Of a stretch of DNA of 64,000 nt, positions 1-64,000 are shown one piece after another; the first letter of the stretch is position 1; each line of letters begins with the position of its first letter. The notes below the pieces were generated by a model, which worked only from the letters and a program-made list of their open reading frames with translations, did not search any database and was not told where the DNA came from. The translations under genes were made by a program, and so were the position numbers. Origin of the DNA: Curtobacterium sp. Leaf261 (GTDB lineage: Bacteria; Actinomycetota; Actinomycetes; Actinomycetales; Microbacteriaceae); the NCBI RefSeq assembly GCF_001422205.1, contig NZ_LMMJ01000007.1, positions 124,870 to 188,869 of the forward strand, given 5' to 3'.

Positions 1-562
1 AGGTGAGCTCCTGTCCGAGGGCGGCGATGTCCCAGGCCCAGAAGAGCTTGCCGTCGACGAGGCCGTACATCCGGGTCGCCGCGGAGTACTCCTTGGCCCG
101 GGCCGACCGCATCACGGCATCGGTGGCGAGGTCGACGCGCGGCCCCTTGATGCGTCCGACGTAGAGCTCGTCGACGCCGGTGGGATGCACGATCGACGCC
201 TCGATGTCGAAGCCGTCGTCGTTGTTGCGGAGCATCTCGACCGCGCGTGCCGTGGTGAACGGTCGCGCGCCGTCGCCCAGGAGCATCGCGGGTCCGGGGT
301 CGCCCGGTTCCGACGGACGGTCGAGGCGCCAGTAGCCCATCTCGGCGGCGAGCGGCGTGTGCTCGTCGTCGAGCAGCCAGGTCGTCGAGCTGTAGTTCAG
401 GTACGGCAGACCGTCGTGGCTGAAGCTCACGCGCTGGCCGAACTCGTGGTCGTGGACCTGGTCACCGACCGGGTAGTGCACGACTCCCGTTCCTTCCCAG
501 ATGCCGATCAGCCACGACAGCGGGACGATCTCGGCGGGGAGGCCGGTGGGGATCTCGATCAA
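1..562 (-). CDS. Nitrobindin-like heme-binding beta-barrel protein, 3' end outside window
   Basis: Reading leftwards from a TTG start, 187 codons are visible and the stop lies beyond base 1. The product resembles the nitrobindin/FABP-like family (DUF1794), cytosolic beta-barrels that bind heme; the GxWxGxG signature is present as GIWEGTG at residues 20-26, and the barrel runs on through FSHDGLPYLNYS and MGYWRLD to FWAWDIAALGQEL near the edge. Family members are roughly 160-200 residues, so little is missing. The TTG start overlaps the stop of the small gene upstream (TTGA), suggesting translational coupling. In vivo function is uncertain; nitrite/NO or peroxynitrite chemistry is proposed for the family. 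Confidence 0.85.
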   Translation of the reverse strand, partial: MIEIPTGLPAEIVPLSWLIGIWEGTGVVHYPVGDQVHDHEFGQRVSFSHDGLPYLNYSSTTWLLDDEHTPLAAEMGYWRLDRPSEPGDPGPAMLLGDGARPFTTARAVEMLRNNDDGFDIEASIVHPTGVDELYVGRIKGPRVDLATDAVMRSARAKEYSAATRMYGLVDGKLFWAWDIAALGQELT

Positions 563-675
563 CGCTGGCCCTTGAACAGCTTGACGACGACCACGATCGA
601 GATGAACGCGATCGCGAGCGACGCGAGGCCCAGGAGACCGACGTAGAAGAGCTCGAGCGGCAACAGGGAGTCCAT
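559..675 (-). CDS. Small single-pass membrane protein (38 aa)
   Basis: ATG start at 675; the product begins [16 protein letters not shown], continues as one hydrophobic helix to about residue 31 and ends with the basic tail KLFKGQR. The stop overlaps the TTG of the nitrobindin-like gene in a TTGA junction, so the two are probably cotranslated. Too short for most gene callers. Function unknown; a membrane microprotein made together with a heme barrel is the only contextual hint. No domain recognised. Confidence 0.6.
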
Positions 676-718
676 GCCGCGAGTCTACGCGGCATCGCCG
701 ACACCGCGGGCGAGGCGC

Positions 719-994
719 TCAGCGGATCAGGAGGAGCACCACGGTGGCGACGAGCACGACGACGAACGCCCCGGTCGACGCGATGCTGATGCGTTCGACG
801 AGGCCGTCCTTGGTCTGCGTCGCGAGCTGGAGCGCGAAGCTCACGAGCATGCACGCCACGATGACGAGCAGCATCCACGCGAACGGGGCCTCGGTCGCGA
901 ACACGACCACGAGCACCGCACCGACCACCGCGAGCAGCCACACGGGCAGCACCGACGCCAGTCGCAGACTCCGCTGGGTCCTCGGCTCGCTCAT
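719..994 (-). CDS. Three-helix membrane protein, unknown function (91 aa)
   Basis: The ATG at 994 follows a purine-rich AAGGATGGGGG ribosome-binding site. After a short basic N-terminus ([12 protein letters not shown]) there are three hydrophobic segments at about residues 13-33, 37-58 and 71-91, with a short charged loop ([11 protein letters not shown]) before the last. It ends almost directly after the third helix. It is codirectional with the small membrane gene at 559-675. No recognised family; likely an actinobacterial conserved membrane protein. Confidence 0.7.
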
Positions 995-1075
995 GCCCCC
1001 ATCCTTGCACCCGTCGCGGGTGACACATCGCTCGGATCAGTAAGATGTGGGGACCCCGACCCGTCTGGAGGCTCT

Positions 1076-1765
1076 GTGGCCCAGCTCCTGGTACTCACCT
1101 CGGCCGCGCCCGGAGACGTCCTCCCCGCCCTCGGCCTCCTGAGCCACCGGATCCGGCACGTCCCCGCCGAGGCGGCGCAGCTCGTGAACGCGCCCTCGTC
1201 CGACATGATGTTCGTCGATGCCCGGACGGACCTCGCGAGCGCCAAGTCGCTCTGCAAGATCCTCTCGACGACCGGCTCGACGACCCCCGTGGTGCTCGTC
1301 GTGACGGAGGGCGGCCTCACCGCCGTGAACAGCGAGTGGAACGTCGACGACGTGGTGCTCGAGACGGCGGGCCCGGCCGAGGTCGACGCCCGCATCCGTC
1401 TCGTCGCCGGCCGGGTCACGAAGGCGCAGTCCGGCTCGAAGATCCAGGCCTCCGGCGTCGTGATCGACGAGGCGAGCTACTCCGCCAAGGTGCGCGGACG
1501 GCCGCTCGACCTGACCTTCAAGGAGTTCGAGCTCCTGCGCTTCTTCGCCACCCACCCGTCGCGGGTGTTCACCCGTGAGCAGCTGCTCAGCGAGGTCTGG
1601 GGCTACGACTACTTCGGTGGTACCAGGACCGTCGACGTGCACGTCCGGCGCCTCCGCGCGAAGCTCGGCGACCTGGAGTCCCTGATCGGCACCGTCCGGA
1701 ACGTCGGCTACCGGTTCAACGTCTACGACGACGACGCGGACCGGATGAGCGGCGAGGGTGCCTGA
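1076..1765 (+). CDS. glnR: GlnR-type OmpR-family transcriptional regulator
   Basis: 229 residues from a GTG preceded by GGAGG at 1066-1070. The N-terminal half is an atypical receiver domain ([24 protein letters not shown] with Asp48, [19 protein letters not shown]). The C-terminal half is a winged-helix domain whose [30 protein letters not shown] and [11 protein letters not shown] are almost identical to my memory of Streptomyces GlnR, the global nitrogen regulator controlling glutamine synthetase and ammonium uptake. The eight-base overlap with mshD matches the usual actinobacterial glnR-mshD order. I cannot tell from sequence whether the receiver is phosphorylated; GlnR proteins generally lack a cognate kinase. 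Confidence 0.88.
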
Positions 1766-2648
1766 GGTCCTGACCGGGGACGCCGCCGTCGCGGTGGTCC
1801 GTGCGCTCGCGCAGGAGGCTGCCGCAGCCGGCGAGGCACCGCCGTTCTCGGACCAGACCCTCGTCGACGTCGGCGCCGGCCGGGCGACCGTGCTCGTCGA
1901 CGACGGCAGGGCCGCAGCGGTCGTGCGGGACGGCGAGCTGGAGCTGATGGTCGGTCTGGAGGCCCGGGGCCGCGGCATCGGGACGGCCCTCGTCCGGCAG
2001 GCGCTCGCCTCCGGCACCGCGGACGCGCCCGCCCCGACGCTCGCGTGGGCCCACGGGGACGCACCCGCCGCCCGCGCGCTGGCCCGGGCGTTCGGCTGGT
2101 CCGCCGCGCGGACGCTCCTGCAGCTCCGGGCGCCGATCCCCGAGGGCGACGCCGACCCGGGCCTCCCGGCCGGCATGTCCCTCGTGCCGTTCGCGGCGGG
2201 CAGCGCGGCGGCGACCCCGTCGGAAGCCGCCTGGCTCGGCCTCAACGCGACGGCGTTCTCGCACCACCCGGAGCAGGGTCGGATGACACTCGACGACCTC
2301 CGCGAGCGCGAGGCCGAGGACTGGTTCGAGCCGGCGGACGTGCTGCTGCTGCAGGACGGGGACGGCGCGCTCGTCGGGTCCTGCTGGCTCAAAGTCGACG
2401 GACGCATCGGCGAGTTCTACGCCGTCGCGGTCCACCCCGGGCGGCAGGGGCAGGGGCTCGGCGGGGTGCTCATGCGCGCGGGGTCCGCGCGGCTCTCCGG
2501 GCGGGGACTCGACGCCGCCGCACTGTACGTCGAGGGCGACAACGTCCCGGCACTCGCGCTGTACCGCCGCACGGGCTTCGTCGACCACACCGTCGACGTG
2601 CAGTACGCCGCTCCGTCCGACGAGCAGGGCGCCGCTCCGTCCGCCTGA
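1758..2648 (+). CDS. mshD: Mycothiol synthase (MshD)
   Basis: 296 residues from a GTG overlapping the end of glnR. MshD transfers acetyl from acetyl-CoA to Cys-GlcN-Ins, the last step of mycothiol synthesis, the low-molecular-weight thiol of actinobacteria. Two tandem GNAT domains are visible: the first carries the acetyl-CoA loop ARGRGIG (about residue 75), the second [13 protein letters not shown] (about residues 226-238) followed by [19 protein letters not shown], typical of the family. Length fits the usual 290-315 residues. Operon with glnR by overlap. Confidence 0.9.
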
Positions 2649-2675
2649 CCGCAGCTCGTCCTGCACAGGCTGGCC

Positions 2676-2708
2676 GTTCACCTCCGGTCCACACAGCGTC
2701 CATGTCCA
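2676..2708 (+). promoter_or_regulatory. Candidate PHO box (PhoP binding repeats) upstream of ppk1
   Basis: Three consecutive 11-base units start at 2676, 2687 and 2698: GTTCACCTCCG, then GTCCACACAGC, then GTCCATGTCCA. The first fits the actinobacterial PHO-box unit GTTCACC well, the others loosely. It lies just after mshD and 39 bases before the chosen ppk1 start. Streptomyces ppk is known to be PhoP-controlled; application here is inference. Confidence 0.5.
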
Positions 2709-2746
2709 CGCCACCGCCGACACCACGCGGATGGCAGGATGGCCAC

Positions 2747-4912
2747 ATGGATGCCGAACCGCAGCTCGACGGGGAATCCGTCGCCTCCGACCTGGACGAC
2801 TTCGACGAGATCGTCGCGGTCGAGCACGAGTCGCTGCCCACCGATCGGTACTTCGACCGCGAGCTCAGCTGGCTCCGCTTCAACCAGCGGGTGCTCGAAC
2901 TCGGCGAGGACCGCACGGTGCCGCTGCTCGAGCGCGCGAACTTCCTGGCGATCTTCGCCACGAACCTCGACGAGTTCTTCATGGTCAGGGTGGCGGGACT
3001 GAAGCGTCGCATCGACACCGGGCTCGCCGTGCCGACCAACGTGGGCCGCGCACCGCTCGACGTCCTCTCCGACATCGCGCGGGAGGCCCATGCCCTCCAG
3101 GACCGACACGCCAAGGCGTTCGCGGAGGTCCTCAAGCCGGACCTCGACGAGGCGGGCATCCACGTGGAGCACTGGTCCGACCTCGAGGAGGCCGACCGCG
3201 TCCGCATGCGCGAGTACTTCACCGGGCAGATCTTCCCGGTGCTCATGCCGCTCGCCGTCGACCCGGCGCACCCCTTCCCGTACATCTCCGGGCTCTCGCT
3301 CAACCTGTCGATCCGAGTGCGCAACCCGAAGACCGCCCGGCAGGAGTTCGCGCGTCTCAAGGTGCCGCAGATGCTCCCCCGCTTCGTGCAGCTCCCCGAC
3401 GACGGCTCGGGGCGCCTCCGGTTCATCCCGCTCGAGGACCTCATCGCGAACCACCTCGGCGACCTGTTCCCGGGCATGGAGATCATCGAGCACCACGTGT
3501 TCCGGGTGACCCGCAACGAGGACGTCGAGATCGAGGAGGACGAGACCGAGAACCTCATCCAGGCCCTCGAGAAGGAGCTCCTGCGGCGCCGCTTCGGACC
3601 GCCGATCCGCCTCGAGATCACCGACGACATGGACGACGTCACACTCGACCTGCTCGTCCGCGAGCTCGACATCACCGAGAACGAGGTGTACCGGCTGCCG
3701 TCACCGCTCGACCTCGGCGGCCTGTTCGAGCTGTCGAAGATCTCGCGGCCGGACCTGCACTACCCGAAGCACGTGCCGACGACCGCGGTGCAGATGCAGC
3801 CGACGGAGCCGAACCTCAAGCCCGACCTGTTCCGCGCGATCTCGCGCGAGGACATCCTCGTGCACCACCCGTACGAGTCCTTCGCCACGAGCGTGCAGGC
3901 GTTCCTCGAGCAGGCGGCCGCCGACCCGCACGTCCTCGCCATCAAGCAGACGCTCTACCGCACCTCTGGCGACAGCCCCATCATCGAGGCGCTCATCGAC
4001 GCCGCGGAGGCCGGCAAGCAGGTCCTCGCCCTCGTCGAGATCAAGGCGCGCTTCGACGAGCAGAACAACATCACGTGGGCGCGGAAGCTCGAGAAGGCCG
4101 GCGTGCACGTGGTGTACGGGCTCGTCGGGCTGAAGACCCACAGCAAGCTCGTGCTCGTCATCCGCCAGGAGAAGAACGGGCTGCGGCACTACAGCCACAT
4201 CGGCACCGGCAACTACAACCCGAAGACCAGCCGCATCTACGAGGACCTCGGACTGTTCACCGCGGACGACATCGTCGGCAAGGACCTCACGCGCCTGTTC
4301 AACGAGCTGTCCGGGTACGCCATCGAGAAGAAGTTCCGCCGGCTCCTCGTCGCGCCCCTGCACCTCCGCAAGGGACTCCTCAAGCGGATCACCGCCGAGG
4401 CCGAGAACGCCAGGGCGGGCAAGCCCTCGGGGATCCGGATCAAGGTGAACTCGATCGTCGACGAGCAGATCATCGACGCGCTGTACCTCGCGAGCCAGGC
4501 CGGCGTGCCCATCGACATCTGGGTCAGGGGCATCTGCGCGCTCAAGCCCGGCATGGAGGGATACAGCGAGACCATCCGGGTCCGCTCGATCGTCGGCCGG
4601 TACCTGGAGCACTCGCGGGTGTTCTCGTTCCACAACGACGGCGACCCGACCACCTGGATCGGCAGCGCTGACATGATGCACCGGAACCTCGACCGCCGGG
4701 TGGAGGCACTCGTGCGCCTCACCTCGCCCCGGCACCTGGAAGAGGTCGACAACCTGTTCGCGCTGGCCATGGCCGAGACGACGAGTTCGTGGCACCTCGA
4801 GTCGGACGGCGAGTGGACGCGGCATTCGGTGGGTTCGGACGACGAGCCCCTCGAGGACATGCAGAATAGCCTCATGCGGCAGATCTCCTCCAGGAAGCGC
4901 TCGGCACGGTGA
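2747..4912 (+). CDS. ppk1: Polyphosphate kinase 1
   Basis: 721 residues, normal for PPK1, which reversibly transfers the gamma phosphate of ATP onto polyphosphate. The N and H domains begin with [18 protein letters not shown] and [16 protein letters not shown]. The catalytic phospholipase-D-like domains contain the autophosphorylated histidine in [10 protein letters not shown] (His465) and the second active-site histidine in [12 protein letters not shown] (His622). I chose the ATG at 2747 because it lies downstream of the putative PHO box and has AGGATGG a few bases upstream; an in-frame ATG at 2702 would add 15 residues but sits inside the box. The stop overlaps the next gene (GTGA), linking polyphosphate synthesis to a Nudix hydrolase. 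Confidence 0.95.
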
Positions 4913-5853
4913 GTCCCACGCAGGGGCCGGTCGTCGCGGCCGGTGCCGTCTGCTGGCGCGTGCGTTCGGACGAGGTGCAGGTGCTCCTCATCCACCGCGA
5001 GCACCACCGGGACGTCTCGTTCCCGAAGGGCAAGGTGGATCCGGGCGAGTCCGTCCCGGAGGCGGCCGTCCGCGAGATCGAGGAGGAGACCGGGTACCGG
5101 GTGTCCCTCGGTGCGCCGCTCGCCGCCGCGGAGTACGTCCTGCCGAACGGCCGCGACAAGATCGTGCACTACTGGGTCGCCGAGGTGTCCGCCAAGGAGC
5201 TCACGCGCGCGGGGTCCTTCGCGCCGAACGACGAGGTCGCGGCGCTCGAGTGGGTGTCCGTGGCCGACGCGGGCCGGATGCTCACCTACGAGCGCGACGT
5301 CGCGATCCTCGAGCAGTTCGGTGAGCGCGCCGCCGCCGGTCTGCACGACACCTTCGCCCTCATCGCCCTCCGCCACGCCAAGACCGTCCCGGGCGGCGAC
5401 TGGCACGGCCCCGACGCGACCCGGCCGCTCCTGCCCGTCGGTCGGTCACAGGCCAGGCACGTCGCGACGTCGATCGCCGCGTACGGTCCACGGAAGATCG
5501 TCAGCAGCACGGCCGCCCGGTGCCTCGCGACCGTCGAGCCACTGTCGGACCGGACGCGGGTCGGCGTCACGAGCACTGCGGACATCAGCCAGGACGCGTA
5601 CGAGCAGGGCCGGAGCGACGTCAAGGGCATCGTCCGGAAGCGTCTCGCCAAGGCCAAGAGCGCCGTGCTGTGCTCCCATGGTCCGGTGCTCCCGGACATC
5701 ATCGCGCGGATCGCCCGGGACACCTCGGACGACCCGTCGCGGTTCGACCTCCGACGCGCTGCCATGCTCTCGACGGGGGACTTCGCGGTGATGCACATCG
5801 CCGGGTCGGCGCTCGTGGCGGTCGAGACCCACTCCTCCGGCGTCCCGGCCTGA
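4909..5853 (+). CDS. MutT1-like Nudix hydrolase with C-terminal histidine phosphatase domain
   Basis: 314 residues from a GTG overlapping the ppk1 stop. Residues 1-135 form a Nudix domain with a complete box: Gly41, Glu47, then REIEEETG at 55-62. Residues from about 150 form a histidine-phosphatase-like domain with LRHAKTV and a distal CSHGPVLPD. Mycobacterial MutT1 has this same architecture and hydrolyses 8-oxo-dGTP/8-oxo-GTP and dinucleoside polyphosphates. Coupling to ppk1 is common in actinobacteria. The substrate is inferred by homology. Confidence 0.88.
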
Positions 5854-5918
5854 GCCACTCGCCGGCCCCCCGCGCACACGCTCCTCCAGAGGCACGCACC
5901 CTCCTACAGATACTCCCG

Positions 5919-5952
5919 AGCAGGCCCTGGTCGACCACGACCGGGGCCTGCT
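5919..5952 (+). terminator. Hairpin terminator after the ppk1-mutT1 operon
   Basis: AGCAGGCCC at 5919-5927 pairs perfectly with GGGCCTGCT at 5944-5952, and the interior GGTCG/CGACC continues the helix around an ACCA loop. It lies 65 bases after the Nudix stop and 10 bases before the pst PHO repeats, so it would insulate pst from read-through. No strong U tract. Confidence 0.6.
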
Positions 5953-5961
5953 TCGTCGTGC

Positions 5962-6016
5962 GTTCACCTCCTGTTCACCAGGGGTCGCCGTGCCGGTCAC
6001 CTCGGCTCCTTACTGT
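5962..6016 (+). promoter_or_regulatory. PHO box and promoter of pstSCAB
   Basis: Four units in perfect 11-base register begin at 5962, 5973, 5984 and 5995: GTTCACCTCCT, GTTCACCAGGG, GTCGCCGTGCC and GGTCACCTCGG. Units 1, 2 and 4 match the direct-repeat PHO box of actinobacterial PhoP. A possible -10 hexamer TACTGT follows at 6011-6016, so the last repeat covers the -35 region, as in known PhoP-activated promoters. Predicts induction under phosphate limitation. Confidence 0.75.
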
Positions 6017-6093
6017 CACAGGCAGGACGGCACACAGCACTGCCGTCCGGCATGCTCCCCACACCACACGAGATCTTCCCCGAAGGGACCCCT

Positions 6094-7209
6094 GTGAACA
6101 TCAAGCGAATCGGTTCGGTCGCAGCAATCGCGATCGCCGGCGCGATCGTCCTGTCCTCCTGCGCAGCGAACGAGGACGCGGCCCCCGCCTCCTCCGGTTC
6201 CGCCTCCGCATCGTCGGGCACGGACTACTCGAGCCTCTCCGGCACCCTGAACGGTGTCGGATCGAGCGCTCAGGGCACGGCGGAGACCACCTGGATCTCC
6301 GGCTTCCAGCAGAAGGCCTCCGGCGTCACGGTCAACTACAACCCGCAGGGCTCCGGCGCGGGCCGCTCGAGCTTCATCTCCGGTGCCGCGGACTTCGCCG
6401 GCTCGGACGCTGCGCTCTCCGACACCGAGCTCTCGAGCACCTTCCAGGCATGCAAGGCCGGCACGAAGGGCATCGACCTCCCGGTCTACATCTCCCCGAT
6501 CGCCATCGCGTACAAGATCGACGGCGTCAAGAGCCTCACGCTCGACGCCGAGACCATCGCCGGCATCTTCAAGGGCGAGATCACGACCTGGAACGACCCG
6601 GCGATCGAGAAGCTCAACAAGGGCGTCGACCTCCCCTCGGCGAACATCAACGTCGTGCACCGCTCCGACGACTCGGGCACCACGCAGAACTTCGCCGACT
6701 ACCTGTCGCAGAACGCACCCTCGGTGTGGGACGCAGCGGTCAGCCAGACCTTCCCGTACCAGGTCGGTGACGGTGCGCAGCTCACCTCCGGTGTCGCGAG
6801 CGCCATGGCGAGCGCCGACAACTCGATCACCTACATCGACGACTCCGGCGTCGGCAGCCTCTCGAAGGCGAAGCTCATGGTCGGCGACACCGCGACCACG
6901 ATCAGCGCCAAGGGTGCGGCACAGGTCGTCGCCGGTTCCGAGGTCGCAACGGGCCGCGAGGACAACGACCTCGCCATCTCGATCAACCGCAAGGACACCG
7001 ACAAGGGCGCATGGCCGCTCGTGCTCGTCTCCTACGCGATCGCGTGCCAGACCTACCAGGACAGCGCCAAGGCCGACCTGGTGAAGGCGTACCTCAGCTA
7101 CGCCGCGAGCTCCGAGGCGCAGGACGCCGCCGCGACCCAGGCGAAGTCCGCGGCCCTGACCGACGAGCTGTCGGCCAAGGTCACGAAGGCCATCGCCACC
7201 ATCAAGTAG
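6094..7209 (+). CDS. pstS: Phosphate ABC transporter substrate-binding lipoprotein
   Basis: 371 residues from the GTG at 6094, preceded by GAAGGGA; an in-frame ATG at 6052 would add 14 residues ahead of the signal peptide and is less likely. MNIKRIGSVAAIAIAGAIVLSSC is a lipoprotein signal with lipobox LSSC, so the protein is anchored outside the membrane. The body has PstS features: LNGVGSSAQG, FISGAADFAGSDAALS, IKGEITTWND-type text and HRSDDSGTTQNF, the phosphate-binding loop. First gene of pstSCAB, behind the PHO box. A strong hairpin follows it. Confidence 0.95.
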   Translation: MNIKRIGSVAAIAIAGAIVLSSCAANEDAAPASSGSASASSGTDYSSLSGTLNGVGSSAQGTAETTWISGFQQKASGVTVNYNPQGSGAGRSSFISGAADFAGSDAALSDTELSSTFQACKAGTKGIDLPVYISPIAIAYKIDGVKSLTLDAETIAGIFKGEITTWNDPAIEKLNKGVDLPSANINVVHRSDDSGTTQNFADYLSQNAPSVWDAAVSQTFPYQVGDGAQLTSGVASAMASADNSITYIDDSGVGSLSKAKLMVGDTATTISAKGAAQVVAGSEVATGREDNDLAISINRKDTDKGAWPLVLVSYAIACQTYQDSAKADLVKAYLSYAASSEAQDAAATQAKSAALTDELSAKVTKAIATIK

Positions 7210-7216
7210 CACCCAC

Positions 7217-7256
7217 GGCCCAGGTGCCCGGTCCTCGCAGACCGGGCACCTGGGCC
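7217..7256 (+). terminator. Perfect hairpin between pstS and pstC (attenuator or 3' stabiliser)
   Basis: GGCCCAGGTGCCCGGT at 7217-7232 is exactly complementary to ACCGGGCACCTGGGCC at 7241-7256, with an eight-base loop. It starts seven bases after the pstS stop. It probably reduces read-through or protects the pstS 3' end so that the binding protein is made in excess over the permease. Confidence 0.65.
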
Positions 7257-7272
7257 GGACCCCGTTCCGGTC

Positions 7273-7314
7273 GGCCTGGAGGGACGGTGCCAGCTGGCAC
7301 CGTCCCTCCAGGCC
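7273..7314. repeat. Dispersed palindrome, GGAGGGACGG family (copy A)
   Basis: A perfect 42-bp palindrome in the pstS-pstC gap: GGCCTGGAGGGACGGTGCCAG split as GGCCTGGAGGGACGG plus TGCCAG, then its exact complement. The same core recurs at 10302-10347 and, in variant form, at about ten other sites in the window. Confidence 0.85.
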
Positions 7315-7378
7315 GGCGGACGGAACCGCGGTACCCGCCGCACCCGACTTCCCCACCCGATCAGGAGTCCCGAAGGAC

Positions 7379-8341
7379 ATGACGACCGAAGCCCCCGCGC
7401 CCGAGGCCCCAGAGGTCTCCGCCGCGACGCCCCCTCGGCTGAAGGCCCCCGTCCGGATCGGCGACCGGGTGTTCTCGACCGCCACCGTCCTCGCCGGTGG
7501 CCTCATCCTCCTGGTCCTCGCCCTCGTCGCAGCGTTCCTCGTCTGGCAGAGCATCCCGGCCTTCTCCGCCAAGGCCGGCGAGCTGCCGAACGACGCGAGC
7601 GGCTTCTGGGACTACGTCGGCCCGCTCGTCTTCGGCACCGTCTGGGCGGCGATCCTCGCGCTCATCATGGCGACGCCGATCGCGATCGGGATCGCCCTGT
7701 TCATCTCGCACTACGCGCCGCGGCGGATGGCAGCGGTCCTCGGCTACGTCATCGACCTGCTGGCCGCCGTGCCGAGCGTCGTGTTCGGGCTCTGGGGCGT
7801 CGTCGTCCTCGCCCGGTTTGTGACGCCGTTCTACCACTTCCTGAACGAGTACTTCGGCTGGTTCCCGCTCTTCTCCGGGCAGGTCTCCGGCACCGGTCGC
7901 ACGATCCTGACCGCGGCGATCGTCCTCGCGGTGATGACCATCCCGATCATGACCGCGATCATGCGCGAGATCTTCCTGCAGGCGCCCCGCCTGAACGAGG
8001 AGGCCGCCCTGGCCCTCGGCGCCACCCGGTGGGAGATGATCCGCATGTCGGTGTTCCCGTTCGCCCGGTCCGGCATGGTGTCCGCGGTGATGCTCGGCCT
8101 CGGTCGCGCGCTCGGTGAGACCCTCGCGGTGGCCATCGTCCTGTCGGTGTCGACGAACATCAGCTTCAAGGTGCTCACCTCGCTGAACCCCTCGACGATC
8201 GCGGCGAACATCGCACTGCAGTTCGCCGAGGCCTCCGGTGTGCGGCTCAACGCCCTCATCGCATCGGGTCTGATCCTGTTCGTGATCACACTCGTCATCA
8301 ACATGCTCGCCCGCTTCATCGTGCGCAAGCGCGTGGGCTGA
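7379..8341 (+). CDS. pstC: Phosphate ABC transporter permease PstC
   Basis: 320 residues, ATG with GAAGGA just upstream. One of two membrane subunits of the Pst importer. After a proline-rich cytoplasmic N-terminus there is a first helix (TVLAGGLILLVLALVAAFLV), then a permease core with LVFGTVWAAILALIMATPIAIGIALF and the coupling loop EEAALALGATRWEMIR, which contacts PstB. Six transmembrane segments are expected. It lies 169 bases after pstS across two palindromes and 16 bases before pstA. Confidence 0.94.
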   Translation: MTTEAPAPEAPEVSAATPPRLKAPVRIGDRVFSTATVLAGGLILLVLALVAAFLVWQSIPAFSAKAGELPNDASGFWDYVGPLVFGTVWAAILALIMATPIAIGIALFISHYAPRRMAAVLGYVIDLLAAVPSVVFGLWGVVVLARFVTPFYHFLNEYFGWFPLFSGQVSGTGRTILTAAIVLAVMTIPIMTAIMREIFLQAPRLNEEAALALGATRWEMIRMSVFPFARSGMVSAVMLGLGRALGETLAVAIVLSVSTNISFKVLTSLNPSTIAANIALQFAEASGVRLNALIASGLILFVITLVINMLARFIVRKRVG

Positions 8342-8357
8342 CGGAAAGGCACACCCG

Positions 8358-9443
8358 ATGTCACTCGCCATCCGCCAGAACGCCGGCGCCAGCAACGTCT
8401 ACGCCGCCGGCAAACTCCCGAAGCCGTTCCCGTGGCTGCTCCTCCTCGGCAGCTGGGTCGTGTTCGGCCTCGTCTTCCTCCTGCTCAACGCCGGTGGCAC
8501 CGTCAAGGACTTCAACATCGTCGCCGTGGTGTTCCTCGGCACGGTCCTGTTCGACGTGCTCATCGTCGTCATCTCGCGCATCGTCGAGGGCGGCCGCAAG
8601 GCCGTCGACCGGCTCATCACCTCACTCGTCGCGACCGCGTTCATCCTCGCGCTCCTGCCGCTCGTGTCGCTGCTCTGGACGGTGATCGCGAACGGGATCG
8701 CCCGGCTCGACGGCCAGTTCTTCTCGTACTCGATGCGCAACGTCATCACCGACGGGGGTGGCGCACTGCACGCCATCGTCGGCACCGTCGAGATCACCCT
8801 CTTCGCGACGCTGATCAGCGTCCCGATCGGCCTGCTGACGAGCGTCTACCTGGTCGAGTACGGACGCGGGTGGCTCGCCAGGTCGATCACGTTCTTCGTC
8901 GACGTGATGACCGGCATCCCGTCCATCGTCGCCGGGCTCTTCGCCTACTCGCTCTTCTCGCTCCTCATCGGCCCAGGGACCCGCAACGGCCTCGTCGCCG
9001 CCATCGCCCTCAGCGTCCTGATGATCCCGATCGTCGTGCGGAGCACCGAGGAGGTCCTGAAGATCGTCCCGATGGACCTCCGCGAGGCCTCGTACGCGCT
9101 CGGTGTCCCGAAGTGGCTCACCATCGTGAAGATCGTGCTGCCGACGAGCCTCGCCGGGATCACGACCGGGGTGATGCTCGCGATCGCCCGCGTCATCGGC
9201 GAGACGGCGCCGCTCCTGGTCACCGCCGGGTTCACGACGAGCATGAACTACGACGTGTTCAAGAACCCGATCATGACGCTCCCGGTGTTCGCGTACACGC
9301 AGTACTCGCAGCAGGGCGCGAACCCCGTCCCGTTCGTGGATCGCGCCTGGGCCGCAGCGCTCGTGCTCATCCTCATCGTGATGTTCCTCAACCTGCTCGC
9401 CCGGCTCATCGCCCGCGCGTTCTCCCCCAAGCTCGGCCGCTAG
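8358..9443 (+). CDS. pstA: Phosphate ABC transporter permease PstA
   Basis: 361 residues from the ATG at 8358. Second permease subunit. It has a longer N-terminal membrane extension (two helices around residues 25-75) than classical PstA proteins of about 300 residues. The core holds HAIVGTVEITLFATLISVPIGLL and the coupling loop LREASYALGVPKWLTIVKIVLP. Sixteen bases after pstC and 33 before pstB, so one transcription unit. Confidence 0.93.
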   Translation: MSLAIRQNAGASNVYAAGKLPKPFPWLLLLGSWVVFGLVFLLLNAGGTVKDFNIVAVVFLGTVLFDVLIVVISRIVEGGRKAVDRLITSLVATAFILALLPLVSLLWTVIANGIARLDGQFFSYSMRNVITDGGGALHAIVGTVEITLFATLISVPIGLLTSVYLVEYGRGWLARSITFFVDVMTGIPSIVAGLFAYSLFSLLIGPGTRNGLVAAIALSVLMIPIVVRSTEEVLKIVPMDLREASYALGVPKWLTIVKIVLPTSLAGITTGVMLAIARVIGETAPLLVTAGFTTSMNYDVFKNPIMTLPVFAYTQYSQQGANPVPFVDRAWAAALVLILIVMFLNLLARLIARAFSPKLGR

Positions 9444-9476
9444 GCTTCCCCACCACCCTCCACGTCAGGATCACAC

Positions 9477-10256
9477 TTGTCCAAGCGCATCGAGGTCGAC
9501 GGCCTCAACGTCTACTACTCCAAGTTCAAGGCCGTGGAGAACGTCTCCATGACGATCGAGCCCCGCACGGTGACGGCCTTCATCGGCCCGTCCGGCTGCG
9601 GCAAGTCGACGTTCCTCCGCACTCTGAACCGCATGCACGAGGTCATCCCCGGCGCATGGGTCGAGGGCGAGGTCAAGATCGACGGCGACGACCTCTACGC
9701 GCCCGGCGTCGACCCCGTGCTGGTCCGGCGTCAGGTCGGCATGGTGTTCCAGCGCGCGAACCCGTTCCCCACGATGTCCATCAAGGACAACGTGCTCGCG
9801 GGCGTGAAGCTCAACAACAAGCGCATCAGCCGCTCCGAGGCCGACGACGTCACCGAGCGCTCACTCCGCGGTGCGAACCTCTGGAACGAGGTGAAGGACC
9901 GCCTCGACAAGCCCGGCATGGGTCTCTCCGGCGGCCAGCAGCAGCGCCTCTGCATCGCCCGCGCGATCGCCGTGCAGCCCGACGTGCTGCTCATGGACGA
10001 GCCCTGCTCCGCACTCGACCCGATCTCGACGCTCGCGATCGAGGACCTCATCGAGGAGCTGAAGAAGGAGTACACGATCGTCATCGTGACGCACAACATG
10101 CAGCAGGCGTCGCGGGTGTCCGACCGGACCGCGTTCTTCAACATCGCCGGGACGGGTGAGCCGGGCAACCTCATCGAGTACGGCGACACCGCCACGATGT
10201 TCTCGAACCCGACCGTGCAGGCGACCGAGGACTACGTCAGCGGCCGCTTCGGGTGA
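9477..10256 (+). CDS. pstB: Phosphate ABC transporter ATPase PstB
   Basis: 259 residues from a TTG start with AGGA seven bases upstream. ATP hydrolysis by PstB drives phosphate import. Walker [10 protein letters not shown] (about 37-45), signature [16 protein letters not shown], Walker [14 protein letters not shown] and the switch histidine in IVTHNMQQA are all present. [13 protein letters not shown] and CSALDPIST are PstB hallmarks. Last gene of the operon; no phoU follows here. Confidence 0.95.
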
Positions 10257-10301
10257 TCGATCGGTCCCACTGGTCGCGCCGGTGACGGACGCGACGGGAT
10301 G

Positions 10302-10347
10302 ACGGACTGGAGGGACGGTGCCAGCTGGCACCGTCCCTCCAGTCCGT
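10302..10347. repeat. Dispersed palindrome, GGAGGGACGG family (copy B)
   Basis: A 46-bp perfect palindrome with arms of 23 bases; the central ACTGGAGGGACGG plus TGCCAG and its complement is the same core as copy A at 7273-7314. It sits 45 bases after pstB. Confidence 0.85.
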
Positions 10348-10376
10348 GGTGGTGCCGGCCCGGCGCGCGTCGGCGA

Positions 10377-10435
10377 ATGAGAAGTGCCCACCTGTCGGAC
10401 CGCGTTCGCGAACCCGACAGATGGGCACTTCTCAT
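10377..10435. terminator. Bidirectional terminator between pstB and the anti-sigma gene
   Basis: The 22-base arms at 10377-10398 and 10414-10435 pair with one mismatch (ATGAGAAGTGCCCA, then C or T, then CTGTCGG) around a 15-base loop. It lies between convergent genes and can act on both strands: GAGAAGTG and CACTTCTC ends give a mildly U-rich exit. Confidence 0.7.
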
Positions 10436-10455
10436 GCGGCAGATCCGCAGCGTGA

Positions 10456-11319
10456 CTACGCGGTGGTCGTGACCGCTGCGATCGGGTCCGTCGTGGGCTG
10501 CGCCGAGCCGCCCTTCGGTTCGATCGTGATGCCGACGGTGATGCCGTCGGTCCGCTTGCCGGAGAGCACCGCCGACGACGTGCCGCCATCGACTTCGTTC
10601 ATGAGGCCAGCCGACGTGATCTTCGAGCCGATGTACCAGAGCTCGTAGGTCTTGCCAGCCGGTGCGGGTCCGACACCCTTGAGGATGACCCCGCTCTTGC
10701 CGAGCTTGTCCGACCACACCACGGTCGCGGTCCCACCGGTCGAGACGTCCGTCGTCGACCGCTTGAAGTCCGCCGCCGCAGTGATGCGGTCGACCCCGGA
10801 GGCCTGCTGCGTCTGCGACTGCTCGGGGTTCGTGAGTGCGTTGAAGCCGAGGCCGGCGCCGGTGAACACCGCGGTGACGGCAGCAGCAGCTGCGAGCACC
10901 ATCGCCGGACGCTGGAACCAGCGTGCCCGAGCTCGGCCGGTCGCCGTGTGGGTCGAGGCGCCGACGGTCGGTGCGGTGATGTCGGAGACCGTCGCCATGT
11001 CGGACACCGTGGCGTTCGGCTCGATCGTCGGCTCCGACACGGACTCTGCAGTCGTGTCGCTGTGCCGAGCGGTCTGCGCCGGACGCTGCGGGGTGGTGGC
11101 GATCTTCGCCATCAGGGACGCCTTGAGCTCGGCAGGCGGGTCCACCGTCTTGACCGCGTAGGCCAAGAGGAGTGCCGTCTGGCGGAGCGAGTCCGCCTCG
11201 GCCCGCATGTCGTCCGAGGTCGCGAGCGCTGCCTCGATCGCCTGGCGCTCGGCCTCGTCCACGGCGTCGAGTGCGTAGGAACCGGTCATGAGTTCCATGT
11301 CGTCGGATCGGCCGTTCAT
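10456..11319 (-). CDS. RskA-type anti-sigma factor
   Basis: 287 residues; start ATG overlaps the sigK stop (ATGA), so the pair is translationally coupled. A cytoplasmic N-terminal domain (MELMTGSYALDAVDEAERQAIEAAL), which binds the sigma factor, is followed by a Thr/Ser-rich linker, one membrane helix (PAMVLAAAAAVTAVFTGAGLGF, about 146-167) and an extracellular RskA domain with VVWSDKLGKSGVILKGVGPAP and TYELWYI. No HxxxCxxC zinc motif, as in RskA. It should hold SigK inactive until regulated proteolysis. Confidence 0.88.
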   Translation of the reverse strand: MNGRSDDMELMTGSYALDAVDEAERQAIEAALATSDDMRAEADSLRQTALLLAYAVKTVDPPAELKASLMAKIATTPQRPAQTARHSDTTAESVSEPTIEPNATVSDMATVSDITAPTVGASTHTATGRARARWFQRPAMVLAAAAAVTAVFTGAGLGFNALTNPEQSQTQQASGVDRITAAADFKRSTTDVSTGGTATVVWSDKLGKSGVILKGVGPAPAGKTYELWYIGSKITSAGLMNEVDGGTSSAVLSGKRTDGITVGITIEPKGGSAQPTTDPIAAVTTTA

Positions 11320-11915
11320 GACGTCACCCCCATCTCATCGCGAAGTCTGATCATCCCGTCACGCAGACGGGTCTTGACGGTGCCGATCGGGACACCGAGG
11401 ATGCCGGCCATCTCGCTGTGCGAGTAGCCGCCGTAGTAGGCCATGGTGACGGCCTGACGCTGGAACTCCGTGAGCCTGGCGAGTGCGCGGCTCACGCGTT
11501 CGTGTTCGATGCGGATCTCCACCGACTCCGTGACGGAGTCGAAGTCCGTCTCGAAGTCGCGGATGCCGACCTTGACGTCGCGGTCCCGCGACGCCTGGGC
11601 GGCGCGGATCCGGTCCACCGCGCGGCGGTGGGCCATGGTGAGGATCCAGCTCGGTGCGGAGCCGCGGGCGGTGTCGAAGCGGCTGGCGTTCTGCCAGACC
11701 TCGAGGAACACCTCCTGCGTAACCTCCTCGGACTGCGCGTGGTCCTTGAGGAGCCGCGTGATCAGTCCGAGAACCCGCCCGGAGAGCTGGTCGTAGAGTG
11801 CGGAGAACGCCTGCTGGTCGCCGGACGCGACCTTGGTGAGCAGTTCGTCGGGCGACACGATCGGCGAGGCTGTTGCCTCGAAGCCTTCGGTATCGCGGGT
11901 CACGAGTGTCAGCAT
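11316..11915 (-). CDS. sigK: ECF RNA polymerase sigma factor, SigK family
   Basis: 199 residues from the ATG at 11915, which has GGAGGAAAA ten bases upstream. Region 2 runs over FSALYDQLSGRVLGLITRLL and EEVTQEVFLEVWQNASRFD; region 4 over QRQAVTMAYYGGYSHSEMAG and GTVKTRLRDGMIRLR. Length and the partner RskA-type protein match SigK, which in mycobacteria drives its own operon and secreted antigen genes under redox control. The regulon here is unknown. Coupled to the anti-sigma gene by ATGA. Confidence 0.88.
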   Translation of the reverse strand: MLTLVTRDTEGFEATASPIVSPDELLTKVASGDQQAFSALYDQLSGRVLGLITRLLKDHAQSEEVTQEVFLEVWQNASRFDTARGSAPSWILTMAHRRAVDRIRAAQASRDRDVKVGIRDFETDFDSVTESVEIRIEHERVSRALARLTEFQRQAVTMAYYGGYSHSEMAGILGVPIGTVKTRLRDGMIRLRDEMGVTS

Positions 11916-12011
11916 TGCAGGTTTTCCTCCTTCCGGTGTCCAAACAGTGGGTACATCTGGTCGGACCGACCCGGAACTCGGCATCGGCCGCGACGATCGG
12001 GGACGATGAAG

Positions 12012-12081
12012 CCACCGGACCTCGTGCGGCCCGCAGGGAATTGGCCCGGAGGCCCGGGTCGCACGAGGTTTCGTCCGGTGG
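12012..12081. repeat. Long imperfect hairpin upstream of sigK
   Basis: CCACCGGAC and CTCGTGCG at 12012-12028 pair with CGCACGAG and GTCCGGTGG at 12060-12081, with a five-base bulge (GTTTC) on the right arm. Role unknown; about 100-165 bases upstream of the sigK start. Confidence 0.6.
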
Positions 12082-12189
12082 TGCAATCGGCCGTCCCGCC
12101 GTCACACCACTCATTCGGCACCCGGTGCTGAACGGATTGGGTACCGATCTCGAGACGGGCTGCGGAGCGGGCGGTCCGCGGCGGAGCCG

Positions 12190-12325
12190 CCGGGTCGGCC
12201 TTGCGGCGGGGCGGCCGGTCGGCCTGGCCGGCGTCCAGCGAGGGGGGCACGGCCGGTCGGCCTGGCCGGCGGCGGGGCTGCGTGGCCGGCGGCCAGCGGC
12301 GGGGCGGTCGGCCTGGCCGGCAGTG
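12190..12325. repeat. GC-rich interspersed repeats
   Basis: Several near copies of GGTCGGCCTGGCCGGC or its part GGTCGGCCTGGCCGG occur at roughly 12219, 12252 and 12307, separated by GGCGGGGC-rich spacers. They look like degenerate tandem duplication with no coding capacity. Confidence 0.55.
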
Positions 12326-12585
12326 GGCCAGCGACCAGCGGACTGGAGGCACGGCGCGCGCCCCACGGTCGGCGCGCGTCGCGCTCGCTGCCGGGCATGC
12401 GAAAGCCGGGCCGCAGAAACGCCTCTCGGCGCGAGGCCGCTCGAAGCGGCTAAATTTGGAGCCCGGGGTTACTGCGGCCCGGCGAGGATGAGCTTACAGA
12501 AGCCGAGCCGGATGTCCGCCCGTGTTCACTCAGGGTGGACAGCAACCGCTCCGGGCGTGTCCGGGTCCGACGGCCGGACCCAGAG

Positions 12586-12659
12586 GTGTTCAGAACACCC
12601 TCGTCCAGGTCGAACACGCGTATCGGCGTGTGCAGCATGGACGGGAGTGTTCAGAACAC
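12586..12659. repeat. 74-bp nested palindromic element, copy 1
   Basis: Two perfect 13-bp palindromes GTGTTCAGAACAC at 12586-12598 and 12647-12659 enclose a 48-base interior that is itself dyad-like, with GTCCA and TGGAC near the ends and CGAACACGCG-TATCG-GCGTGT in the middle. The second copy at 20243-20316 has the same 61-base spacing between palindromes. Confidence 0.85.
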
Positions 12660-12698
12660 GTCCGCGGACCAGGCAGCGAACGACCATCGGCGGACCTG

Positions 12699-13328
12699 TC
12701 AGTCGAGGTCGTCGCGGCGCCACATCGCCGCAGCGGCCGTCAGGTCTTCCGCGAGCTCTGAGAGCCGGAGCGCACGACGCGTGAGTTCCGCCGCCCGCTC
12801 CCCCGCGGTCAGGTCGGAGTCGTCCGCGACGCTCGTCGCACCGGCGGCCGCGAGACGACAGAACGCCGCACCCCGCTCGAGTGCGACCGCGAAGTCGCCG
12901 GTGTAGAGGCCGCGGAGGATCTGATCGGCGAGCGCGACGATCTCCGCGGGGCCCGTCGGCTGCTCGGCGCCGGCGACGGCCTGGTCGATCGTGGAGACCG
13001 CGAGCGTGCCGCGCTGGAAGAAGTCCGCGACCTCCTCCGGGTTCTGCCGGATGAGCGTCCGCACGAGGTAGATGCGCCACAGCGCACCCGGGAGGGTGTG
13101 CGCGCCGACGGTGGCCCACAGCTCGGCGAGCGCGTCGATGCCGTGCGTGTCCGTGTAGGTGACGAGGCGCTCGACGACCTCGGGGTCTGGATCGGTGCGC
13201 ACTCGATGCACGAGCGCCGACGCGGTCTCGTGCGCGACGCGGTTGATCAGTGCGGGGTCCGAGCCGCCCTGCAGGGACTCGAACTCCGCGTCGGTGAACT
13301 GCACGGGGCGGTGGTGTTCGCGTGGCAT
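12699..13328 (-). CDS. Conserved actinobacterial protein of unknown function (209 aa)
   Basis: ATG start at 13328. Soluble, mostly helical, with no signal peptide or membrane segment; begins MPREHHRPVQFTDAEFESLQGG, followed by RVAHETASALVHRVR and WRIYLVRTLIRQNPEEVADFF. I recognise this as a type conserved across Microbacteriaceae but with no established role; names seen for such proteins in databases may be unreliable. It stands alone, with the repeat element just after its stop. Confidence 0.75.
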   Translation of the reverse strand: MPREHHRPVQFTDAEFESLQGGSDPALINRVAHETASALVHRVRTDPDPEVVERLVTYTDTHGIDALAELWATVGAHTLPGALWRIYLVRTLIRQNPEEVADFFQRGTLAVSTIDQAVAGAEQPTGPAEIVALADQILRGLYTGDFAVALERGAAFCRLAAAGATSVADDSDLTAGERAAELTRRALRLSELAEDLTAAAAMWRRDDLD

Positions 13329-13452
13329 CGGTACGAGTGTAGGCGTGACCCCGGACAGCGTCCTGGCGGCCGGGTATGGTCATCCGGCAGGGAGCGCTCC
13401 CGGTCCGAGAGTCCATCAGTCGTGGATCTCCGGGGGCGGAATGGAGAACCTC

Positions 13453-13614
13453 ATGAACGCACTCGTCATCATCCTGGCCGTCATCGCCGTCATCCTGCTG
13501 TTCGTCGGCGGGTTCGTCGCGAGCGTCAAGTTCCTGCTCTGGGTCGGCATCGTCCTGCTCGTCATCGCCGTCATCGCGTGGCTGCTCCGCACCCTGACCG
13601 GCCGTCGGAGCTGA
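13453..13614 (+). CDS. Small two-helix membrane protein (53 aa)
   Basis: I chose the ATG at 13453 because GGAG sits six bases upstream; an in-frame ATG at 13441 would add MENL. The product is almost all membrane: helix 1 about residues 2-24, helix 2 about 28-46, then a basic LRTLTGRRS tail. No family recognised. Followed by a clear hairpin terminator, which supports a real transcript. Confidence 0.65.
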   Translation: MNALVIILAVIAVILLFVGGFVASVKFLLWVGIVLLVIAVIAWLLRTLTGRRS

Positions 13615-13635
13615 TCCGGTCCCATCCACACGCCG

Positions 13636-13663
13636 GCCCGTCATCCGTTCGCGGATGGCGGGC
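13636..13663 (+). terminator. Hairpin terminator with TTCG loop
   Basis: GCCCGTCATCCG at 13636-13647 pairs with CGGATGGCGGGC at 13652-13663 (one T-G wobble) around a TTCG tetraloop, 21 bases after the stop of the 53-residue membrane protein. Confidence 0.75.
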
Positions 13664-13731
13664 TGTCGTCGTTCCTGGCGACCTCGGCGGGGCGGGATCC
13701 GGTCACCGGCGGCGCGATACCCTGGTGCGGA

Positions 13732-13804
13732 GGGCCTCTAGCTCAGTTGGTAGAGCACCGGACTTTTAATCCGAGGGTCGTGGGTTCGAGCCCCACGGGG
13801 CCCA
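13732..13804 (+). tRNA. tRNA-Lys (anticodon UUU)
   Basis: Cloverleaf read by hand: acceptor GGGCCTC with GGGGCCC, D-arm GCTC/GAGC, anticodon loop CTTTTAA with TTT at 13765-13767, T-arm GTGGG/CCCAC around TTCGAGC, discriminator A at 13804. CCA is not encoded. The anticodon stem has one C-A mismatch at its base. Confidence 0.95.
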
Positions 13805-13879
13805 CTCGACGGTTGGAACGCCCACTCGACTTTTCATCCGAGGGTCGTGGGTTCGAGCCCCACGGGGCCCACTCGACGG
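13761..13879 (+). repeat. Duplicated 3' half of tRNA-Lys
   Basis: The 52 bases from 13761 to 13812, covering the anticodon loop, T-arm, acceptor strand and eight bases past the tRNA, recur at 13828-13879 with one change (TTTTAAT to TTTTCAT). The period is 67 bases. The second copy lacks an acceptor 5' strand and D-arm, so it is not a functional tRNA. Confidence 0.9.
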
Positions 13880-14001
13880 AAGTCATCGACGTAATTCGAC
13901 CTGGGGGGCGCGTTAACGGCCCGGATGCCGTAGCGTGTCCTGCACCAGTCGATGCGCAGCACCGTGCACCGCAAGTAGCAGAACAAGGAAACAACGCAGT
14001 C

Positions 14002-14205
14002 ATGGCAACAGGCATCGTCAAGTGGTTCAACGCTGAAAAGGGCTTCGGCTTCATCGCGGCCGACGACGGCAGTGGGGACCTCTTCGCCCACTACTCGGCA
14101 ATCCAGACGGGCGGCTACCGCTCGCTCGAGGAGAACCAGCGCGTCGAGTTCGACGTCGCGACCAGCCCCAAGGGGCTCCAGGCGGAGAACATCCGCATCG
14201 TCTGA
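14002..14205 (+). CDS. Cold-shock protein, CspA family
   Basis: 67 residues, the standard size. [19 protein letters not shown] carries RNP1 (KGFGFI) and DLFAHYSAI carries RNP2, the two single-stranded nucleic-acid binding motifs of the OB fold. It is an RNA chaperone. The roughly 120-base leader between the tRNA duplication and the ATG is typical for cold-shock mRNAs that are structurally regulated. A double hairpin follows. Confidence 0.95.
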
Positions 14206-14219
14206 TCTTCAGATACACC

Positions 14220-14275
14220 CCGGTCCCTCGAGGGACCGGTGGCGCACGCGGGCTTCCTTCGGGGGCCCGCGTTTC
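14220..14275 (+). terminator. Palindrome plus hairpin terminator after the cold-shock gene
   Basis: A perfect 20-bp palindrome CCGGTCCCTCGAGGGACCGG at 14220-14239 is followed by CGCGGGC (14247-14253) paired with GCCCGCG (14265-14271) and then TTTCG. Confidence 0.8.
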
Positions 14276-14386
14276 GTCGTTCCGGGGAAGCTGGCGGTCG
14301 GGCGGCAGCCCGGTACTCGCTCGGTCGCGCACCCTGATGCCCGCTCGGGCAGGAGCCCGGCGCTCGTGCGCGAGTAGCGTGAAGCG

Positions 14387-15136
14387 GTGCTCATGACTGC
14401 TGCCACGGCGCTCTCCGCCGCTGCCGACACGGGACTCCTGGCGGGCCAGGGGCCGGTCCAGATCGGTGAGCTGCTCCTGGCGTTCGGGCTGTCGTCCCTC
14501 ATCGGCCTCGAACGACTGCTCCGCGGCAAGAGCGCCGGCCTCCGCACGCAGGCCATCGTCGGGACGACCGCGGCCCTCATGCTCATCGTGAGCAAGTACG
14601 GCTTCTTCGACGTGCTCGGCCCCGGTGTCACGCTCGATCCGTCACGCGTCGCCGCCCAGATCGTCTCCGGCGTCGGGTTCCTCGGCGCCGGGCTCATCCT
14701 CACCCGTCGCGGAGCCGTCCGCGGACTCACGACGGCCGCAGCGGTCTGGGAGACGGCGGCGATCGGCATGGCCGCCGGTGCGGGACTGTGGCTGCTCGCG
14801 CTCGTCGTCACGGCCCTGCACTTCGTGATCGTCTTCGGCTACACCGCCCTCGCCCGGCGGCTCCCCGGCGCGGGCGAGTCAGCTGTCCAGCTCCGCATCA
14901 CCTACCTCGACGGCCAGGGCCTCCTCCGCACGATCCTCGGTGCGCTCACGACCGAGGGGTGGCGCGTGTCCCGACTCCGGACGGCGGACGACGTCGACCC
15001 GGGCGAGGGCGCCCGGCTCGCGACCGTCCTGGTGAGTATGCACGGCGACGAACCGGTCGAGCGCCTCGTGACGCGGATGGGCTCGCTCGTGGGCGTGACC
15101 GACGTGAGTCCGGTCGACGAGGACGACCTGGACTGA
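14387..15136 (+). CDS. MgtC/SapB-family membrane protein
   Basis: 249 residues from a GTG. The N-terminal membrane domain has the family signature GLSSLIGLERLLRGKSAGLRT split by the motif RTQAIVGTTAALMLIVS, and GVGFLGAGLIL, over about five helices; the C-terminal 90 residues are a soluble ACT-like domain. In pathogens MgtC supports growth at low magnesium and inside macrophages by modulating P-type or F-type ATPases; in a soil or plant bacterium the role is unknown. Single gene. Confidence 0.88.
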   Translation: MLMTAATALSAAADTGLLAGQGPVQIGELLLAFGLSSLIGLERLLRGKSAGLRTQAIVGTTAALMLIVSKYGFFDVLGPGVTLDPSRVAAQIVSGVGFLGAGLILTRRGAVRGLTTAAAVWETAAIGMAAGAGLWLLALVVTALHFVIVFGYTALARRLPGAGESAVQLRITYLDGQGLLRTILGALTTEGWRVSRLRTADDVDPGEGARLATVLVSMHGDEPVERLVTRMGSLVGVTDVSPVDEDDLD

Positions 15137-15325
15137 GCCGCGCGCCGATCTCGACACGCGCAGGGTACGTCCCTGACCGGTCATCGGGGTACATGCCGTC
15201 CACAGCACAATCACTGCTGATCTTGTGCACAGCCCAGGCTCCGTTCAGTGGATCACTGGGTCGGCGTCGATAGTGTCCTTCCTGGATCCGCTCCTCGGGT
15301 CCACGAGCACCATCGCACGATCACC

Positions 15326-15775
15326 ATGAACGGGGTACACACCGTGACCAAGCCCATCGACGCCCTCCCGAACGACGCCACATCCCGCACGCCGCGGATG
15401 ATGGACCTCGCCTCGGCGGTGTCGGAGCGCGTCGGCGGCGAACCGTCGGCGGCGAGCCGGCCGGTCATCCTCCCCGCGTCGGGTGCCTCGGCAGCGGATC
15501 GGACCCCGGCCGAGCGAGTGATCCACACCCACGTCGCGACCCTGGGCGACGACATACTCCTCGACGAGCTGCGCCGGAGCACCCGGGTGTCCACCCGTCA
15601 GATCCGCCTGGACTTCACCGAGGTCCACACGCCGGCCAAGGTGCTCGGCTACGTGCGTCGGCAGCGCAAGCAGTTCATCGCCCTCCGCGGTGACGACCCC
15701 GCCTGGGCCGAGGAGATCGGTCAGTACCCGAGTGAGTCCCTCGCGGTCGAGGCCCTCCGGATGCGGCGCGCCTGA
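15326..15775 (+). CDS. Unknown protein, about 149 aa
   Basis: The ATG at 15326 or the GTG at 15344 could start it; neither has a strong ribosome-binding site. The first 60 residues are disordered (Ala, Ser, Pro rich). The C-terminal half is structured and basic: VIHTHVATLGDDILLDELRR, RQIRLDFTEVHTPAKVLGYV, RRQRKQFIALRGDDPAW. It could be a small DNA- or RNA-binding protein, but I recognise no domain. Codon usage is like that of its neighbours, favouring a real gene. Confidence 0.6.
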   Translation: MNGVHTVTKPIDALPNDATSRTPRMMDLASAVSERVGGEPSAASRPVILPASGASAADRTPAERVIHTHVATLGDDILLDELRRSTRVSTRQIRLDFTEVHTPAKVLGYVRRQRKQFIALRGDDPAWAEEIGQYPSESLAVEALRMRRA

Positions 15776-15836
15776 CGGAGCGATCACAGCGCCGCGACAC
15801 ACGGGCATGCAACGAGTGTCACCAGACGGCACCGGT

Positions 15837-15884
15837 GGCGGACGGGAGGCACGGGTCCAGCTGGATCCGTGCCTCCCGTCCGCC
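15837..15884. repeat. Dispersed palindrome, GACGGGAGGCACGG variant
   Basis: A 48-bp palindrome: GGCGGACGGGAGGCACGG and its complement CCGTGCCTCCCGTCCGCC flank GTCCAGCTGGAT, with one G-T mismatch pair. It lies between the convergent unknown gene and galM and may act as a terminator for both. Confidence 0.85.
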
Positions 15885-15898
15885 ACGCGGTGCGTCCG

Positions 15899-16831
15899 TC
15901 AGGACGGGATCCGACGGATCCCCCAGCTGCCGGTCCACGATTCGTCGGGCTCGAGCCAGCGGAGGCCCTCCCCCGAGTTGAGCGCATTCGCCGGCGCCGT
16001 CATCGGCTCGACCGCGAGCGCGAGGCCCTTGCCGTCGCCGCGCGGGTACTCCCGCGAGGTGAACACCTGCGCGTAGGGGAACGATGCGTCCTGCCACAGC
16101 TCGACACCGTCACCGTCGGGCGCGTGCACGATCGTCCGCCGCACACCCTCCGCGTCCGGGGTGATGTCGGTGTACGCCGTGTCAAGCTCGCTCTCGCCGA
16201 CCACCCGGCCAGCGCGGAGGTCGAGGGGTGTGCCGTCGACGGGCTCGGTGCCGTCCGGGATCTTCCGCTCGTCGGTGGTGAACGCCGTCGCCGCGTCGAG
16301 CGTGACGACGAGCTCCTCGACCGGGGCGTCCCCGGCGCGCAGGTAGGGGTGGTTCCCGACGGCGAACGGTGCCCGGACGTCGGAGCGGTTCACGACCTCG
16401 TGCGTCACGCGGATGCCGTCGTCGGTGAGTTCGTGGTGGACGCGTGTCTCGAGGACGAACGGCCAGCCGTGCTGCGGGTAGATCGTCGCCTCCTGCACGA
16501 GCGACGACTCCGTCTGCTCGACCACGCGGTAGGGGTGGTAGCGGAGCAGACCGTGCGACGCGTTGCCGTACTTCGGCTCCGTGACGTCGAGCTGCTGGGC
16601 GGTGCCGTCGTGCTCCCAGACACCCCCGGCGACGCGGTTCGGCCACGGCACGAGCACGATGCCACACGCGCCGGCCGGCACCTCGTCGGCACCGAACGCC
16701 TCGGTGAGCGCGAACCCGTTGACGCTCAGCTGCCGGATGCCCGCCGCGACCTGGGTGACCACGGCCTCGACGACACCGTCGGGTCCCGCGTGCCTGAGGT
16801 GGTACTGGCCACCGGTGGGTGCTGTGGTCAT
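15899..16831 (-). CDS. galM: Aldose 1-epimerase (galactose mutarotase family)
   Basis: 310 residues; ATG at 16831 overlaps the DeoR stop (ATGA). It interconverts alpha and beta anomers of galactose or related aldoses. Motifs: VLVPWPNRVAGG, NASHGLLRYHPYRV, a catalytic-type histidine in AVGNHPYLRAG, and EPMTAPANALNSGEGLRWLEP near the end. The divergent galT-galK pair makes galactose the likely substrate. Confidence 0.9.
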   Translation of the reverse strand: MTTAPTGGQYHLRHAGPDGVVEAVVTQVAAGIRQLSVNGFALTEAFGADEVPAGACGIVLVPWPNRVAGGVWEHDGTAQQLDVTEPKYGNASHGLLRYHPYRVVEQTESSLVQEATIYPQHGWPFVLETRVHHELTDDGIRVTHEVVNRSDVRAPFAVGNHPYLRAGDAPVEELVVTLDAATAFTTDERKIPDGTEPVDGTPLDLRAGRVVGESELDTAYTDITPDAEGVRRTIVHAPDGDGVELWQDASFPYAQVFTSREYPRGDGKGLALAVEPMTAPANALNSGEGLRWLEPDESWTGSWGIRRIPS

Positions 16832-17775
16832 CGCTCGTGCTCCTGTCGTTCGCTGTCGCCCTGGTGGTGCCCGTCCGCGACGATCACCCGGAGTCCGGTG
16901 CCACGGAGCAGCGCGAGGTCGTCCTCGTCTGCGGCGGCGGTCACCAGGACGTCCACGCTGTCGAGTGCGCCGACCACCCCGATGTGCGACCGTCCGAGCT
17001 TCGCCCCGTCGGCCACCACCACCGTACGCCGGGCGGTGCTCGCGAGGAGCCGCTTGACCTCGGCCTCCGGGAGGTTCACGTTCGTGACCCCGTGCTCGAC
17101 CGAGACCCCCGAGCACCCGATCACGGCGACGTCCGCGGCGATCATCGGGAGCACCGTCCCGACGAACGGGGCGACGAGCGAGTGCTGCAGCGGGCGGAGG
17201 GTGCCGCCGGTCACGACGACGGTGAACCGCGGCACGGCGGCCTCGAGCACGAGTGCGTTCGTGAGGGAGTTCGTCACGATCGTCACGTCGATGAGGTCCT
17301 CACGTGCCACGAGCGCCTCGGCCACGGCGGCCGTGGTGGTCCCGACGTCGAGCACCACGCACTCCCCCGAGCGGACGAGCGCCGCGGTCGCCCGACCGAT
17401 GGCAGCCTTCGCGGGGGCATCCTGGACCGCGGTCTCCTCGAACGGGCGCTCCTGCCGGAGGACCGCCCCGACGGGGATCGCGCCGCCGTGCACCCGCCGC
17501 ACCCGACCCGCGAGCTCGAGTGCACCGAGGTCCGCCCGGACCGTGACTTCGCTCGTGCCGAGGGCTGCTGCCAGCGACGACGTCCGGACGAGACCGGGAG
17601 CGGCGTCGACGATGGCGACGATCCGGTCCTGTCGGAGCGGGGCCGGCAGGACACCGCCCTGGAGGAACGCGGCGGCATCCGACGGATCGTCACGATGGGC
17701 GGGCGGCCGGGTCCCGCTCCCGTGCTGGTCGCGCCCGCCCTGGTCGCGCCCGCTCTGGTCTCGGGCCGATGTCAT
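16828..17775 (-). CDS. DeoR/GlpR-family sugar regulator
   Basis: 315 residues from the ATG at 17775. After a Gln/Arg/Gly-rich N-terminal tail, a winged helix-turn-helix (VRTSSLAAALGTSEVTVRADLGALE, with the HTH near residues 65-90) is followed by VHGGAIPVGAV and a DeoR sensor domain with DVGTTTAAVAEAL, TNSLTNALVL and VVVADGAKLGRSHIGVVG. It is cotranscribed with galM and faces galT-galK, so it probably represses the galactose divergon and responds to a sugar phosphate. Confidence 0.88.
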   Translation of the reverse strand: MTSARDQSGRDQGGRDQHGSGTRPPAHRDDPSDAAAFLQGGVLPAPLRQDRIVAIVDAAPGLVRTSSLAAALGTSEVTVRADLGALELAGRVRRVHGGAIPVGAVLRQERPFEETAVQDAPAKAAIGRATAALVRSGECVVLDVGTTTAAVAEALVAREDLIDVTIVTNSLTNALVLEAAVPRFTVVVTGGTLRPLQHSLVAPFVGTVLPMIAADVAVIGCSGVSVEHGVTNVNLPEAEVKRLLASTARRTVVVADGAKLGRSHIGVVGALDSVDVLVTAAADEDDLALLRGTGLRVIVADGHHQGDSERQEHER

Positions 17776-17793
17776 GCGCCCATCTTCGTCTGC

Positions 17794-17832
17794 TTGCGTT
17801 CTCTTTCGCAACGTTTCGGTCGGGGGTACAGT
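17794..17832 (+). promoter_or_regulatory. galT promoter with overlapping inverted repeat
   Basis: TTGCG at 17794 and CGCAA ending at 17811 form an inverted repeat around TTCTCTTT. It overlaps a -35-like TTTCGC (17804-17809), followed after 17 bases by TACAGT (17827-17832). The layout suggests repression by the DeoR protein. Predicted by eye. Confidence 0.5.
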
Positions 17833-17914
17833 GTCGGGGTGGGCAGGGCGACCACGTGCGGTCCGCATGCGGACTCGTCACGCCGCCCCGGGCCTCCAGA
17901 CCGAAGGGAACCAC

Positions 17915-19018
17915 GTGAGCGGCATCACCAAGCGCGCGACGAAGCTCGCCGACGGGCGCGACCTCATCTACTTCGACGACGCGGACACCGTCCTGCCCGT
18001 CGAACGCCGGATCGACGAGCGCCCGCTCGACCCACGTCCCGCGACCGCCCGCATGCGGCAGGACCCGCTGACGGGTGAGTGGGTGTCCATCGCCGCGGCA
18101 CGCCAGAACCGCGCGTTCCTCCCCCCTGCCGAGTTCGACCCGCTCGCACCGCAGTCCGCGACGAACCCGTCGGAGATCCCGGACGTGTACGACGTCGCGG
18201 TCTTCGAGAACAAGTCGCCGTCGTTCGGTCCGGACCTCGAGGCCGAGGACGCGCCGCCGTCGATCGCAGCGCTGTCGGACGTCGGCATCGGCCGGGAGTA
18301 CCGGTCCGTCGGCCGGTGCGAGGTGGTCTGCTTCTCGCCCGAGACCGCGGGGTCGTTCGCGTCGATCTCCGAGTCACGCGCTCGCACGGTGGTCGAGGCC
18401 TGGGCGGACCGCACGGCCGCGCTCTCCGCGATGCCGGGCATCCAGCAGGTGTTCCCCTTCGAGAACCGGGGCGAGGCCATCGGCGTCACGCTGCACCACC
18501 CGCACGGGCAGATCTACTCCTACCCGTACGTCACGCCGCGGACCCAGCGCCTGCTCGCGTCGATCGAGCGGTTCGGCCCGGACCTGTTCGCGTCCGTCCT
18601 GGAGTCGGAGCGAGCCTCGGAGCGGGTCGTCCTCGCGGGCGAGCACTTCACAGCGTTCGTGCCGTTCGCCGCGCGCTGGCCCCTCGAGATCCACATGCTC
18701 CCGCACCGCCACGTCGCGGACTTCGCGGGGCTGACCGACGCCGAGAAGGACGAGCTCGCGCACATGCACCTGCGGCTCACGCGAGGCATGGACCAGCTCT
18801 ACGACACCCCGACGCCGTACATCGCCGCGTGGCACCAGGCGCCGGTGTCCGTCGGTCGCGACACCGTTCGGCTCATGCTGCAGATCACGTCGCCCCGTCG
18901 CGCAGAGTCGAAACTCAAGTACCTCGCGGGCAGCGAGTCCGCGATGGGCGCCTGGATCGGCGACATCGTCCCCGAGCAGCAGGCCGCATTCATCCGAGGA
19001 GGGATCGAACGAGCATGA
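17915..19018 (+). CDS. galT: Galactose-1-phosphate uridylyltransferase
   Basis: 367 residues from a GTG with GAAGGGAA upstream. It exchanges UDP-glucose and galactose-1-phosphate in the Leloir pathway. The catalytic HPHGQ loop appears as GVTLHHPHGQIYSYPYV; SEIPDVYDVAVFENKSPSF and FAARWPLEIHMLPHRHVAD are also characteristic. The stop overlaps galK (ATGA). Confidence 0.95.
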   Translation: MSGITKRATKLADGRDLIYFDDADTVLPVERRIDERPLDPRPATARMRQDPLTGEWVSIAAARQNRAFLPPAEFDPLAPQSATNPSEIPDVYDVAVFENKSPSFGPDLEAEDAPPSIAALSDVGIGREYRSVGRCEVVCFSPETAGSFASISESRARTVVEAWADRTAALSAMPGIQQVFPFENRGEAIGVTLHHPHGQIYSYPYVTPRTQRLLASIERFGPDLFASVLESERASERVVLAGEHFTAFVPFAARWPLEIHMLPHRHVADFAGLTDAEKDELAHMHLRLTRGMDQLYDTPTPYIAAWHQAPVSVGRDTVRLMLQITSPRRAESKLKYLAGSESAMGAWIGDIVPEQQAAFIRGGIERA

Positions 19019-20169
19019 CCATCGACCAGCAGACCACGTTCGCCGACGTCTTCGGGTACGACCCGACCGTCCGCTACTCCGCCCCCGGTCGGGTGAACCT
19101 GATCGGCGAGCACACCGACTACAACGACGGCTTCGTGCTCCCGTTCGCGATCGACCGTCGGACCACGGCGGACATCGCCGTGCGCGAGGACCGGCTGCTC
19201 CGGGTCGCGTCGGCGTTCGACCCGGACGGCGGCATCCACGAGGTGTCGCTCGACGCGCTGGACCCCGCGACGATGAACGGGTGGTCGACCTACGTGTTCG
19301 GCATCGCGTGGGCACTCCAGGACCGCGGCTCGGACCTGTCGCGAGCGACCGGACTCGACGTCTTCATCGACTCGGACGTCCCCGTGGGCGCGGGGCTCTC
19401 CTCGAGCGCGGCGATCGAGTGCGGCGCAGCACTGGCGTTCAACGACCTGTGGGACCTCGGGCTCGACCGTCCGGCGCTCGCGCGGATCGGCCAGTTCTCC
19501 GAGAACAACGCCGTCGGCGCCCCGACCGGGATCATGGACCAGTCGGCGTCGCTCCTCGGGGCCGCGGACTCCGCGGTGTTCCTCGACTGCCGGTCGCTCG
19601 ACGCCGAGGTCGTGGATCTCGGGTTCGCGGCGGCCGGGCTCGAGCTGCTCGTGATGGACACCAACGTCGAGCACGCGCACGCCACGGGCGGGTACGCGGC
19701 ACGTCGGGCGTCGTGCGAGCTCGGCGCGTCGACGATGGGCGTCCCGGCGCTCCGCGACCTCGCGGTGTCCGACCTGCACCGCGCCGAGGAGCTGCTCGAC
19801 GACGAGACCTTCCGTCGGGTGCGCCACATCGTGACCGAGGACCAGCGGGTGCTCGACACCGTGCGGACACTCCGCGAGCAGGGGCCACGGGCGATCGGCG
19901 AGCTGCTCGTCCGGTCGCACGAGTCCATGCGCGACGACTTCGAGATCTCGGTGCCGCAGCTCGACCTCGCCGTCGAGGTGGCGCTGCGCGAAGGTGCCGT
20001 CGGCGCTCGGATGACCGGTGGCGGGTTCGGCGGGGCGGCGATCGCGCTGGTCGACCAGGCCGAGCGGGAGCGCATCGGCACCGCGGTGTCGGCGGCGTTC
20101 GCGGAGGCCGGGTACACCGCGCCGACGGTGTTCGTCGTGCACGCGGCGGCGGGCGCGCGGCGCGACTGA
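19015..20169 (+). CDS. galK: Galactokinase
   Basis: 384 residues. GHMP kinase that phosphorylates galactose. The galactokinase signature GRVNLIGEHTDYNDGFVLP is at about residues 24-42, the ATP loop VPVGAGLSSSAAIECG at about 122-137, and the C-terminal glycine motif MTGGGFGGAAIAL near 331-343. Coupled to galT by ATGA. Followed by two repeat families. Confidence 0.96.
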   Translation: MTIDQQTTFADVFGYDPTVRYSAPGRVNLIGEHTDYNDGFVLPFAIDRRTTADIAVREDRLLRVASAFDPDGGIHEVSLDALDPATMNGWSTYVFGIAWALQDRGSDLSRATGLDVFIDSDVPVGAGLSSSAAIECGAALAFNDLWDLGLDRPALARIGQFSENNAVGAPTGIMDQSASLLGAADSAVFLDCRSLDAEVVDLGFAAAGLELLVMDTNVEHAHATGGYAARRASCELGASTMGVPALRDLAVSDLHRAEELLDDETFRRVRHIVTEDQRVLDTVRTLREQGPRAIGELLVRSHESMRDDFEISVPQLDLAVEVALREGAVGARMTGGGFGGAAIALVDQAERERIGTAVSAAFAEAGYTAPTVFVVHAAAGARRD

Positions 20170-20193
20170 CGCCGGCTGCGGGTCGGGGCTGCG

Positions 20194-20208
20194 CCGTCCC
20201 TCCAGGCC
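20194..20208. repeat. Half copy of the GGAGGGACGG palindrome family
   Basis: CCGTCCCTCCAGGCC, identical to the right arm of the element at 7273-7314, lies between galK and the 74-bp element without a left arm. Confidence 0.65.
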
Positions 20209-20242
20209 GCTGCGCGCGCCGTCGACGGACCCGCGCGTGCGG

Positions 20243-20316
20243 GTGTTCTGAACACCTCGGTCCACGGGGAACACGCGGATCGCGGTGTTCCCGGTGGACG
20301 CGCGTGTTCAGAACAC
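20243..20316. repeat. 74-bp nested palindromic element, copy 2
   Basis: GTGTTCTGAACAC at 20243-20255 and GTGTTCAGAACAC at 20304-20316 enclose 48 bases with GTCCA, GAACACGCGGATCGCGGTGTTC read as GAACAC-GCGGATCGCG-GTGTTC, and TGGAC. The interior is a better dyad than in copy 1. It sits between the convergent galK and folD genes. Confidence 0.88.
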
Positions 20317-20367
20317 GCCCGCCGCGGGCGACGCCCGCGGCGGGCGAGGCGCGAGGCGCCGACGCGC

Positions 20368-21312
20368 CTACGCCAGCCGGCGCTCCGCCGCCTCGACCAC
20401 GTTCTTCATGAGCATCGCCCGGGTCATCGGCCCGACGCCACCCGGCACCGGCGACAGGAACCCCGCCACCGAGGCCGCCGCGGGGTCGACGTCGCCGCGC
20501 AGCTTCGCCTTCCCGGTGACCTCGTCCACCACCCGCGTGATCCCGACGTCCACGACCGCGGCTCCCGGTGCGATCCAGTCCGCCCGTACGAGCCCTGCCA
20601 CACCCGCCGCCGCGACGACGATGTCGGCACGACGGGTCTCCGCCGCCACGTCCGCCGTCAACGAGTGCGTCAGCGTGGCCGTCGCCTCGAGCCGGGTCAG
20701 CAGGAGCCCGAGCGGCCGCCCGACCGTCAGCCCTTGCCCGATGATCGTCACGTGCTTGCCCCGGATCGGGACGTCGTACGCGCTGAGCATCTCCACGATC
20801 CCGCGCGGCGTGCAGGGCAGCGGTGCGTCGATCGTCCCGGCACCCCCGGGGACCGCGAGGACGAGCTCCCCGAGGTTCGTGGGGTGCAGGCCGTCGGCGT
20901 CCTTGGCCGGGTCCATCAGCTCGAGCATCGGTGTCGGGTCGATGCCGTCCGGCAGCGGGAGCTGCACGATGAACGCGGTGACCGCGGGGTCGTCGTTCAT
21001 CTGCAGGATCGCCGCCCGGATGTCGGCGGGCGACGCCGTGTCGGGCAGGTCGATGCGCACCGACTCGATGCCGATCTCCGCCGAGTCACGGTGCTTGCCC
21101 GCGACGTACGACAGCGACCCGGGGTTGGCGCCGACGAGGATCGTGCCGAGCCCGGGGTGGATGCCGTGGTCGTGCAGCCGGGCGACGCGGACCGTCAGCT
21201 CGGCGCGGACCCGGGCGGCGAGCGCGTTGCCGTCCATCCGGATCGCAGTGGAGGCGTCACCGAACCGCTCCCGGGGCAGTGCAGCCGCGGGAGGAGGTGT
21301 CGTCGGGGTCAC
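20368..21312 (-). CDS. folD: Bifunctional methylenetetrahydrofolate dehydrogenase/cyclohydrolase
   Basis: 314 residues from a GTG overlapping the glyA stop (GTGA). FolD interconverts 5,10-methylene- and 10-formyl-tetrahydrofolate. Motifs: the catalytic Tyr/Lys in [39 protein letters not shown], and the NADP loop [15 protein letters not shown]. The N-terminus has about 25 extra residues ([16 protein letters not shown]) before IRMDGNALA; an internal ATG is a possible alternative start. It should be cotranscribed with glyA and share its riboswitch. Confidence 0.94.
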
Positions 21313-22631
21313 GCGTACAGCGGGAACGCGTCGGTGAGCACCTTGACCCGGGCGGAGAGGGCCTCGATGTCCGGGTTCGGCATGAGTGCGCCCGCGATGA
21401 TGTCGGCGACCTCGGTGAACTCGGTGTCGCCGAACCCGCGGGTCGCGAGCGCCGGCGTGCCGATGCGGACACCCGAGGTGACCATCGGCGGACGGGGGTC
21501 GAACGGCACGGCGTTGCGGTTCACGGTGATGCCGACCTGGTGCAGGAGGTCCTCGGCCTGCTTGCCGTCGACCTCGGACTCGCGGAGGTCGACGAGCACC
21601 AGGTGCACGTCGGTCCCGCCGGTCAGCACGTCGATGCCCGCAGCGCGAGCATCGGGCTGCACGAGCCGCGACGCGAGCAGCTGGGCTCCGCGGATCGTGC
21701 GCTCCTGACGGTCCTTGAACTCCGGCTCGGCGGCGAGCTTGAACGCCGTCGCCTTGGCCGCGATCACGTGCATGAGCGGACCGCCCTGCTGCCCGGGGAA
21801 CACCGCGGAGTTGAGCTTCTTGAAGAGCGACTCGTCGTTCGACAGGATCAGGCCGGAGCGCGGGCCGGCGAGTGTCTTGTGCACCGTGGTGGAGACGACG
21901 TGCGCGTGCGGCACCGGCGACGGATGGAGCCCCGCCGCGACGAGGCCCGCGAAGTGCGCCATGTCCACCCAGAGCTTCGCGCCGACCTCGTCCGCGATCG
22001 CTCGGAACTTCGCGAAGTCGAGCTGGCGGGGGTAGGCGCTCCACCCGGCGATGAGGACCGTCGGCTGGTGCTCGATGGCCTTCGCGCGGATGTCGTCGTA
22101 GTCGACCTCGAACGTCTCGGGGTCGACGCCGTAGGACACCGCGTTGTAGATCCGGCCGGAGAAGTTGAGCTTCATGCCGTGGGTCAGGTGCCCACCGTGC
22201 GAGAGCTCGAGGCCGAGGATGGTGTCGCCGGCCTTCGCGATGGCGTGCAGCACGGCGGCGTTCGCGGTCGCGCCGGAGTGCGGCTGGACGTTGGCGTAGT
22301 CGGCGCCGAACAGGGCCTTGGCGCGGTCGATGGCGAGCTGCTCCGCGATGTCGACGAACTCGCAGCCGCCGTAGTAGCGCTTGCCGGGGTAGCCCTCGGC
22401 GTACTTGTTCGTGAGGACCGAGCCCTGCGACTCGAGCACGGCACGGGGCACGAAGTTCTCGGACGCGATCATCTCGAGGTAGTCGCGCTGGCGACCGAGC
22501 TCGAGCTCGAGCACGCGCGCGATCTCGGGGTCGACCTCGGAGAGGGGGGCGTTGAAACTGGAGGGCTGCCCGGAAGCAGCGGATGCGGGGGCGCTGGTGC
22601 CGTCGGGAACGGGCGCTGTTGAGATGGACAC
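21309..22631 (-). CDS. glyA: Serine hydroxymethyltransferase
   Basis: 440 residues from the ATG at 22631. PLP enzyme converting serine and tetrahydrofolate to glycine and methylene-THF. Landmarks: [50 protein letters not shown], and the PLP-lysine motif [16 protein letters not shown]. The N-terminal 20 residues are a low-complexity Ala/Ser stretch. Under a ZTP riboswitch, forming a one-carbon operon with folD. Confidence 0.96.
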
Positions 22632-22670
22632 GGGAACTCCTCGTGGTCGCGGATGCGTCGGTCTCGTCGT

Positions 22671-22748
22671 GGCCCAGGCGTACGGCCGCGTACCGTGTCA
22701 GGTGCCGCTCCCCGATGGTGACCCATCCAACGCCAGTCGCGACCCTGC
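22671..22748 (-). promoter_or_regulatory. ZTP (pfl) riboswitch upstream of glyA
   Basis: On the minus strand the leader contains AGGGTCGCGACTGGCG (22748 to about 22732), then a hairpin region, CGGGGAGCGGCACC, and GGCCGTACGCCTGGGCC ending at 22671, 39 bases before the glyA start. These are the conserved blocks and pseudoknot segments of the pfl motif, which binds ZTP/ZMP and turns on folate one-carbon genes when 10-formyl-THF is low. The short distance to the start fits control of translation initiation. Confidence 0.88.
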
Positions 22749-22809
22749 GATCGTACCAAGCGGACCCGCCGTCGCGCGAGGTGTCCGGGAACGTGCGAAC
22801 CTGGACGAC

Positions 22810-23094
22810 ATGACACTCCTCGACCCGGACCTGGACGTCCGCGAGCGCACCCGCTCGGACGTGCCGTGGGTCACGGTGGTGTGGGACGACCCGGTGAACC
22901 TGATGTCCTACGTGACCTACGTGTTCCGCTCGTACTTCGGGTTCCCGGAGGGCACGGCGGAGCGGCTCATGCGCCAGGTGAACGACGACGGCCGGGCGAT
23001 CGTGGCGTCGGGGTCGCGCGAGGCGATGGAGCGGCACGTCGAGGCGATGCACGGCTTCGGCCTCCAGGCGACCGTCGACCGGAACGACCAGTGA
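22810..23094 (+). CDS. clpS: ATP-dependent Clp protease adaptor ClpS
   Basis: 94 residues from the ATG at 22810. ClpS delivers N-degron substrates to ClpAP/ClpCP. The core has [22 protein letters not shown] with the conserved D-D/N-x-x-N-x-M pattern that binds the N-terminal residue, and [20 protein letters not shown] at the C-terminus. It pairs with the DUF2017 gene 37 bases on, as in many actinobacteria. Confidence 0.94.
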
Positions 23095-23131
23095 CCCGGT
23101 CCCGAGCCGCCGTGACCGCGGGGGCGAGCGA

Positions 23132-23662
23132 GTGATCCCCTTCGTCCGGAAGCGGGACGGCATCCACCTCACCCTGTCGTCCGGCGAGCGCGACGTGCTC
23201 GAGAGCCTGACGTCGCAGCTCCTGCAGATCCTCGGGACCGGCCTGCAGGACGATCCCGTCGCGCACCGGATGTTCCCGTCCGCGTACCCGGACGACCCCG
23301 AGGCCGCCGCGGAGTTCCGTCGGTACACGTTCGACGACCTGCAGGCACAGAAGACCGAGAACGCCCGCGTCGTGCACGCGTGGTTGACCGGGACGACCTC
23401 CGGGGTGTTCGACGAGCGGGCCGAACAGGCGTGGCTCCGGACGCTGACGGATCTCCGGCTGACGGTCGCCGAGCGACTCGGCATCGCCGACACCGACCCG
23501 GAGGACGGCACCGACCCGGACGGCACCGGTGCCGGGACCGACGACGGCTTCGGCCTGCGCGACGTCTACGACTGGCTCGGGTACGTGCAGGAACACCTGG
23601 TCGTGACGCTCACCGCCCGACAGGACGAGGACGGCCGGGAGGCACGGCGCGGCCGATCCTGA
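23132..23662 (+). CDS. DUF2017-family protein
   Basis: 176 residues from a GTG. Helical actinobacterial protein usually next to clpS; function unknown. Features: [56 protein letters not shown], then an acidic Gly/Thr/Asp-rich insert, then [18 protein letters not shown]. The conserved neighbourhood suggests a link to Clp proteolysis, but that is inference. Confidence 0.85.
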
Positions 23663-23700
23663 CGGCCCCGGACCGCAGCATGGCCGGTATTGGAAGGCAG

Positions 23701-23731
23701 CCTTGCAAGGTGGCCTTGCAAGGCGTATCGT
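23701..23731 (+). promoter_or_regulatory. MarR promoter with twin CCTTGCAAGG operators
   Basis: Two perfect palindromes CCTTGCAAGG sit at 23701-23710 and 23714-23723. A -35 TTGCAA lies within the first, and after exactly 17 bases comes TATCGT (23726-23731); the second palindrome fills the spacer. The start point would fall at about 23738-23740, the GTG itself, so the mRNA may be leaderless. Likely autorepression. Confidence 0.6.
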
Positions 23732-23739
23732 CCGACGAC

Positions 23740-24198
23740 GTGACCACCACACGCGCCGACATCACCACGGCACCTGCGAGCAGGACCGACCTGGACCTCG
23801 CCGAGGAACTCCTCGCGACCTACGGCCGCCTCCGGCGAGCGCTCCTCGCCGTGAAGACCGACGACATCACCCCGACGCAGTCGGCCGTCATCGGCAGGCT
23901 CATCCGCGACGGTGCCCAGAGCACCGCGGACCTCGCCCGGGCCGAAGGGGTGCGCCCGCAGTCGATGGGGGCGACCGTCGCCGGGCTCGTCGAGCAGGGG
24001 CTCGCGGTCCGGGAGTCCGACCCCGAGGACGGCCGCAGGGCCGTCGTCCGGCTGACTGCGGCCGGCCACGAGGCCCGCGATGGTTCGCGCGCGACCAGGG
24101 CGCGCCTGATCGCCGAACGGCTGGCGGGCCTCCCGGCCGACGACCGCACCGCCCTGGAACGGTCGCTGACCGTCCTCGGCGACCTCATCGACGACTGA
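23740..24198 (+). CDS. MarR-family regulator
   Basis: 152 residues from the GTG at 23740, which coincides with the predicted transcription start. Winged HTH: TQSAVIGRLIRDGAQSTADLARAEGVRPQS with SMGATVAGLVEQGLAVRESDPEDGRRAVVRLT as wing. It precedes an MFS exporter in the same direction, the usual arrangement for a drug- or toxin-responsive repressor and its pump. Inducer unknown. Confidence 0.88.
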   Translation: MTTTRADITTAPASRTDLDLAEELLATYGRLRRALLAVKTDDITPTQSAVIGRLIRDGAQSTADLARAEGVRPQSMGATVAGLVEQGLAVRESDPEDGRRAVVRLTAAGHEARDGSRATRARLIAERLAGLPADDRTALERSLTVLGDLIDD

Positions 24199-24351
24199 CG
24201 GCGCTCCGCCGTCCCCCGTCCCCGTCCCAACTGCACCGATCCTCGAAAGCCGCCGCTCACGCCCACCTCCACCTCCCCAGTCCCCGTCGTCACCGCCTCG
24301 ACCGCCGCCGCGTCCGAGGGATCCGGGTTCGGCCCGAAGCTCCTCGTCCCG

Positions 24352-25692
24352 GTGCTCGTCGGCCCCCTGCTCAACCCCATCAACACGACGATGGTGTCGG
24401 TCGCGCTCACACCGATCTCGCGCGACCTCGGCATCGGGTCCGCACAGGCGATCTGGCTCGTCGCGGCGCTCTACCTGGCCAGTGCGATCGCGCAGCCGAC
24501 CATGGGCAAGCTCGCGGACCGGTTCGGCCCGAAGAAGGTGTTCCTGGTCGGACTCGTCATCGTCGGCGTCGCCGGTGTCGTGCCGGAGTTCCTGCAGGGG
24601 TTCGGCGGCGCGGTGTTCGCGCGCGTCCTCATCGGCATCGGGACGTCGTCCGCCTACCCGGCGGCGCTCACCACGCTCCGCCAGCACTCCGAGCGGATCG
24701 GGAAGCCCACCCCGCCGCTCGTCCTCGGCGCGCTGTCGATCACCTCGCTCGTCTCCGCGGCGGCGGGTCCACCACTCGGTGGTGCGCTCATCGCGGCGTT
24801 CGGCTGGCACGCGATCTTCCTCGTGAACGTGCCACTCGCCGCCTTCGGGCTCGTCGTCGCGTCGATGTGGTTGCCGTCGGACCGCGACCGGCCCGTGCGG
24901 GACACCGAGGTCCCCGTGCTCACCGCGCTCGACCCCGCAGGCATGCTGCTGATGACCGGGTTCGTGTCGGCCCTCCTCGTGTTCCTGCTCGACCTGTCAG
25001 CCGGGTGGTGGTGGCTCCTCGGGGTGGCGATCGTCCTGCTCGTCGCGCTGGTCCTGTGGGAGCTGCGCGCGCACGCACCGTTCGTCGACGTCCGGATGCT
25101 GGCACGGAACGGGGCGCTGTCCCGCACGTACGTCCGCCTGTTCCTCATCTACCTGGTGGCGTACACGATGACGTACGGGTTCTCGCAGTGGGTGCAGGAC
25201 GTCGCGGGGTTCTCGAGCGACGTCGCCGGGTACATCCAGCTGCCCGCCGCGATCCTGGCCGGAGTCGTGTCGTTCGTCGTTGCCCGGAAGACCCGGGTCC
25301 GCGGTCCGCTCCTCATCGCCGCGGCCGTCCCGATCGTCGGTGGGCTCATGCTCCTGCTCCTGCACGCGGACGCACCGGTGTGGCTGATCGCCCTCGTGCC
25401 GACGATGTTCGGAATCCCGCAGGGACTCGCGTCGGTGTCGAACCAGGCAGCGCTGTACTCCCAGGTGCCGTCGTCGTACATCGGCACCGCCGCGGGGCTG
25501 TCCCGCACGAGCGTGTACATCGGCGCGATCGCCGCGTCGTCGCTCATCGGCGGGGTGTTCGGCGAGCGGCCGACCACGCCGGACCTGCACGTGCTCGGGT
25601 GGGTGATCGTCGGGGTCGCGATCGCGCTGACGGCGCTGACGGTCGGGGACCGGGCGCTCCGGCGGGGCGCGGTCGGGGCCGCCCGCGGCTGA
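24352..25692 (+). CDS. MFS transporter, drug-exporter type
   Basis: 446 residues from the GTG at 24352. Many hydrophobic helices; motif A is present as GKLADRFGPKKVFLVG, motif C-like text as SLVSAAAGPPLGGAL. It resembles EmrB/QacA-type exporters and is probably controlled by the MarR gene upstream. The frame stays open and protein-like upstream (GSGFGPKLLVPVLVG reads smoothly into it) back to the marR stop at 24198, but offers no ATG, GTG or TTG before 24352, so the true start is uncertain. Confidence 0.8.
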   Translation: MLVGPLLNPINTTMVSVALTPISRDLGIGSAQAIWLVAALYLASAIAQPTMGKLADRFGPKKVFLVGLVIVGVAGVVPEFLQGFGGAVFARVLIGIGTSSAYPAALTTLRQHSERIGKPTPPLVLGALSITSLVSAAAGPPLGGALIAAFGWHAIFLVNVPLAAFGLVVASMWLPSDRDRPVRDTEVPVLTALDPAGMLLMTGFVSALLVFLLDLSAGWWWLLGVAIVLLVALVLWELRAHAPFVDVRMLARNGALSRTYVRLFLIYLVAYTMTYGFSQWVQDVAGFSSDVAGYIQLPAAILAGVVSFVVARKTRVRGPLLIAAAVPIVGGLMLLLLHADAPVWLIALVPTMFGIPQGLASVSNQAALYSQVPSSYIGTAAGLSRTSVYIGAIAASSLIGGVFGERPTTPDLHVLGWVIVGVAIALTALTVGDRALRRGAVGAARG

Positions 25693-25794
25693 GCGCGGCT
25701 GCGCCTGTCCGCGCGGCTGCGCCTGTCCGCGCGGCTGAGCCTGTCCGCGCGGCTGCGCCTGTCCGCGCGGCTGCGCCTGTCCGCGCGGCTGTCG
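25693..25794 (+). repeat. 18-bp tandem repeat, five and a half units
   Basis: GCGCGGCTGCGCCTGTCC repeats at 25693, 25711, 25729 (one change), 25747 and 25765, then a partial unit. It starts one base after the MFS stop codon and runs into the next hairpin. Confidence 0.9.
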
Positions 25795-25812
25795 CTTTCC
25801 CCGGAAAGCGAC
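25791..25812. terminator. Perfect hairpin after the MFS gene
   Basis: GTCGCTTTCC at 25791-25800 and GGAAAGCGAC at 25803-25812 form a 10-bp stem with a CC loop. It directly follows the tandem repeat and may end the marR-MFS transcript. Confidence 0.6.
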
Positions 25813-25941
25813 GAGATCCGCGCGGAGATCGCCCGGATCGGTCGTTCTGGCCGAGAACCGACAGCCCGCACGCCCACCCGCACGACGCCCTGCACCGGAG
25901 CCGCACAGGGCACCCGCGGTCCGGAGGCGTTGGATGGTCCC

Positions 25942-26367
25942 ATGATCGACAAGAGCAGGATCCACCGGATCGAGAACGCGTCCATCCGGGACCGCGACGG
26001 CGCGTCGGTCGGCAAGGTCAAGCAGGTCTTCCCCGCCGACGACGACGGCAGCGCCGCCTACATCAGTGTCGCGACGGGGCTCCTCGGGACGAGCGAGTCA
26101 CTCGTGCCCGCCGAGGACGCGACGTTCGACGGCATGGACGTCCACGTCGGCTACACGAAGGACGCGATCAAGGACGCTCCCACCCTGGGCCGCGACCGGA
26201 CCCTGTCGCCGTCCGAGGCCAATGCCGTCCGGAAGCACTACGGCCTGTCGCACGTCGGCGCCGCGACCGGTGACATGGGCGACCGGGACGAGAACCTCGA
26301 CCAGGCGGGCACCGGCACACCGGGGTCCGACGACACCGAGGGCGCCGGGGCGAACCCGCCGGCCTAG
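25942..26367 (+). CDS. PRC-barrel domain protein
   Basis: 141 residues; ATG at 25942 chosen over a TTG four codons upstream. Residues 1-75 form a PRC-barrel (IHRIENASIRDRDGASVGKV, KQVFPADDDGSAAYISVATG), a small fold in ribosome-maturation and photosynthetic proteins; the rest is acidic and disordered (DENLDQAGTGTPGSDD). Common in actinobacteria as a stress-associated stand-alone protein, exact role unknown. Its TAG lies in a CTAG shared with the convergent gene's stop. Confidence 0.85.
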   Translation: MIDKSRIHRIENASIRDRDGASVGKVKQVFPADDDGSAAYISVATGLLGTSESLVPAEDATFDGMDVHVGYTKDAIKDAPTLGRDRTLSPSEANAVRKHYGLSHVGAATGDMGDRDENLDQAGTGTPGSDDTEGAGANPPA

Positions 26368-27035
26368 GCCCCCTCGGACCGCCCGAGGCTTTCAGCCCAG
26401 CCCGACAACCGTGCCTTGAGTAGTTCGAGGTCAGCCGCGCTGACACCGTACTCCCGGACCTGGCTGTGCTGGATTCGTGTCACGTTCGCGAGCTGCTGAG
26501 CGAACATGCGCACGTCGAACCCGGGATCGCGGTCGACAGCGGTGGCGATGAGGTCAGCATCGTCGTACCGTCCCGACTGACGGATTGCGTCGACATCGAT
26601 GAAGTCGCGGGCCTCGGCTCGGCCGTAGAGGGCACTCACCTTGTTGGCCACCGCGTCGTGGAGTGCGAGTACCGGTCCGACACCGAGGACGACCGGCTCG
26701 TGTTCCCGCCAGTCCACGCCGAGATCCACCTCGACCGCGTCGGCACCCGGCACGATGACCTCGAAGCTCGCGAACAGCTCGGCTCGCCGACTCTCGGACA
26801 CGGTGAAACCCCGGCCGCGGAGTTGGACTGCGAAGCGGTCGACGGCCGCGGCGAACCGGACGGGGTCGGTCTCCGCACTGAAGAGGTCCACGTCGGCGGT
26901 GGCACGCTTCGTGAGGCCGTGCTCCCGGATCGCCCCGGACCCAGCAAGGGCGAACGGTTCCGGGGCGAGGGCGACGAGCGCCGCCGTGGCCACGATCCGC
27001 TGCGCGTCGGCGTCACCGACTCTGGCAACGGTCAT
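26364..27035 (-). CDS. AbiEii-type nucleotidyltransferase (putative type IV toxin)
   Basis: 223 residues from the ATG at 27035. NTase fold: ALAGSGAIREHGLTKRATAD with metal-binding DVDLFS, and the family motif KVSALYGRAEARDFIDVDAI. AbiEii proteins transfer nucleotides to RNA targets and are toxins of bacteriostatic toxin-antitoxin systems. It overlaps the small upstream gene (ATGA). The usual AbiEi winged-helix antitoxin of about 200 residues is absent; the 105-residue partner may take its place. Toxicity is unproven. Confidence 0.78.
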   Translation of the reverse strand: MTVARVGDADAQRIVATAALVALAPEPFALAGSGAIREHGLTKRATADVDLFSAETDPVRFAAAVDRFAVQLRGRGFTVSESRRAELFASFEVIVPGADAVEVDLGVDWREHEPVVLGVGPVLALHDAVANKVSALYGRAEARDFIDVDAIRQSGRYDDADLIATAVDRDPGFDVRMFAQQLANVTRIQHSQVREYGVSAADLELLKARLSGWAESLGRSEGA

Positions 27036-27349
27036 GGGCGTGACTCAAGCTCGGCGAACCGTTGCTCCCACGCCGACCGGACGCGACTCGGCAGCAGCAA
27101 CGACGACCAGACCTCGCGAAGCCGATCCTCGTTCAGGATGGCCGTCTGATCGGCTGGCCCGGCTTCACGGATCGTCGCCTGGTACGCCTTCACAGTGTCA
27201 CCGAACGTGCCGATGTCGACGACGGCGACCGGTCCCCAGTAGACCCTCCGAGGCAGCGTGAGGACACCGGTGCGAGGGCCGCGGAGATCCGACAGGCGCG
27301 CGGGCACGGCGAACGGTTTGACGTCCTGGATGTGAACGCGTTCCGTCAT
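27032..27349 (-). CDS. Small partner of the AbiEii-type gene (105 aa), possible antitoxin
   Basis: ATG at 27349; stop overlaps the nucleotidyltransferase start. Begins MTERVHIQDVKPFAVPARLS, with LPRRVYWGPVAVVDIGTFGD and REVWSSLLLPSRVRSAWEQRF near the end. The bipartite shape, basic with a beta-rich middle and helical end, and the tight coupling suggest an antitoxin or regulator, but I recognise no HTH. Function inferred only from position. Confidence 0.6.
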   Translation of the reverse strand: MTERVHIQDVKPFAVPARLSDLRGPRTGVLTLPRRVYWGPVAVVDIGTFGDTVKAYQATIREAGPADQTAILNEDRLREVWSSLLLPSRVRSAWEQRFAELESRP

Positions 27350-27449
27350 GTGCCGCCCTTCCCGCTTCGCCCAGGAGCCTAGCCACGAAGTCAGGCAAGC
27401 GGCGCGGGGTTCGTATGTGTGTGGAGAACGGAGCGGGCGAGGCGGACCC

Positions 27450-27463
27450 GCACCGCGCCTCCC
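27450..27463. repeat. Half copy of the palindrome family upstream of purU
   Basis: GCACCGCGCCTCCC is identical to the right arm of the elements at 52691-52782. It lies in the gap between the toxin-like pair and purU. Confidence 0.5.
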
Positions 27464-27500
27464 GGCCGGACGGCGCACCCGGCTCGGTAGGCTGTCGGAC

Positions 27501-28355
27501 GTGACCGACCCGACCCACTGGACCCTGACGCTCGTCTGCGAAGACCGCCCGGGCATCGTGCACGCGATCTCCGGGGCCGTCGTCGCCGCGAACGGCAACA
27601 TCACCGAGTCGCAGCAGTTCTCGTCGGCGGACACGGACACGTTCTTCATGCGGCTCCAGGTACTCGCACCCGTGACCCGCATCGAGTTCGAGGACGCCCT
27701 CGCACCGATCGCCGAGCAGTACGCCATGACGGTGCACGTCGACGAGGTCGGGCGCCCCCTCCGCACCCTCGTGCTCGTGTCCAAGGCCGGACACTGCATG
27801 AACGACCTGCTCTACCGCCAGCGCGCGGGGCAGCTGCCGATCGAGGTGCCGCTCGTCCTGTCGAACCACCGCGACCTCGCCGAGCTCGCGTCGTTCTACT
27901 CGGTGCCGTTCGAGGCGCGTCCCGTCACGAGCGACGCCGACAAGGTCGCGATGGAGAACCGCATCCTCGAGGCGGTGGAGGAGCACGACATCGAGCTCGT
28001 GGTCCTCGCGCGGTACATGCAGATCCTGTCGCCGGAGCTCTGTACGGCGCTCGAGGGCAAGGCCGTCAACATCCACCACTCCTTCCTCCCCGGCTTCAAG
28101 GGCGCGAACCCCTACCGGCAGGCGCACGCCCGCGGCGTCAAGCTCATCGGTGCGACAGCGCACTTCGTGACGAGCGAGCTCGACGAGGGGCCGATCATCG
28201 AGCAGAACGTCGTGCGGGTCGACCACTCGCGGACACCGGAGCAGCTCGTGTCGATCGGGCAGGACGAGGAGTCGCGCACCCTCACCCAGGCCGTCCGGTG
28301 GATCGCCGAGGACCGGGTGCTCCGCGACGGCGCGCGGACGATCATCTTCCGCTGA
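27501..28355 (+). CDS. purU: Formyltetrahydrofolate deformylase
   Basis: 284 residues from a GTG. Hydrolyses 10-formyl-THF to THF and formate, balancing the one-carbon pool. An N-terminal ACT domain (TLTLVCEDRPGIVHAISGAV) is followed by a formyltransferase-like domain with VLVSKAGHCMNDLL, LARYMQILSP, the catalytic His in NIHHSFLPGFKGANPYRQA, and GATAHFVTSELDEGPII with the catalytic Asp. Eight bases before the next gene. Confidence 0.95.
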   Translation: MTDPTHWTLTLVCEDRPGIVHAISGAVVAANGNITESQQFSSADTDTFFMRLQVLAPVTRIEFEDALAPIAEQYAMTVHVDEVGRPLRTLVLVSKAGHCMNDLLYRQRAGQLPIEVPLVLSNHRDLAELASFYSVPFEARPVTSDADKVAMENRILEAVEEHDIELVVLARYMQILSPELCTALEGKAVNIHHSFLPGFKGANPYRQAHARGVKLIGATAHFVTSELDEGPIIEQNVVRVDHSRTPEQLVSIGQDEESRTLTQAVRWIAEDRVLRDGARTIIFR

Positions 28356-28363
28356 GGACCACC

Positions 28364-28786
28364 ATGACGAACGCACCGCAGTCCCCCGTCGACTGGGACG
28401 ACACCCCACCGCCGGGTCCGACACCGGCGCACGCACCGACACCCCGGCGCGACCTCGATCTGTGGAGCATCCTCCGCAACGTCGTCCAGGTCGTCGGGCT
28501 GCTCACCCTGGCGTACTGGGGCTACATCTCGTGGCCGTTCCCGTCGCCGGCACTGTTCTTCATGGTCGGTGCGCCCGGGTTCGCCGCGGTCGTCTGGTTC
28601 CTCTTCCGGTCACGGCGGGCCCCGATCCAGACGGACTCGGTCGGCAAGGTGATCGTCGAGACGGCGCTCGTCGTCGCGGTCGGAGCGGCCTGGGTGTCGA
28701 TCGGGTACCCGGTGGTCGGGCTCGTGTTCGTGCTCGTCGCGGCCACCACGGGGATCATCGCGTTCCGTCGGGAGACGCCGGCGTGA
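28364..28786 (+). CDS. YrdB-like (DUF2568) membrane protein
   Basis: 140 residues. A Pro-rich disordered N-terminus of about 30 residues precedes four hydrophobic segments, including VVQVVGLLTLAYWGYISWPF and the VWFLFRSRRAP loop, characteristic of the YrdB/DUF2568 family of unknown function. Its stop overlaps nagA (GTGA), giving a purU-yrdB-nagA transcription unit. Confidence 0.72.
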   Translation: MTNAPQSPVDWDDTPPPGPTPAHAPTPRRDLDLWSILRNVVQVVGLLTLAYWGYISWPFPSPALFFMVGAPGFAAVVWFLFRSRRAPIQTDSVGKVIVETALVVAVGAAWVSIGYPVVGLVFVLVAATTGIIAFRRETPA

Positions 28787-29922
28787 CCGGGCGCACCCTC
28801 CTGACGAACGCCCACCTCGTCGACGGGGCCGGGTCCGTCGACCGCGCCTGGCTGCTGTTCGTCGGCGACACGATCCGCGCGACCGGCACCGGGTCGGACG
28901 TCCCCGAAGCGGAGGAGGTGATCGACCTCGGGGGCGCGACGATCGTGCCCGGCTTCGTCGACCTGCACGCGCACGGCGGTGGTGGCGCCGCGTACGACGA
29001 CGACGCCGCGGCGATCCGGACAGCGCTCGCCACGCATCGCGCGCACGGCACGACGCGCTCGGTGCTGTCCCTCGTCGCGAACCCGATCCCGGCGCTGTCG
29101 TCCTCGCTCGACACCATCCGGTCCGTCATGGCGTCCGACCCGCTCGTCCTCGGGGCGCACCTCGAGGGACCGTTCCTCTCGCCCCACAACAAGGGTGCGC
29201 ACAACCCCGAGTTCCTCGTGGCGCCGACCCCGGGAGCCGTCGGTGCGCTGCTCGACGCCGGCGCGGGGGTCATCCGCCAGATCACCATCGCCCCGGAGCT
29301 CGACGGTGCCGAGGCTGCGGTCCGTGCGATCGTCGGGGCGGGGGTCGTCGCCTCCGTCGGGCACACCATGGCGGACTTCGACGCCGCACGCCGGGCGTTC
29401 GACGCCGGTGCGACGATGCTGACGCACGCCTGCAACGCGATGCCCGGGATCCACCACCGTCACCCGGGGCCGATCATGGCGGCCGTCGCGGACGAACGGG
29501 TGACCCTCGAGCTCATCCTCGACGGGGTGCACGTCGCCCCGGTCGTCGCGCAGACCCTGCTCCGCGCAGCCCCCGGTCGCTTCGCGCTCATCACGGACGC
29601 GATGGCAGCGGCCGGCTCCCCCGACGGCGAGTACACGCTCGGCTCGCTCGGGGTCACCGTGACCGACGGCGTCGCCCACGTCGCGGGGACCGACACCATC
29701 GCCGGGTCGACGCTCACGCAGGACGCCGCGCTGCGCCTCGCGGTCGAGCGGGCCGGTGCGAGCCTCCCGGAGGCCGTCGCGGCGCTGACGAGCGTGCCGG
29801 CGCGGGCGATCGGTCTCGGTGACCGCCTCGGCCGCCTCGCTGCCGGGTTCGCGGCGGACGTGGTGGTCCTCGACGCCGGGTTCCGGGTCCAGCGGGTGTG
29901 GGCGGACGGTCGCCCGCTCTGA
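28783..29922 (+). CDS. nagA: N-acetylglucosamine-6-phosphate deacetylase
   Basis: 379 residues from a GTG. Amidohydrolase that deacetylates GlcNAc-6-P. Metal and substrate motifs: PGFVDLHAHGGGGAAYDD, the metal ligand in GAHLEGPFLSPHNKGAHN, SVGHTMADFDAA, LTHACNAMPGIHHRHPG, LILDGVHVAP, and the catalytic Asp in ALITDAMAAAGSPDG. Together with nagB at 43389-44174 it would feed amino sugars to fructose-6-P. Confidence 0.94.
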   Translation: MTGRTLLTNAHLVDGAGSVDRAWLLFVGDTIRATGTGSDVPEAEEVIDLGGATIVPGFVDLHAHGGGGAAYDDDAAAIRTALATHRAHGTTRSVLSLVANPIPALSSSLDTIRSVMASDPLVLGAHLEGPFLSPHNKGAHNPEFLVAPTPGAVGALLDAGAGVIRQITIAPELDGAEAAVRAIVGAGVVASVGHTMADFDAARRAFDAGATMLTHACNAMPGIHHRHPGPIMAAVADERVTLELILDGVHVAPVVAQTLLRAAPGRFALITDAMAAAGSPDGEYTLGSLGVTVTDGVAHVAGTDTIAGSTLTQDAALRLAVERAGASLPEAVAALTSVPARAIGLGDRLGRLAAGFAADVVVLDAGFRVQRVWADGRPL

Positions 29923-29976
29923 CGCGGCCGGGCCTTCGTTCTGGCCCGCCCGCGGCCGGGCCTTCGTTCTGGCGCG
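29923..29976 (+). repeat. 28-bp tandem duplication after nagA
   Basis: The unit CGCGGCCGGGCC-TTCGTTCTGGC-CCGCC starts immediately after the nagA stop and again at 29951, between convergent nagA and the ROK kinase. Confidence 0.8.
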
Positions 29977-29996
29977 CCCAGGCCTCGCGCCGACGC

Positions 29997-30956
29997 TCAG
30001 CCGAGGAGCAGGGCCCGCACCCTGGACGCCGCACCGAGTGCCACGGCGTCCGACCCCAGCAGCGCCCGCTCGAGACGGATCGACGCGCCGCTCACCGGCG
30101 GCTCGGCCTCGAGACCGGCCCGGATCGCGGGTTCCAGCAGGTCCCAGCTCCTCGTGACCCCGCCCCCGATGACCACCGTCGTCACGTCGAGGATCCCCGC
30201 GGTGAGCAGGATCGCCCGAGCCAGGCCGAGGCCGGCCGCACGGAACACCCCGACGGCGACCGCGTCCCCGGCAGCAGCGGCGGCGGCCACCTCGTGCGCG
30301 TGCATCGTGGTGCCGGTCCGCTCGGCGTACCGAGCCACGATGCCGTTCGCGGCCGCCAGGGTCTCGAGGTGCCCGGTCCCGCCGCAGGTGCACCGCGCAT
30401 CGCCGAACCCGGGCACGTGGCCGATCTCCCCCGCGGCACCCCGCGGCCCGTCGAACAGCGCGCCGCCGAGGAGCAGTGCTCCGCCGACACCCGTCCCGAG
30501 GGTCATGCCGAGCACGTCGGACTCCCCCGCGACGGCGCCGGCGGACACCTCGCCGCGGAGGAACGCGTTGACGTCGTTGTCGAGAGTCGCCGGCACGCCG
30601 AACTCCGCCTCGACGGCCGCGGTGACACCGAACCCGGCCCACCCGGTGAACGAGTCCGCCGTGACCAGCACGTGTCCGGTCCGCGGATCGACGACGCCGG
30701 CAGCGCCGACACCGACGCCGACGAGCTCGACGGGTCCGGTGCGACGGAGGAGCTCCCGCACCGCGGCGACGGCGGTAGCGACGATGGCCGCACCCCCCTC
30801 GTGCGCCGGGGTCGACACGTCGAGGCGGTCGAGCACGACCAGGTCCTCGGACGCGACGAGCACCTTCGTGTTGGTGCCCCCGATGTCGATGCCGGCGAGC
30901 ACGCGTGGAACCCGAGCAGCCGGGAGGATCGTGGTCGGGACGTCCGTGCGGCTCAC
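29997..30956 (-). CDS. ROK-family sugar kinase
   Basis: 319 residues from a GTG overlapping the ABC ATPase stop. ATP loop GIDIGGTNTKV, catalytic Asp in TLDNDVNAFLRGE, GMTLGTGVGGALL, and the ROK signature GEIGHVPG. The zinc motif reads CTCGGTGHLET: the usual third Cys of CxCGxxGC is His, so zinc binding may be altered. Substrate unknown: GlcNAc, ManNAc, glucose or another sugar released from the imported oligomer. Last gene of the importer operon. Confidence 0.88.
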   Translation of the reverse strand: MSRTDVPTTILPAARVPRVLAGIDIGGTNTKVLVASEDLVVLDRLDVSTPAHEGGAAIVATAVAAVRELLRRTGPVELVGVGVGAAGVVDPRTGHVLVTADSFTGWAGFGVTAAVEAEFGVPATLDNDVNAFLRGEVSAGAVAGESDVLGMTLGTGVGGALLLGGALFDGPRGAAGEIGHVPGFGDARCTCGGTGHLETLAAANGIVARYAERTGTTMHAHEVAAAAAAGDAVAVGVFRAAGLGLARAILLTAGILDVTTVVIGGGVTRSWDLLEPAIRAGLEAEPPVSGASIRLERALLGSDAVALGAASRVRALLLG

Positions 30957-32788
30957 GACCGCGGTCCGTCCGCGGGCGCCTCACCCACGGTGACGTCCGC
31001 CGCACCGGTGGCGCGACCGTCGTCGAGGTCGGTCGCCCCCGCGGCGAGTGCTGCCTGCCGCTCCGTCCGACGCTGCCGCTGCAGGACCGGGTCCGGGACG
31101 GGGACGGCCGCGAGCAGCCGACGGGTGTAGTCGGTCTCCGGATGCAGGAGCGTCGACGAGGTCGGCCCCTGCTCCTCGATCCGACCCTGGCGCATCACGA
31201 CGACGCGCTCGGCGAAGTGCTGCACGACGGCCAGGTCGTGCGAGACGAACAGGCAGGCGAACCCGAGCTCGTCCTGGAGCTCCGTGATGACCTCGAGCAC
31301 GGTCTGCTGCACACTGACGTCGAGGGCACTCGTCGGTTCGTCGGCCACCAGGAGCCGGGGCGACAGGACCAGCGCACGCGCGAGGCTGACCCGCTGCCGC
31401 TGGCCGCCGGAGAGCTCGCGGGGTGCACGGTTCGCGAGTCCGCGCGGCAGTCGCACGGCGTCCAGGACCTCGGCGATGCGGGCGTCACGCTCCGCAGCAC
31501 CCATCCCCCGTCGGTGCACCCTGAGCGGCTCCGCGATGCACTCCCCGACGTCCATCCGCGCGTCGAGCGAGGCGACCGGGTCCTGCAGGACGACACCGAT
31601 GCCGGCCTGGAGTGCACGGCGTGCGCGGCCCTTCGTGCGCCGGAGGTCCTGGCCGAACAGCGACGCGCTGCCGGTCGTCGGGGCGATGAGCCCGAGCGCG
31701 ACCCTGGCCGCGGTCGACTTGCCGGACCCGGACTCGCCCACCAGCCCGAGCGTCTCGCCCGCGTGCACCGTGATGTCGATGCCGTCGAGGGCGTGGACGG
31801 CACGACGGCCCCTGCCGAAGGTGACCCCGACGCCACGGAGGTCGACGACCGGGGTCTCCCCGTGCCTCCCGTCCGGCGTCCCGGTGGTCACCGGCTCCGC
31901 GACCGGCGTGACGGACCGCACCGTCCCCGGCTCCGCGACGTCGAGTCGCGGCACCGCGGCGAGCAGCCGCTGCGTGTACGCGTGCTGGGGGCGGAGCAGC
32001 ACCTCCTCGACCGGACCGGTCTCGACGATCTCGCCCTGCAGCATCACCGCGACCCGGTCCGCGAAGTCCGCGACGACGCCCATGTTGTGCGTCACGAGGA
32101 GCACACCCGTGCCGGTGTCGATCGCCAGACGGCGGAGCAGCTCGAGGATCTCCGCCTGCACCGTCACGTCGAGTGCCGTGGTCGGTTCGTCCGCGATGAG
32201 CAGCCGCGGCTCGTTCGCGATCGCCATCGCGATGACGACGCGCTGCCGCTGCCCTCCGGAGAGCTGGAACGGGAACGCCGAGGACCGCTGCTCCGGATCG
32301 GGGATGCCGACCCGGCGGAGGAGCTCGACGGCCTCGGTCGCCGCTGCCCGAGCGGACACCGACCGGTGGTTCCGGATGACCTCGGCGATCTGGGCACCGA
32401 TCCGGGTCAGCGGGTCGAGCGCCGTCGCCGGCTCCTGGAACACCATCGACACGGTCTGTCCGCGGAGCCCGTCGAGGGTCTGCTCCGACGCGGCGACGAC
32501 GTCCGTGCCGTCGATCGACGCACGGCCGCTCGCCGTGGCGTTCGGCGAGAGCAGCCCCATCGCGGCGAGGGCGATCGTCGACTTGCCGGACCCGGACTCG
32601 CCGACGAGCGCCAGGGTCTCACCGGGCCGGACCCGGAGGGACACCCCGCGGACCGCCGGCACGTCGCCGGTCTCGGTGCTGAACGTCACGCCGAGGTCCT
32701 CGACGTCGAGGATCGGCGCGACGGAGGACGGGTCGAGTGTGGTGGTGGAGGTCATGCCCGTCCCGATCTCGTCGCCGCCGGCGGTCAT
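30953..32788 (-). CDS. Peptide/oligosaccharide ABC transporter ATPase, two fused NBDs
   Basis: 611 residues: the DppD- and DppF-like ATPases are joined in one chain. NBD1: Walker A VGESGSGKSTIAL, signature LSGGQRQRVVIAMAIA, Walker B LLIADEPTTALDV. NBD2: VGESGSGKSTAARVA, LSGGQRQRVSLARAL, LLVADEPTSALDV. The linker carries GTPDGRHGETP. Each half ends in the oligopeptide-type tail (TQRLLAAVP, TRRLLAAVP). Overlaps permease and kinase genes by four bases. Confidence 0.93.
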   Translation of the reverse strand: MTAGGDEIGTGMTSTTTLDPSSVAPILDVEDLGVTFSTETGDVPAVRGVSLRVRPGETLALVGESGSGKSTIALAAMGLLSPNATASGRASIDGTDVVAASEQTLDGLRGQTVSMVFQEPATALDPLTRIGAQIAEVIRNHRSVSARAAATEAVELLRRVGIPDPEQRSSAFPFQLSGGQRQRVVIAMAIANEPRLLIADEPTTALDVTVQAEILELLRRLAIDTGTGVLLVTHNMGVVADFADRVAVMLQGEIVETGPVEEVLLRPQHAYTQRLLAAVPRLDVAEPGTVRSVTPVAEPVTTGTPDGRHGETPVVDLRGVGVTFGRGRRAVHALDGIDITVHAGETLGLVGESGSGKSTAARVALGLIAPTTGSASLFGQDLRRTKGRARRALQAGIGVVLQDPVASLDARMDVGECIAEPLRVHRRGMGAAERDARIAEVLDAVRLPRGLANRAPRELSGGQRQRVSLARALVLSPRLLVADEPTSALDVSVQQTVLEVITELQDELGFACLFVSHDLAVVQHFAERVVVMRQGRIEEQGPTSSTLLHPETDYTRRLLAAVPVPDPVLQRQRRTERQAALAAGATDLDDGRATGAADVTVGEAPADGPRS

Positions 32789-33684
32789 CCGCGTCCCCGG
32801 ACGTCGAACGCGTCACGCAGGCCGTCGCCGATGGCGTTGAACGCGCAGACCACGAGGATCACCGCGAGCCCCGGCGGCAGGATGAGCCACCACCGCCCGG
32901 AGTAGGCGGCGGTGAGACCCGCAGAGAGCATCCCGCCCCAGTCCGTCGCGGGCGGCTGCACCCCGAGCCCGAGGTAGGACACGTACGCGACGAGGAGGAT
33001 GGCGTCGGCGATCTGGAACGTCGCGGCGACGACGATCGTCGACACCGAGTTCGGCAGGACGTGTCGCATCACCGCGCGGGCGTGCGTGCCGCCGATCGCG
33101 CGGAGCGTCAGGACGTAGTCGCGGTTCTTCAGGGTCAGTGTCTCGGCACGGATGAGCCGCGACGGGACGAGCCACGACACGAAGCCGAGGATGACGATGA
33201 GTCCCAGGACGTCCGGAGTCGAGATCGCCGAGATGACGAGCAGGATGAACAGCGCGGGGATCGCGATGCCGGCGTCGACCACCCGCATCATCACCGCGTC
33301 CACCCAGCCGCCCGCGTACCCGGCGACCGCACCCCAGAGCGTGCCGATGACGGTCGCGAGCAGTCCCGCGGCGAGTCCGACGAGCAGGGAGACCTTGCCG
33401 CCGTACATCAGCCGGCCGAGCTCGTCATGGCCCACCGCGTCCGTCCCGAGCAGGTGCCCGGCACCCGGCACGAGGTTCGCGCTCGACAGGTCGGTGTGCG
33501 TCTGGTCGGTCGGGAACAGGAGCGGGCCGACGAAGCAGAACAGCACGAACAGCACGACGACCGCGAGGCCGATCACGGCGAGCCGGTTCCGGAGGAACCG
33601 GCGGATCGCGAGGTTGCCGGGTGGCGTGCCGACGACGTCGACGACGGAGCCGGGCGCGTCTGGTGACAGTTGGATCGTGCTCAT
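32785..33684 (-). CDS. Peptide-type ABC transporter permease (DppC/OppC-like)
   Basis: 299 residues from the ATG at 33684. An N-terminal helix after a cytoplasmic start (LRNRLAVIGLAVVVLFVLFC), the extracytoplasmic loop HLLGTDAVGHDELGRLMYGG typical of DppC, and the coupling loop YVLTLRAIGGTHARAVMRHVLPN. Six helices expected. Heterodimer with the DppB-like protein encoded just upstream (ATGA junction). Confidence 0.92.
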   Translation of the reverse strand: MSTIQLSPDAPGSVVDVVGTPPGNLAIRRFLRNRLAVIGLAVVVLFVLFCFVGPLLFPTDQTHTDLSSANLVPGAGHLLGTDAVGHDELGRLMYGGKVSLLVGLAAGLLATVIGTLWGAVAGYAGGWVDAVMMRVVDAGIAIPALFILLVISAISTPDVLGLIVILGFVSWLVPSRLIRAETLTLKNRDYVLTLRAIGGTHARAVMRHVLPNSVSTIVVAATFQIADAILLVAYVSYLGLGVQPPATDWGGMLSAGLTAAYSGRWWLILPPGLAVILVVCAFNAIGDGLRDAFDVRGRG

Positions 33685-34640
33685 GCCTGGCCTGCCTTCA
33701 CACGGGGATCGACGATGGACTGCACCACGTCGGCGAGCAGCGTGCCGACGACGGTCGCGATCGAGATGACGAGCACGCAGCCGAGCAGCACCGGGTAGTC
33801 CGACGACTGCGCCGCACTCCAGAACAACAGGCCCATGCCCGGGTAGTTGAAGAGCTGTTCGACGACGAGTGCGCCGCCGAACAGGACCGGCACGTAGTAG
33901 CCGAGCATCGCGATCACCGGGGTGAGCGAGTTCCGGAACACGTGACGGCGGAGGATCGCACCGCGCGTCGCACCACCGGCGCGGGCGGTGCGGACGTAGT
34001 CCTCCTGCAGGTTCTCGAGCGTCGCGCTCCGCATGTACCGGCTGAAGACCGCGATCATCGCAGCGGCGCCGGTGACCACGGGGAGCACCAGGCCCGCCGG
34101 GTCCTGGAACACCTCGGTCAGGGTCGATCCGCTCGGAGCCTGGGACGGGAACCACGGGAGGACCTGGCTGAACACGATGATGATGACGAGCCCGAGGAAG
34201 AACACCGGCGTCGAGTACGCCACGAACGCCAGCGTCGTGACGACGTAGTCGACCGGCTTGTTCCGCCGGACGGCCTGCCACATCCCGAGCGGGATCGCGA
34301 TGACGAGTGCGACGACGGCCGACAGGATCGTCAGCACGAGCGTCTTCGGGAGCCGCTCGACGATCAGCTGGGTGACCGGCTCGTTCAGCGAGTACGACGA
34401 GCCGAGGTCGCCGCGGAACAGCGTCCCGAGGTAGTAGAAGTACTGCACCACGAGCGGCTTGTCGAGGCCCTGCTCACGGTTGAACGCGGCGAGCTGCTGG
34501 GCGGTGGCCTGCGCCCCGAGGATCCCGCGTGCGGGACCCCCGGGGAGCGTGTGTAGCAGGGCGAACACGACGATCGTCACGATGAGGATGACGACGACGG
34601 CCTGCAGCACGCGTTTGCCGAGGTGGAGCGCAGTGGTCAC
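33681..34640 (-). CDS. Peptide-type ABC transporter permease (DppB/OppB-like)
   Basis: 319 residues; the GTG at 34640 overlaps the binding-protein stop. Two further in-frame GTGs at 34649 and 34655 are possible but lie inside the upstream gene. Motifs: RVLQAVVVILIVTIVVFALLHTLPGGPA, the NREQGLDKPLVVQYFYYLG region and the coupling loop EDYVRTARAGGATRGAILRRHVFRN. Standard DppB length. Confidence 0.92.
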   Translation of the reverse strand: MTTALHLGKRVLQAVVVILIVTIVVFALLHTLPGGPARGILGAQATAQQLAAFNREQGLDKPLVVQYFYYLGTLFRGDLGSSYSLNEPVTQLIVERLPKTLVLTILSAVVALVIAIPLGMWQAVRRNKPVDYVVTTLAFVAYSTPVFFLGLVIIIVFSQVLPWFPSQAPSGSTLTEVFQDPAGLVLPVVTGAAAMIAVFSRYMRSATLENLQEDYVRTARAGGATRGAILRRHVFRNSLTPVIAMLGYYVPVLFGGALVVEQLFNYPGMGLLFWSAAQSSDYPVLLGCVLVISIATVVGTLLADVVQSIVDPRVKAGQA

Positions 34641-36436
34641 TTGCTCCACTTCCACTGCGCGGGGTGGAAGTTCGCCAGGGAGTCCTGGTCGAACGAGCCG
34701 CCCGTCAGCCCGGTCTTGACGACCGAGATCTGGTAGTCGGGGCTCGGCAGCCAGATCACCGGGAGGTCCTTCGCCACGGCGGCGGAGTAGTCCTGGACCG
34801 CGGTGGAGTCGGTGCTCGTCGTGCTCGCGGTGATGAGCTGGTCGACGTCGGCGTCCGAGTAGTTCCCGAAGTTCGAGCCGCCGTTCGTCTGGAACAGCGA
34901 GTCACCCGTGGGGTAGGCCGCGAAGTACCAGCTGCCGGCGGTGCCGAAGAACGACAGCTGCCACTTGCAGATGTCCTGGTCGGCGGTGCACTGCGGCGTC
35001 TGCGAGAGGACCGAGTTCACCGGGGCCGTCTTGATCGAGAAGTCGATGCCGGTCTTGGCGAGCGAGGACTGGATCGCGCTCATCATGTTGTCGGTCACGG
35101 TCGAGCCGGACTGCGACAGGACCTGCATCTGGAACTTGGTGCCCTGGTCGACGCCCTCGCCGCACTGGCTGTCGCCGGTCCCGGGGTCGGTGCAGACCAT
35201 CGTCCCGCCCTTCGCGGTCCAGCCGTGGCTCGTGAGGAGCGCCTTGGCCTTCGAGGTCGAGAACGGGTACGGGTTGTCCTTCTGCGTCTCGGACACGAAG
35301 TCCGAGGTCTGCGCCTGCGGCACCGGACCGTAGCCGGGGACCGCCGTGCCGTTGAACACGACCTTGGACAGCGCGGTCTGGTCGATCGACATCTGCACGG
35401 CCTGACGGGCGTAGAGCTGCTTGTAGACCGGACCCATCGTCGGGTTGTTGAAGTTGTACGGCATGTAGGTGATCGACCAGCCGCTCCAGGGCTCGACGTC
35501 GTAGCCCTTCGCGGTGAACGAGCTCTTCTGGTCGATGTCCGAGGCGCTGATGTAGCCGTAGTCGACGGATCCGGACCGCAGCGCGTTCGTCTCGGCGTCC
35601 GCCGTCGTGAAGGGCAGCAGGTTCACCGTCGTGATCGCCGGCTTCTCGTTGCCGTCGTACTTGCCGTTCGCAGCGAGGACGACCTTGCCCGACGTGGAGA
35701 ACGAGTCGATGCCGTACGGGCCGCTGATCGTCTTCCAGAGCGGGTTCGTCGCGTAGCCGGAGATGTCCTTCGCGGCGGTGTTGAGGTACTTCCAGACCTG
35801 CTTGGCGCCCGCGGTGGTCTCGTCCGCGTTCCCGACCGATCCCGACGCCGAGGTCTTGTCCCACGCGTGCTGCGGCAGCGGCGTGATGAGGCTCAACTCG
35901 TTCGCGAGCATCCAGTCGTTGTTGTACGTCTTGTCGAACGTCAGGGTGAAGTGGGTGTCGTCGACCGTCTTGAACGAGGTCCAGTTGTCCGGCGCCTTGC
36001 CCTCGTTGTAGCTGGCCCACTGCGCTTTGTTCGCCGTGATGAGGTTGAACCAGAACTCGACGTCGCGTGACGTGATGGGCTTGCCGTCGCTCCACGTGCG
36101 GTCCCCGAGGGTCACCGTGACGCTCTTGCCGTCCTCGGCGAAGTCCGCGGCGGTCGCGATGGAACCGGCCTTGTTCCACGCGATCTTGCCGGTGGAGCCG
36201 TCGTAGGCCACGAGGGGCTCCCACAGCGAGTGCGCGATCGAGCTGTTGTTGGTGTTCAGGTGCGCGGCGGTGCCGATCGGGAGGATCCAGTTCGGCGTGA
36301 AGTTGGCGGGGAGCGCGTAGTTGATCTCGTCGGAGTCCGACGTGGACGCGTTCGACCCACCGGCACATCCGGCGAGCAGGGCACTCGCAGCGATGGCGAC
36401 GCCGGCGATGAGAGCCAGGCGGCGGGGCTTCGACAT
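34637..36436 (-). CDS. Family 5 extracellular solute-binding lipoprotein
   Basis: 599 residues. Signal peptide MSKPRRLALIAGVAIAASALLAGC with lipobox LLAGC. Family 5 features: SSIAHSLWEPLVAYDG, VTLGDRTWSDGKPITSRDVEF, KTYNNDWMLANELSLITPLP, and a C-terminal YSAAVAKDLPVIWLPSPDYQ. This class binds di- or oligopeptides but also oligosaccharides and nickel. First gene of the five-gene importer operon, divergent from the ROK regulator. Confidence 0.93.
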   Translation of the reverse strand: MSKPRRLALIAGVAIAASALLAGCAGGSNASTSDSDEINYALPANFTPNWILPIGTAAHLNTNNSSIAHSLWEPLVAYDGSTGKIAWNKAGSIATAADFAEDGKSVTVTLGDRTWSDGKPITSRDVEFWFNLITANKAQWASYNEGKAPDNWTSFKTVDDTHFTLTFDKTYNNDWMLANELSLITPLPQHAWDKTSASGSVGNADETTAGAKQVWKYLNTAAKDISGYATNPLWKTISGPYGIDSFSTSGKVVLAANGKYDGNEKPAITTVNLLPFTTADAETNALRSGSVDYGYISASDIDQKSSFTAKGYDVEPWSGWSITYMPYNFNNPTMGPVYKQLYARQAVQMSIDQTALSKVVFNGTAVPGYGPVPQAQTSDFVSETQKDNPYPFSTSKAKALLTSHGWTAKGGTMVCTDPGTGDSQCGEGVDQGTKFQMQVLSQSGSTVTDNMMSAIQSSLAKTGIDFSIKTAPVNSVLSQTPQCTADQDICKWQLSFFGTAGSWYFAAYPTGDSLFQTNGGSNFGNYSDADVDQLITASTTSTDSTAVQDYSAAVAKDLPVIWLPSPDYQISVVKTGLTGGSFDQDSLANFHPAQWKWSK

Positions 36437-36449
36437 GGGGTTCTCCTAG

Positions 36450-36497
36450 GTGTCGGGCGACGGGCCCGGATGGGTGTCGGACGACGGGTCCGGATGG
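36450..36497. repeat. 24-bp tandem duplication in the importer leader
   Basis: GTGTCGGGCGACGGGCCCGG plus ATGG occurs at 36450-36473 and, with two changes, at 36474-36497, in the 5' leader of the binding-protein gene. Confidence 0.8.
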
Positions 36498-36547
36498 GTG
36501 TTCCCACAGTCAATGGCCAAAGGCACTGGAAAAACAAACCCTCGACG

Positions 36548-36563
36548 GTAACAAGTGCGTTAC
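36548..36563. promoter_or_regulatory. Candidate ROK-repressor operator
   Basis: GTAAC (36548-36552) and GTTAC (36559-36563) form an inverted repeat in the divergent region between importer and regulator, in an unusually A/T-containing stretch (AAAAACAAACC nearby) where promoters are expected. Confidence 0.35.
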
Positions 36564-36683
36564 TGCCGTTCTGCGGAAACTCCCGGGACGCCAGAGGCCG
36601 CTACAGTCGGTCGCACGTCGACTCGTCCAGACTCAGCCCCTCTCGCAGAAGTAAGTGCCTCATGATCGAACGAAGTAGCCGCG

Positions 36684-37892
36684 GTGTCTGAGCTCAGCGC
36701 GCGCGTCCTCGAGCTGATCGCGTCCGGGCAGGCGACGAGCCGCACGGAGATCGCCACGCTGCTCGGTGCGGCGCCGTCGACCGTGTCACTGACGGTCGGG
36801 CAGCTCATCGAGCGCGGCATCGTCGCGGAGCAGGGCACCACCGCCTCGACCGGTGGTCGTCCCCGCAAGGCGCTCCGGCTCGGGGGCGTCGACGAGTACG
36901 CCGTCGCGGCCGACGTCGGCGGTGGGCACGTCCGCATCGGGATCGTCCTGCCGGGCGGCGGGCTCAGTGACGTCGCGAACGTGCCGTTCTCGATGGACGA
37001 CGGCCCCGTCGCCGGCCTCGAGCGGCTCGCTGGTCTGATGGAGGGCCTCGTCGAGGCACGCGGTCGCGGGGCGCTCCGCGGCGTCGGGGTCAGCCTGCCC
37101 GGTCCCGTCGACGTCGAGGCGGGGATCGTGGACCTGCCGAGCCGGATGCCGGGCTGGAACGGGTTCGAGGTCGCCGCGTGGTTGACCGAACGGTTCGGTG
37201 TCCCGACGGCGATCGACAACGACGCGAACTGCATGGCCGTCGGCGAGCAGGCCGTCCAGCCCGCGGAGCGCCGCCAGGCGATCATGGTGAAGGCGGGGTC
37301 GGCGATCGGTGCGGGGATCATCGCCGACGGCCGCCTGTACCGCGGCGCGACCGGGGCGGCCGGCGACATCACGCACGTGCGGATCGACGCCGCCGGCGAC
37401 ATCCCGTGCTCGTGCGGGAACACCGGGTGTCTCGAGACCATCGCGTCCGGGGCGGCGCTCGTCCGGATCCTGGGCGAGGCCGGCGTGACGATCACCGACG
37501 ACGGCGAGGTCCGGGCGGTCGAGACCACCAACGACGTCGTCCGGCTCGCGTCCGACGCACACCCGGCGGCCACGCGGGCCGTCCGCCGAGCCGGCAAGTA
37601 CCTCGGCGAGGTCCTCTCCGCGAACGTGAACTTCTTCAACCCCGACGCGGTCTACCTCGGCGGCATCCTCTCGACGCTCGAGCCGTTCGTCGCCGCGGTC
37701 CGGAGCCAGCTCTACGAGGGCTGCCACCCGCTCGTCACGCAGCACCTGGCGATCGAGCGGGCGTCGCTCGGGGCGGACGCCGGGCTCGTCGGAGCGGGGC
37801 AGTTCGCCCTGCAGCGCGCGCTCTCGGCCACGCTCGACGCCATCACCACCACCGCAACCACCCCCACCATCCGGAGGAACCGTGTCCACTGA
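36684..37892 (+). CDS. ROK-family transcriptional regulator (NagC/XylR type)
   Basis: 402 residues from a GTG. N-terminal winged HTH (TSRTEIATLLGAAPSTVSLTV, then GQLIERGIV) fused to a ROK sugar-sensing domain: DNDANCM, VKAGSAIGAGII, and the intact zinc motif CSCGNTGCLET. It faces the importer operon and overlaps the M81 gene by 11 bases, so it probably represses both arms until its sugar ligand is present. Confidence 0.9.
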   Translation: MSELSARVLELIASGQATSRTEIATLLGAAPSTVSLTVGQLIERGIVAEQGTTASTGGRPRKALRLGGVDEYAVAADVGGGHVRIGIVLPGGGLSDVANVPFSMDDGPVAGLERLAGLMEGLVEARGRGALRGVGVSLPGPVDVEAGIVDLPSRMPGWNGFEVAAWLTERFGVPTAIDNDANCMAVGEQAVQPAERRQAIMVKAGSAIGAGIIADGRLYRGATGAAGDITHVRIDAAGDIPCSCGNTGCLETIASGAALVRILGEAGVTITDDGEVRAVETTNDVVRLASDAHPAATRAVRRAGKYLGEVLSANVNFFNPDAVYLGGILSTLEPFVAAVRSQLYEGCHPLVTQHLAIERASLGADAGLVGAGQFALQRALSATLDAITTTATTPTIRRNRVH

Positions 37893-39531
37893 TCCCGCGA
37901 CGTCGTCCACCGTCCGCCGCCCCGTGATCGCGATCGCGGGGCTCGGCATCGAGTCCTCGACGTTCTCCCCGGCCCGGACGGACGCTCCGGCGTTCCACCC
38001 GCTGCGCGGCGACGAGGTCATCGAGCGCTACCCCTTCACGCAGCCGGGGTCCGAGCTCCGCGAGGCCGCCGACTGGCGCGGTGCACTCGTCGGCAAGTCG
38101 CTGCCGGGTGGGATCGTCACGCGGGCTGCCTTCGACGAGCTCGCGGAGGAACTGCTCGCGCGGCTGGCCGACATCGTCGCGACCACCCCGGTCGACGCGC
38201 TCTGGTACGACATCCACGGCGCGATGACGGTCGAGGGACTCGACGACGCCGAGGCGCTCCTCCTCGCGCGGATCCGTGCCGTGACCGGGGCGGACGTGCT
38301 CGTCGGGACGACGATGGACCTGCACGGGAACGTCTCGCGGGAGCTCGCGCACATGTCGGACCTCATCACCTGCTACCGGATGGCGCCGCACGAGGACGCC
38401 TGGGACACGAAGGAGCGCGGTGTCCGGAACCTGCTCGCGCTGCTCGCGGCGCAGCCCGCACCGGGCGAGGCCTCGTCCGCCACTGCCTCCGGCACCGCGT
38501 CTGCCACTGCGGACACCGCGGAACGGACGGGAGGCACGGCTGGCGCTGGCAGCGTCGGCCTCCGTCGTCCGGTCAAGGCGTGGATCCCCGTGCCCGTGCT
38601 GCTCCCCGGGGAGCAGACGTCCACGCGCATCGAACCGGCGAAGCACATCTACGCGGCCGTGCCCGGCGTCGAGGCCACGGACGGGGTGATCGACGCCGCG
38701 ATCTGGGTCGGGTACGCCTGGGCCGACGAGCCACGGAACCGTGCCGTGGTCGTGGTCACCGGCTGGGACGAGGCCGCCGTGGCCGCCGGCGCCGAACGGC
38801 TCGCGCGCTCGATCTGGGACGCGCGCGACGAGTTCCGGTTCGTCGCGCCGACCGGCTCCTTCGACGAGTGCCTCGACGCCGCGCTCGCGTCCGATGCCCG
38901 CCCGTACTTCATCTCCGACTCCGGCGACAACCCGACGGCGGGCGGCGCAGGGGACATGACCTGGGGGCTCACCGAGCTCCTCGCCCGCCCCGAGTTCCGG
39001 TCTGCCGACGGCCCCACCGTGGTCTACGCCAGCGTCCCCGGTCCGCGGGCGATCACCACGGCCGTCGCCGCGGGGGTCGGGGCGACCGTCACGGTGACGG
39101 CGGGGGCCGAGGTCGACGATCGGCACGCCGGACCGCTCACCATGACCGGGCGGGTCCACGCGATCCGGCACGGGGACGCCGACGCCGTGACCGAGGTCGT
39201 CCTGCAGGTCGGGAGCGTGTTCGCGATCCTCACCGAGCTGCGGAAGCCGTACCACCACGAGCACGACTTCACGGACCTCGACCTCGACCCCCGATCGGCG
39301 GACATCGTCATCGTCAAGATCGGGTACCTCGAGCCGGAGCTGTTCGACATGTCCGCCGACTGGATGCTCGGGCTCACCCCCGGCGGCGTCGACCAGGACC
39401 TCGTCCGCCTCGGACACGAGCGCATCCGCCGGCCGATGTTCCCGTTCGACCGCTCGTTCGAGCACGAGCCCGACCTGTCCGCGCGGATCATCCCCGCGTC
39501 CGACCAGCCCCTGACCGGAGCCGACGATTGA
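37882..39531 (+). CDS. M81-family metallopeptidase (MlrC-like)
   Basis: 549 residues from a GTG with GGAGGAA upstream. The family includes MlrC, which hydrolyses linearised microcystin. Conserved blocks: IAGLGIESSTFSPARTD, DALWYDIHGAMTVEG, GTTMDLHGNVSRELAHMSD, YRMAPHEDAWDT, SDSGDNPTAGGAGD. Residues about 195-225 are a low-complexity Ala/Ser/Thr insert whose DNA contains a copy of the dispersed GACGGGAGGCACGG repeat. Coupled to the importer regulator and CutC, it may act on the imported compound. Substrate unknown. Confidence 0.85.
   Translation: MSTDPATSSTVRRPVIAIAGLGIESSTFSPARTDAPAFHPLRGDEVIERYPFTQPGSELREAADWRGALVGKSLPGGIVTRAAFDELAEELLARLADIVATTPVDALWYDIHGAMTVEGLDDAEALLLARIRAVTGADVLVGTTMDLHGNVSRELAHMSDLITCYRMAPHEDAWDTKERGVRNLLALLAAQPAPGEASSATASGTASATADTAERTGGTAGAGSVGLRRPVKAWIPVPVLLPGEQTSTRIEPAKHIYAAVPGVEATDGVIDAAIWVGYAWADEPRNRAVVVVTGWDEAAVAAGAERLARSIWDARDEFRFVAPTGSFDECLDAALASDARPYFISDSGDNPTAGGAGDMTWGLTELLARPEFRSADGPTVVYASVPGPRAITTAVAAGVGATVTVTAGAEVDDRHAGPLTMTGRVHAIRHGDADAVTEVVLQVGSVFAILTELRKPYHHEHDFTDLDLDPRSADIVIVKIGYLEPELFDMSADWMLGLTPGGVDQDLVRLGHERIRRPMFPFDRSFEHEPDLSARIIPASDQPLTGADD
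38525..38544. repeat. Dispersed repeat copy inside the M81 gene
   Basis: GGACGGGAGGCACGGCTGGC, matching the intergenic GACGGGAGGCACGG variant, lies in frame in a variable Ala/Gly/Thr-rich loop of the M81 protein. Confidence 0.65.
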
Positions 39532-40343
39532 GCACGGCCGACACCACACCGCCGTCCGCACACGACACCGCTCCCGAGCACGGTGCGGTGTCCGGAGGGC
39601 GGTGTCTGGCGCTCGAGATCGCCGTCGTCTCCACCGCCGGCGCCGTCATCGCACGCGACGGAGGGGCCGACCGGATCGAGCTCTGCGCCGCACTCGAGCT
39701 CGGCGGGGTCACCCCGTCGCAGGGGCTCGTCGAGGCCGCCGTCGCGACCGGCATCCCGGTGCACGCACTCGTCCGGTCGCGGCCGGGCGACTTCCACTAC
39801 GACGACGACGACATCGACACGATGCTGCGCGAGGTCCGATCCATCGCGGCAGCGGGTGTCGCCGGCGTCGTGGTGGGCGCGCTCCGTCTCGACGGCACGC
39901 TCGACGAGACGGTCATCGGGCGGTTCGTGGACGTCGCTCGACAGACCGCGCCCGGCATCGAGGTCACGGTGCACCGGGCCATCGACCGCACGGCCGACCC
40001 CGTCGTCGCCGCCGGGACGCTCCCCCGGCTCGGCGTCACCCGCGTCCTGACCTCGGGCGGCGCACCCGTCGCCCCGGCGGGGATCGACACACTCGCGCGG
40101 ATGGTGCTCGCGGCCGAGGGCGTGCAGGTCCAGGCGGGTGGGGGTGTCTCACCCGAGGACGTCGGCGCGCTCGCTGCGACGGGTCTCGCGGCCGTACACC
40201 TGTCCGCGAAGCGCCGGGCTCCGGTCCGCCCGACGACGACCAGGGCGGGCCGGGTCCCGATGGGCGCGCAGGACGACGTGCACTCCGTGACGGACCCGTC
40301 GGTGGTCGCGGCAGCCCGCCGGGCGGTGGACGCCCTGCGGTAG
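39528..40343 (+). CDS. cutC: CutC-family protein
   Basis: 271 residues from a TTG overlapping the M81 stop (TTGA); a GTG at 39588 would remove a 20-residue disordered tail. TIM-barrel family with conserved GADRIELCAALELGGVTPS, VHALVRSRPGDFHYD, VTVHRAIDRTADP, RVLTSGGAP and VQVQAGGGVSPEDV. Named for copper homeostasis, but that role is poorly supported; enzyme chemistry on a sugar or peptide derivative is plausible in this operon. Function unassigned. Confidence 0.88.
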   Translation: MSTADTTPPSAHDTAPEHGAVSGGRCLALEIAVVSTAGAVIARDGGADRIELCAALELGGVTPSQGLVEAAVATGIPVHALVRSRPGDFHYDDDDIDTMLREVRSIAAAGVAGVVVGALRLDGTLDETVIGRFVDVARQTAPGIEVTVHRAIDRTADPVVAAGTLPRLGVTRVLTSGGAPVAPAGIDTLARMVLAAEGVQVQAGGGVSPEDVGALAATGLAAVHLSAKRRAPVRPTTTRAGRVPMGAQDDVHSVTDPSVVAAARRAVDALR

Positions 40344-40348
40344 CCGAG

Positions 40349-40452
40349 CCGTCCCTCCAGGCCGATCACGGTCTCGATCCCGATCACGGTCCCGATCCCG
40401 ATCTCGATCCCGGTCCCGGTCCCGGTCCCGGTCCCGGTCCCGGTCCCGGGCC
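40349..40452. repeat. Half palindrome copy followed by hexanucleotide tandem repeats
   Basis: CCGTCCCTCCAGGCC at 40349-40363 repeats the right arm of copy A. It is followed by GATCACGGTCTC, then runs of GATCCC and finally about seven tandem GGTCCC units to 40452. The minus-strand frame across it would read Arg-Asp repeats and is not a gene. Confidence 0.85.
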
Positions 40453-40550
40453 ACGTTCTGGTCCCGCCGAGGCGGCGCACGTGCGCCACTTCGGCACTCG
40501 ATGCGTCACGAACGTGACTTCCCGGCCAGCCGACCGACAGGATGGACCCC

Positions 40551-41729
40551 ATGAGCGTCATGATCTCCCCGTTCGATGCCCGCGCCACCCGCACGAGCGA
40601 GAAGTTCACCGCCTTCCCGCCCGAGGTCCTGCCGATGTTCGTGGCGGAGATGGACTGCACGCTCGCCGAGCCGGTGCGGGATGCGATGGTCCGGGCCGTG
40701 CAGGCGAGTGACACGGGCTACCTCGGGCGGACGCGCGAACTCCCGGACGCCTACGCCGACTTCGCCGAGCGTCGCTGGGGATGGCACGTCGAGCCCGACC
40801 TCGTCCGGACGACCACCGACGTCTCCGTCGCGATCGTGGAGACGCTCCGGCAGGTGACGACTCCCGGCGACCAGGTCGTGATCATGCCGCCGGTCTACCC
40901 GCCGTTCTGGGACCTCGTCATCGAGGCCGCCTGCACCCCGACCGAGGTCCCGCTCGTCCGACCGGCGGACCCCGCCGACCCCTTCGAGACCTCGGCGCTC
41001 TGGTCGATCGACCTCGACGGTGTCCGCGCCGCGTTCGAGACCGGTGCCCGCACGGTCCTCCTCTGCAACCCGCACAACCCGCTCGGCCTCGTGCACACCG
41101 CGGAGTCGCTCGCCGCACTCGCCCGGCTCGCGGCGGAGTTCGACGCCGTCGTGGTGAGCGACGAGATCCACGCGCCGCTCGTGCACGCCGACGCTGTGTT
41201 CACGCCGTTCCTGGCCGCATGTCCGGAAGCGGCTGCGGTCGGCGTCGCGGTCACGTCGGCGAGCAAGGCGTGGAACATCGCCGGGACGAAGTGCGCGCTG
41301 ATGATCGGTGGGAGCGAACGGGCCGGGGGCTGGTTCGACGCCATGTCGCACGAGGTCGTCGCACGTACGAGCATCCTCGGGTACGTGGCGAGCGTGGCGG
41401 CGTTCCGCGAGGGCGAGCCCTGGCTCGAGACCCTGCTCGGCGAGCTCCAGGGCAACCGTCGGCTGCTCGCAGAGCTCCTGCCCGAGGCGCTCCCCGGGGT
41501 CGGCTACCGGCAGCCGCAGGCGTCGTACCTGGCGTGGCTCGACCTCCGCGCGCTGCCCTGGGGCGACGACCCCGCCGGGCCGATCCTCGACGCGGCGGGG
41601 GTCGCGCTCGGGCACGGCCCCGACTTCGGGACGCAGGGAGCGGGGCACGTGCGGTTCAACTTCGGGTGCTCGGAGGAGACCCTCCGTGAGGCACTCGACC
41701 GACTCGCCGGAGCGCTCGGCACCCGGTGA
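40551..41729 (+). CDS. PatB/MalY-type PLP-dependent aminotransferase or C-S lyase
   Basis: 392 residues from the ATG at 40551, chosen because AGGA lies eight bases upstream; an ATG at 40542 would add three residues. Fold-type I PLP enzyme: FVAEMDCTLAEPVRDAM, CNPHNPLGLVHT, VVSDEIHAPLVH, and the PLP lysine in SASKAWNIAGTKCA. Members cleave cystathionine or other Cys S-conjugates (MalY/PatB). Role here could be methionine synthesis or thiol-conjugate breakdown. Confidence 0.9.
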   Translation: MSVMISPFDARATRTSEKFTAFPPEVLPMFVAEMDCTLAEPVRDAMVRAVQASDTGYLGRTRELPDAYADFAERRWGWHVEPDLVRTTTDVSVAIVETLRQVTTPGDQVVIMPPVYPPFWDLVIEAACTPTEVPLVRPADPADPFETSALWSIDLDGVRAAFETGARTVLLCNPHNPLGLVHTAESLAALARLAAEFDAVVVSDEIHAPLVHADAVFTPFLAACPEAAAVGVAVTSASKAWNIAGTKCALMIGGSERAGGWFDAMSHEVVARTSILGYVASVAAFREGEPWLETLLGELQGNRRLLAELLPEALPGVGYRQPQASYLAWLDLRALPWGDDPAGPILDAAGVALGHGPDFGTQGAGHVRFNFGCSEETLREALDRLAGALGTR

Positions 41730-41782
41730 GCCGCGCGCTCGGCACCCGGTGAGCCGCGCGCTCGGCGCCAGGTGAGCCGCGC
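41714..41782. repeat. 23-bp tandem repeat spanning the patB-like stop
   Basis: GCTCGGCACCCGGTGAGCC plus GCGC occurs at 41714 and 41737, and with two changes at 41760. The first unit includes the stop codon of the PLP enzyme; the last ends three bases before the DoxX stop. Confidence 0.9.
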
Positions 41783-41784
41783 GC

Positions 41785-42234
41785 TCAGGCCGCGCTGACC
41801 CGACGTGCGCGACGGTGCTCGCGCCATGCTCGCCACGCGCCGGTGGCCCACAGTGCCCAGAGCACGAGGATCGGCTGGAACACCAGCCGCACCGCCCGGG
41901 CTGTGTCCGAGCTCAGCCCGAACGTGCTCCGGTGGTCGACGAGCTGCGCGATGTTCCCCGGGAAGATCACGACGAAGAACAGTGCCACGAGCCAGCCGAC
42001 GACGTTCCGGGCCGGCCGCTTCCACACGAGCACGAGCGCCAGCCCGAGGACGAGCTCGGCGATGCCGGAGAGCACCACGACCGTGTCGACGGGGAGCGGC
42101 ACCCACGGCGGCACCTGGGCGCGGAACGACTCCCGTCCGACGGTGAGGTGCACCGTCCCGGTGAAGAGCAGGACGGCGCCGAGGAGCGCCTGCCCGATGG
42201 TGCGGAGGATCTCGAAGCGCGACACAGGCTGCAT
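41785..42234 (-). CDS. DoxX-family membrane protein
   Basis: 149 residues from the ATG at 42234; an upstream ATG at 42270 would add 12 residues. Four hydrophobic segments, the first LRTIGQALLGAVLLFTGTVH with the DoxX-type F-x-G-x-x-H, then VVVLSGIAELVLGLALVLV, VGWLVALFFVVIFPGNIAQ and VFQPILVLWALW. DoxX proteins are linked to respiratory redox and oxidative stress. It is divergent from ohrR across its operator. Confidence 0.8.
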   Translation of the reverse strand: MQPVSRFEILRTIGQALLGAVLLFTGTVHLTVGRESFRAQVPPWVPLPVDTVVVLSGIAELVLGLALVLVWKRPARNVVGWLVALFFVVIFPGNIAQLVDHRSTFGLSSDTARAVRLVFQPILVLWALWATGAWRAWREHRRARRVSAA

Positions 42235-42281
42235 TCGGAGCACCGTACCCGGATGACGGGTCCCCCTCACAGCGCATACTC

Positions 42282-42308
42282 ATTGTGCACAACTCAGTTG
42301 TGTGCAAT
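42282..42308. promoter_or_regulatory. Candidate OhrR operator
   Basis: ATTGTGCACAAC and GTTGTGTGCAAT flank TCA: a 27-bp inverted repeat matching at 10 of 12 positions per arm, ten bases before the ohrR start, between divergent doxX and ohrR. Size and symmetry fit a MarR/OhrR dimer. Confidence 0.65.
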
Positions 42309-42317
42309 CGTTGGGCC

Positions 42318-42770
42318 ATGGCAACCGAGAGCAGTCCCGTCGACGAGATGGTCTGCTTCTCGCTCTACGCGGCCTCCCGCGCCACGACCCAGGCGTACCG
42401 CGCACTACTCGCCCCCTGGAACCTGACGTACCCGCAGTACCTGGTGCTCGTGCTGCTCTGGTCGGACGGTCCGTTGACGGTCGGCACGCTCGGCGACCGC
42501 CTCGACCTGGACTCCGGCACGCTCTCCCCGCTCCTCCGCCGGATGGACGAGGCCGGGATCGTCACCAGGACCCGGAGCATCGAGGACGAGCGCGTCGTCA
42601 CGGTCGACGTCACGGACCACGGGCGCACCCTCCGCGCGGAGCTCGCGCACGTGCCCGCGTGCATCGCCGGAGGGACCCAGCTCGGGTCCCTCGACGAGGC
42701 ACGCGAGCTCATCGACACCCTGCACCGCCTCACGGCGGGGATGCAGGCGACCACCGCCGACGCACGCTAG
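42318..42770 (+). CDS. ohrR: OhrR-type MarR regulator
   Basis: 150 residues from the ATG at 42318. The redox-sensing cysteine is Cys13 in MVCFSLYAASRATTQAYR, matching Cys15 of Bacillus OhrR. LTYPQYLVLVLLWSDGPLT and LDSGTLSPLLRRMDEAGIVT form the winged HTH. Oxidation of Cys13 by organic hydroperoxides should release it from DNA and induce ohr, 99 bases downstream beyond a palindromic repeat. Confidence 0.92.
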   Translation: MATESSPVDEMVCFSLYAASRATTQAYRALLAPWNLTYPQYLVLVLLWSDGPLTVGTLGDRLDLDSGTLSPLLRRMDEAGIVTRTRSIEDERVVTVDVTDHGRTLRAELAHVPACIAGGTQLGSLDEARELIDTLHRLTAGMQATTADAR

Positions 42771-42811
42771 CCGCGCCTCCAGTCCGTCCTGATCCCGGAC
42801 TGGAGGCGCGG
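42771..42811. repeat. Dispersed palindrome between ohrR and ohr
   Basis: CCGCGCCTCCAGTCCG at 42771-42786 is the exact complement of CGGACTGGAGGCGCGG at 42796-42811. It begins directly after the ohrR stop and continues TGCCAGCGCG, like the family core. It could attenuate read-through into ohr. Confidence 0.8.
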
Positions 42812-42869
42812 TGCCAGCGCGCGCCGACGCTCACGGACCGCAGGTCCGCACCACCGAAAGGAACACCGC

Positions 42870-43292
42870 ATGGACGTCCTCTACACGGCAGAAGCGCTCT
42901 CCACCGGCGAGGGCCGCAACGGCCACGTCGCCACGAGCGACGGAACGCTCGACCTCGACATGGCGATCCCGAAGGACATGGGCGGCTCCGGCAACGGCGC
43001 GAACCCCGAGCAGCTGTTCGCCGCCGGCTACGCCGCGTGCTTCCACTCCGCGCTGCAGGGCGTCGCCCGCTCGCAGAAGGTCAAGGTCACCGACTCGTCC
43101 GTCGGCGGACGCGTCCAGATCGGCCCGAACGGCGAGGGTGGCTTCCAGCTCGCGGTGCTCCTCGAGGTCGTCATCCCCGGCATGGAGCACGACCAGGCGC
43201 AGGCCCTCGCCGACGCGGCACACAAGGTCTGCCCCTACTCGAACGCCACGCGGGGCAACATCGAGGTCACGGTCACCGTCTCCGAGGACTGA
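42870..43292 (+). CDS. ohr: Organic hydroperoxide resistance protein (Ohr)
   Basis: 140 residues, ATG with GAAAGGAA upstream. Thiol peroxidase reducing organic hydroperoxides. The two catalytic cysteines are Cys57 in GYAACFHSAL and Cys121 in KVCPYSNATRGN. The OsmC/Ohr fold and length are standard. Induced through OhrR upstream. A bidirectional terminator follows. Confidence 0.95.
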   Translation: MDVLYTAEALSTGEGRNGHVATSDGTLDLDMAIPKDMGGSGNGANPEQLFAAGYAACFHSALQGVARSQKVKVTDSSVGGRVQIGPNGEGGFQLAVLLEVVIPGMEHDQAQALADAAHKVCPYSNATRGNIEVTVTVSED

Positions 43293-43317
43293 CCCGTCCT
43301 CCTCCGGAAAACACCGA

Positions 43318-43363
43318 GTTGGCCGGTTCTCGCAGAGCAATGTCTCTGCGAGAACCGGCCAAC
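43318..43363. terminator. Bidirectional terminator between ohr and nagB
   Basis: GTTGGCCGGTTCTCGCAGAG (43318-43337) pairs perfectly with the arm at 43344-43363 around CAATGT. AAAACACCG precedes and GTCGCGTTTT follows, giving U-rich tails on both strands between convergent genes. Confidence 0.92.
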
Positions 43364-43388
43364 GTCGCGTTTTGCGGAAGGAACAGGG

Positions 43389-44174
43389 CTACTCGAACCG
43401 CTGCCACTCCGGCTTGTTGTCGTAGGTCCAGCGGTAGTAGTCGCCGAGCGTGAGCCGGGATGCGGCCGCCTCGTCGACCACGACCGTCGCGTGCTCGTGC
43501 AGCTGCAGGGCCGACCCGGGGAGCATCGCGCTGAGCGGACCCTCGACCGCGCCGGCGATGGCGGCCGCCTTCGCCTCGCCCTGGGCGACGAGGACGAGGT
43601 TCCCCGCCTCGAGGATCGTGCCGAGGCCCTGGGTCATGCAGTGCGTCGGGACCTGGTCGATCGAGTCGAAGAACCGCGCGTTCGCCTGCCGGGTGTCCGG
43701 GGCGAGGGTCTTGATGCGGGTGCGCGAGGCGAACGACGACGTCGGCTCGTTGAACCCGATGTGTCCGTTCGCCCCGATGCCGAGGATCTGGACGTCGATG
43801 CCGCCCGCGGCGCGGATCGCGGCGTCGTACTCCTTGGCGGCGAACTCGATGTCGGTGGCACGACCGTCCGGCACGCGGACCCTGGACGGCTCGAACCCGA
43901 GCGGTTCGACGACGTCACGGGCGATGACGCTCGCGTAGCTCTCGGGATGGTCGAGCGGGATGCCGACGTACTCGTCGAGGGCGAAGCCGCGGGCCTCGGC
44001 GAAGGAGATCTCGCCGGCGCGGACGCGGCGTTCGAGATCCGTGTAGATGCCCTGGGGGCTCGAGCCGGTGGCCAGGCCGATGACGGCGCTGGGCTTCCGG
44101 GCGACGATGGAGGCGATCTTGGCCGCGGCGACACGGCCGACCTCGGCGGCGTTGGGCAGGATGATGATTTCCAT
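43389..44174 (-). CDS. nagB: Glucosamine-6-phosphate deaminase
   Basis: 261 residues from the ATG at 44174 (a GTGGGGA site precedes it; four codons upstream another ATG is possible). Converts GlcN-6-P to fructose-6-P and ammonia. Motifs: GLATGSSPQGIY, FALDEYVGIPLDHPESY with the catalytic Asp, and GIGANGHIGFNEPTSSF. Completes amino-sugar catabolism with nagA, 14 kb away. Confidence 0.95.
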   Translation of the reverse strand: MEIIILPNAAEVGRVAAAKIASIVARKPSAVIGLATGSSPQGIYTDLERRVRAGEISFAEARGFALDEYVGIPLDHPESYASVIARDVVEPLGFEPSRVRVPDGRATDIEFAAKEYDAAIRAAGGIDVQILGIGANGHIGFNEPTSSFASRTRIKTLAPDTRQANARFFDSIDQVPTHCMTQGLGTILEAGNLVLVAQGEAKAAAIAGAVEGPLSAMLPGSALQLHEHATVVVDEAAASRLTLGDYYRWTYDNKPEWQRFE

Positions 44175-44258
44175 GGCGATCCCCACCCTATTGCGGATCG
44201 GCTGGACTGGTCATGACCAGGTGGAGACTGGCGTGCGGCAGATCGGTACGGTGGAGGC

Positions 44259-44738
44259 ATGGCCACCCCCGACTTCGTCCTGGCACTCCGCGAGCAGGTC
44301 GGGCACGATCTCCTCTGGCTGACCGGCGTGACGGCCGTCGTGACACGGGGCGAGGGCGGCGACCAGCAGCTCCTCGTCGTCCGGCGCGCGGACAACGGCG
44401 CCTGGACCCCCGTGACCGGCATCGTCGACCCCGGTGAGCAGCCCGCCGTCGCCGCCGAGCGCGAGGTCCTCGAGGAGGCCGGCGTCGTGGCGGTCGCCGA
44501 GCGCCTCGCGTGGGTGCAGACGATCCCGCCGATGCGCTACCCGAACGGCGACGAGGCGCAGTACATGGACCTCGTCTTCCGCTGCCGGTGGGTGAGCGGG
44601 GACCCGCACCCGGCCGACGGCGAGAACACCGAGGCCGAGTGGCGGACGGTGTCCGGCCTCCCGGCCATGTCCGACAACATGCGGATGCGCGTCGAGGTGG
44701 CGCTCAGCGACGAGTCGTCGGCACGCTTCGAGCGCTGA
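44259..44738 (+). CDS. Nudix hydrolase
   Basis: 159 residues. Complete Nudix box: Gly at GIVDPGEQ, Glu, then REVLEEAGV (about residues 54-76). An N-terminal LVVRRADNGAWTPVTG gives ADP-ribose or nucleotide hydrolase-like character, but the substrate cannot be read from sequence. Its last 35 bases overlap the 3' end of the convergent glycosyltransferase gene. Confidence 0.9.
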   Translation: MATPDFVLALREQVGHDLLWLTGVTAVVTRGEGGDQQLLVVRRADNGAWTPVTGIVDPGEQPAVAAEREVLEEAGVVAVAERLAWVQTIPPMRYPNGDEAQYMDLVFRCRWVSGDPHPADGENTEAEWRTVSGLPAMSDNMRMRVEVALSDESSARFER

Positions 44739-45561
44739 CCCGCGCCCACCCCTCTGGCGTCCGCTCGATCGCACCGTCGGCGGCGAAGGCGTCGAGCCAG
44801 CCGCCCATCGGCCACTCCCCCCACCGACCGGCGAAGACCGCGCCGTTCCGCAGGATGTCGTCGAGGTGCTGCCAGGGCGGGGAGGACGTCGGGTGGTGCT
44901 GGTGGTAGGCGTCCGCCCCACCGACCCAGACGAGCGGCACACCCTGCTCCCGGGCGGTGAAGGCGAAGTCGGTGTCCTCGCCGCCGTACCCCTCGTACGC
45001 CTCGTCGAACCCGCCGAGCGCGGTCCAGACCTCGGCCCGGACGGCGAACGACAACGACCAGAACAGCGGGTACTCGTGGTCGCCGCCGACGACGGTGGTC
45101 CCGGCCGCGGGCGCAGGACGCGCCGGATGCGGACGCGTCGCCTGGTCGAGCGTCTCACCACCGCCGAGTGCGAACCCGGCCGGGAGGTACGTCACCGGTC
45201 CGACGAGCAGCGCACCCGGGTGCGCGGTCGCGGCCCGCAGGTACATCGGGACGAGGCCCGGCCCGGGGACGCAGTCGGCGTCGAGGAACACCAGGACCGA
45301 CGCCCCGAGGTCGATGGCGGCTGCGGCACCCGCGTTCCGCCCGGCGGCGAGACGCAGCCCGAGGGGTCCGGGTGGCGTCCGGACGACCATGGCGTCCGGG
45401 AAGGCGGGCGGCTCGGTGTCGTCGAGCCAGACCACGACACGCGCGGGCTCCTCGGGCCAACGCGAGAGCAGGCGCTGCTGCTCTCGCACGTGGTCGATCC
45501 GTGCGGCGGAGCAGAGGGTGATCACGACGGTGCCCGCTCCGGCAGGCCCGTGGCTGGTCAC
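44704..45561 (-). CDS. Family 2 glycosyltransferase
   Basis: 285 residues from a GTG overlapping the upstream gene's stop. GT-A fold: VFLDADCVPGPGLVP carries the DxD metal-binding motif, and GYGGEDTDFAFTAREQGVP resembles the galactosyltransferase C-terminal motif (GGED). Last of four codirectional genes, all joined by four-base overlaps. No membrane anchor. Confidence 0.85.
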   Translation of the reverse strand: MTSHGPAGAGTVVITLCSAARIDHVREQQRLLSRWPEEPARVVVWLDDTEPPAFPDAMVVRTPPGPLGLRLAAGRNAGAAAAIDLGASVLVFLDADCVPGPGLVPMYLRAATAHPGALLVGPVTYLPAGFALGGGETLDQATRPHPARPAPAAGTTVVGGDHEYPLFWSLSFAVRAEVWTALGGFDEAYEGYGGEDTDFAFTAREQGVPLVWVGGADAYHQHHPTSSPPWQHLDDILRNGAVFAGRWGEWPMGGWLDAFAADGAIERTPEGWARVSARSVPTTRR

Positions 45562-46598
45562 GATGCGACCTCGAGGATGACGTCCGCCGCACGACGCGCT
45601 GCACCCGCCGTGCCCCAGCGGTCCCACGCGGGCTCGAGCGCCCTGGCGCGCGCGAGGAGCTCCGGCCACGCCTCAGTCTCCGGCCACGCGTCGAGGACGA
45701 CCGCGAGGCCGGCCGCGGCGAGTGCCCGCCCGGTCGCGACCTGCTCGTCGAACGGTCGTGCCTGCGGGATGACGACGGCGTGGGCACCCGCTGCCGCGAG
45801 GTCCGCGACACTGTTCTGCCCCGCGGCCGTCACCACGACCTCGGCGGTGCGGATGAGGTCCCACGGGTCCTCGCGCCAGGTGTCCGGGGTGCCGCCGATG
45901 GCCGCCCACGAGGTCTCGGGCGTCGCTGCGGCCGCATCGGCCAGGTGGTCCACGACGACCTGCGGTGCCCCGCCGTCCATCGGCGGCGGGACGACGGATC
46001 CGAGCACCACGATCCTCCCGGCCGTGTCGCCGAGGGTCGCGTCTGCGCGACCGTCGTGGCGGGAGATCCCGCCGACGTGGCGGACGCGGTCCGCGACCCG
46101 CTCGAGTGCGTCCGAGTCGTGCTGACCCGCCGGCCACGGCGCGATGATGCGGTCGGCCGCGTCGTACGCGAGCCGGTGCGGCAGGTCCGAGCGGTCGCCG
46201 GGCTGGGTCATCACGACCGTCGGCACGCCGAGCAGTCGGACGAAGAGCGTGACCTCGACCGAGACGTCGACGACGAACGCGGCGAGGTCACGGTCGGTGA
46301 CGAGTGCGGCGATCGCGGCGAACCGCGCCCGGTGGCCCGGGTGCCCGAGCGGTGCCCAGTGGAGCAGGCCGTTCGCGGTCGGGGACGCGTCCTCGGGCAG
46401 GTGCACCGAGCCGTCGGCGTGCTCGACGGGCTCGTCGTCGCGCGGCAGGAGCGTCCAGGTCGTCCCGGGCGGGAGGACGCGCGGGGCCGGCATCGAGCTG
46501 ACCACGGCGACGTCGGCGTCGAGGTGCTGCCGGATCGCGAGGAAGCGGGTCAGGTGTCCGGCCCCGTGGTGGTGGACGTACCAGCCGATCGTCGTCAT
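45558..46598 (-). CDS. GT-B glycosyltransferase, MurG/COG1819-like
   Basis: 346 residues from the ATG at 46598. It begins MTTIGWYVHHHGAGHLTRFLA, the GHxxR nucleotide-sugar transferase start, and has an NDP-sugar binding C-terminal domain with VVVTAAGQNSVADLAAAGA and VVIPQARPFDEQ. This resembles UDP-sugar transferases acting on small acceptors. Coupled by four-base overlaps on both sides. Confidence 0.8.
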   Translation of the reverse strand: MTTIGWYVHHHGAGHLTRFLAIRQHLDADVAVVSSMPAPRVLPPGTTWTLLPRDDEPVEHADGSVHLPEDASPTANGLLHWAPLGHPGHRARFAAIAALVTDRDLAAFVVDVSVEVTLFVRLLGVPTVVMTQPGDRSDLPHRLAYDAADRIIAPWPAGQHDSDALERVADRVRHVGGISRHDGRADATLGDTAGRIVVLGSVVPPPMDGGAPQVVVDHLADAAAATPETSWAAIGGTPDTWREDPWDLIRTAEVVVTAAGQNSVADLAAAGAHAVVIPQARPFDEQVATGRALAAAGLAVVLDAWPETEAWPELLARARALEPAWDRWGTAGAARRAADVILEVAS

Positions 46599-47749
46599 GC
46601 CGTCGCCCGGGCACGGACGCCGGGGCGGATGCTCCTGGGGCGGTGCCGGTGGCCCGCGACGAGCCCGGCGTAGATCGCCTCGAGCCGCGCGCTCCGCTGG
46701 TCCAGGGAGAACCGGTCCACGGCGTCGCCTCGGATGTCCACACGCCGCCACGGTTCGGCCGCGACGGTGTCCGCGAGCGTGACGGCCGCGGTCGCCATCG
46801 CGCGGACGTCGCCCACCGGGACGAGCACCGCGCCGGTCGACGCACCGACGACCTCCGGGATGCCGCCGGTGTCGAAGCTCACGACGGGGGTCCCGGTCGC
46901 GAGCGCCTCGGCGATGACGAGTCCGAACGGCTCCTCCCACACTGGTGTGACGAGCGCGCAGGCGCTCCGGCCGACGAGCTCCTGCAGGGCGTGCTGCCCG
47001 AGGACGCCGACGTACTCCGCGTCGGGTCCGAGTCGGGGTTCCACGTGCTCGGCGAAGTACTCGGCATCGCCGATCCGCCCCGCGAGCACGATCCGCCGAC
47101 CGGCTGCCGCAGCTGCCTCGAGCGCCAGGTGGGTGCCCTTCTCGGGGACGATCCGCCCGGTCCACACGAGGTCGGGGCCGCCGGACCCGAGCCGCCACGC
47201 GTCGGTGTCGATGCCGTTCGGCACGACCGTGGACTCGATCCCCTCGCGGCGCCACTCGGCCGCGGTGTGCTCCCCGACGGACAGGAACGCACTCCGCGGT
47301 TCGGCGGTGGCGGCGTGCGCCTCGAGCATGGACGGGAGGGCCGGCGTGTGCAGCGTCGACACCATGGGCACGCCGAGACGGTCGGCCCAGCCGAGTGGGA
47401 GCCCGTGGAGGCAGTGGTTGTCGACGATGTCGAACCGGTCCGCATGCTCGCGGACGTAGGCCAGCGCTCGGTCGAGCGCCGCGAACGCCACGTCCAGGTA
47501 GCCGGCCGGGTACGTGGTGTCCGTCGCCTCGGAGGGGTCGTCCCAGACGAGACCGGGGATCGTGAACTCGTCAGGGCCGCCGTCGAGGAAGTCGGACCCC
47601 TCGGTGGCGCAGAGCAGGACGTCGTGGCCGCGCGACCGGAGCGTCCGGACCTGGTTCCACACCGAGGACTCGAGGCCGCCGGCGTGCGGCTGGGCGATGG
47701 GGTAGCGGATGGGTGCGATGACCGCGATGCGGAGCGGGCGGACGGTCAT
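46595..47749 (-). CDS. Family 4 glycosyltransferase
   Basis: 384 residues from the ATG at 47749. GT-B fold with a Gly-rich N-terminus (PIAQPHAGGLESSVWNQVRTL), STLHTPALPSMLEAH, the nucleotide-binding TGRIVPEKGTHLALEA, and the E-x7-E motif in PVWEEPFGLVIAEALATGTPVVS. Retaining enzyme, substrate unknown. Confidence 0.9.
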   Translation of the reverse strand: MTVRPLRIAVIAPIRYPIAQPHAGGLESSVWNQVRTLRSRGHDVLLCATEGSDFLDGGPDEFTIPGLVWDDPSEATDTTYPAGYLDVAFAALDRALAYVREHADRFDIVDNHCLHGLPLGWADRLGVPMVSTLHTPALPSMLEAHAATAEPRSAFLSVGEHTAAEWRREGIESTVVPNGIDTDAWRLGSGGPDLVWTGRIVPEKGTHLALEAAAAAGRRIVLAGRIGDAEYFAEHVEPRLGPDAEYVGVLGQHALQELVGRSACALVTPVWEEPFGLVIAEALATGTPVVSFDTGGIPEVVGASTGAVLVPVGDVRAMATAAVTLADTVAAEPWRRVDIRGDAVDRFSLDQRSARLEAIYAGLVAGHRHRPRSIRPGVRARATA

Positions 47750-48993
47750 GCGGTCGCCATCGCGGCGGCGTAGACGGCGCGGTGGGCGGCCTGGATCGCG
47801 CGGCGCTCGACCCGGCGCTCGGCGCGGCGGGCCGCGATCCGGTCGGCGCGGGCCGGGGAGCCGGGGCGGGTCGAGGAGCCGGCGCGGGCCGGGGAGCCGG
47901 GGCGGGCCGCGGTCTGCGCCTGTACCGTCGCCGTGGTCGCGCTCGTCGAGGCTCCCATGGCCGTGGCCTCGGTGATGGCGGCGGCGAGCGACTCGGCGTC
48001 TCCGCGGTCGAACGACCGGAAGGACCCCGGGTGCTGATCGGCAGCGTGCCCGACGCGCGGGCCGACGACCGGGACCCCGAGGTCGAAGCACAGCTCGACC
48101 CACCCGGAGTGCGTGCCGTGGCCGTAGGGCAGGAGCGCGACGTCGAGGTCGGCGATGGACCGGGCGAGGTCGGCGTCGGAGAGTCGGGGGCCCCGGACCA
48201 GCTCGAGGTCGGCGTCCTGGACATCGCTACTCGACCGTCCCACGAGGTCCGCCACGCGTGCCGCCGTCTCCGGGTCCCGGACGCGGTCGTTCAGGTGGAT
48301 CCGACCCACCACGTCGGCGCCCCGCGCGCGCAGCAGTGCCACGGCGGCGAGCAGCGTCCGGGTGGCGACGACCGCGTCGATGTTCGGACGGAGGTCGCGG
48401 AGGTGCATCCCGACGACGATCCGCTCGGAGGGTGCGCCGACCGGGGCCGGACCGTCGAGCGGCAGGACGTTCGGGTGCGGGATCGTGGTCGGACGTCGAC
48501 CCCAGCGGTCCTCGGTCTCGGCGGCTGCGGCGTCCGTCAGCGTGATGAGGGCATCGGCTGCCACGACGAGTCGTCGAACCTGCGCGAGGTGCGGCTCCTG
48601 GTCGGTCAGCTGGGGGTTCGTCAGGTCGTGCACGGTGTACACCAGCGGCTTCCGGAGCGCTGCGAGGGTCTCCACGACCCGCTCGACGTGCTCCGGCGGG
48701 AACGACTCGAGGCCGAAGTGCAGGTGCACGAGGTCGAAGTCGTCCGCGTGCGTCCGGAGCCACTCCGGATCGAACACGACCGGCGGCCACCACTGCCCGG
48801 GGGCGGCACCGACGGGCGGGACGTCGGCGAGACGCTCGACGGCGGGATCGCCCGCGTCGACCGACAGGTGCTGGACGTACGGGTGGCCGGACGGCACGGA
48901 GAGGACGCGGATCGGTGCGTGGATGGCCACGGGGTCGATGACGGGGGCCGGCTCGACCTCGATGCGGACGGTGTCTGCGGTCACTGGATGCAC
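47746..48993 (-). CDS. GT4-like glycosyltransferase
   Basis: 415 residues from a GTG preceded by GAGGAGG. Contains LVHLHFGLESFPPEHVERVV, KPLVYTVHDLTNPQL, IVVGMHLRDLRPNIDAV and VALLPYGHGTHSGWVELCFDLGVPVV-type text (split here: LLPYGHGTHSGW, ELCFDLGVPVVGPR). The C-terminal 60 residues are a low-complexity Ala/Arg/Ser tail, including PGSPARAGSSTRPGSPARA. First gene of the leftward arm. Confidence 0.8.
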   Translation of the reverse strand: MHPVTADTVRIEVEPAPVIDPVAIHAPIRVLSVPSGHPYVQHLSVDAGDPAVERLADVPPVGAAPGQWWPPVVFDPEWLRTHADDFDLVHLHFGLESFPPEHVERVVETLAALRKPLVYTVHDLTNPQLTDQEPHLAQVRRLVVAADALITLTDAAAAETEDRWGRRPTTIPHPNVLPLDGPAPVGAPSERIVVGMHLRDLRPNIDAVVATRTLLAAVALLRARGADVVGRIHLNDRVRDPETAARVADLVGRSSSDVQDADLELVRGPRLSDADLARSIADLDVALLPYGHGTHSGWVELCFDLGVPVVGPRVGHAADQHPGSFRSFDRGDAESLAAAITEATAMGASTSATTATVQAQTAARPGSPARAGSSTRPGSPARADRIAARRAERRVERRAIQAAHRAVYAAAMATA

Positions 48994-49293
48994 GGGGAGC
49001 CTCCTCGGCGGGATCGGGGGTGCCGGGCGACGGCGGGAACGGATGTGCCGGGCGACGGCTGTCCGGCGAGCCGGGCGACGGCGATCGGGTGAGCCGGGTG
49101 ACTCGGCGGGCTCCGGTGACGGTCGGCGTCCTCGGGGAGCTGATGGCCGCACCGCGGCCACTCCGGACTGTAGACCTGCGGGATGCGGTCTCGCCCGTTC
49201 CATCCGCCTGGCGCATCCGGGGACCCCGCCCCGTCGCCGGTCGGGAACGCTCGGCCCCGGGCGTCCATGATGGGAGAGTCCAGGAGAGGAACC
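48994..49293. promoter_or_regulatory. 300-base divergent promoter region of the glycan cluster
   Basis: No gene. It must hold promoters for both arms. GCCGGGCGACGG occurs at 49022, 49047 and 49070 (25- and 23-base spacing), possible direct-repeat regulator sites or simple duplication. The right-hand gene has an AGGAGAGGAA ribosome-binding site at 49282-49291. I cannot identify -10/-35 elements with confidence. Confidence 0.5.
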
Positions 49294-50271
49294 ATGCACA
49301 CCAGCGACGACGTCAGTCCCCGCACCCGTCACTACGGTCGGTTCTACGGCATCGACGAGCCCGCGAGCGACCTGGTCCCGGGGCTCGAGAGCGCCCGTGG
49401 CACGGAGAGCGCAGATGCCGACGTCGCGCTCGTCGTCGGCAACTGCCAGGCCGAGTCGCTGCGGATCGTCCTCGACGGAGCCGGCGTCCAGGGTGTCCGG
49501 ATGCCCGCCGTGCACGAGCTCGTCGCCGCCGACCTCCCCCATCTCGACCGGTGGCTGGCGCAGGCGTCGATCCTCGTCACACAGCCGATCCATGACGACT
49601 ACCACGGTCTGCCCATCGGCTCGCGGCAGCTCGCGGCCCGGACCCGTCCGGGGACCCGGGTGGTCACGGTGCCGGTCATCCGGTTCGCCGGCCTCTACCC
49701 GACGCACGCGATCGTCCGCCCACCGAGTGACCTGTCGCTCGTGCCACCGGTCGTCGAGTACCACGACCTCCGCACCCTCGCCGAGGCTGCGGACCGCGCG
49801 GCCGGACGTCCGGTGCGTCAGAGGTCGGAACCGAGCCCCGCTGCCGTCCGGGCCGTCGGAGCGCACTCCCTCCGCGAGCTCCGTCGCCGTGAGGAGGCAC
49901 ACGACGCCGTCGTCGTGTCCGACCTCTTCGAGCGCCCGTCGTTCGAGCAGATGCGGACCCTGAACCACCCCGGCAACCCGATCTGGTTCGCACTCGCCCG
50001 TCGGGTCCGCGAGCGGATCGGCCTCGATCCCAGCGTGACCGACCCCGGACGCCCCCTGCTCGACGCGGTGCACGCGCCCCGGACGGCCGCGGTGCTCGAG
50101 GCGTGGGGCATCGACGGCGAGCCGGACACCGCGTGGAGGGTCGGCGGGCACCCGATCCCCGACGAGGCGGTCCGGGAGGCGCACCTCGGCTGGTACGCGG
50201 ACCACCCGGACGTGATCGCGGCCGGCCTGGCACGGCACCGGGACACGCTCGACCTGCTCGGGCTCTCGTGA
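49294..50271 (+). CDS. WcbI-family polysaccharide biosynthesis protein
   Basis: 325 residues from the ATG at 49294. VALVVGNCQAESLRIVL carries the GNCQ signature of WcbI, a CoA-binding putative acyltransferase of capsule biosynthesis; ASILVTQPIHDDYHGLPIG and VPVIRFAGLYPTHAIV fit the fold. It probably adds an acetyl or other group to the glycan made by the neighbouring transferases. First gene of the rightward arm, coupled by GTGA. Confidence 0.82.
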   Translation: MHTSDDVSPRTRHYGRFYGIDEPASDLVPGLESARGTESADADVALVVGNCQAESLRIVLDGAGVQGVRMPAVHELVAADLPHLDRWLAQASILVTQPIHDDYHGLPIGSRQLAARTRPGTRVVTVPVIRFAGLYPTHAIVRPPSDLSLVPPVVEYHDLRTLAEAADRAAGRPVRQRSEPSPAAVRAVGAHSLRELRRREEAHDAVVVSDLFERPSFEQMRTLNHPGNPIWFALARRVRERIGLDPSVTDPGRPLLDAVHAPRTAAVLEAWGIDGEPDTAWRVGGHPIPDEAVREAHLGWYADHPDVIAAGLARHRDTLDLLGLS

Positions 50272-51347
50272 GCGTCCCCGCACTCGTCGTCACGCCCGAG
50301 GACCACCACGGCGTGGCCGTCTACGCGCGGCAGGTCGCTGCGGAGGTCTCCCGCATCGCCGGCGTCGACGTCGCGACGCCGGTCGCCGTGCTCGACGGGC
50401 CGACCCCGCCGCCCAGGGCACACCTGCACTTCACGGACCGGCTCTGGGCCGCCAGTCCCGAGGAGGCCGCCGTCCGCATCGAGGCCATCGCCCGCCGCAC
50501 CCGGCTCACCGTCACCCTGCACGACCTGCCGCAGCCCTCGGACGGTGCGCGGAACCTGGGCAGGCGGAGCGCCTGCTACGCCAGGGTCGTGACGGCGTCG
50601 CACGGCGTCGTGGTGAACAGCGAGCACGAGGCGGCGCTCCTCGCCGAACACACCCTGACGACGGCCGCGTCCGGGCCAGTGCCCGTCGTCGCGATCCCCC
50701 TGCCGGTCACACCGGGGGCGATGGTCGTGGCGCGTCCGGAGCCGGAGCCCGAGGTCGCGGTCCTCGGCTTCTTCTACCCGGGCAAGGGCCACGCCGAGGT
50801 CGTCGAGGCCGTCGAGCGGTTCCACCTCGACCCGGCGCGGTCGAGTACCCACGACGTCGGTGTCCTCGTGCTCGGCCGGTCCTCGCCCGGCCACGAGGAC
50901 GAGCTCGCGGCCCTCGTCGCCGATGCCGGACGCCGCGGCGTCCGGGTCACCGTCACCGGGTGGCTCGACGACGCGGAGATGCTCGACCGGTGCCGACGCG
51001 TCGCCGTGCCGGTCGCAGCGCACCGTCACGTGTCCGCCTCCGGCTCGATCGCCACCTGGATCGCGGCCGGACGACGGCCTCTGGTGCCCACCACGCGGTA
51101 CTCCGCCGAGATGGCGGCGCTCCGCCCGGGCACCGTCACGCTCATGCCCGCCGGCGACGCGCCCGAGGCTGACTCCGCCGGCCTCGCCGCCGCGATCGCC
51201 GCCGCCCTCGGGGACCCCGCGTCGACCTGGATCGCGGACGACGCCGTCACGGCACCGGACCTGCACGACACCGCGCTCGCGCACCTCCGCTGGTTCGCGA
51301 CCCTCGAGGACGGGATCCCGACGCTCGAGGACGGGGGCGCACCGTGA
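50268..51347 (+). CDS. Glycosyltransferase, GT4-like
   Basis: 359 residues from a GTG overlapping the WcbI stop. N-terminal half: VVTPEDHHGVAVYARQVA, LHFTDRLWAAS, VTLHDLPQPSD, VVTASHGVVVNSEHEAALL; C-terminal half: VAVLGFFYPGKGHAEVVEAV, RVTVTGWLDDAEMLDRC and VSASGSIATWIAAGRRPLVP. The pattern is GT-B; the E-x7-E motif is weak, so the class is tentative. Confidence 0.78.
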   Translation: MSVPALVVTPEDHHGVAVYARQVAAEVSRIAGVDVATPVAVLDGPTPPPRAHLHFTDRLWAASPEEAAVRIEAIARRTRLTVTLHDLPQPSDGARNLGRRSACYARVVTASHGVVVNSEHEAALLAEHTLTTAASGPVPVVAIPLPVTPGAMVVARPEPEPEVAVLGFFYPGKGHAEVVEAVERFHLDPARSSTHDVGVLVLGRSSPGHEDELAALVADAGRRGVRVTVTGWLDDAEMLDRCRRVAVPVAAHRHVSASGSIATWIAAGRRPLVPTTRYSAEMAALRPGTVTLMPAGDAPEADSAGLAAAIAAALGDPASTWIADDAVTAPDLHDTALAHLRWFATLEDGIPTLEDGGAP

Positions 51348-52666
51348 CCGCCCCGTTCGGCCGCGCCGTCCCGGGCAACCGCTGGGACCTCCTCGACGGC
51401 GAGCAACCCACCACCCTGCCGACGGTGTCGGTCATCGTGCCGTACTTCCGCCAGCAGCGCGAGCTCGACCGCACCCTGGCCGCCCTCGCCCGGCAGTCGT
51501 ACCCCGCCGATCTGCTCGAGGTCGTGGTGGTCGACGACGGCTCCCCCAAGACGCCGACGGTCCCGGACGGTGTCGTCCTCGTCCGTCAGGAGGACCTCGG
51601 CTTCCGCCTCGCCGCGGCACGCAACCTCGGCATCCGGTCCTCGCACGGCGACGTGCTCTGCTTCCTCGACGCCGACACCGCCCCCGAACCGGAGTACGTC
51701 GCCCGGCTCACGCGGCTCGTCGCGCTCGTGCCGGAGGCCGTCACGGTCGGGCGCCGACGGCACGCGGACTTCACCGGGGCGTCGGTCACCGAGCCGGTGG
51801 AGGTCGCCGGTCCCGCGGGGCAGCTCCCGGAGCCGAGCTGGCTGCAGAACGCCTACGACCGCTCGCACGACCTGCTCGATTCCGACGACCGCTCCTACCG
51901 CTACGTCATCGGGGCGGTCATCGCGTGCAGCCGCTGGTTCGTCGAGCAGGTCGGCGGCTTCGACGAGCGCTTCCGCGAGTACGGCGGCGAGGACTGGGAG
52001 TGGGCGCACCGGGCATGGGTCGGCGGCGCGGTGTTCGCGCACGTGCCGGATGCCGTCGCGTGGCACGACGGCCCCGAGTGGTCGGGGCGGAGCGACGACG
52101 ACCCCGGGCGTCGCGTCACCAAGAACGCCGAGACCCTCGCCCTGGCGGACGCGATCCCCGTCCGTGAGTCGCGCGGACGGGCGATCCGGAGCGTCGCGGA
52201 CGACGTCGTGGTGCGACTGCTGTCCGCGGGCTCGGACGCGCGGGCCTACGTCTGCGTCGACACGGTGCTCCGCGCGCTGCCGACGGCCCGTGTCGTCGTG
52301 CCGGACGAGGTCGCCCCGGTGTTCGCCGCGGACCAGCGCGTCATCGGCTCGGCGGACCACGACCGGTCGGTGGAGAACGCCCGGCTCCCGCCACGGGTGA
52401 CGGTCACGATCGAGCGGCCGGTCCGGATCGACGAACCCGGTGACCTCGTGGAAGCCGTCGACACCGTGGGGCTCGGCACGCTCGGCAGCGTGCACTTCGA
52501 CGACGTCGAGGGCGCGGCGCTCGTCCGGGTGGTGTCGAACCGGGCCGGACGACGGCGAGCCCGCTGGACGGACGACGAGCTGTTCTCCACCCGTCGACAG
52601 CAGAGCGCCTGGCGCCCCCTCGACGAGGAGCCGGGGCTCGCGGCCTACCTCGGCGGCTGGGGCTGA
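51344..52666 (+). CDS. Family 2 glycosyltransferase with C-terminal extension
   Basis: 440 residues from a GTG (GTGA junction). GT-A domain: VSVIVPYFRQQRELDRTLAA, VVVDDGSPKTPTV, CFLDADTAPEPEYVARL, and the GGED motif FREYGGEDWEWAHRAW. The last 150 residues, after DGPEWSGRSDDDPGRR, form a separate domain of unknown role. Resembles the leftward-arm enzyme at 44704-45561, suggesting old duplication. Confidence 0.87.
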   Translation: MTAPFGRAVPGNRWDLLDGEQPTTLPTVSVIVPYFRQQRELDRTLAALARQSYPADLLEVVVVDDGSPKTPTVPDGVVLVRQEDLGFRLAAARNLGIRSSHGDVLCFLDADTAPEPEYVARLTRLVALVPEAVTVGRRRHADFTGASVTEPVEVAGPAGQLPEPSWLQNAYDRSHDLLDSDDRSYRYVIGAVIACSRWFVEQVGGFDERFREYGGEDWEWAHRAWVGGAVFAHVPDAVAWHDGPEWSGRSDDDPGRRVTKNAETLALADAIPVRESRGRAIRSVADDVVVRLLSAGSDARAYVCVDTVLRALPTARVVVPDEVAPVFAADQRVIGSADHDRSVENARLPPRVTVTIERPVRIDEPGDLVEAVDTVGLGTLGSVHFDDVEGAALVRVVSNRAGRRRARWTDDELFSTRRQQSAWRPLDEEPGLAAYLGGWG

Positions 52667-52690
52667 CGGGACCCGTCGCGACCATCTACC

Positions 52691-52782
52691 GGTCTGGAGG
52701 GACGGTGCCGGCCCGCACCGCGCCTCCCGTCCGACGTCCCGGTCTGGAGGGACGGTGCCAGCCCGCACCGCGCCTCCCCTCC
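52691..52782. repeat. Two tandem dispersed-repeat copies
   Basis: GGTCTGGAGGGACGGTGCC begins at 52691 and again at 52741, each followed by a GCCCGCACCGCGCCTCCC right arm. The 50-base period makes this the only tandem pair of the family. It fills the gap between two convergent genes. Confidence 0.85.
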
Positions 52783-52787
52783 GAGGT

Positions 52788-53867
52788 TCAGGACCGGGCG
52801 AGCGGCTCGGCCGCGACCGGCACGCCGACGAGCCGCACCGCGACCTCGTCGCCCGCGCTCAGCCGGTGCCCGACGTCGTGCTGCACCGCCACGATCGTGT
52901 CGTCGTCGAGGCGCACCGTGGTCCGGCGGACCGACCCCAGGAAGCTCGACGCGACGACGGTCCCCTGCAGGCCGCCGTCATCGCTGAACGCCATGTCCTC
53001 CGGACGGACGAACGCCACGACCGGTCCGCCCGCGAGCGTCCGGTCGAGGCACGCGAGCCGGAACCCGTAGGTGAACACGTCGCCGTCACGCAGGTCGCCG
53101 TTGAGCCGGTTCGAGTGCCCGACGAACCCGGCCGTGAACGGCGTCGACGGCGTCAGGTACAGCTCCTCGGGCGTCCCGATCTGCTCGATGCCACCCGCGT
53201 TCATCACGGCGACCCGGTCGGAGACGGCGAGTGCCTCCTCCTGGTCGTGCGTGACGAACACCGTCGTGATCCCGAGCTCGGTCTGGATGCGGCGGATCTC
53301 ATCGCGGAGCGTGACGCGCACCTTGGCGTCGAGCGCGGAGAGCGGCTCGTCGAGGAGCAGCACACGGGGGCGGGTGACGAGCGCCCGCGCGAGTGCCACG
53401 CGCTGCTGCTGCCCGCCCGAGAGCTGGTGCGGGTAGCGGTCGGCGAACTCCCCGAGGTGCACCATGTCGAGCGCCTCGACGACCCGCGTCTTCCGGTCGG
53501 CTGCGGGGACCCGCCGCATCTCGAGGCCGAAGGCGACGTTCTGGCGGACGGTCATGTGCGGGAACAGCGAGTACTGCTGGAACACCATCCCCATGTCACG
53601 CTTGTCGACCGCGACGGACGAGACGTCCTCGCCGTCGATGCGGATCGCGCCGCCGTCGATCGGTTCGAGGCCGGCGAGCGCGCGGAGTGCCGTCGTCTTG
53701 CCGCACCCGGACGGGCCGAGCAGCGACACGAACTCTCCGGGCTCGATGCGGAGCGACAGGCCGGTGAGCGCGCGGGAGCCACCGTAGGACTTGACGACGC
53801 CCTCGAGCTCGACGAGCGCACCGCCGGAGGCGAGCGAGGACGGGGCGTGTGGTGCGGTGATGGTCAT
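52788..53867 (-). CDS. ABC importer ATPase (Fe/polyamine/phosphonate class)
   Basis: 359 residues from the ATG at 53867, GGAAGGA upstream. Walker [50 protein letters not shown] and VTHDQEEALAVSDRV, then a C-terminal TOBE-type domain (GHSNRLNGDLRD, VAFVRPEDMAF). Such ATPases serve Fe3+, polyamine, thiosulfate and 2-aminoethylphosphonate importers; the phosphonate genes nearby favour the last. Confidence 0.85.
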   Translation of the reverse strand: MTITAPHAPSSLASGGALVELEGVVKSYGGSRALTGLSLRIEPGEFVSLLGPSGCGKTTALRALAGLEPIDGGAIRIDGEDVSSVAVDKRDMGMVFQQYSLFPHMTVRQNVAFGLEMRRVPAADRKTRVVEALDMVHLGEFADRYPHQLSGGQQQRVALARALVTRPRVLLLDEPLSALDAKVRVTLRDEIRRIQTELGITTVFVTHDQEEALAVSDRVAVMNAGGIEQIGTPEELYLTPSTPFTAGFVGHSNRLNGDLRDGDVFTYGFRLACLDRTLAGGPVVAFVRPEDMAFSDDGGLQGTVVASSFLGSVRRTTVRLDDDTIVAVQHDVGHRLSAGDEVAVRLVGVPVAAEPLARS

Positions 53868-54733
53868 GCTGGGTCCTTCCGGGAGGAGCTGGTGGCACCG
53901 ACGGCGCCGGGGCGTGCGGCGACGACGCGGGCTCGGCGGGAGCCCGGGCGTGCTCCACCCACCCGTCCGATGACGACGAGGAGCACGAACCCGAAGACGA
54001 GCGCCGCGACCGAGAAGATCGCCGCCACGTACGGATCGGTCTGCTGCACGAGCACGAGTGCGGTCTGGAACGTCGTCCGCGACAGGAAGGACGCGAGCGT
54101 GTACTCGCCGAGCACGACCGTCACGGTGAGGAAGCACGCCGAGAGGATGCCCCGGCGGAGGTTCGGCAGGAGCACCCGCCGGACGACGGAGCCCCACCCG
54201 GCGCCGAGCGACCTGGCCGCCTCGGTGAGGAGCACCATGTCGACGGCGGCGATGTTCGCGGCGATCGGACGGAACGCGAACGGCAGCGAGATGATCCCGA
54301 CGGCGAACGCCAGGGTCCACGCGTCACTGCCGAACAGCCGGGCGACGACCCCGTAGACCGGCACGAAACCGACGACGAGCACGACGGTCGGGATCGTGAT
54401 CGGCAGGATGCAGACGAACTCGACGACCCGGCGGAGACGCGGGTACCGGAGCGCCGTGAGGATCTGGGCCGGCAGCAGCACGAGCAGCACGATCGCGACG
54501 GTGATGGCCGCGATGACCAGCGAGTTCCGGAGACCCTCGAAGAGCGGTTCGTAGGTGGCCCGGTTGACCGGGTCCCCGAGCGCCGCGTAGTGCGTCAGCG
54601 AGAGACCGCCGGAGGTGCCGTTCCGGAAGGTGAACTGGACGAGCGCCAGGATCGGGACCGCGAACACGAGGCCGACGACGACGAGGATCACGGTGCTGGT
54701 GGTCCTCGAGGGTGCCGCGCCGAACCCGCTCAT
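53864..54733 (-). CDS. ABC importer permease (second subunit)
   Basis: 289 residues from the ATG at 54733. Six helices; coupling loop TEAARSLGAGWGSVVRRVLLPN. Overlaps both the ATPase start and the upstream permease stop by four bases. C-terminus is a basic, Ala/Arg-rich cytoplasmic tail. Confidence 0.87.
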   Translation of the reverse strand: MSGFGAAPSRTTSTVILVVVGLVFAVPILALVQFTFRNGTSGGLSLTHYAALGDPVNRATYEPLFEGLRNSLVIAAITVAIVLLVLLPAQILTALRYPRLRRVVEFVCILPITIPTVVLVVGFVPVYGVVARLFGSDAWTLAFAVGIISLPFAFRPIAANIAAVDMVLLTEAARSLGAGWGSVVRRVLLPNLRRGILSACFLTVTVVLGEYTLASFLSRTTFQTALVLVQQTDPYVAAIFSVAALVFGFVLLVVIGRVGGARPGSRRARVVAARPGAVGATSSSRKDPA

Positions 54734-55683
54734 CGCTGCCACCGCGATGCGCGTCGCTGCAGGGCCGAGTACGCGACCATGACGACCGCCATCACGACGA
54801 CCATGCCGAGTGCGAGGACCCCGGCGACGTTCTGCACGCCGACGACCGTCTCGCTCGTGAGCTGCTGTCGGATGGTCAGTGGGACGATGCCGCCCTGCGC
54901 GATGAGCGCCGCAGCCGTCGCGAAGGACGAGAACGCGTTCGCGAACAGCAGGAGGAGGGATCCCCAGAACGCCGGGGCGAGCACCGGGACGCCGACCCGC
55001 CGCCAGTAGGTCGTGCGCGAGGCGCCGAGCGTCGCGGCGGCCTCACCCCACTGCGGCTTCAGCCCCTCGACCGCCGGCATGAACGTCAGGACCATGAGCG
55101 GGACCTGGAAGTAGAGGTAGGGGATCACGAGGCCGGGGACCTGGTACAGGATCGGCCCGCCGCCGTTGATGTCCCAGCCGAACGTGTCGCGGAGCCAGAC
55201 GCTGACGAGCCCCTGGATGCCGATCGTCGCGATGAACGCGAACGCGAGCATCACCCCGCCGAACTGGGCGAGGACGCTCGACGCGGCGTCGATCATCGAA
55301 CGGACGAGGCCGTCGGGCCGGAGCGCGAGGAGCGCCACGCACACGACGGCACCGATCAGGGCACCGAGCACCGCCGAGACCGCCGACAGCCCGAACGACC
55401 CGGCGAACGCGCCGAGGATCTCCGGGTTGCCGAACGCGGCGAGGTTCGCGAGCGTCAGCGTCCCGGAGTCCGTGAAGAACCCGCTCGCGACGGCGAGCAC
55501 CGCCGGGATCGCCAGGAAGAGGAGGACGTAGACCGCGAAGGGGGTCAGACCGACCCACGCGATGCCGCGGCGCCGGGGACGTGCCCCGGCGCCGCGGCCC
55601 GTGGTGGTCTGGCCCTCCGCGGCGCGACGCTGCCGGACCACGCCCTTGCGGGGCGGTGCGACGGTCACGGGTGCGGATGCCAT
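54730..55683 (-). CDS. ABC importer permease (first subunit)
   Basis: 317 residues from the ATG at 55683. A basic N-terminal tail (RKGVVRQRRAAEGQTTTGRG) precedes WVGLTPFAVYVLLFLAIPAVL. Coupling loop GEAAATLGASRTTYWRRVGVPV. Seven bases after the binding-protein stop. Heterodimer with the next permease. Confidence 0.87.
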   Translation of the reverse strand: MASAPVTVAPPRKGVVRQRRAAEGQTTTGRGAGARPRRRGIAWVGLTPFAVYVLLFLAIPAVLAVASGFFTDSGTLTLANLAAFGNPEILGAFAGSFGLSAVSAVLGALIGAVVCVALLALRPDGLVRSMIDAASSVLAQFGGVMLAFAFIATIGIQGLVSVWLRDTFGWDINGGGPILYQVPGLVIPYLYFQVPLMVLTFMPAVEGLKPQWGEAAATLGASRTTYWRRVGVPVLAPAFWGSLLLLFANAFSSFATAAALIAQGGIVPLTIRQQLTSETVVGVQNVAGVLALGMVVVMAVVMVAYSALQRRASRWQR

Positions 55684-55690
55684 GGTGCGA

Positions 55691-56851
55691 TCAGCCGACC
55701 GTCGACGCCCACTTGCCCGACAGGACCGTGGCGGCGTCGGCCGCCTGCTCCGTCGAGAGCTGCACGAAGTCGCTCGGCGCCTTGCCGACCTTGGCGAGGA
55801 CGCTCTTGTCGACGGTCCCGGCCTTCTCCATCGCCGCGAGGGTCGACGGGTACGCACCGGATGCCAGGTAGAGGTTCTGCACGTCGGGCGTGTAGAGGTA
55901 CTCCTCCCACAGGCGGGCGGCCGCCGGGTGCGGCGCGTCCACGCTGATCGCCTGGTTGTAGTAGCTGCCGAGCGCGGTGCCCTTCGGGACGACCGTCTTC
56001 CAGTTCGCGTTGCCGGCCGAACCGCCCGCGGAGCCCCAGGCGAGGTTGTTGTAGGACCACTGCACGACGACGGGGGTCTCACCGGAGTTGACGGTCGCCT
56101 GCGTCGGCAGGACGTTCAGCATGTTGCCCGCGGACTTCAGCTTGCCGAAGTAGTCGACGCCGGGCTCGATGTCCTTCGCCGAACCGCCGTTCTCGAGGGC
56201 GGCGAGGTACACGGCACTCGCGGCCTCGTTCGCCTGTGTCGGGTCGCCCTTGATCGCGACCTTGCCCTTGTACTCGGAGCCGAGCAGGTCCTTGAGGCTC
56301 TTCGGCGCGGTCTTGATCACCGAGGAGTCGTAGCCGATCGACATGAGGCCGGAGTAGTCGTAGTACCACTTGCCGTCGGCGTCCTTGAAGTCCGTCGGGA
56401 TGTCGTCCCAGTTCGCGACCTTGTACGGCGCGACGAGGTCGAGGTTGTCGCTCAGCACGGCGGTGCCCATGTCGAAGACGTCGGGAGCGGTGTCCTGCCC
56501 CTTCTGCGACTTGGCGGCGGACACCTCGTCCGCGCTCGACCCGTTCGGGTTCGCGGAGTTGATCGTGATGTCCGGGTACTTCTTCTCGAAGCCGGCGATG
56601 ATCTTGCCGTAGTTGGCCCACGACGGCGGCAGCGTGATGACGTTCAACTGCCCCTCCTTGTTCGCGGCCTTCACGAGCGCGTCCATGCCACCGGCGGACT
56701 TCGCGCTGGTCGCGGTCCCCCAGTCGCCGGAGCCGGACGCGGAGTCGCTGGCGGAGGACGTGGCTGCGTTGCTCGTCGACGAGCAGCCGGCGAGGGCGGC
56801 GATCGCCGCGGCGGCCAGCGCGATGCCGGCGAGTGAGCGCTTGTGGAGCAC
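55691..56851 (-). CDS. Extracellular solute-binding lipoprotein, putative aminophosphonate receptor
   Basis: 386 residues from a GTG with GAAAGG upstream. Lipoprotein signal ending ALAGCSS. The mature protein resembles the iron/spermidine/AEP receptor class: LNVITLPPSWANYGKIIAGF, TAPDVFDMGTAVLS, YYDYSGLMSIGYDSSVIK, and SVDAPHPAAARLWEEYLYTPD. The ligand cannot be read directly; the adjacent oxidoreductase and phosphonatase-like genes suggest 2-aminoethylphosphonate or a relative. A weak PHO-like repeat lies 111 bases upstream. Confidence 0.82.
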   Translation of the reverse strand: MLHKRSLAGIALAAAAIAALAGCSSTSNAATSSASDSASGSGDWGTATSAKSAGGMDALVKAANKEGQLNVITLPPSWANYGKIIAGFEKKYPDITINSANPNGSSADEVSAAKSQKGQDTAPDVFDMGTAVLSDNLDLVAPYKVANWDDIPTDFKDADGKWYYDYSGLMSIGYDSSVIKTAPKSLKDLLGSEYKGKVAIKGDPTQANEAASAVYLAALENGGSAKDIEPGVDYFGKLKSAGNMLNVLPTQATVNSGETPVVVQWSYNNLAWGSAGGSAGNANWKTVVPKGTALGSYYNQAISVDAPHPAAARLWEEYLYTPDVQNLYLASGAYPSTLAAMEKAGTVDKSVLAKVGKAPSDFVQLSTEQAADAATVLSGKWASTVG

Positions 56852-56961
56852 GGGGTGGTGCCTTTCGTCAGGGTGGTGTCCGGGTCGGGTCCGGTGTCGT
56901 CAGGGCTCTGTCGTTCGGCCCTCGGGACATCGTGCGGTGGGCCGGTGTCCGCGCGGTGCCG

Positions 56962-56983
56962 CGATCGTGAATGGGAGGAGAAC
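56962..56983 (-). promoter_or_regulatory. Weak candidate PHO box upstream of the importer
   Basis: On the minus strand GTTCTCCTCCC is followed in 11-base register by ATTCACGATCG, two imperfect GTTCACC-type units, 111 bases upstream of the binding-protein start. It could also be chance. Confidence 0.3.
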
Positions 56984-57089
56984 TCCCGGTGCGGCCAGCA
57001 CTGTGGAGGACGAGGTCGGACCGCGCTACGGTGGCGGTCACTACGGGTGCGCCGCGAGCGGCTCCCGTCGACACGGCCTGGAGGCACGC

Positions 57090-57536
57090 ATGCGGTTCAC
57101 GACGACGGTCCTGCAGGCGCGGAAGACGGCGACCGGACTCCCGGTGCCGGAGTCCGTGCTCGACGAGCTCGGAGGCGGCCGCCGCCCGGCCGTCGTCGTC
57201 ACGCTCGACGGCGGCTACACCTACCGCTCGACCGTCGGCGCGATGAACGGGCAGTTCCTCGTCCCGCTCTCCGCCGAGCACCGGGCGGCATCCGGCGTGG
57301 CCGCGGGCGATGAGGTGGAGGTCACCCTCGAGGTCGACACACTCCCGCGCGAACTCGCGGTGCCGGACGACCTCGCGACGGCCCTCGACGCCGCCGGGGT
57401 CCGGACCGCGTTCGACACGATGTCCCTCTCGCGACGGCGTGCGCTCGTCGACCCGGTCGCCCAGGCGAAGGCACCGGAGACCCGCCAGCGCCGGATCGAC
57501 AAGGCCGTCGAGACCATGCGGGACGCGACCGCCTGA
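57090..57536 (+). CDS. DUF1905/YdeI-type protein
   Basis: 148 residues from the ATG at 57090, with GGAGG six bases upstream. Residues 1-85 form a DUF1905 beta-barrel (MRFTTTVLQARKTATGLPVP, TYRSTVGAMNGQFLVPLS); the C-terminal helical part (SRRRALVDPVAQAKAPETRQ, RRIDKAVETM) matches the YdeI/OmpD-associated family. Common in actinobacteria, function unknown. It is divergent from the importer; a role in phosphonate use is not implied by sequence. Confidence 0.85.
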   Translation: MRFTTTVLQARKTATGLPVPESVLDELGGGRRPAVVVTLDGGYTYRSTVGAMNGQFLVPLSAEHRAASGVAAGDEVEVTLEVDTLPRELAVPDDLATALDAAGVRTAFDTMSLSRRRALVDPVAQAKAPETRQRRIDKAVETMRDATA

Positions 57537-57553
57537 GGTCGGTCGGCGCGTAC

Positions 57554-57579
57554 CGGACGGCAGCCGTGCCTCCCGTCCG
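57554..57579. repeat. Dispersed repeat copy between DUF1905 and FAD genes
   Basis: CGGACGG-CAG-CCGTGCCTCCCGTCCG, whose complement reads CGGACGGGAGGCACGG, the variant also seen at 15837 and 62076. Between convergent genes. Confidence 0.75.
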
Positions 57580-57586
57580 AACCGTC

Positions 57587-58768
57587 TCAGACCGCGACGG
57601 CCGCGTCCAACCCGGCCCAGGTCCGGGCCGCGAGCCCGTGCGAGATGGTCATCCCGACACCGCTCGTCACACTGACGACCGTCAGCCCCGCCTCCGGGTG
57701 CGCCACGAGGAACGGCTCGGGCGCCGAGGCGTACACGCCCATCCACCGCTCACGGACCCGGAACCCGTCCGACCGGAGCGACGGCACACCGAGCACCCGG
57801 GCGACCGCGGCGAGCAGCACGTCGGACACCGCCTCGTCGAGGAACGGGTCGAGGGTCAGGTCGTACCGATGGCTGTCCCCGACGATGAGCGAGCCGTCCG
57901 GACGCTGGGTCAGCATCACGTTCGCGCCGATGTCGACGAGCTCCGGCGCATGCTCGCGGACCTCGATCCCGAGTGCCTCGGCCGCAGTGGTCTCGGCGAA
58001 CGCCGGGTAGCGCAGCATGCTCGTCCCGGTGAGCACGGCCGGCGCGATCCGCAGCCCGGCCGGCGGCTCCACCAGCGCCATCTGCAGCCCACACCGCTGC
58101 ACGCCGTGCAGCGCCGCCAGGTCCGGGAACAGCTGGTCGACGTCGTGACCGACACAGACGATGGTCCGCTCCGCCCGGACCGGGCCACGAGACGTCCGGA
58201 CGATCCCGTCCTCCCACCCGAGGTACGCCGTGCCCCAGGCAAACCGCGCACCACGGTCGGCGAGCAGGGCCGCGAGTCCGGCCACGGCACCGCGGGGGTC
58301 CACCCGGACGTCGTCCCGGAGGAACGCGCCACCGACGATGCCGGGGTCGCCCGCTCCACCGATCCGCGCGACCGTCTCCGGTGCGGTCATCAGCGCGACC
58401 TGCCCCGGCTCGCGGCTCGCGGAGAGCTCCTCGAGCACGGCGAGCTCGGTGCCGCTCCTCGCCACGGCGACCGCCCCGGAAGCGACCGAGAAGAAGCCGC
58501 CGTCGCGGGCGTACCCGAGCCACCGGTCCCGCGCCACGAGTGCGAGGTCGAGCAGCTCGCCGGACTGCGCCGTGACGCACGCGTGTCCGAAGTTCCGGAT
58601 CGAGGCACCGGTCGCGCGGTGGTCCCGCTCGACCACGAGGACACTGAGGCCTCGGTCGAGTGCCTCGGACGCGTGTGCGAGGCCGATGACACCCGCGCCG
58701 ACGACGAGCACGTCGACGCCGTCCGGCAGGGTCGCGGTGGGCAGGGACGGGGAGCGCGTGTCGGTCAC
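57587..58768 (-). CDS. FAD-dependent oxidoreductase of the phosphonate-cluster (TIGR03364-like) family
   Basis: 393 residues from the GTG at 58768. Rossmann FAD loop VLVVGAGVIGLAHASEALDRG, then VVERDHRATGASIRNFGHAC; a D-amino-acid/glycine-oxidase-like fold with RERWMGVYASAP and a terminal VSVTSGVGMTISHGLAARTW. Proteins of this type occur beside AEP importers and phosphonatase-like hydrolases, and related glycine-oxidase-like enzymes oxidatively deaminate AEP or N-methyl-AEP to phosphonoacetaldehyde. Assignment here rests on that and on the divergent hydrolase. Confidence 0.8.
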   Translation of the reverse strand: MTDTRSPSLPTATLPDGVDVLVVGAGVIGLAHASEALDRGLSVLVVERDHRATGASIRNFGHACVTAQSGELLDLALVARDRWLGYARDGGFFSVASGAVAVARSGTELAVLEELSASREPGQVALMTAPETVARIGGAGDPGIVGGAFLRDDVRVDPRGAVAGLAALLADRGARFAWGTAYLGWEDGIVRTSRGPVRAERTIVCVGHDVDQLFPDLAALHGVQRCGLQMALVEPPAGLRIAPAVLTGTSMLRYPAFAETTAAEALGIEVREHAPELVDIGANVMLTQRPDGSLIVGDSHRYDLTLDPFLDEAVSDVLLAAVARVLGVPSLRSDGFRVRERWMGVYASAPEPFLVAHPEAGLTVVSVTSGVGMTISHGLAARTWAGLDAAVAV

Positions 58769-58818
58769 CGTCCGATCCTGTCGCGTCGCGCGGGCCGGAG
58801 GCACCCCGGCGTCCCGGG

Positions 58819-58851
58819 ATTCACCTGCGGTTCACCCGACGGTCGTACCGT
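58819..58851 (+). promoter_or_regulatory. PHO box in the divergent phosphonate promoter
   Basis: Three 11-base units begin at 58819, 58830 and 58841: ATTCACCTGCG, GTTCACCCGAC and GGTCGTACCGT, the same register as the pstS box. A possible -10 TACCGT at 58846-58851 would place the start at about 58858, the GTG of the hydrolase, giving a leaderless mRNA. The FAD gene begins 51 bases to the left. Confidence 0.68.
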
Positions 58852-58857
58852 GGCGGG

Positions 58858-59550
58858 GTGATCAACCTCGCGGTGTTCGACATGGCCGGTACGACGATCG
58901 ACGACGGCGGTGCGGTCTACCGCGCATTGCGGTCCGCAGTGGAGGAACGGGGCGCGTCCGTCGCGGACGCCGACCTGCAGACGTGGATGGGCACCGACAA
59001 GGTCGAGGCGATCACGCAGCTCCTGCGGCTCGGTGGCGTGGAGCCGGAGGGATCGGTCGTCTCCGAGGCGTTCACCCGCTTCCGCGAGATCCTCCGCGAC
59101 ACCTACCGCGAGGCTCCGCCGGTCGCGATCGACGGCGTGGTCGATGCGATCCGCATGCTCCGGGAACGCGGTGTCCGGGTCGCGTTGACGACCGGGTTCG
59201 ACGACGCCGTCGCCCTGCCGCTGCTCGATGCGCTCGGGTGGACGATCGGGCCGGACACCACCGACACCGTCGACGCCGTCGTGACCACGTCGGACGTCCC
59301 GGCCGGTCGTCCCGCGCCGTACATGATCCACCGAGCGATGGAGCGGACCGGTGTGGTCGACGTCCGCGAGGTGCTGGCCGCGGGTGACACGCTGGTCGAC
59401 ATCCGGGCAGCGAGGAACGCGGGTGTCGTCGCGGTCGGGGTCTGCACGGGTGCGCTCTCCCGCGAGGACCTCGAGACCGAGCCGCACGACCACGTGCTCG
59501 ACGGGGTCCGGGACGTACCGGCGCTCCTCGACACGATGGTCCCCGCCTGA
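58858..59550 (+). CDS. Phosphonatase-like HAD hydrolase (PhnX-related)
   Basis: 230 residues from a GTG. HAD fold with motif I VFDMAGTTIDD: nucleophile Asp8 and Ala10 where most HADs have a second Asp, as in phosphonoacetaldehyde hydrolase (DWAGTT). The cap has WMGTDKVEAI with Lys48 in the place of the PhnX Schiff-base lysine (Lys53). ALTTGFDDAV is motif II, RPAPYMIHRAM and VLAAGDTLVDIRAARNAG are motifs III and IV. It should split phosphonoacetaldehyde into acetaldehyde and phosphate. Confidence 0.85.
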   Translation: MINLAVFDMAGTTIDDGGAVYRALRSAVEERGASVADADLQTWMGTDKVEAITQLLRLGGVEPEGSVVSEAFTRFREILRDTYREAPPVAIDGVVDAIRMLRERGVRVALTTGFDDAVALPLLDALGWTIGPDTTDTVDAVVTTSDVPAGRPAPYMIHRAMERTGVVDVREVLAAGDTLVDIRAARNAGVVAVGVCTGALSREDLETEPHDHVLDGVRDVPALLDTMVPA

Positions 59551-59639
59551 CCCTGCCGCCCATCCCGCACGGCCTGGCCCCAGGCCCGGTCCGGTCCGGC
59601 CGGGCTGGAGGCGCTTTTCGACGCAGGGGCGAGCTCGCG

Positions 59640-59704
59640 TCGCACCACTCCCCGCGCATCACACCACTGTTGACCGTCGGTGTGATGCGCCGGGAATGGT
59701 GCGA
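59640..59704. repeat. Long imperfect hairpin with CGCACCAC motif, upstream of the AbiEi/nuclease-like gene
   Basis: TCGCACCACTCC (59640-59651) pairs with GGAATGGTGCGA (59693-59704) and GCGCATCACACC (59654-59665) with GGTGTGATGCGC (59679-59690), around a 13-base loop. Confidence 0.8.
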
Positions 59705-59798
59705 TCCCGCAGGCATGGGGTCACGCACCGTGAGGGATCTCTCCACAGGACCTCGCAGGCGGGCCCCGTCGCGAGCTCCGAAGCGGCAAGGTTCTCGG

Positions 59799-60746
59799 AT
59801 GGTCCACCCTCTGCCGATCCTCTCCGAACACGACGCCCGGTCGAACGACGTCAGCGTGTCGACGATGCATCGAGCGGCCGCGGCCGGGCAGCTGCACCGT
59901 GTCGCACCGGCCCGCTTCGTCACCGCGAGCAACTGGACCGCGGCCGGTCCACGCCAGCGTGCGGTCACGAACATCCACGCAGCACTCGACCGAGTCGACG
60001 CGGAGCTGGTCGTGTCGCACTGGTCGGCTGCGGCGATGCTCGGACTCCCGGCACTCCGGGGCTGGCCCGAGACCGTCGAGGTCTACGACTCTCGAGCCGC
60101 GAGGACCCGGCGCGTCGGCATGACCCTGCGACGACCGGGTGTCCCGCCGCGACGCGACCTACGGAGCATCGACGGCCTGATCGTCACGAGTCTCGCGCGC
60201 ACGAGCATCGACCTCGCGCTGACTGCCCCGTTCGCGGACGCGGTCGCTGTCCTCGATGCGGCACTCGCGGCGGGCCTCGATGCCGAAGCGCTCGTGCACG
60301 TCCTGTCCGAGCGTCCCGCGGCCCGGCGCCGACGCACCGCGCGCGATGCCGTCGACTTCGCAGATCCGTTGGCGGGCTCCGCCGCTGAGTCCTTCACCCG
60401 CGTGGGACTCGCGGAGATGGGGGCGCCCCGGCCGACACTGCAGCACGAGTTCACGACACGGAGCGGGACTCGAACAGTGGACTTCTGGTTCCCGGACCAG
60501 GGCGTCGCGCTCGAGTTCGACGGACGCGCGAAGTACACGCAGGAGCGGTACCTCCAGGGGCGCTCGCCCGTCGACGTGTTCGTGGCCGAGAAACGCCGAC
60601 ACGAGGACCTCATGGCCTGCTCGGGGCTCCGCGAACTCGTCCGGATCGAGTGGCGCGACGTCGACGCTCCGGCCCGCCTGGTCGAACGGCTCCGAGCTGC
60701 CGGTGTCCCATGCTCCGGCGCACCCGTCCTCTGGCACCGCGGATGA
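59799..60746 (+). CDS. AbiEi-like HTH protein with Vsr/DUF559-like nuclease domain
   Basis: 315 residues from the ATG at 59799, AAGG eight bases upstream. The N-terminal 90 residues resemble the AbiEi antitoxin winged-helix region (SVSTMHRAAAAGQLHRVAPA, RFVTASNWTAAG), then ELVVSHWSAAAMLGLPAL. The C-terminus has the PD-(D/E)xK-type Vsr-like motif VDFWFPDQGVALEFDGRAKY, with Asp, Glu and downstream VFVAEKRRHEDLMA. Common in Microbacteriaceae as an orphan. Toxin, antitoxin or DNA-processing role is unresolved. Flanked on both sides by CGCACCAC-rich repeats. Confidence 0.75.
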   Translation: MVHPLPILSEHDARSNDVSVSTMHRAAAAGQLHRVAPARFVTASNWTAAGPRQRAVTNIHAALDRVDAELVVSHWSAAAMLGLPALRGWPETVEVYDSRAARTRRVGMTLRRPGVPPRRDLRSIDGLIVTSLARTSIDLALTAPFADAVAVLDAALAAGLDAEALVHVLSERPAARRRRTARDAVDFADPLAGSAAESFTRVGLAEMGAPRPTLQHEFTTRSGTRTVDFWFPDQGVALEFDGRAKYTQERYLQGRSPVDVFVAEKRRHEDLMACSGLRELVRIEWRDVDAPARLVERLRAAGVPCSGAPVLWHRG

Positions 60747-60880
60747 CGCATCGCACCACGAACGACGCATCGCACCATTGCGGCGCGGCACCGGTTGCGA
60801 TGCATCGCACCACGAACGACGCACCGCACCACCGGAGACCAGTGGTGCGGTGCGTCAAGAGTGGTGCGGTGCGTCAAGAA
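60745..60880. repeat. Cluster of GACGCAYCGCACCAC repeats with a perfect hairpin
   Basis: Forward units at 60745, 60764, 60799 and 60818 are variants of GACGCATCGCACCAC; inverted units GTGGTGCGGTGCGTC begin at 60842 and 60861. The units at 60818-60832 and 60842-60856 are exactly complementary (15 bp) around CGGAGACCA. It begins inside the stop of the preceding gene. Confidence 0.85.
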
Positions 60881-60896
60881 GGGTGTGATCCCGGAA

Positions 60897-61005
60897 GGAC
60901 CCCAGGCCCCGGGCCCAGGCCAGCCGGGCCAGCCCGGGCCAGCCCAGGCCAGGCCAGCCCGGGCCAGCCCAGGCCAGGCCAGCCCGGGCCAGGCCCCGCC
61001 CAGCC
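60897..61005. repeat. GGCCAGCCC-rich tandem repeat before the mannosidase stop
   Basis: About 100 bases of interlocking GGGCCAGCCC and AGGCCAGGCC units, ending just after the alpha-mannosidase stop codon. Low complexity, no gene. Confidence 0.75.
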
Positions 61006-64000
61006 CTACGCGCGCACCACCCGGAGCGTGGCGATCTCGAAGGGGCGGAGCGTCAGGGACACCGGCTCCCCCGCGGCCCACGTCCCTGCCCCGGGCTCCC
61101 CCGCCGGCAGCGCACGCTCGAGCAGATCGGTCCTGACCACACCGGCGACCTCGAACCCGAAGTCGACCGACACCGCGGACGCCCGACCACCCCGCGCCTC
61201 GTACAGCCGCACGACGACGTCGCCCGAGCGGTCCTCGGCGAGCTTCACCGCCTCGACGAACACCGCCGGGTCGGACACCGTCACGATGGGCGCCACGGCC
61301 GTCGACCCGGACACGGCCCGTACCGGCAGGTTCGCCCGGTACCCGGAGTCCGCCGCGTCGAGCACGGTCGGCGCGATCCGGAGCACGGTGTGGAACACGT
61401 GCCGGCCCTGGTCGGCGTCGGGGTCCGGGAACTGCGGTCCCCGGACGAGCGACTCGCGGACGAGCGTCGTCGTGCCGCCGTCGGCCCTCGTCGACCGGGT
61501 GATGTCGTGCCCGTAGGTCGAGTCGTTCGCCACGGCGACCCCGAACCCGGGCTCGGCGACGTGCACCCAGCGATGGGCACTCGTCTCGAACCGGGCGTGG
61601 TCCCACGAGGTGTTCTGGTGCGTCGCCCGCTCGATGTGGCCGAACTGGATCTCGGACGACGCGGTGTTCGCGAGGACGTCGATCGGGAACCCGAGCTTCA
61701 GCAGCTTGCCGTGCTCGTGCCAGTCGACGTCGGTCTCGATGACGAGCTCCGACGCCCCCGAGACCGCCGAGTAGCGGGTCGTGATCGTCGAGTCGTGGAA
61801 CGATCGCCGCACCTCGAGCACGCCGTCGTCGGAGGACGAGACCTCGACGGACGACGCAGTGTCGAGCTCGGTCGCGTGCCGTCGGTACGTCTGGTCGATG
61901 TCCCACGCGTCCCACTTGTTCGGCTTGTCGCGGAACACGGTGTAGAGCGCACCGCGGGCGTCCGGCGCGATCGCGTCGCGACCACTCGCCGCGTCGACGA
62001 AGCTCGCCACGAGGCCGTCCGCGTCGATCGTCGCGCGCACCGCGCCCGTGTCGAAGACCCATCCGTCTCCGGACCGGACGGGAGGCACGGCTGCAGCCGC
62101 GTCGACCACCGAACCGCCCAGGGCGGTCACCCCGTCGGAGGTCACCGGCGCGGCGTTGAACCGCACCACGGTGCCGGACCCGGAACCGGACCCGCCGGAC
62201 CCGGCGAGCGCCGTCGTCGACGCCTGGATGAGCGACTCGAGCGTCTCGGCGACCGCGGCGTAGTTCTCCTCCGCCACCTCGTACACCCACGCGATCGAGG
62301 AACCGGGCAGGATGTCGTGGAACTGCTGCAGGAGGACGGTGTGCCAGACGTCCTCGAGCGCGTCGTACGGGTACTCGGTGCCGAGTCGGACGGCCGCGGT
62401 CGTCGTCCAGAGCTCGGCCTCACGGAGGAGGTGCTCCGAACGCCGGTTGCCCTGCTTCGTGCGGATCTGCGACGTGTACGTCCCGCGGTGGAACTCGAGG
62501 TACATCTCCCCCGACCACACGGACGGCGTCGTGAGCTCCTGCTCCAACGCCTCGAACACCCGCACCGGGCTGCCGAGCGACACCTGGGGAGCACCCTCGA
62601 GCGACTCGTTCCGGTGCGCTGCCCCGAGCATCTCCCGCGTGGGTCCACCGCCTCCGTCGCCGAACCCGAAGAGCAGCATCGACGTGTTCGCGACACCCTT
62701 CTCCTTGTTGTTCCGCTCACTCAGGGCGAGTTCCGCGGCGGAGACGGACGAGTTGTACGTGTCCGCCGGCGGGAAGTGCGTCAGGACCTGCGAGCCGTCG
62801 ATGCCCTCCCACATGAACGACGTGTGCGGCATGACGTTCGTCTCGTTCCACGACGGCTTCTGCGTCAGGAACCACTTCGAGCCGGAGGCCTTGACGAGCT
62901 GCGGCATCGCTCCGGTGTAGCCGAAGGAGTCCGGGAGCCAGACCTCGGGGGTCTCGTAGCCGAACTCCTCGAGGAAGAACCGCTTGCCCGCGACGAGCTG
63001 TCGGGCGAGCGCCTCACCACCCGGCAGGTTCGTGTCGGACTCGACCCACATGCCGCCGACCGGGATCCAGCGTCCCTCGGCGACGCGCTGCCCGATGCGC
63101 GCGAACACGTCGGGGTAGAACTCCTTCATCCAGGCGTACTGCTGGGCGCTCGAGCACGCGAAGACGAACTCGGGGTCGTGGTCCATCAGCTCGAGCACGT
63201 TCGAGAACGTCCGAGCGCACTTCCGGATGGTCTCGCGGACCGGCCAGAGCCACGCGGAGTCGATGTGCGCGTGCCCGGAGGCGATGATGTGCTGCACGGA
63301 GGCGGCGGCCGGAGCGGCGAGGGCCGGGGCGAGCTGCTCGCGGGCGTCCGCTGCGGTCCCGGGGACGTCGTCGGGGTCGAGTGCGTCGGCGGCCCGCTCG
63401 AGGGCGCGGCGGATGTCCGCGACGCGGGTGCCGTCCACCGGGAGCTGGAGCGACAGACCGTGGAGAGTCCACATGTCCCGCTGGAGCGCCCAGACGGTGA
63501 CGTCGCGCTCGGCGACCTCCAGGCGGCGGAGTCGGTAGATCGGGTCCTCGCCGGCAGTCTTCTTCGAGCCGACGTGCGTGGAGTCGTAGTTGTAGTGGCC
63601 GCCGACGTTCGGGTTGGACGCGGCCTCGACGTACAGGTCGATCACGCCGCCGGGAGCGACCTCGCCCGAGCCGCTCCCGCCGACGCCGACGCCGTCGCCG
63701 TCGCCGGCGCCGACGCCGTCGCCAGCGCCGACTCGGAGCGGGACGTACGAGTTGAACGGCTCGAGGCCCTTGACCGTGGTGCCGTCCGGCCGCCAGACGA
63801 GTCCCTCGGCCTGGAACCCCGGGTTCGCGTGCGAGAACCCGAGGTCGACGAGGAGCTCGACGTCGGTGTCGTCCTCGGACCCGAAGTCCGCGGGGACCGT
63901 CCCGGTGACGTGGAACCAGGTCGTGCCCCACGGCTTGCCACCCCAGTGCGACCCGATCTCGAACGGCGTGTACTCCTGCCCGACGGCCTCGCTGAAGGCG
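61006..64000 (-). CDS. Alpha-mannosidase, glycoside hydrolase family 38 (5' end outside window)
   Basis: Visible 997 residues without the N-terminus; complete family members have about 1000-1050. It hydrolyses alpha-mannosides such as mannan side chains or N-glycan fragments. Catalytic-domain motifs: HAHIDSAWLWPVRET, the nucleophile region GMWVESDTNLPGGE, LPDSFGYTGAMPQLVK, QQFHDILPGSSIAW. No signal peptide can be judged. Two oddities: a Gly/Asp/Val-rich low-complexity linker at 63670-63730, and a loop at 62076-62099 encoded by a copy of the dispersed repeat. Confidence 0.93.
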   Translation of the reverse strand, partial: AFSEAVGQEYTPFEIGSHWGGKPWGTTWFHVTGTVPADFGSEDDTDVELLVDLGFSHANPGFQAEGLVWRPDGTTVKGLEPFNSYVPLRVGAGDGVGAGDGDGVGVGGSGSGEVAPGGVIDLYVEAASNPNVGGHYNYDSTHVGSKKTAGEDPIYRLRRLEVAERDVTVWALQRDMWTLHGLSLQLPVDGTRVADIRRALERAADALDPDDVPGTAADAREQLAPALAAPAAASVQHIIASGHAHIDSAWLWPVRETIRKCARTFSNVLELMDHDPEFVFACSSAQQYAWMKEFYPDVFARIGQRVAEGRWIPVGGMWVESDTNLPGGEALARQLVAGKRFFLEEFGYETPEVWLPDSFGYTGAMPQLVKASGSKWFLTQKPSWNETNVMPHTSFMWEGIDGSQVLTHFPPADTYNSSVSAAELALSERNNKEKGVANTSMLLFGFGDGGGGPTREMLGAAHRNESLEGAPQVSLGSPVRVFEALEQELTTPSVWSGEMYLEFHRGTYTSQIRTKQGNRRSEHLLREAELWTTTAAVRLGTEYPYDALEDVWHTVLLQQFHDILPGSSIAWVYEVAEENYAAVAETLESLIQASTTALAGSGGSGSGSGTVVRFNAAPVTSDGVTALGGSVVDAAAAVPPVRSGDGWVFDTGAVRATIDADGLVASFVDAASGRDAIAPDARGALYTVFRDKPNKWDAWDIDQTYRRHATELDTASSVEVSSSDDGVLEVRRSFHDSTITTRYSAVSGASELVIETDVDWHEHGKLLKLGFPIDVLANTASSEIQFGHIERATHQNTSWDHARFETSAHRWVHVAEPGFGVAVANDSTYGHDITRSTRADGGTTTLVRESLVRGPQFPDPDADQGRHVFHTVLRIAPTVLDAADSGYRANLPVRAVSGSTAVAPIVTVSDPAVFVEAVKLAEDRSGDVVVRLYEARGGRASAVSVDFGFEVAGVVRTDLLERALPAGEPGAGTWAAGEPVSLTLRPFEIATLRVVRA
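62076..62099. repeat. Dispersed repeat copy inside the alpha-mannosidase gene
   Basis: GGACGGGAGGCACGG followed by CTGCAGCCG lies in frame in a Ala/Pro-rich loop of the mannosidase; the centre CGGCTGCAGCCG is a perfect palindrome. Confidence 0.7.

Follow-up and report, generated by a model that had tools for sequence, protein, structure and literature searches.

Phosphonate use is usually under Pho control, and in the available parts of two sources the Gram-negative examples include phosphonatase (PMC10574752, PMC11203657). The PhoB-controlled phnWX of Salmonella and phnX of Enterobacter aerogenes place phosphonate hydrolysis under the Pho response (PMC10574752, PMC11203657), much as we propose here for a locus of Curtobacterium sp. 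Leaf261. Those systems are Gram-negative, use the PhnW transaminase and carry a PhoB box of another sequence, whereas the Curtobacterium locus has a FAD oxidase, a GTTCACC box and no PhnW match over the cut-off in its own genome (best 31.5 bits). A likeness of another kind is found in the PbfD and PhnX clusters, where a TIGR03364 FAD enzyme lies beside a phosphonatase gene, often without phnW (PMC10590968). According to the portion of that paper available, PbfD1 of A. baumannii is a TIGR03364 member, PbfD enzymes convert N-methyl-2-aminoethylphosphonate (in one case also plain 2-aminoethylphosphonate) to phosphonoacetaldehyde, and this activity can substitute for PhnW. By predicted gene content the Curtobacterium locus is of this known type of oxidative aminophosphonate route, but its hydrolase belongs to TIGR03351. 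The paper itself concerns enzymes, and a word search of its available text returned no mention of PhoB, phosphate starvation, regulation or actinobacteria (PMC10590968).

For the actinobacteria, a review of phosphate use attributes degradation, in the part available, to C-P lyase genes while leaving room for other enzyme systems, and the word "phosphonatase" is absent from it by term search (PMC7866108). The operator described below resembles the PHO box of Streptomyces coelicolor PhoP, which has a GTTCACC core and an 11-nt repeat at pstS (PMC4415409, PMC7866108). It differs in consisting of two units, which lie 27 and 16 nt ahead of the -10, and in belonging to a phosphonatase-like gene that looks leaderless. 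Our searches of open-access literature found no paper on PHO boxes at TIGR03351 or TIGR03364 genes in Actinobacteria. In Mycobacterium smegmatis, PhnF is a repressor of the GntR type and phnDCE is controlled by RegX3. In phnDCE/PhnF a phn-named actinobacterial locus is under GntR control, which recalls a GntR-containing arrangement described below, but no such GntR gene stands between the two Curtobacterium genes. The phnDCE system behaves as a phosphate transporter (PMC7866108).

The window, by which we mean the whole 64-kb stretch of DNA analyzed, contains an intergenic region of 89 nt (58769-58857) between a FAD oxidoreductase gene on the minus strand and a HAD hydrolase gene on the plus strand. 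The features of this region and its flanking genes are as follows.

57587..58768, minus strand: FAD-dependent oxidoreductase of TIGR03364, PbfD/HpnW type; GTG start at 58768 read from sequence
58775..58780, minus strand: CAGGAT, 6 nt before the GTG of the FAD gene; read in sequence
58819..58829, plus strand: PHO direct-repeat unit 1, ATTCACC-TGCG, ATTCACCTGCG; read in sequence, matrix score
58830..58840, plus strand: PHO direct-repeat unit 2, GTTCACC-CGAC, GTTCACCCGAC; read in sequence, matrix score
58841..58851, plus strand: GGTCGTACCGT, formerly read as a third unit; 3/7 matches, not a PHO unit, overlaps the -10
58846..58851, plus strand: -10 element TACCGT, 6 nt before the GTG at 58858, implying a leaderless mRNA
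58858..59550, plus strand: phosphonatase-like HAD hydrolase (TIGR03351, PhnX-like), 230 aa, GTG start, Schiff-base Lys kept

An earlier note on this DNA had read three PHO units here. The letters and positions of the first two are present as it gave them and form a strong PHO box of 20.9 bits. The third, GGTCGTA, matches GTTCACC at 3 of 7 positions and its place is taken by the -10 TACCGT, so that the box is a two-unit one. The paired units, ATTCACC-4-GTTCACC, span 58819-58836 and have one mismatch in 14 to GTTCACCNNNNGTTCACC, which consists of two 7-nt GTTCACC-like units with a 4-nt gap. The same note had placed the box between divergent genes, and this placement stands; the orientation had gone unmentioned. 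The box lies on the plus strand and points toward the hydrolase. The strand facing the FAD gene scores 5.3 bits, and the FAD gene may or may not be co-controlled. On the FAD side, CAGGAT may be either the -10 of a second leaderless mRNA or a Shine-Dalgarno sequence (AGGA).

The matrix behind these scores was built from 29 pstS sites of other genomes, with the own genome excluded. pstS was detected at 57 places in 56 of the 60 family genomes; the best 30 of these places were taken as loci, and a pair with at most three mismatches occurs in all 30. The matrix sites were chosen by likeness to GTTCACC, which makes the score circular for pstS but not for the hydrolase. When the window was scanned on both strands, only pstS (25.6 bits) outscored the hydrolase box; the next scores were 13.8 bits upstream of ppk, 10.7 bits, and 9.3 bits upstream of a transporter, and the reversed 64-kb window had no site of at least 8 bits. 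Two of these sites are used below.

5962..6016, plus strand: pstS PHO box (reference), units at 5962, 5973 and 5995, -10 TACTGT at 6011-6016
2676..2693, plus strand: PHO-like site of 13.8 bits by matrix scan, upstream of ppk (2747-4912)

CAGGAT also occurs six bases before the ppk ATG at 2747, suggesting another leaderless gene. At one mismatch or fewer, GTTCACCNNNNGTTCACC is found at 6 places in the 3.93-Mb genome, the hydrolase box among them. Five of these precede pstS, a PHO4-family phosphate transporter, a metallophosphoesterase, the TIGR03351 hydrolase and an alpha/beta hydrolase without a clear phosphate role, and the sixth is intergenic beside a second PHO4-family transporter but faces a Na/H exchanger. 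At two mismatches or fewer there are 48 places, compared with 6 for a reversed-pattern control. Positions 58819-58840 are supported as a putative Pho-type operator before a phosphonate-degrading gene.

The box recurs in relatives. A hydrolase search of 398 family genomes gave matches in 54, of which 50 were taken as loci L047-L096 (L064 without upstream DNA), two (G020, G033) were covered by loci from the genus and two (G371, G204) were left out; in 66 genus genomes there were 12 matches above 200 bits, 7 of them above the family cut-off. The redundant L047, L048 and L051 were dropped from the upstream counts in the family, L011 also from the spacing and gap counts, and the start of L013 was extrapolated for upstream scoring. 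In the 150 nt upstream of the hydrolase, 29 of 58 loci reach at least 8 bits on the forward strand (0.40 expected from shuffles; reverse strand 7), counts that overstate independence since the loci are mutually related. Near-units lie 11 nt apart in 31 of 57 loci and 22 nt apart in 16, with at most 8 loci at any other distance from 7 to 40. With a gap of 4, 20 of the 57 loci reach at least 12 bits (0.10 expected), and the other gaps from 0 to 12 give at most 2; on the reverse strand, the same test gives 6 loci at gap 4 and at most 3 at the other gaps. A second type of hydrolase in the genus (L015-L020, 38-41% identical) has GTTCACC-TG(C/G)C-GGACACC about 100 nt upstream in 6 of 6 loci, and some of these have a nearby TGTCCGGACA palindrome, a possible second operator.

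The orientation of the Curtobacterium box raises the question of whether it serves the hydrolase only, with the FAD gene constitutive or otherwise controlled. PHO repeats are directional, and together with the 5.3 bits of the FAD-facing strand this counts for a box that acts on the hydrolase gene alone. A divergent FAD gene directly adjoins the hydrolase at 28 family loci; 24 of them show a box of 8 bits or more on one strand, and the remaining 4 have nothing at this level on either. In 6 of the 28, however, the box faces the FAD gene (L084, L086, L087, L089, L093 and L095, 13.9-19.7 bits on the reverse strand), so that some members of the family are likely to have the FAD gene under Pho control. 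In the protein-family scans the FAD frame was taken longer, from 58804, and the FAD query in some homology scans started at the second codon, with M given as its first residue. We regard a box restricted to the hydrolase as quite possible in Curtobacterium, without calling it probable.

The predicted enzymes point to the oxidative aminophosphonate route, with the FAD enzyme passing TIGR03364 (388.3 bits, cut-off 285.1) and the hydrolase passing TIGR03351 (263.2 bits, cut-off 218.9). A genuine box could still control a hydrolase that acts on a phosphonate other than phosphonoacetaldehyde, in which case the locus would not encode a 2-aminoethylphosphonate route. TIGR03351 is a separate "phosphonatase-like" family, and the hydrolase fails the PhnX equivalog TIGR01422 (120.9 bits, cut-off 220). 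His56 and Tyr128 of the Bacillus enzyme are not retained in the Curtobacterium hydrolase. The nucleophile Asp (Asp12) and the GRP and GDT motifs are retained, however, and the Schiff-base Lys (Lys53) is found in 51 of 51 aligned hydrolases, an alignment from which 11 of 62 loci were omitted as redundant, cut or of a more distant type. The neighboring gene also argues against another substrate, as PbfD1, a TIGR03364 member, yields phosphonoacetaldehyde from N-methyl-2-aminoethylphosphonate in the part of the source available (PMC10590968). We consider a different substrate unlikely. Downstream of the hydrolase, a strong inverted repeat (59640-59704, 26-nt arms, 92% complementary) shares TCGCACCA-type words with repeats at 60733-60878.

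A candidate regulator is encoded outside the window, 4.8-7.4 kb to the left of its start at C7:124870, in a cluster of kinase, regulator and PhoU genes.

G000:C7:119474-120094, outside the window: PhoU
G000:C7:117462-118130, outside the window, divergent from PhoU: RegX3-type response regulator

The best solved relative of the response regulator is RegX3 (326 bits), followed by MtrA (204). The histidine kinase, also divergent from PhoU, has PnpS and PhoR as its best models, both below their cut-offs; SenX3 is the partner of RegX3. Three units lie in the phoU promoter itself, forming pairs of 9.1 and 12.6 bits, and NANNNT follows the first of them at 38 nt. The motif is common to the pstS, phoU, PHO4-type transporter and phosphoesterase genes of the genome. 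This distribution bears on whether the repeat might be bound mainly by another OmpR-type regulator, MtrA or GlnR, with nitrogen or development rather than phosphate as the signal. An 11-nt period is also seen in the MtrA consensus, GTAACC-N5-GTAACC, and in the available part of one source MtrA is reported at phosphate genes and in competition at GlnR sites in Streptomyces (PMC12323332). The window also has a GlnR gene (1055-1765, Pfam GlnR_1st). Within the motif derived from pstS, however, the TT and A of GTTnACC vary least, the Streptomyces PhoP core is GTTCACC (PMC4415409, available part), and the motif marks pstS in 30 of 30 loci in addition to the other phosphate genes just named. Control mainly by MtrA or GlnR is therefore quite improbable in our view. 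A chance match in a GC-rich intergenic region is hardly credible, since even with 48 genome places at two mismatches or fewer, at least one of them inside coding sequence, the shuffle, reversed-sequence, gap and opposite-strand controls fail to reproduce the box, which recurs in relatives at the right spacing.

The geometry of the promoter is consistent with a Pho-type operator. Counting that of this genome, 29 of the 30 pstS promoters have a TANNNT at exactly 49 nt from the start of the box, and the units of the own pstS stand 49, 38 and 16 nt before its -10. For the hydrolase the corresponding distances to TACCGT are 27 and 16 nt, which puts its units in one 11-nt phase with those of pstS; the 16 nt from the start of unit 2 to the -10 equals the distance of the last unit in the own pstS promoter. 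The -10 of the hydrolase lies 6-7 nt from the start codon, there is no Shine-Dalgarno-like word, and the promoter is probably leaderless. In L012 and L014 the -10 has the same position as in the Curtobacterium hydrolase promoter. Counted from the start codon their units are at -61 and -50, counted from the -10 at 49 and 38, which reproduces the pstS layout. This in-phase pair is weak in L012 (9.2 bits), where the highest-scoring pair (21.0 bits, at -92) does not keep the phase. Several claims of the earlier note fit these results. The register said to be shared with pstS is borne out by the single 11-nt phase of both promoters to their -10, the short distance from the -10 to the start (6 nt between TACCGT and the GTG at 58858) recurs in relatives, and with it the proposed leaderless mRNA is supported and probably right. 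Its main proposal, Pho-type control of a phosphonate gene, is likewise supported by the score, the 11-nt spacing, the recurrence, the geometry and the nearby regulator genes.

Because the mRNA seems to be leaderless, the phase can be read from the start codon in other loci. Across 57 loci, units with at most one mismatch are found at -28 (4), -39 (8), -50 (4) and -61 (2), and 21 of 69 near-unit positions fall in the phase of the hydrolase box, about three times an even share, with 48 out of phase. Among the 22 loci with an adjacent divergent FAD gene and a box that does not face it, NANNNT starts exactly at -12 in 9 and at any other offset tested in at most 3. A Shine-Dalgarno-like word is found in 9 of the 22, one of which also has NANNNT, suggesting that the leaderless start is not universal. 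Leaderless genes are frequent in Actinobacteria, and this aspect is accordingly not new. In seven loci of the Frondihabitans genus there is no clear PHO box (forward -7.7 to 3.6 bits, reverse 3.0 to 9.3), and the -10 and start recur there, with NANNNT at -12 in five and at -13 in the other two. Strict TANNNT at the register is absent for the ppk, phosphoesterase, L005 and L006 sites, and at the PHO4-transporter site (L002) it lies at +39, off by one.

To place the locus in a wider set, we used 77 of 78 loci from a contig search among named records; the L149 row, without upstream DNA, is an artifact, the starts of L205 and L214 were extrapolated, and some loci are in both this set and the family set. 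A PHO box directly before the hydrolase is mostly absent from the wider set; a forward-strand score of at least 12 bits occurs in 4 of 77 loci. At 59 of the 77, a GntR-type gene separates the hydrolase from a divergent FAD gene 600-1300 nt away. The GntR gene was detected in all 59 by tblastn, and the GntR and UTRA domains were present in 10 of 10 sampled (Pfam). Within Microbacteriaceae such loci occur in Leucobacter and in one record named Curtobacterium, and outside it in Streptomyces, Kitasatospora, Tsukamurella, Arthrobacter, Sinomonas, Glutamicibacter, Brevibacterium, Rothia and others. In this build the PHO box lies one gene upstream, before the GntR gene and facing the GntR-hydrolase pair. 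Of the 59 loci, 44 reach the 12-bit level, against 0.24 expected, none on the opposite strand and no more than 8 at any other gap; at the 8-bit level the count rises to 56 (1.34 expected). The three Lentzea loci stay below 12 bits. Measured from the 44 box starts, TANNNT lies at 48-50 nt in 18 and at 59-61 nt in 9, with 48 the commonest value, near the pstS register. A Shine-Dalgarno-like word precedes the hydrolase in 61 of the 77 loci. One record named Sporosarcina (L138) has an actinobacterial-like hydrolase (66-67%) and FAD enzyme (57% identical), either by transfer or by contamination.

The boxes before the GntR-hydrolase pair in 44 of 59 loci make Pho control of the route look widespread in Actinobacteria. 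The best relatives of this GntR in the own genome are 27-33% identical (top hits 30 and 33%) and none is close, suggesting that the Curtobacterium build manages without it. On balance, we lean toward the view that Pho control of the oxidative aminophosphonate route is ancestral or has been repeatedly kept in Actinobacteria, in two builds. One would be a GntR-layered operon (Streptomyces, Tsukamurella, Arthrobacter, Leucobacter, Brevibacterium and others), and the other a stripped Curtobacterium type without GntR, in which the units are often phase-fixed (11 nt) to a leaderless start codon and the box slides by whole units or reverses between species.

An ABC transporter lies on the FAD side of the locus.

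56966..56983, minus strand: weaker PHO box (9.3 bits) oriented toward the transporter operon; as at pstS, NANNNT (here CACGAT) comes 49 nt after its start
55691..56851, minus strand: substrate-binding lipoprotein; the PhnS model matches far below its cut-off
54730..55623, minus strand: ABC transporter permease 1, start from homology
53864..54742, minus strand: ABC transporter permease 2
52788..53852, minus strand: ATPase of the ABC transporter, approximate start; scores 388 bits with the PhnT2 model (cut-off 457.7)

All transporter subunits score below the NCBIfam cut-offs of the PhnSTUV-type models, and we infer an aminophosphonate transporter from synteny. The hydrolase, FAD gene and transporter are syntenic in 7 of 9 relatives' loci (L216-L221 and L224), with the contig of L217 ending before the ATPase; a tenth stretch, a filler of ten bases, was left out. 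Of the other two, L222, from the Frondihabitans genus, lacks the FAD gene and has the hydrolase divergent from the transporter, and in L223 the set is absent or rearranged. A box faces the binding-protein gene in L216, L217, L218 and L220 as well as in Curtobacterium sp. Leaf261, and NANNNT is at +49 in all five, with identical letters in L216 and L217. In three of the seven syntenic relatives (L219, L221, L224) nothing of at least 9 bits is found in the gap before the binding-protein gene. The transporter of Curtobacterium-type loci is taken to be Pho-controlled, a prediction in which the +49 geometry weighs more than the 9.3-bit score. A small OmdA/DUF1905 gene (57195-57536) lies between the FAD gene and the transporter; in L216-L218 the gap is too short for it.

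We propose that under low phosphate a PhoR/SenX3-like kinase would phosphorylate the RegX3/PhoP-type regulator. Two regulator subunits would then bind head-to-tail on the 11-nt units at 58819-58840, taking the place of a -35 sequence, and bring RNA polymerase to the -10 (58846-58851). Transcription would start at or next to the GTG at 58858 and give a leaderless mRNA for the C-P hydrolase, and a second PHO-type promoter would switch on the ABC transporter. The transporter would import 2-aminoethylphosphonate or its N-methyl form, the FAD enzyme would oxidize the imported aminophosphonate to phosphonoacetaldehyde, and the hydrolase would free phosphate from it. Regulator binding, activation, the transcription start, the substrate and co-induction of the FAD gene are steps that we infer. 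As read from the DNA, the whole scheme of a phosphate-starvation operator, a leaderless hydrolase mRNA, a Pho-controlled transporter and an aminophosphonate route is very probable.

Of most interest are how broadly the arrangement extends across Actinobacteria and the leaderless-looking promoters, which are partly phase-locked. These promoters form a natural series for how far a Pho operator can shift along the helix. A PHO box at a widespread route other than C-P lyase offers a direct, testable reason why such actinobacteria may use natural aminophosphonates mainly under phosphate shortage, and a Pho-controlled route for breaking the C-P bond would give the cell an alternative source of phosphorus.
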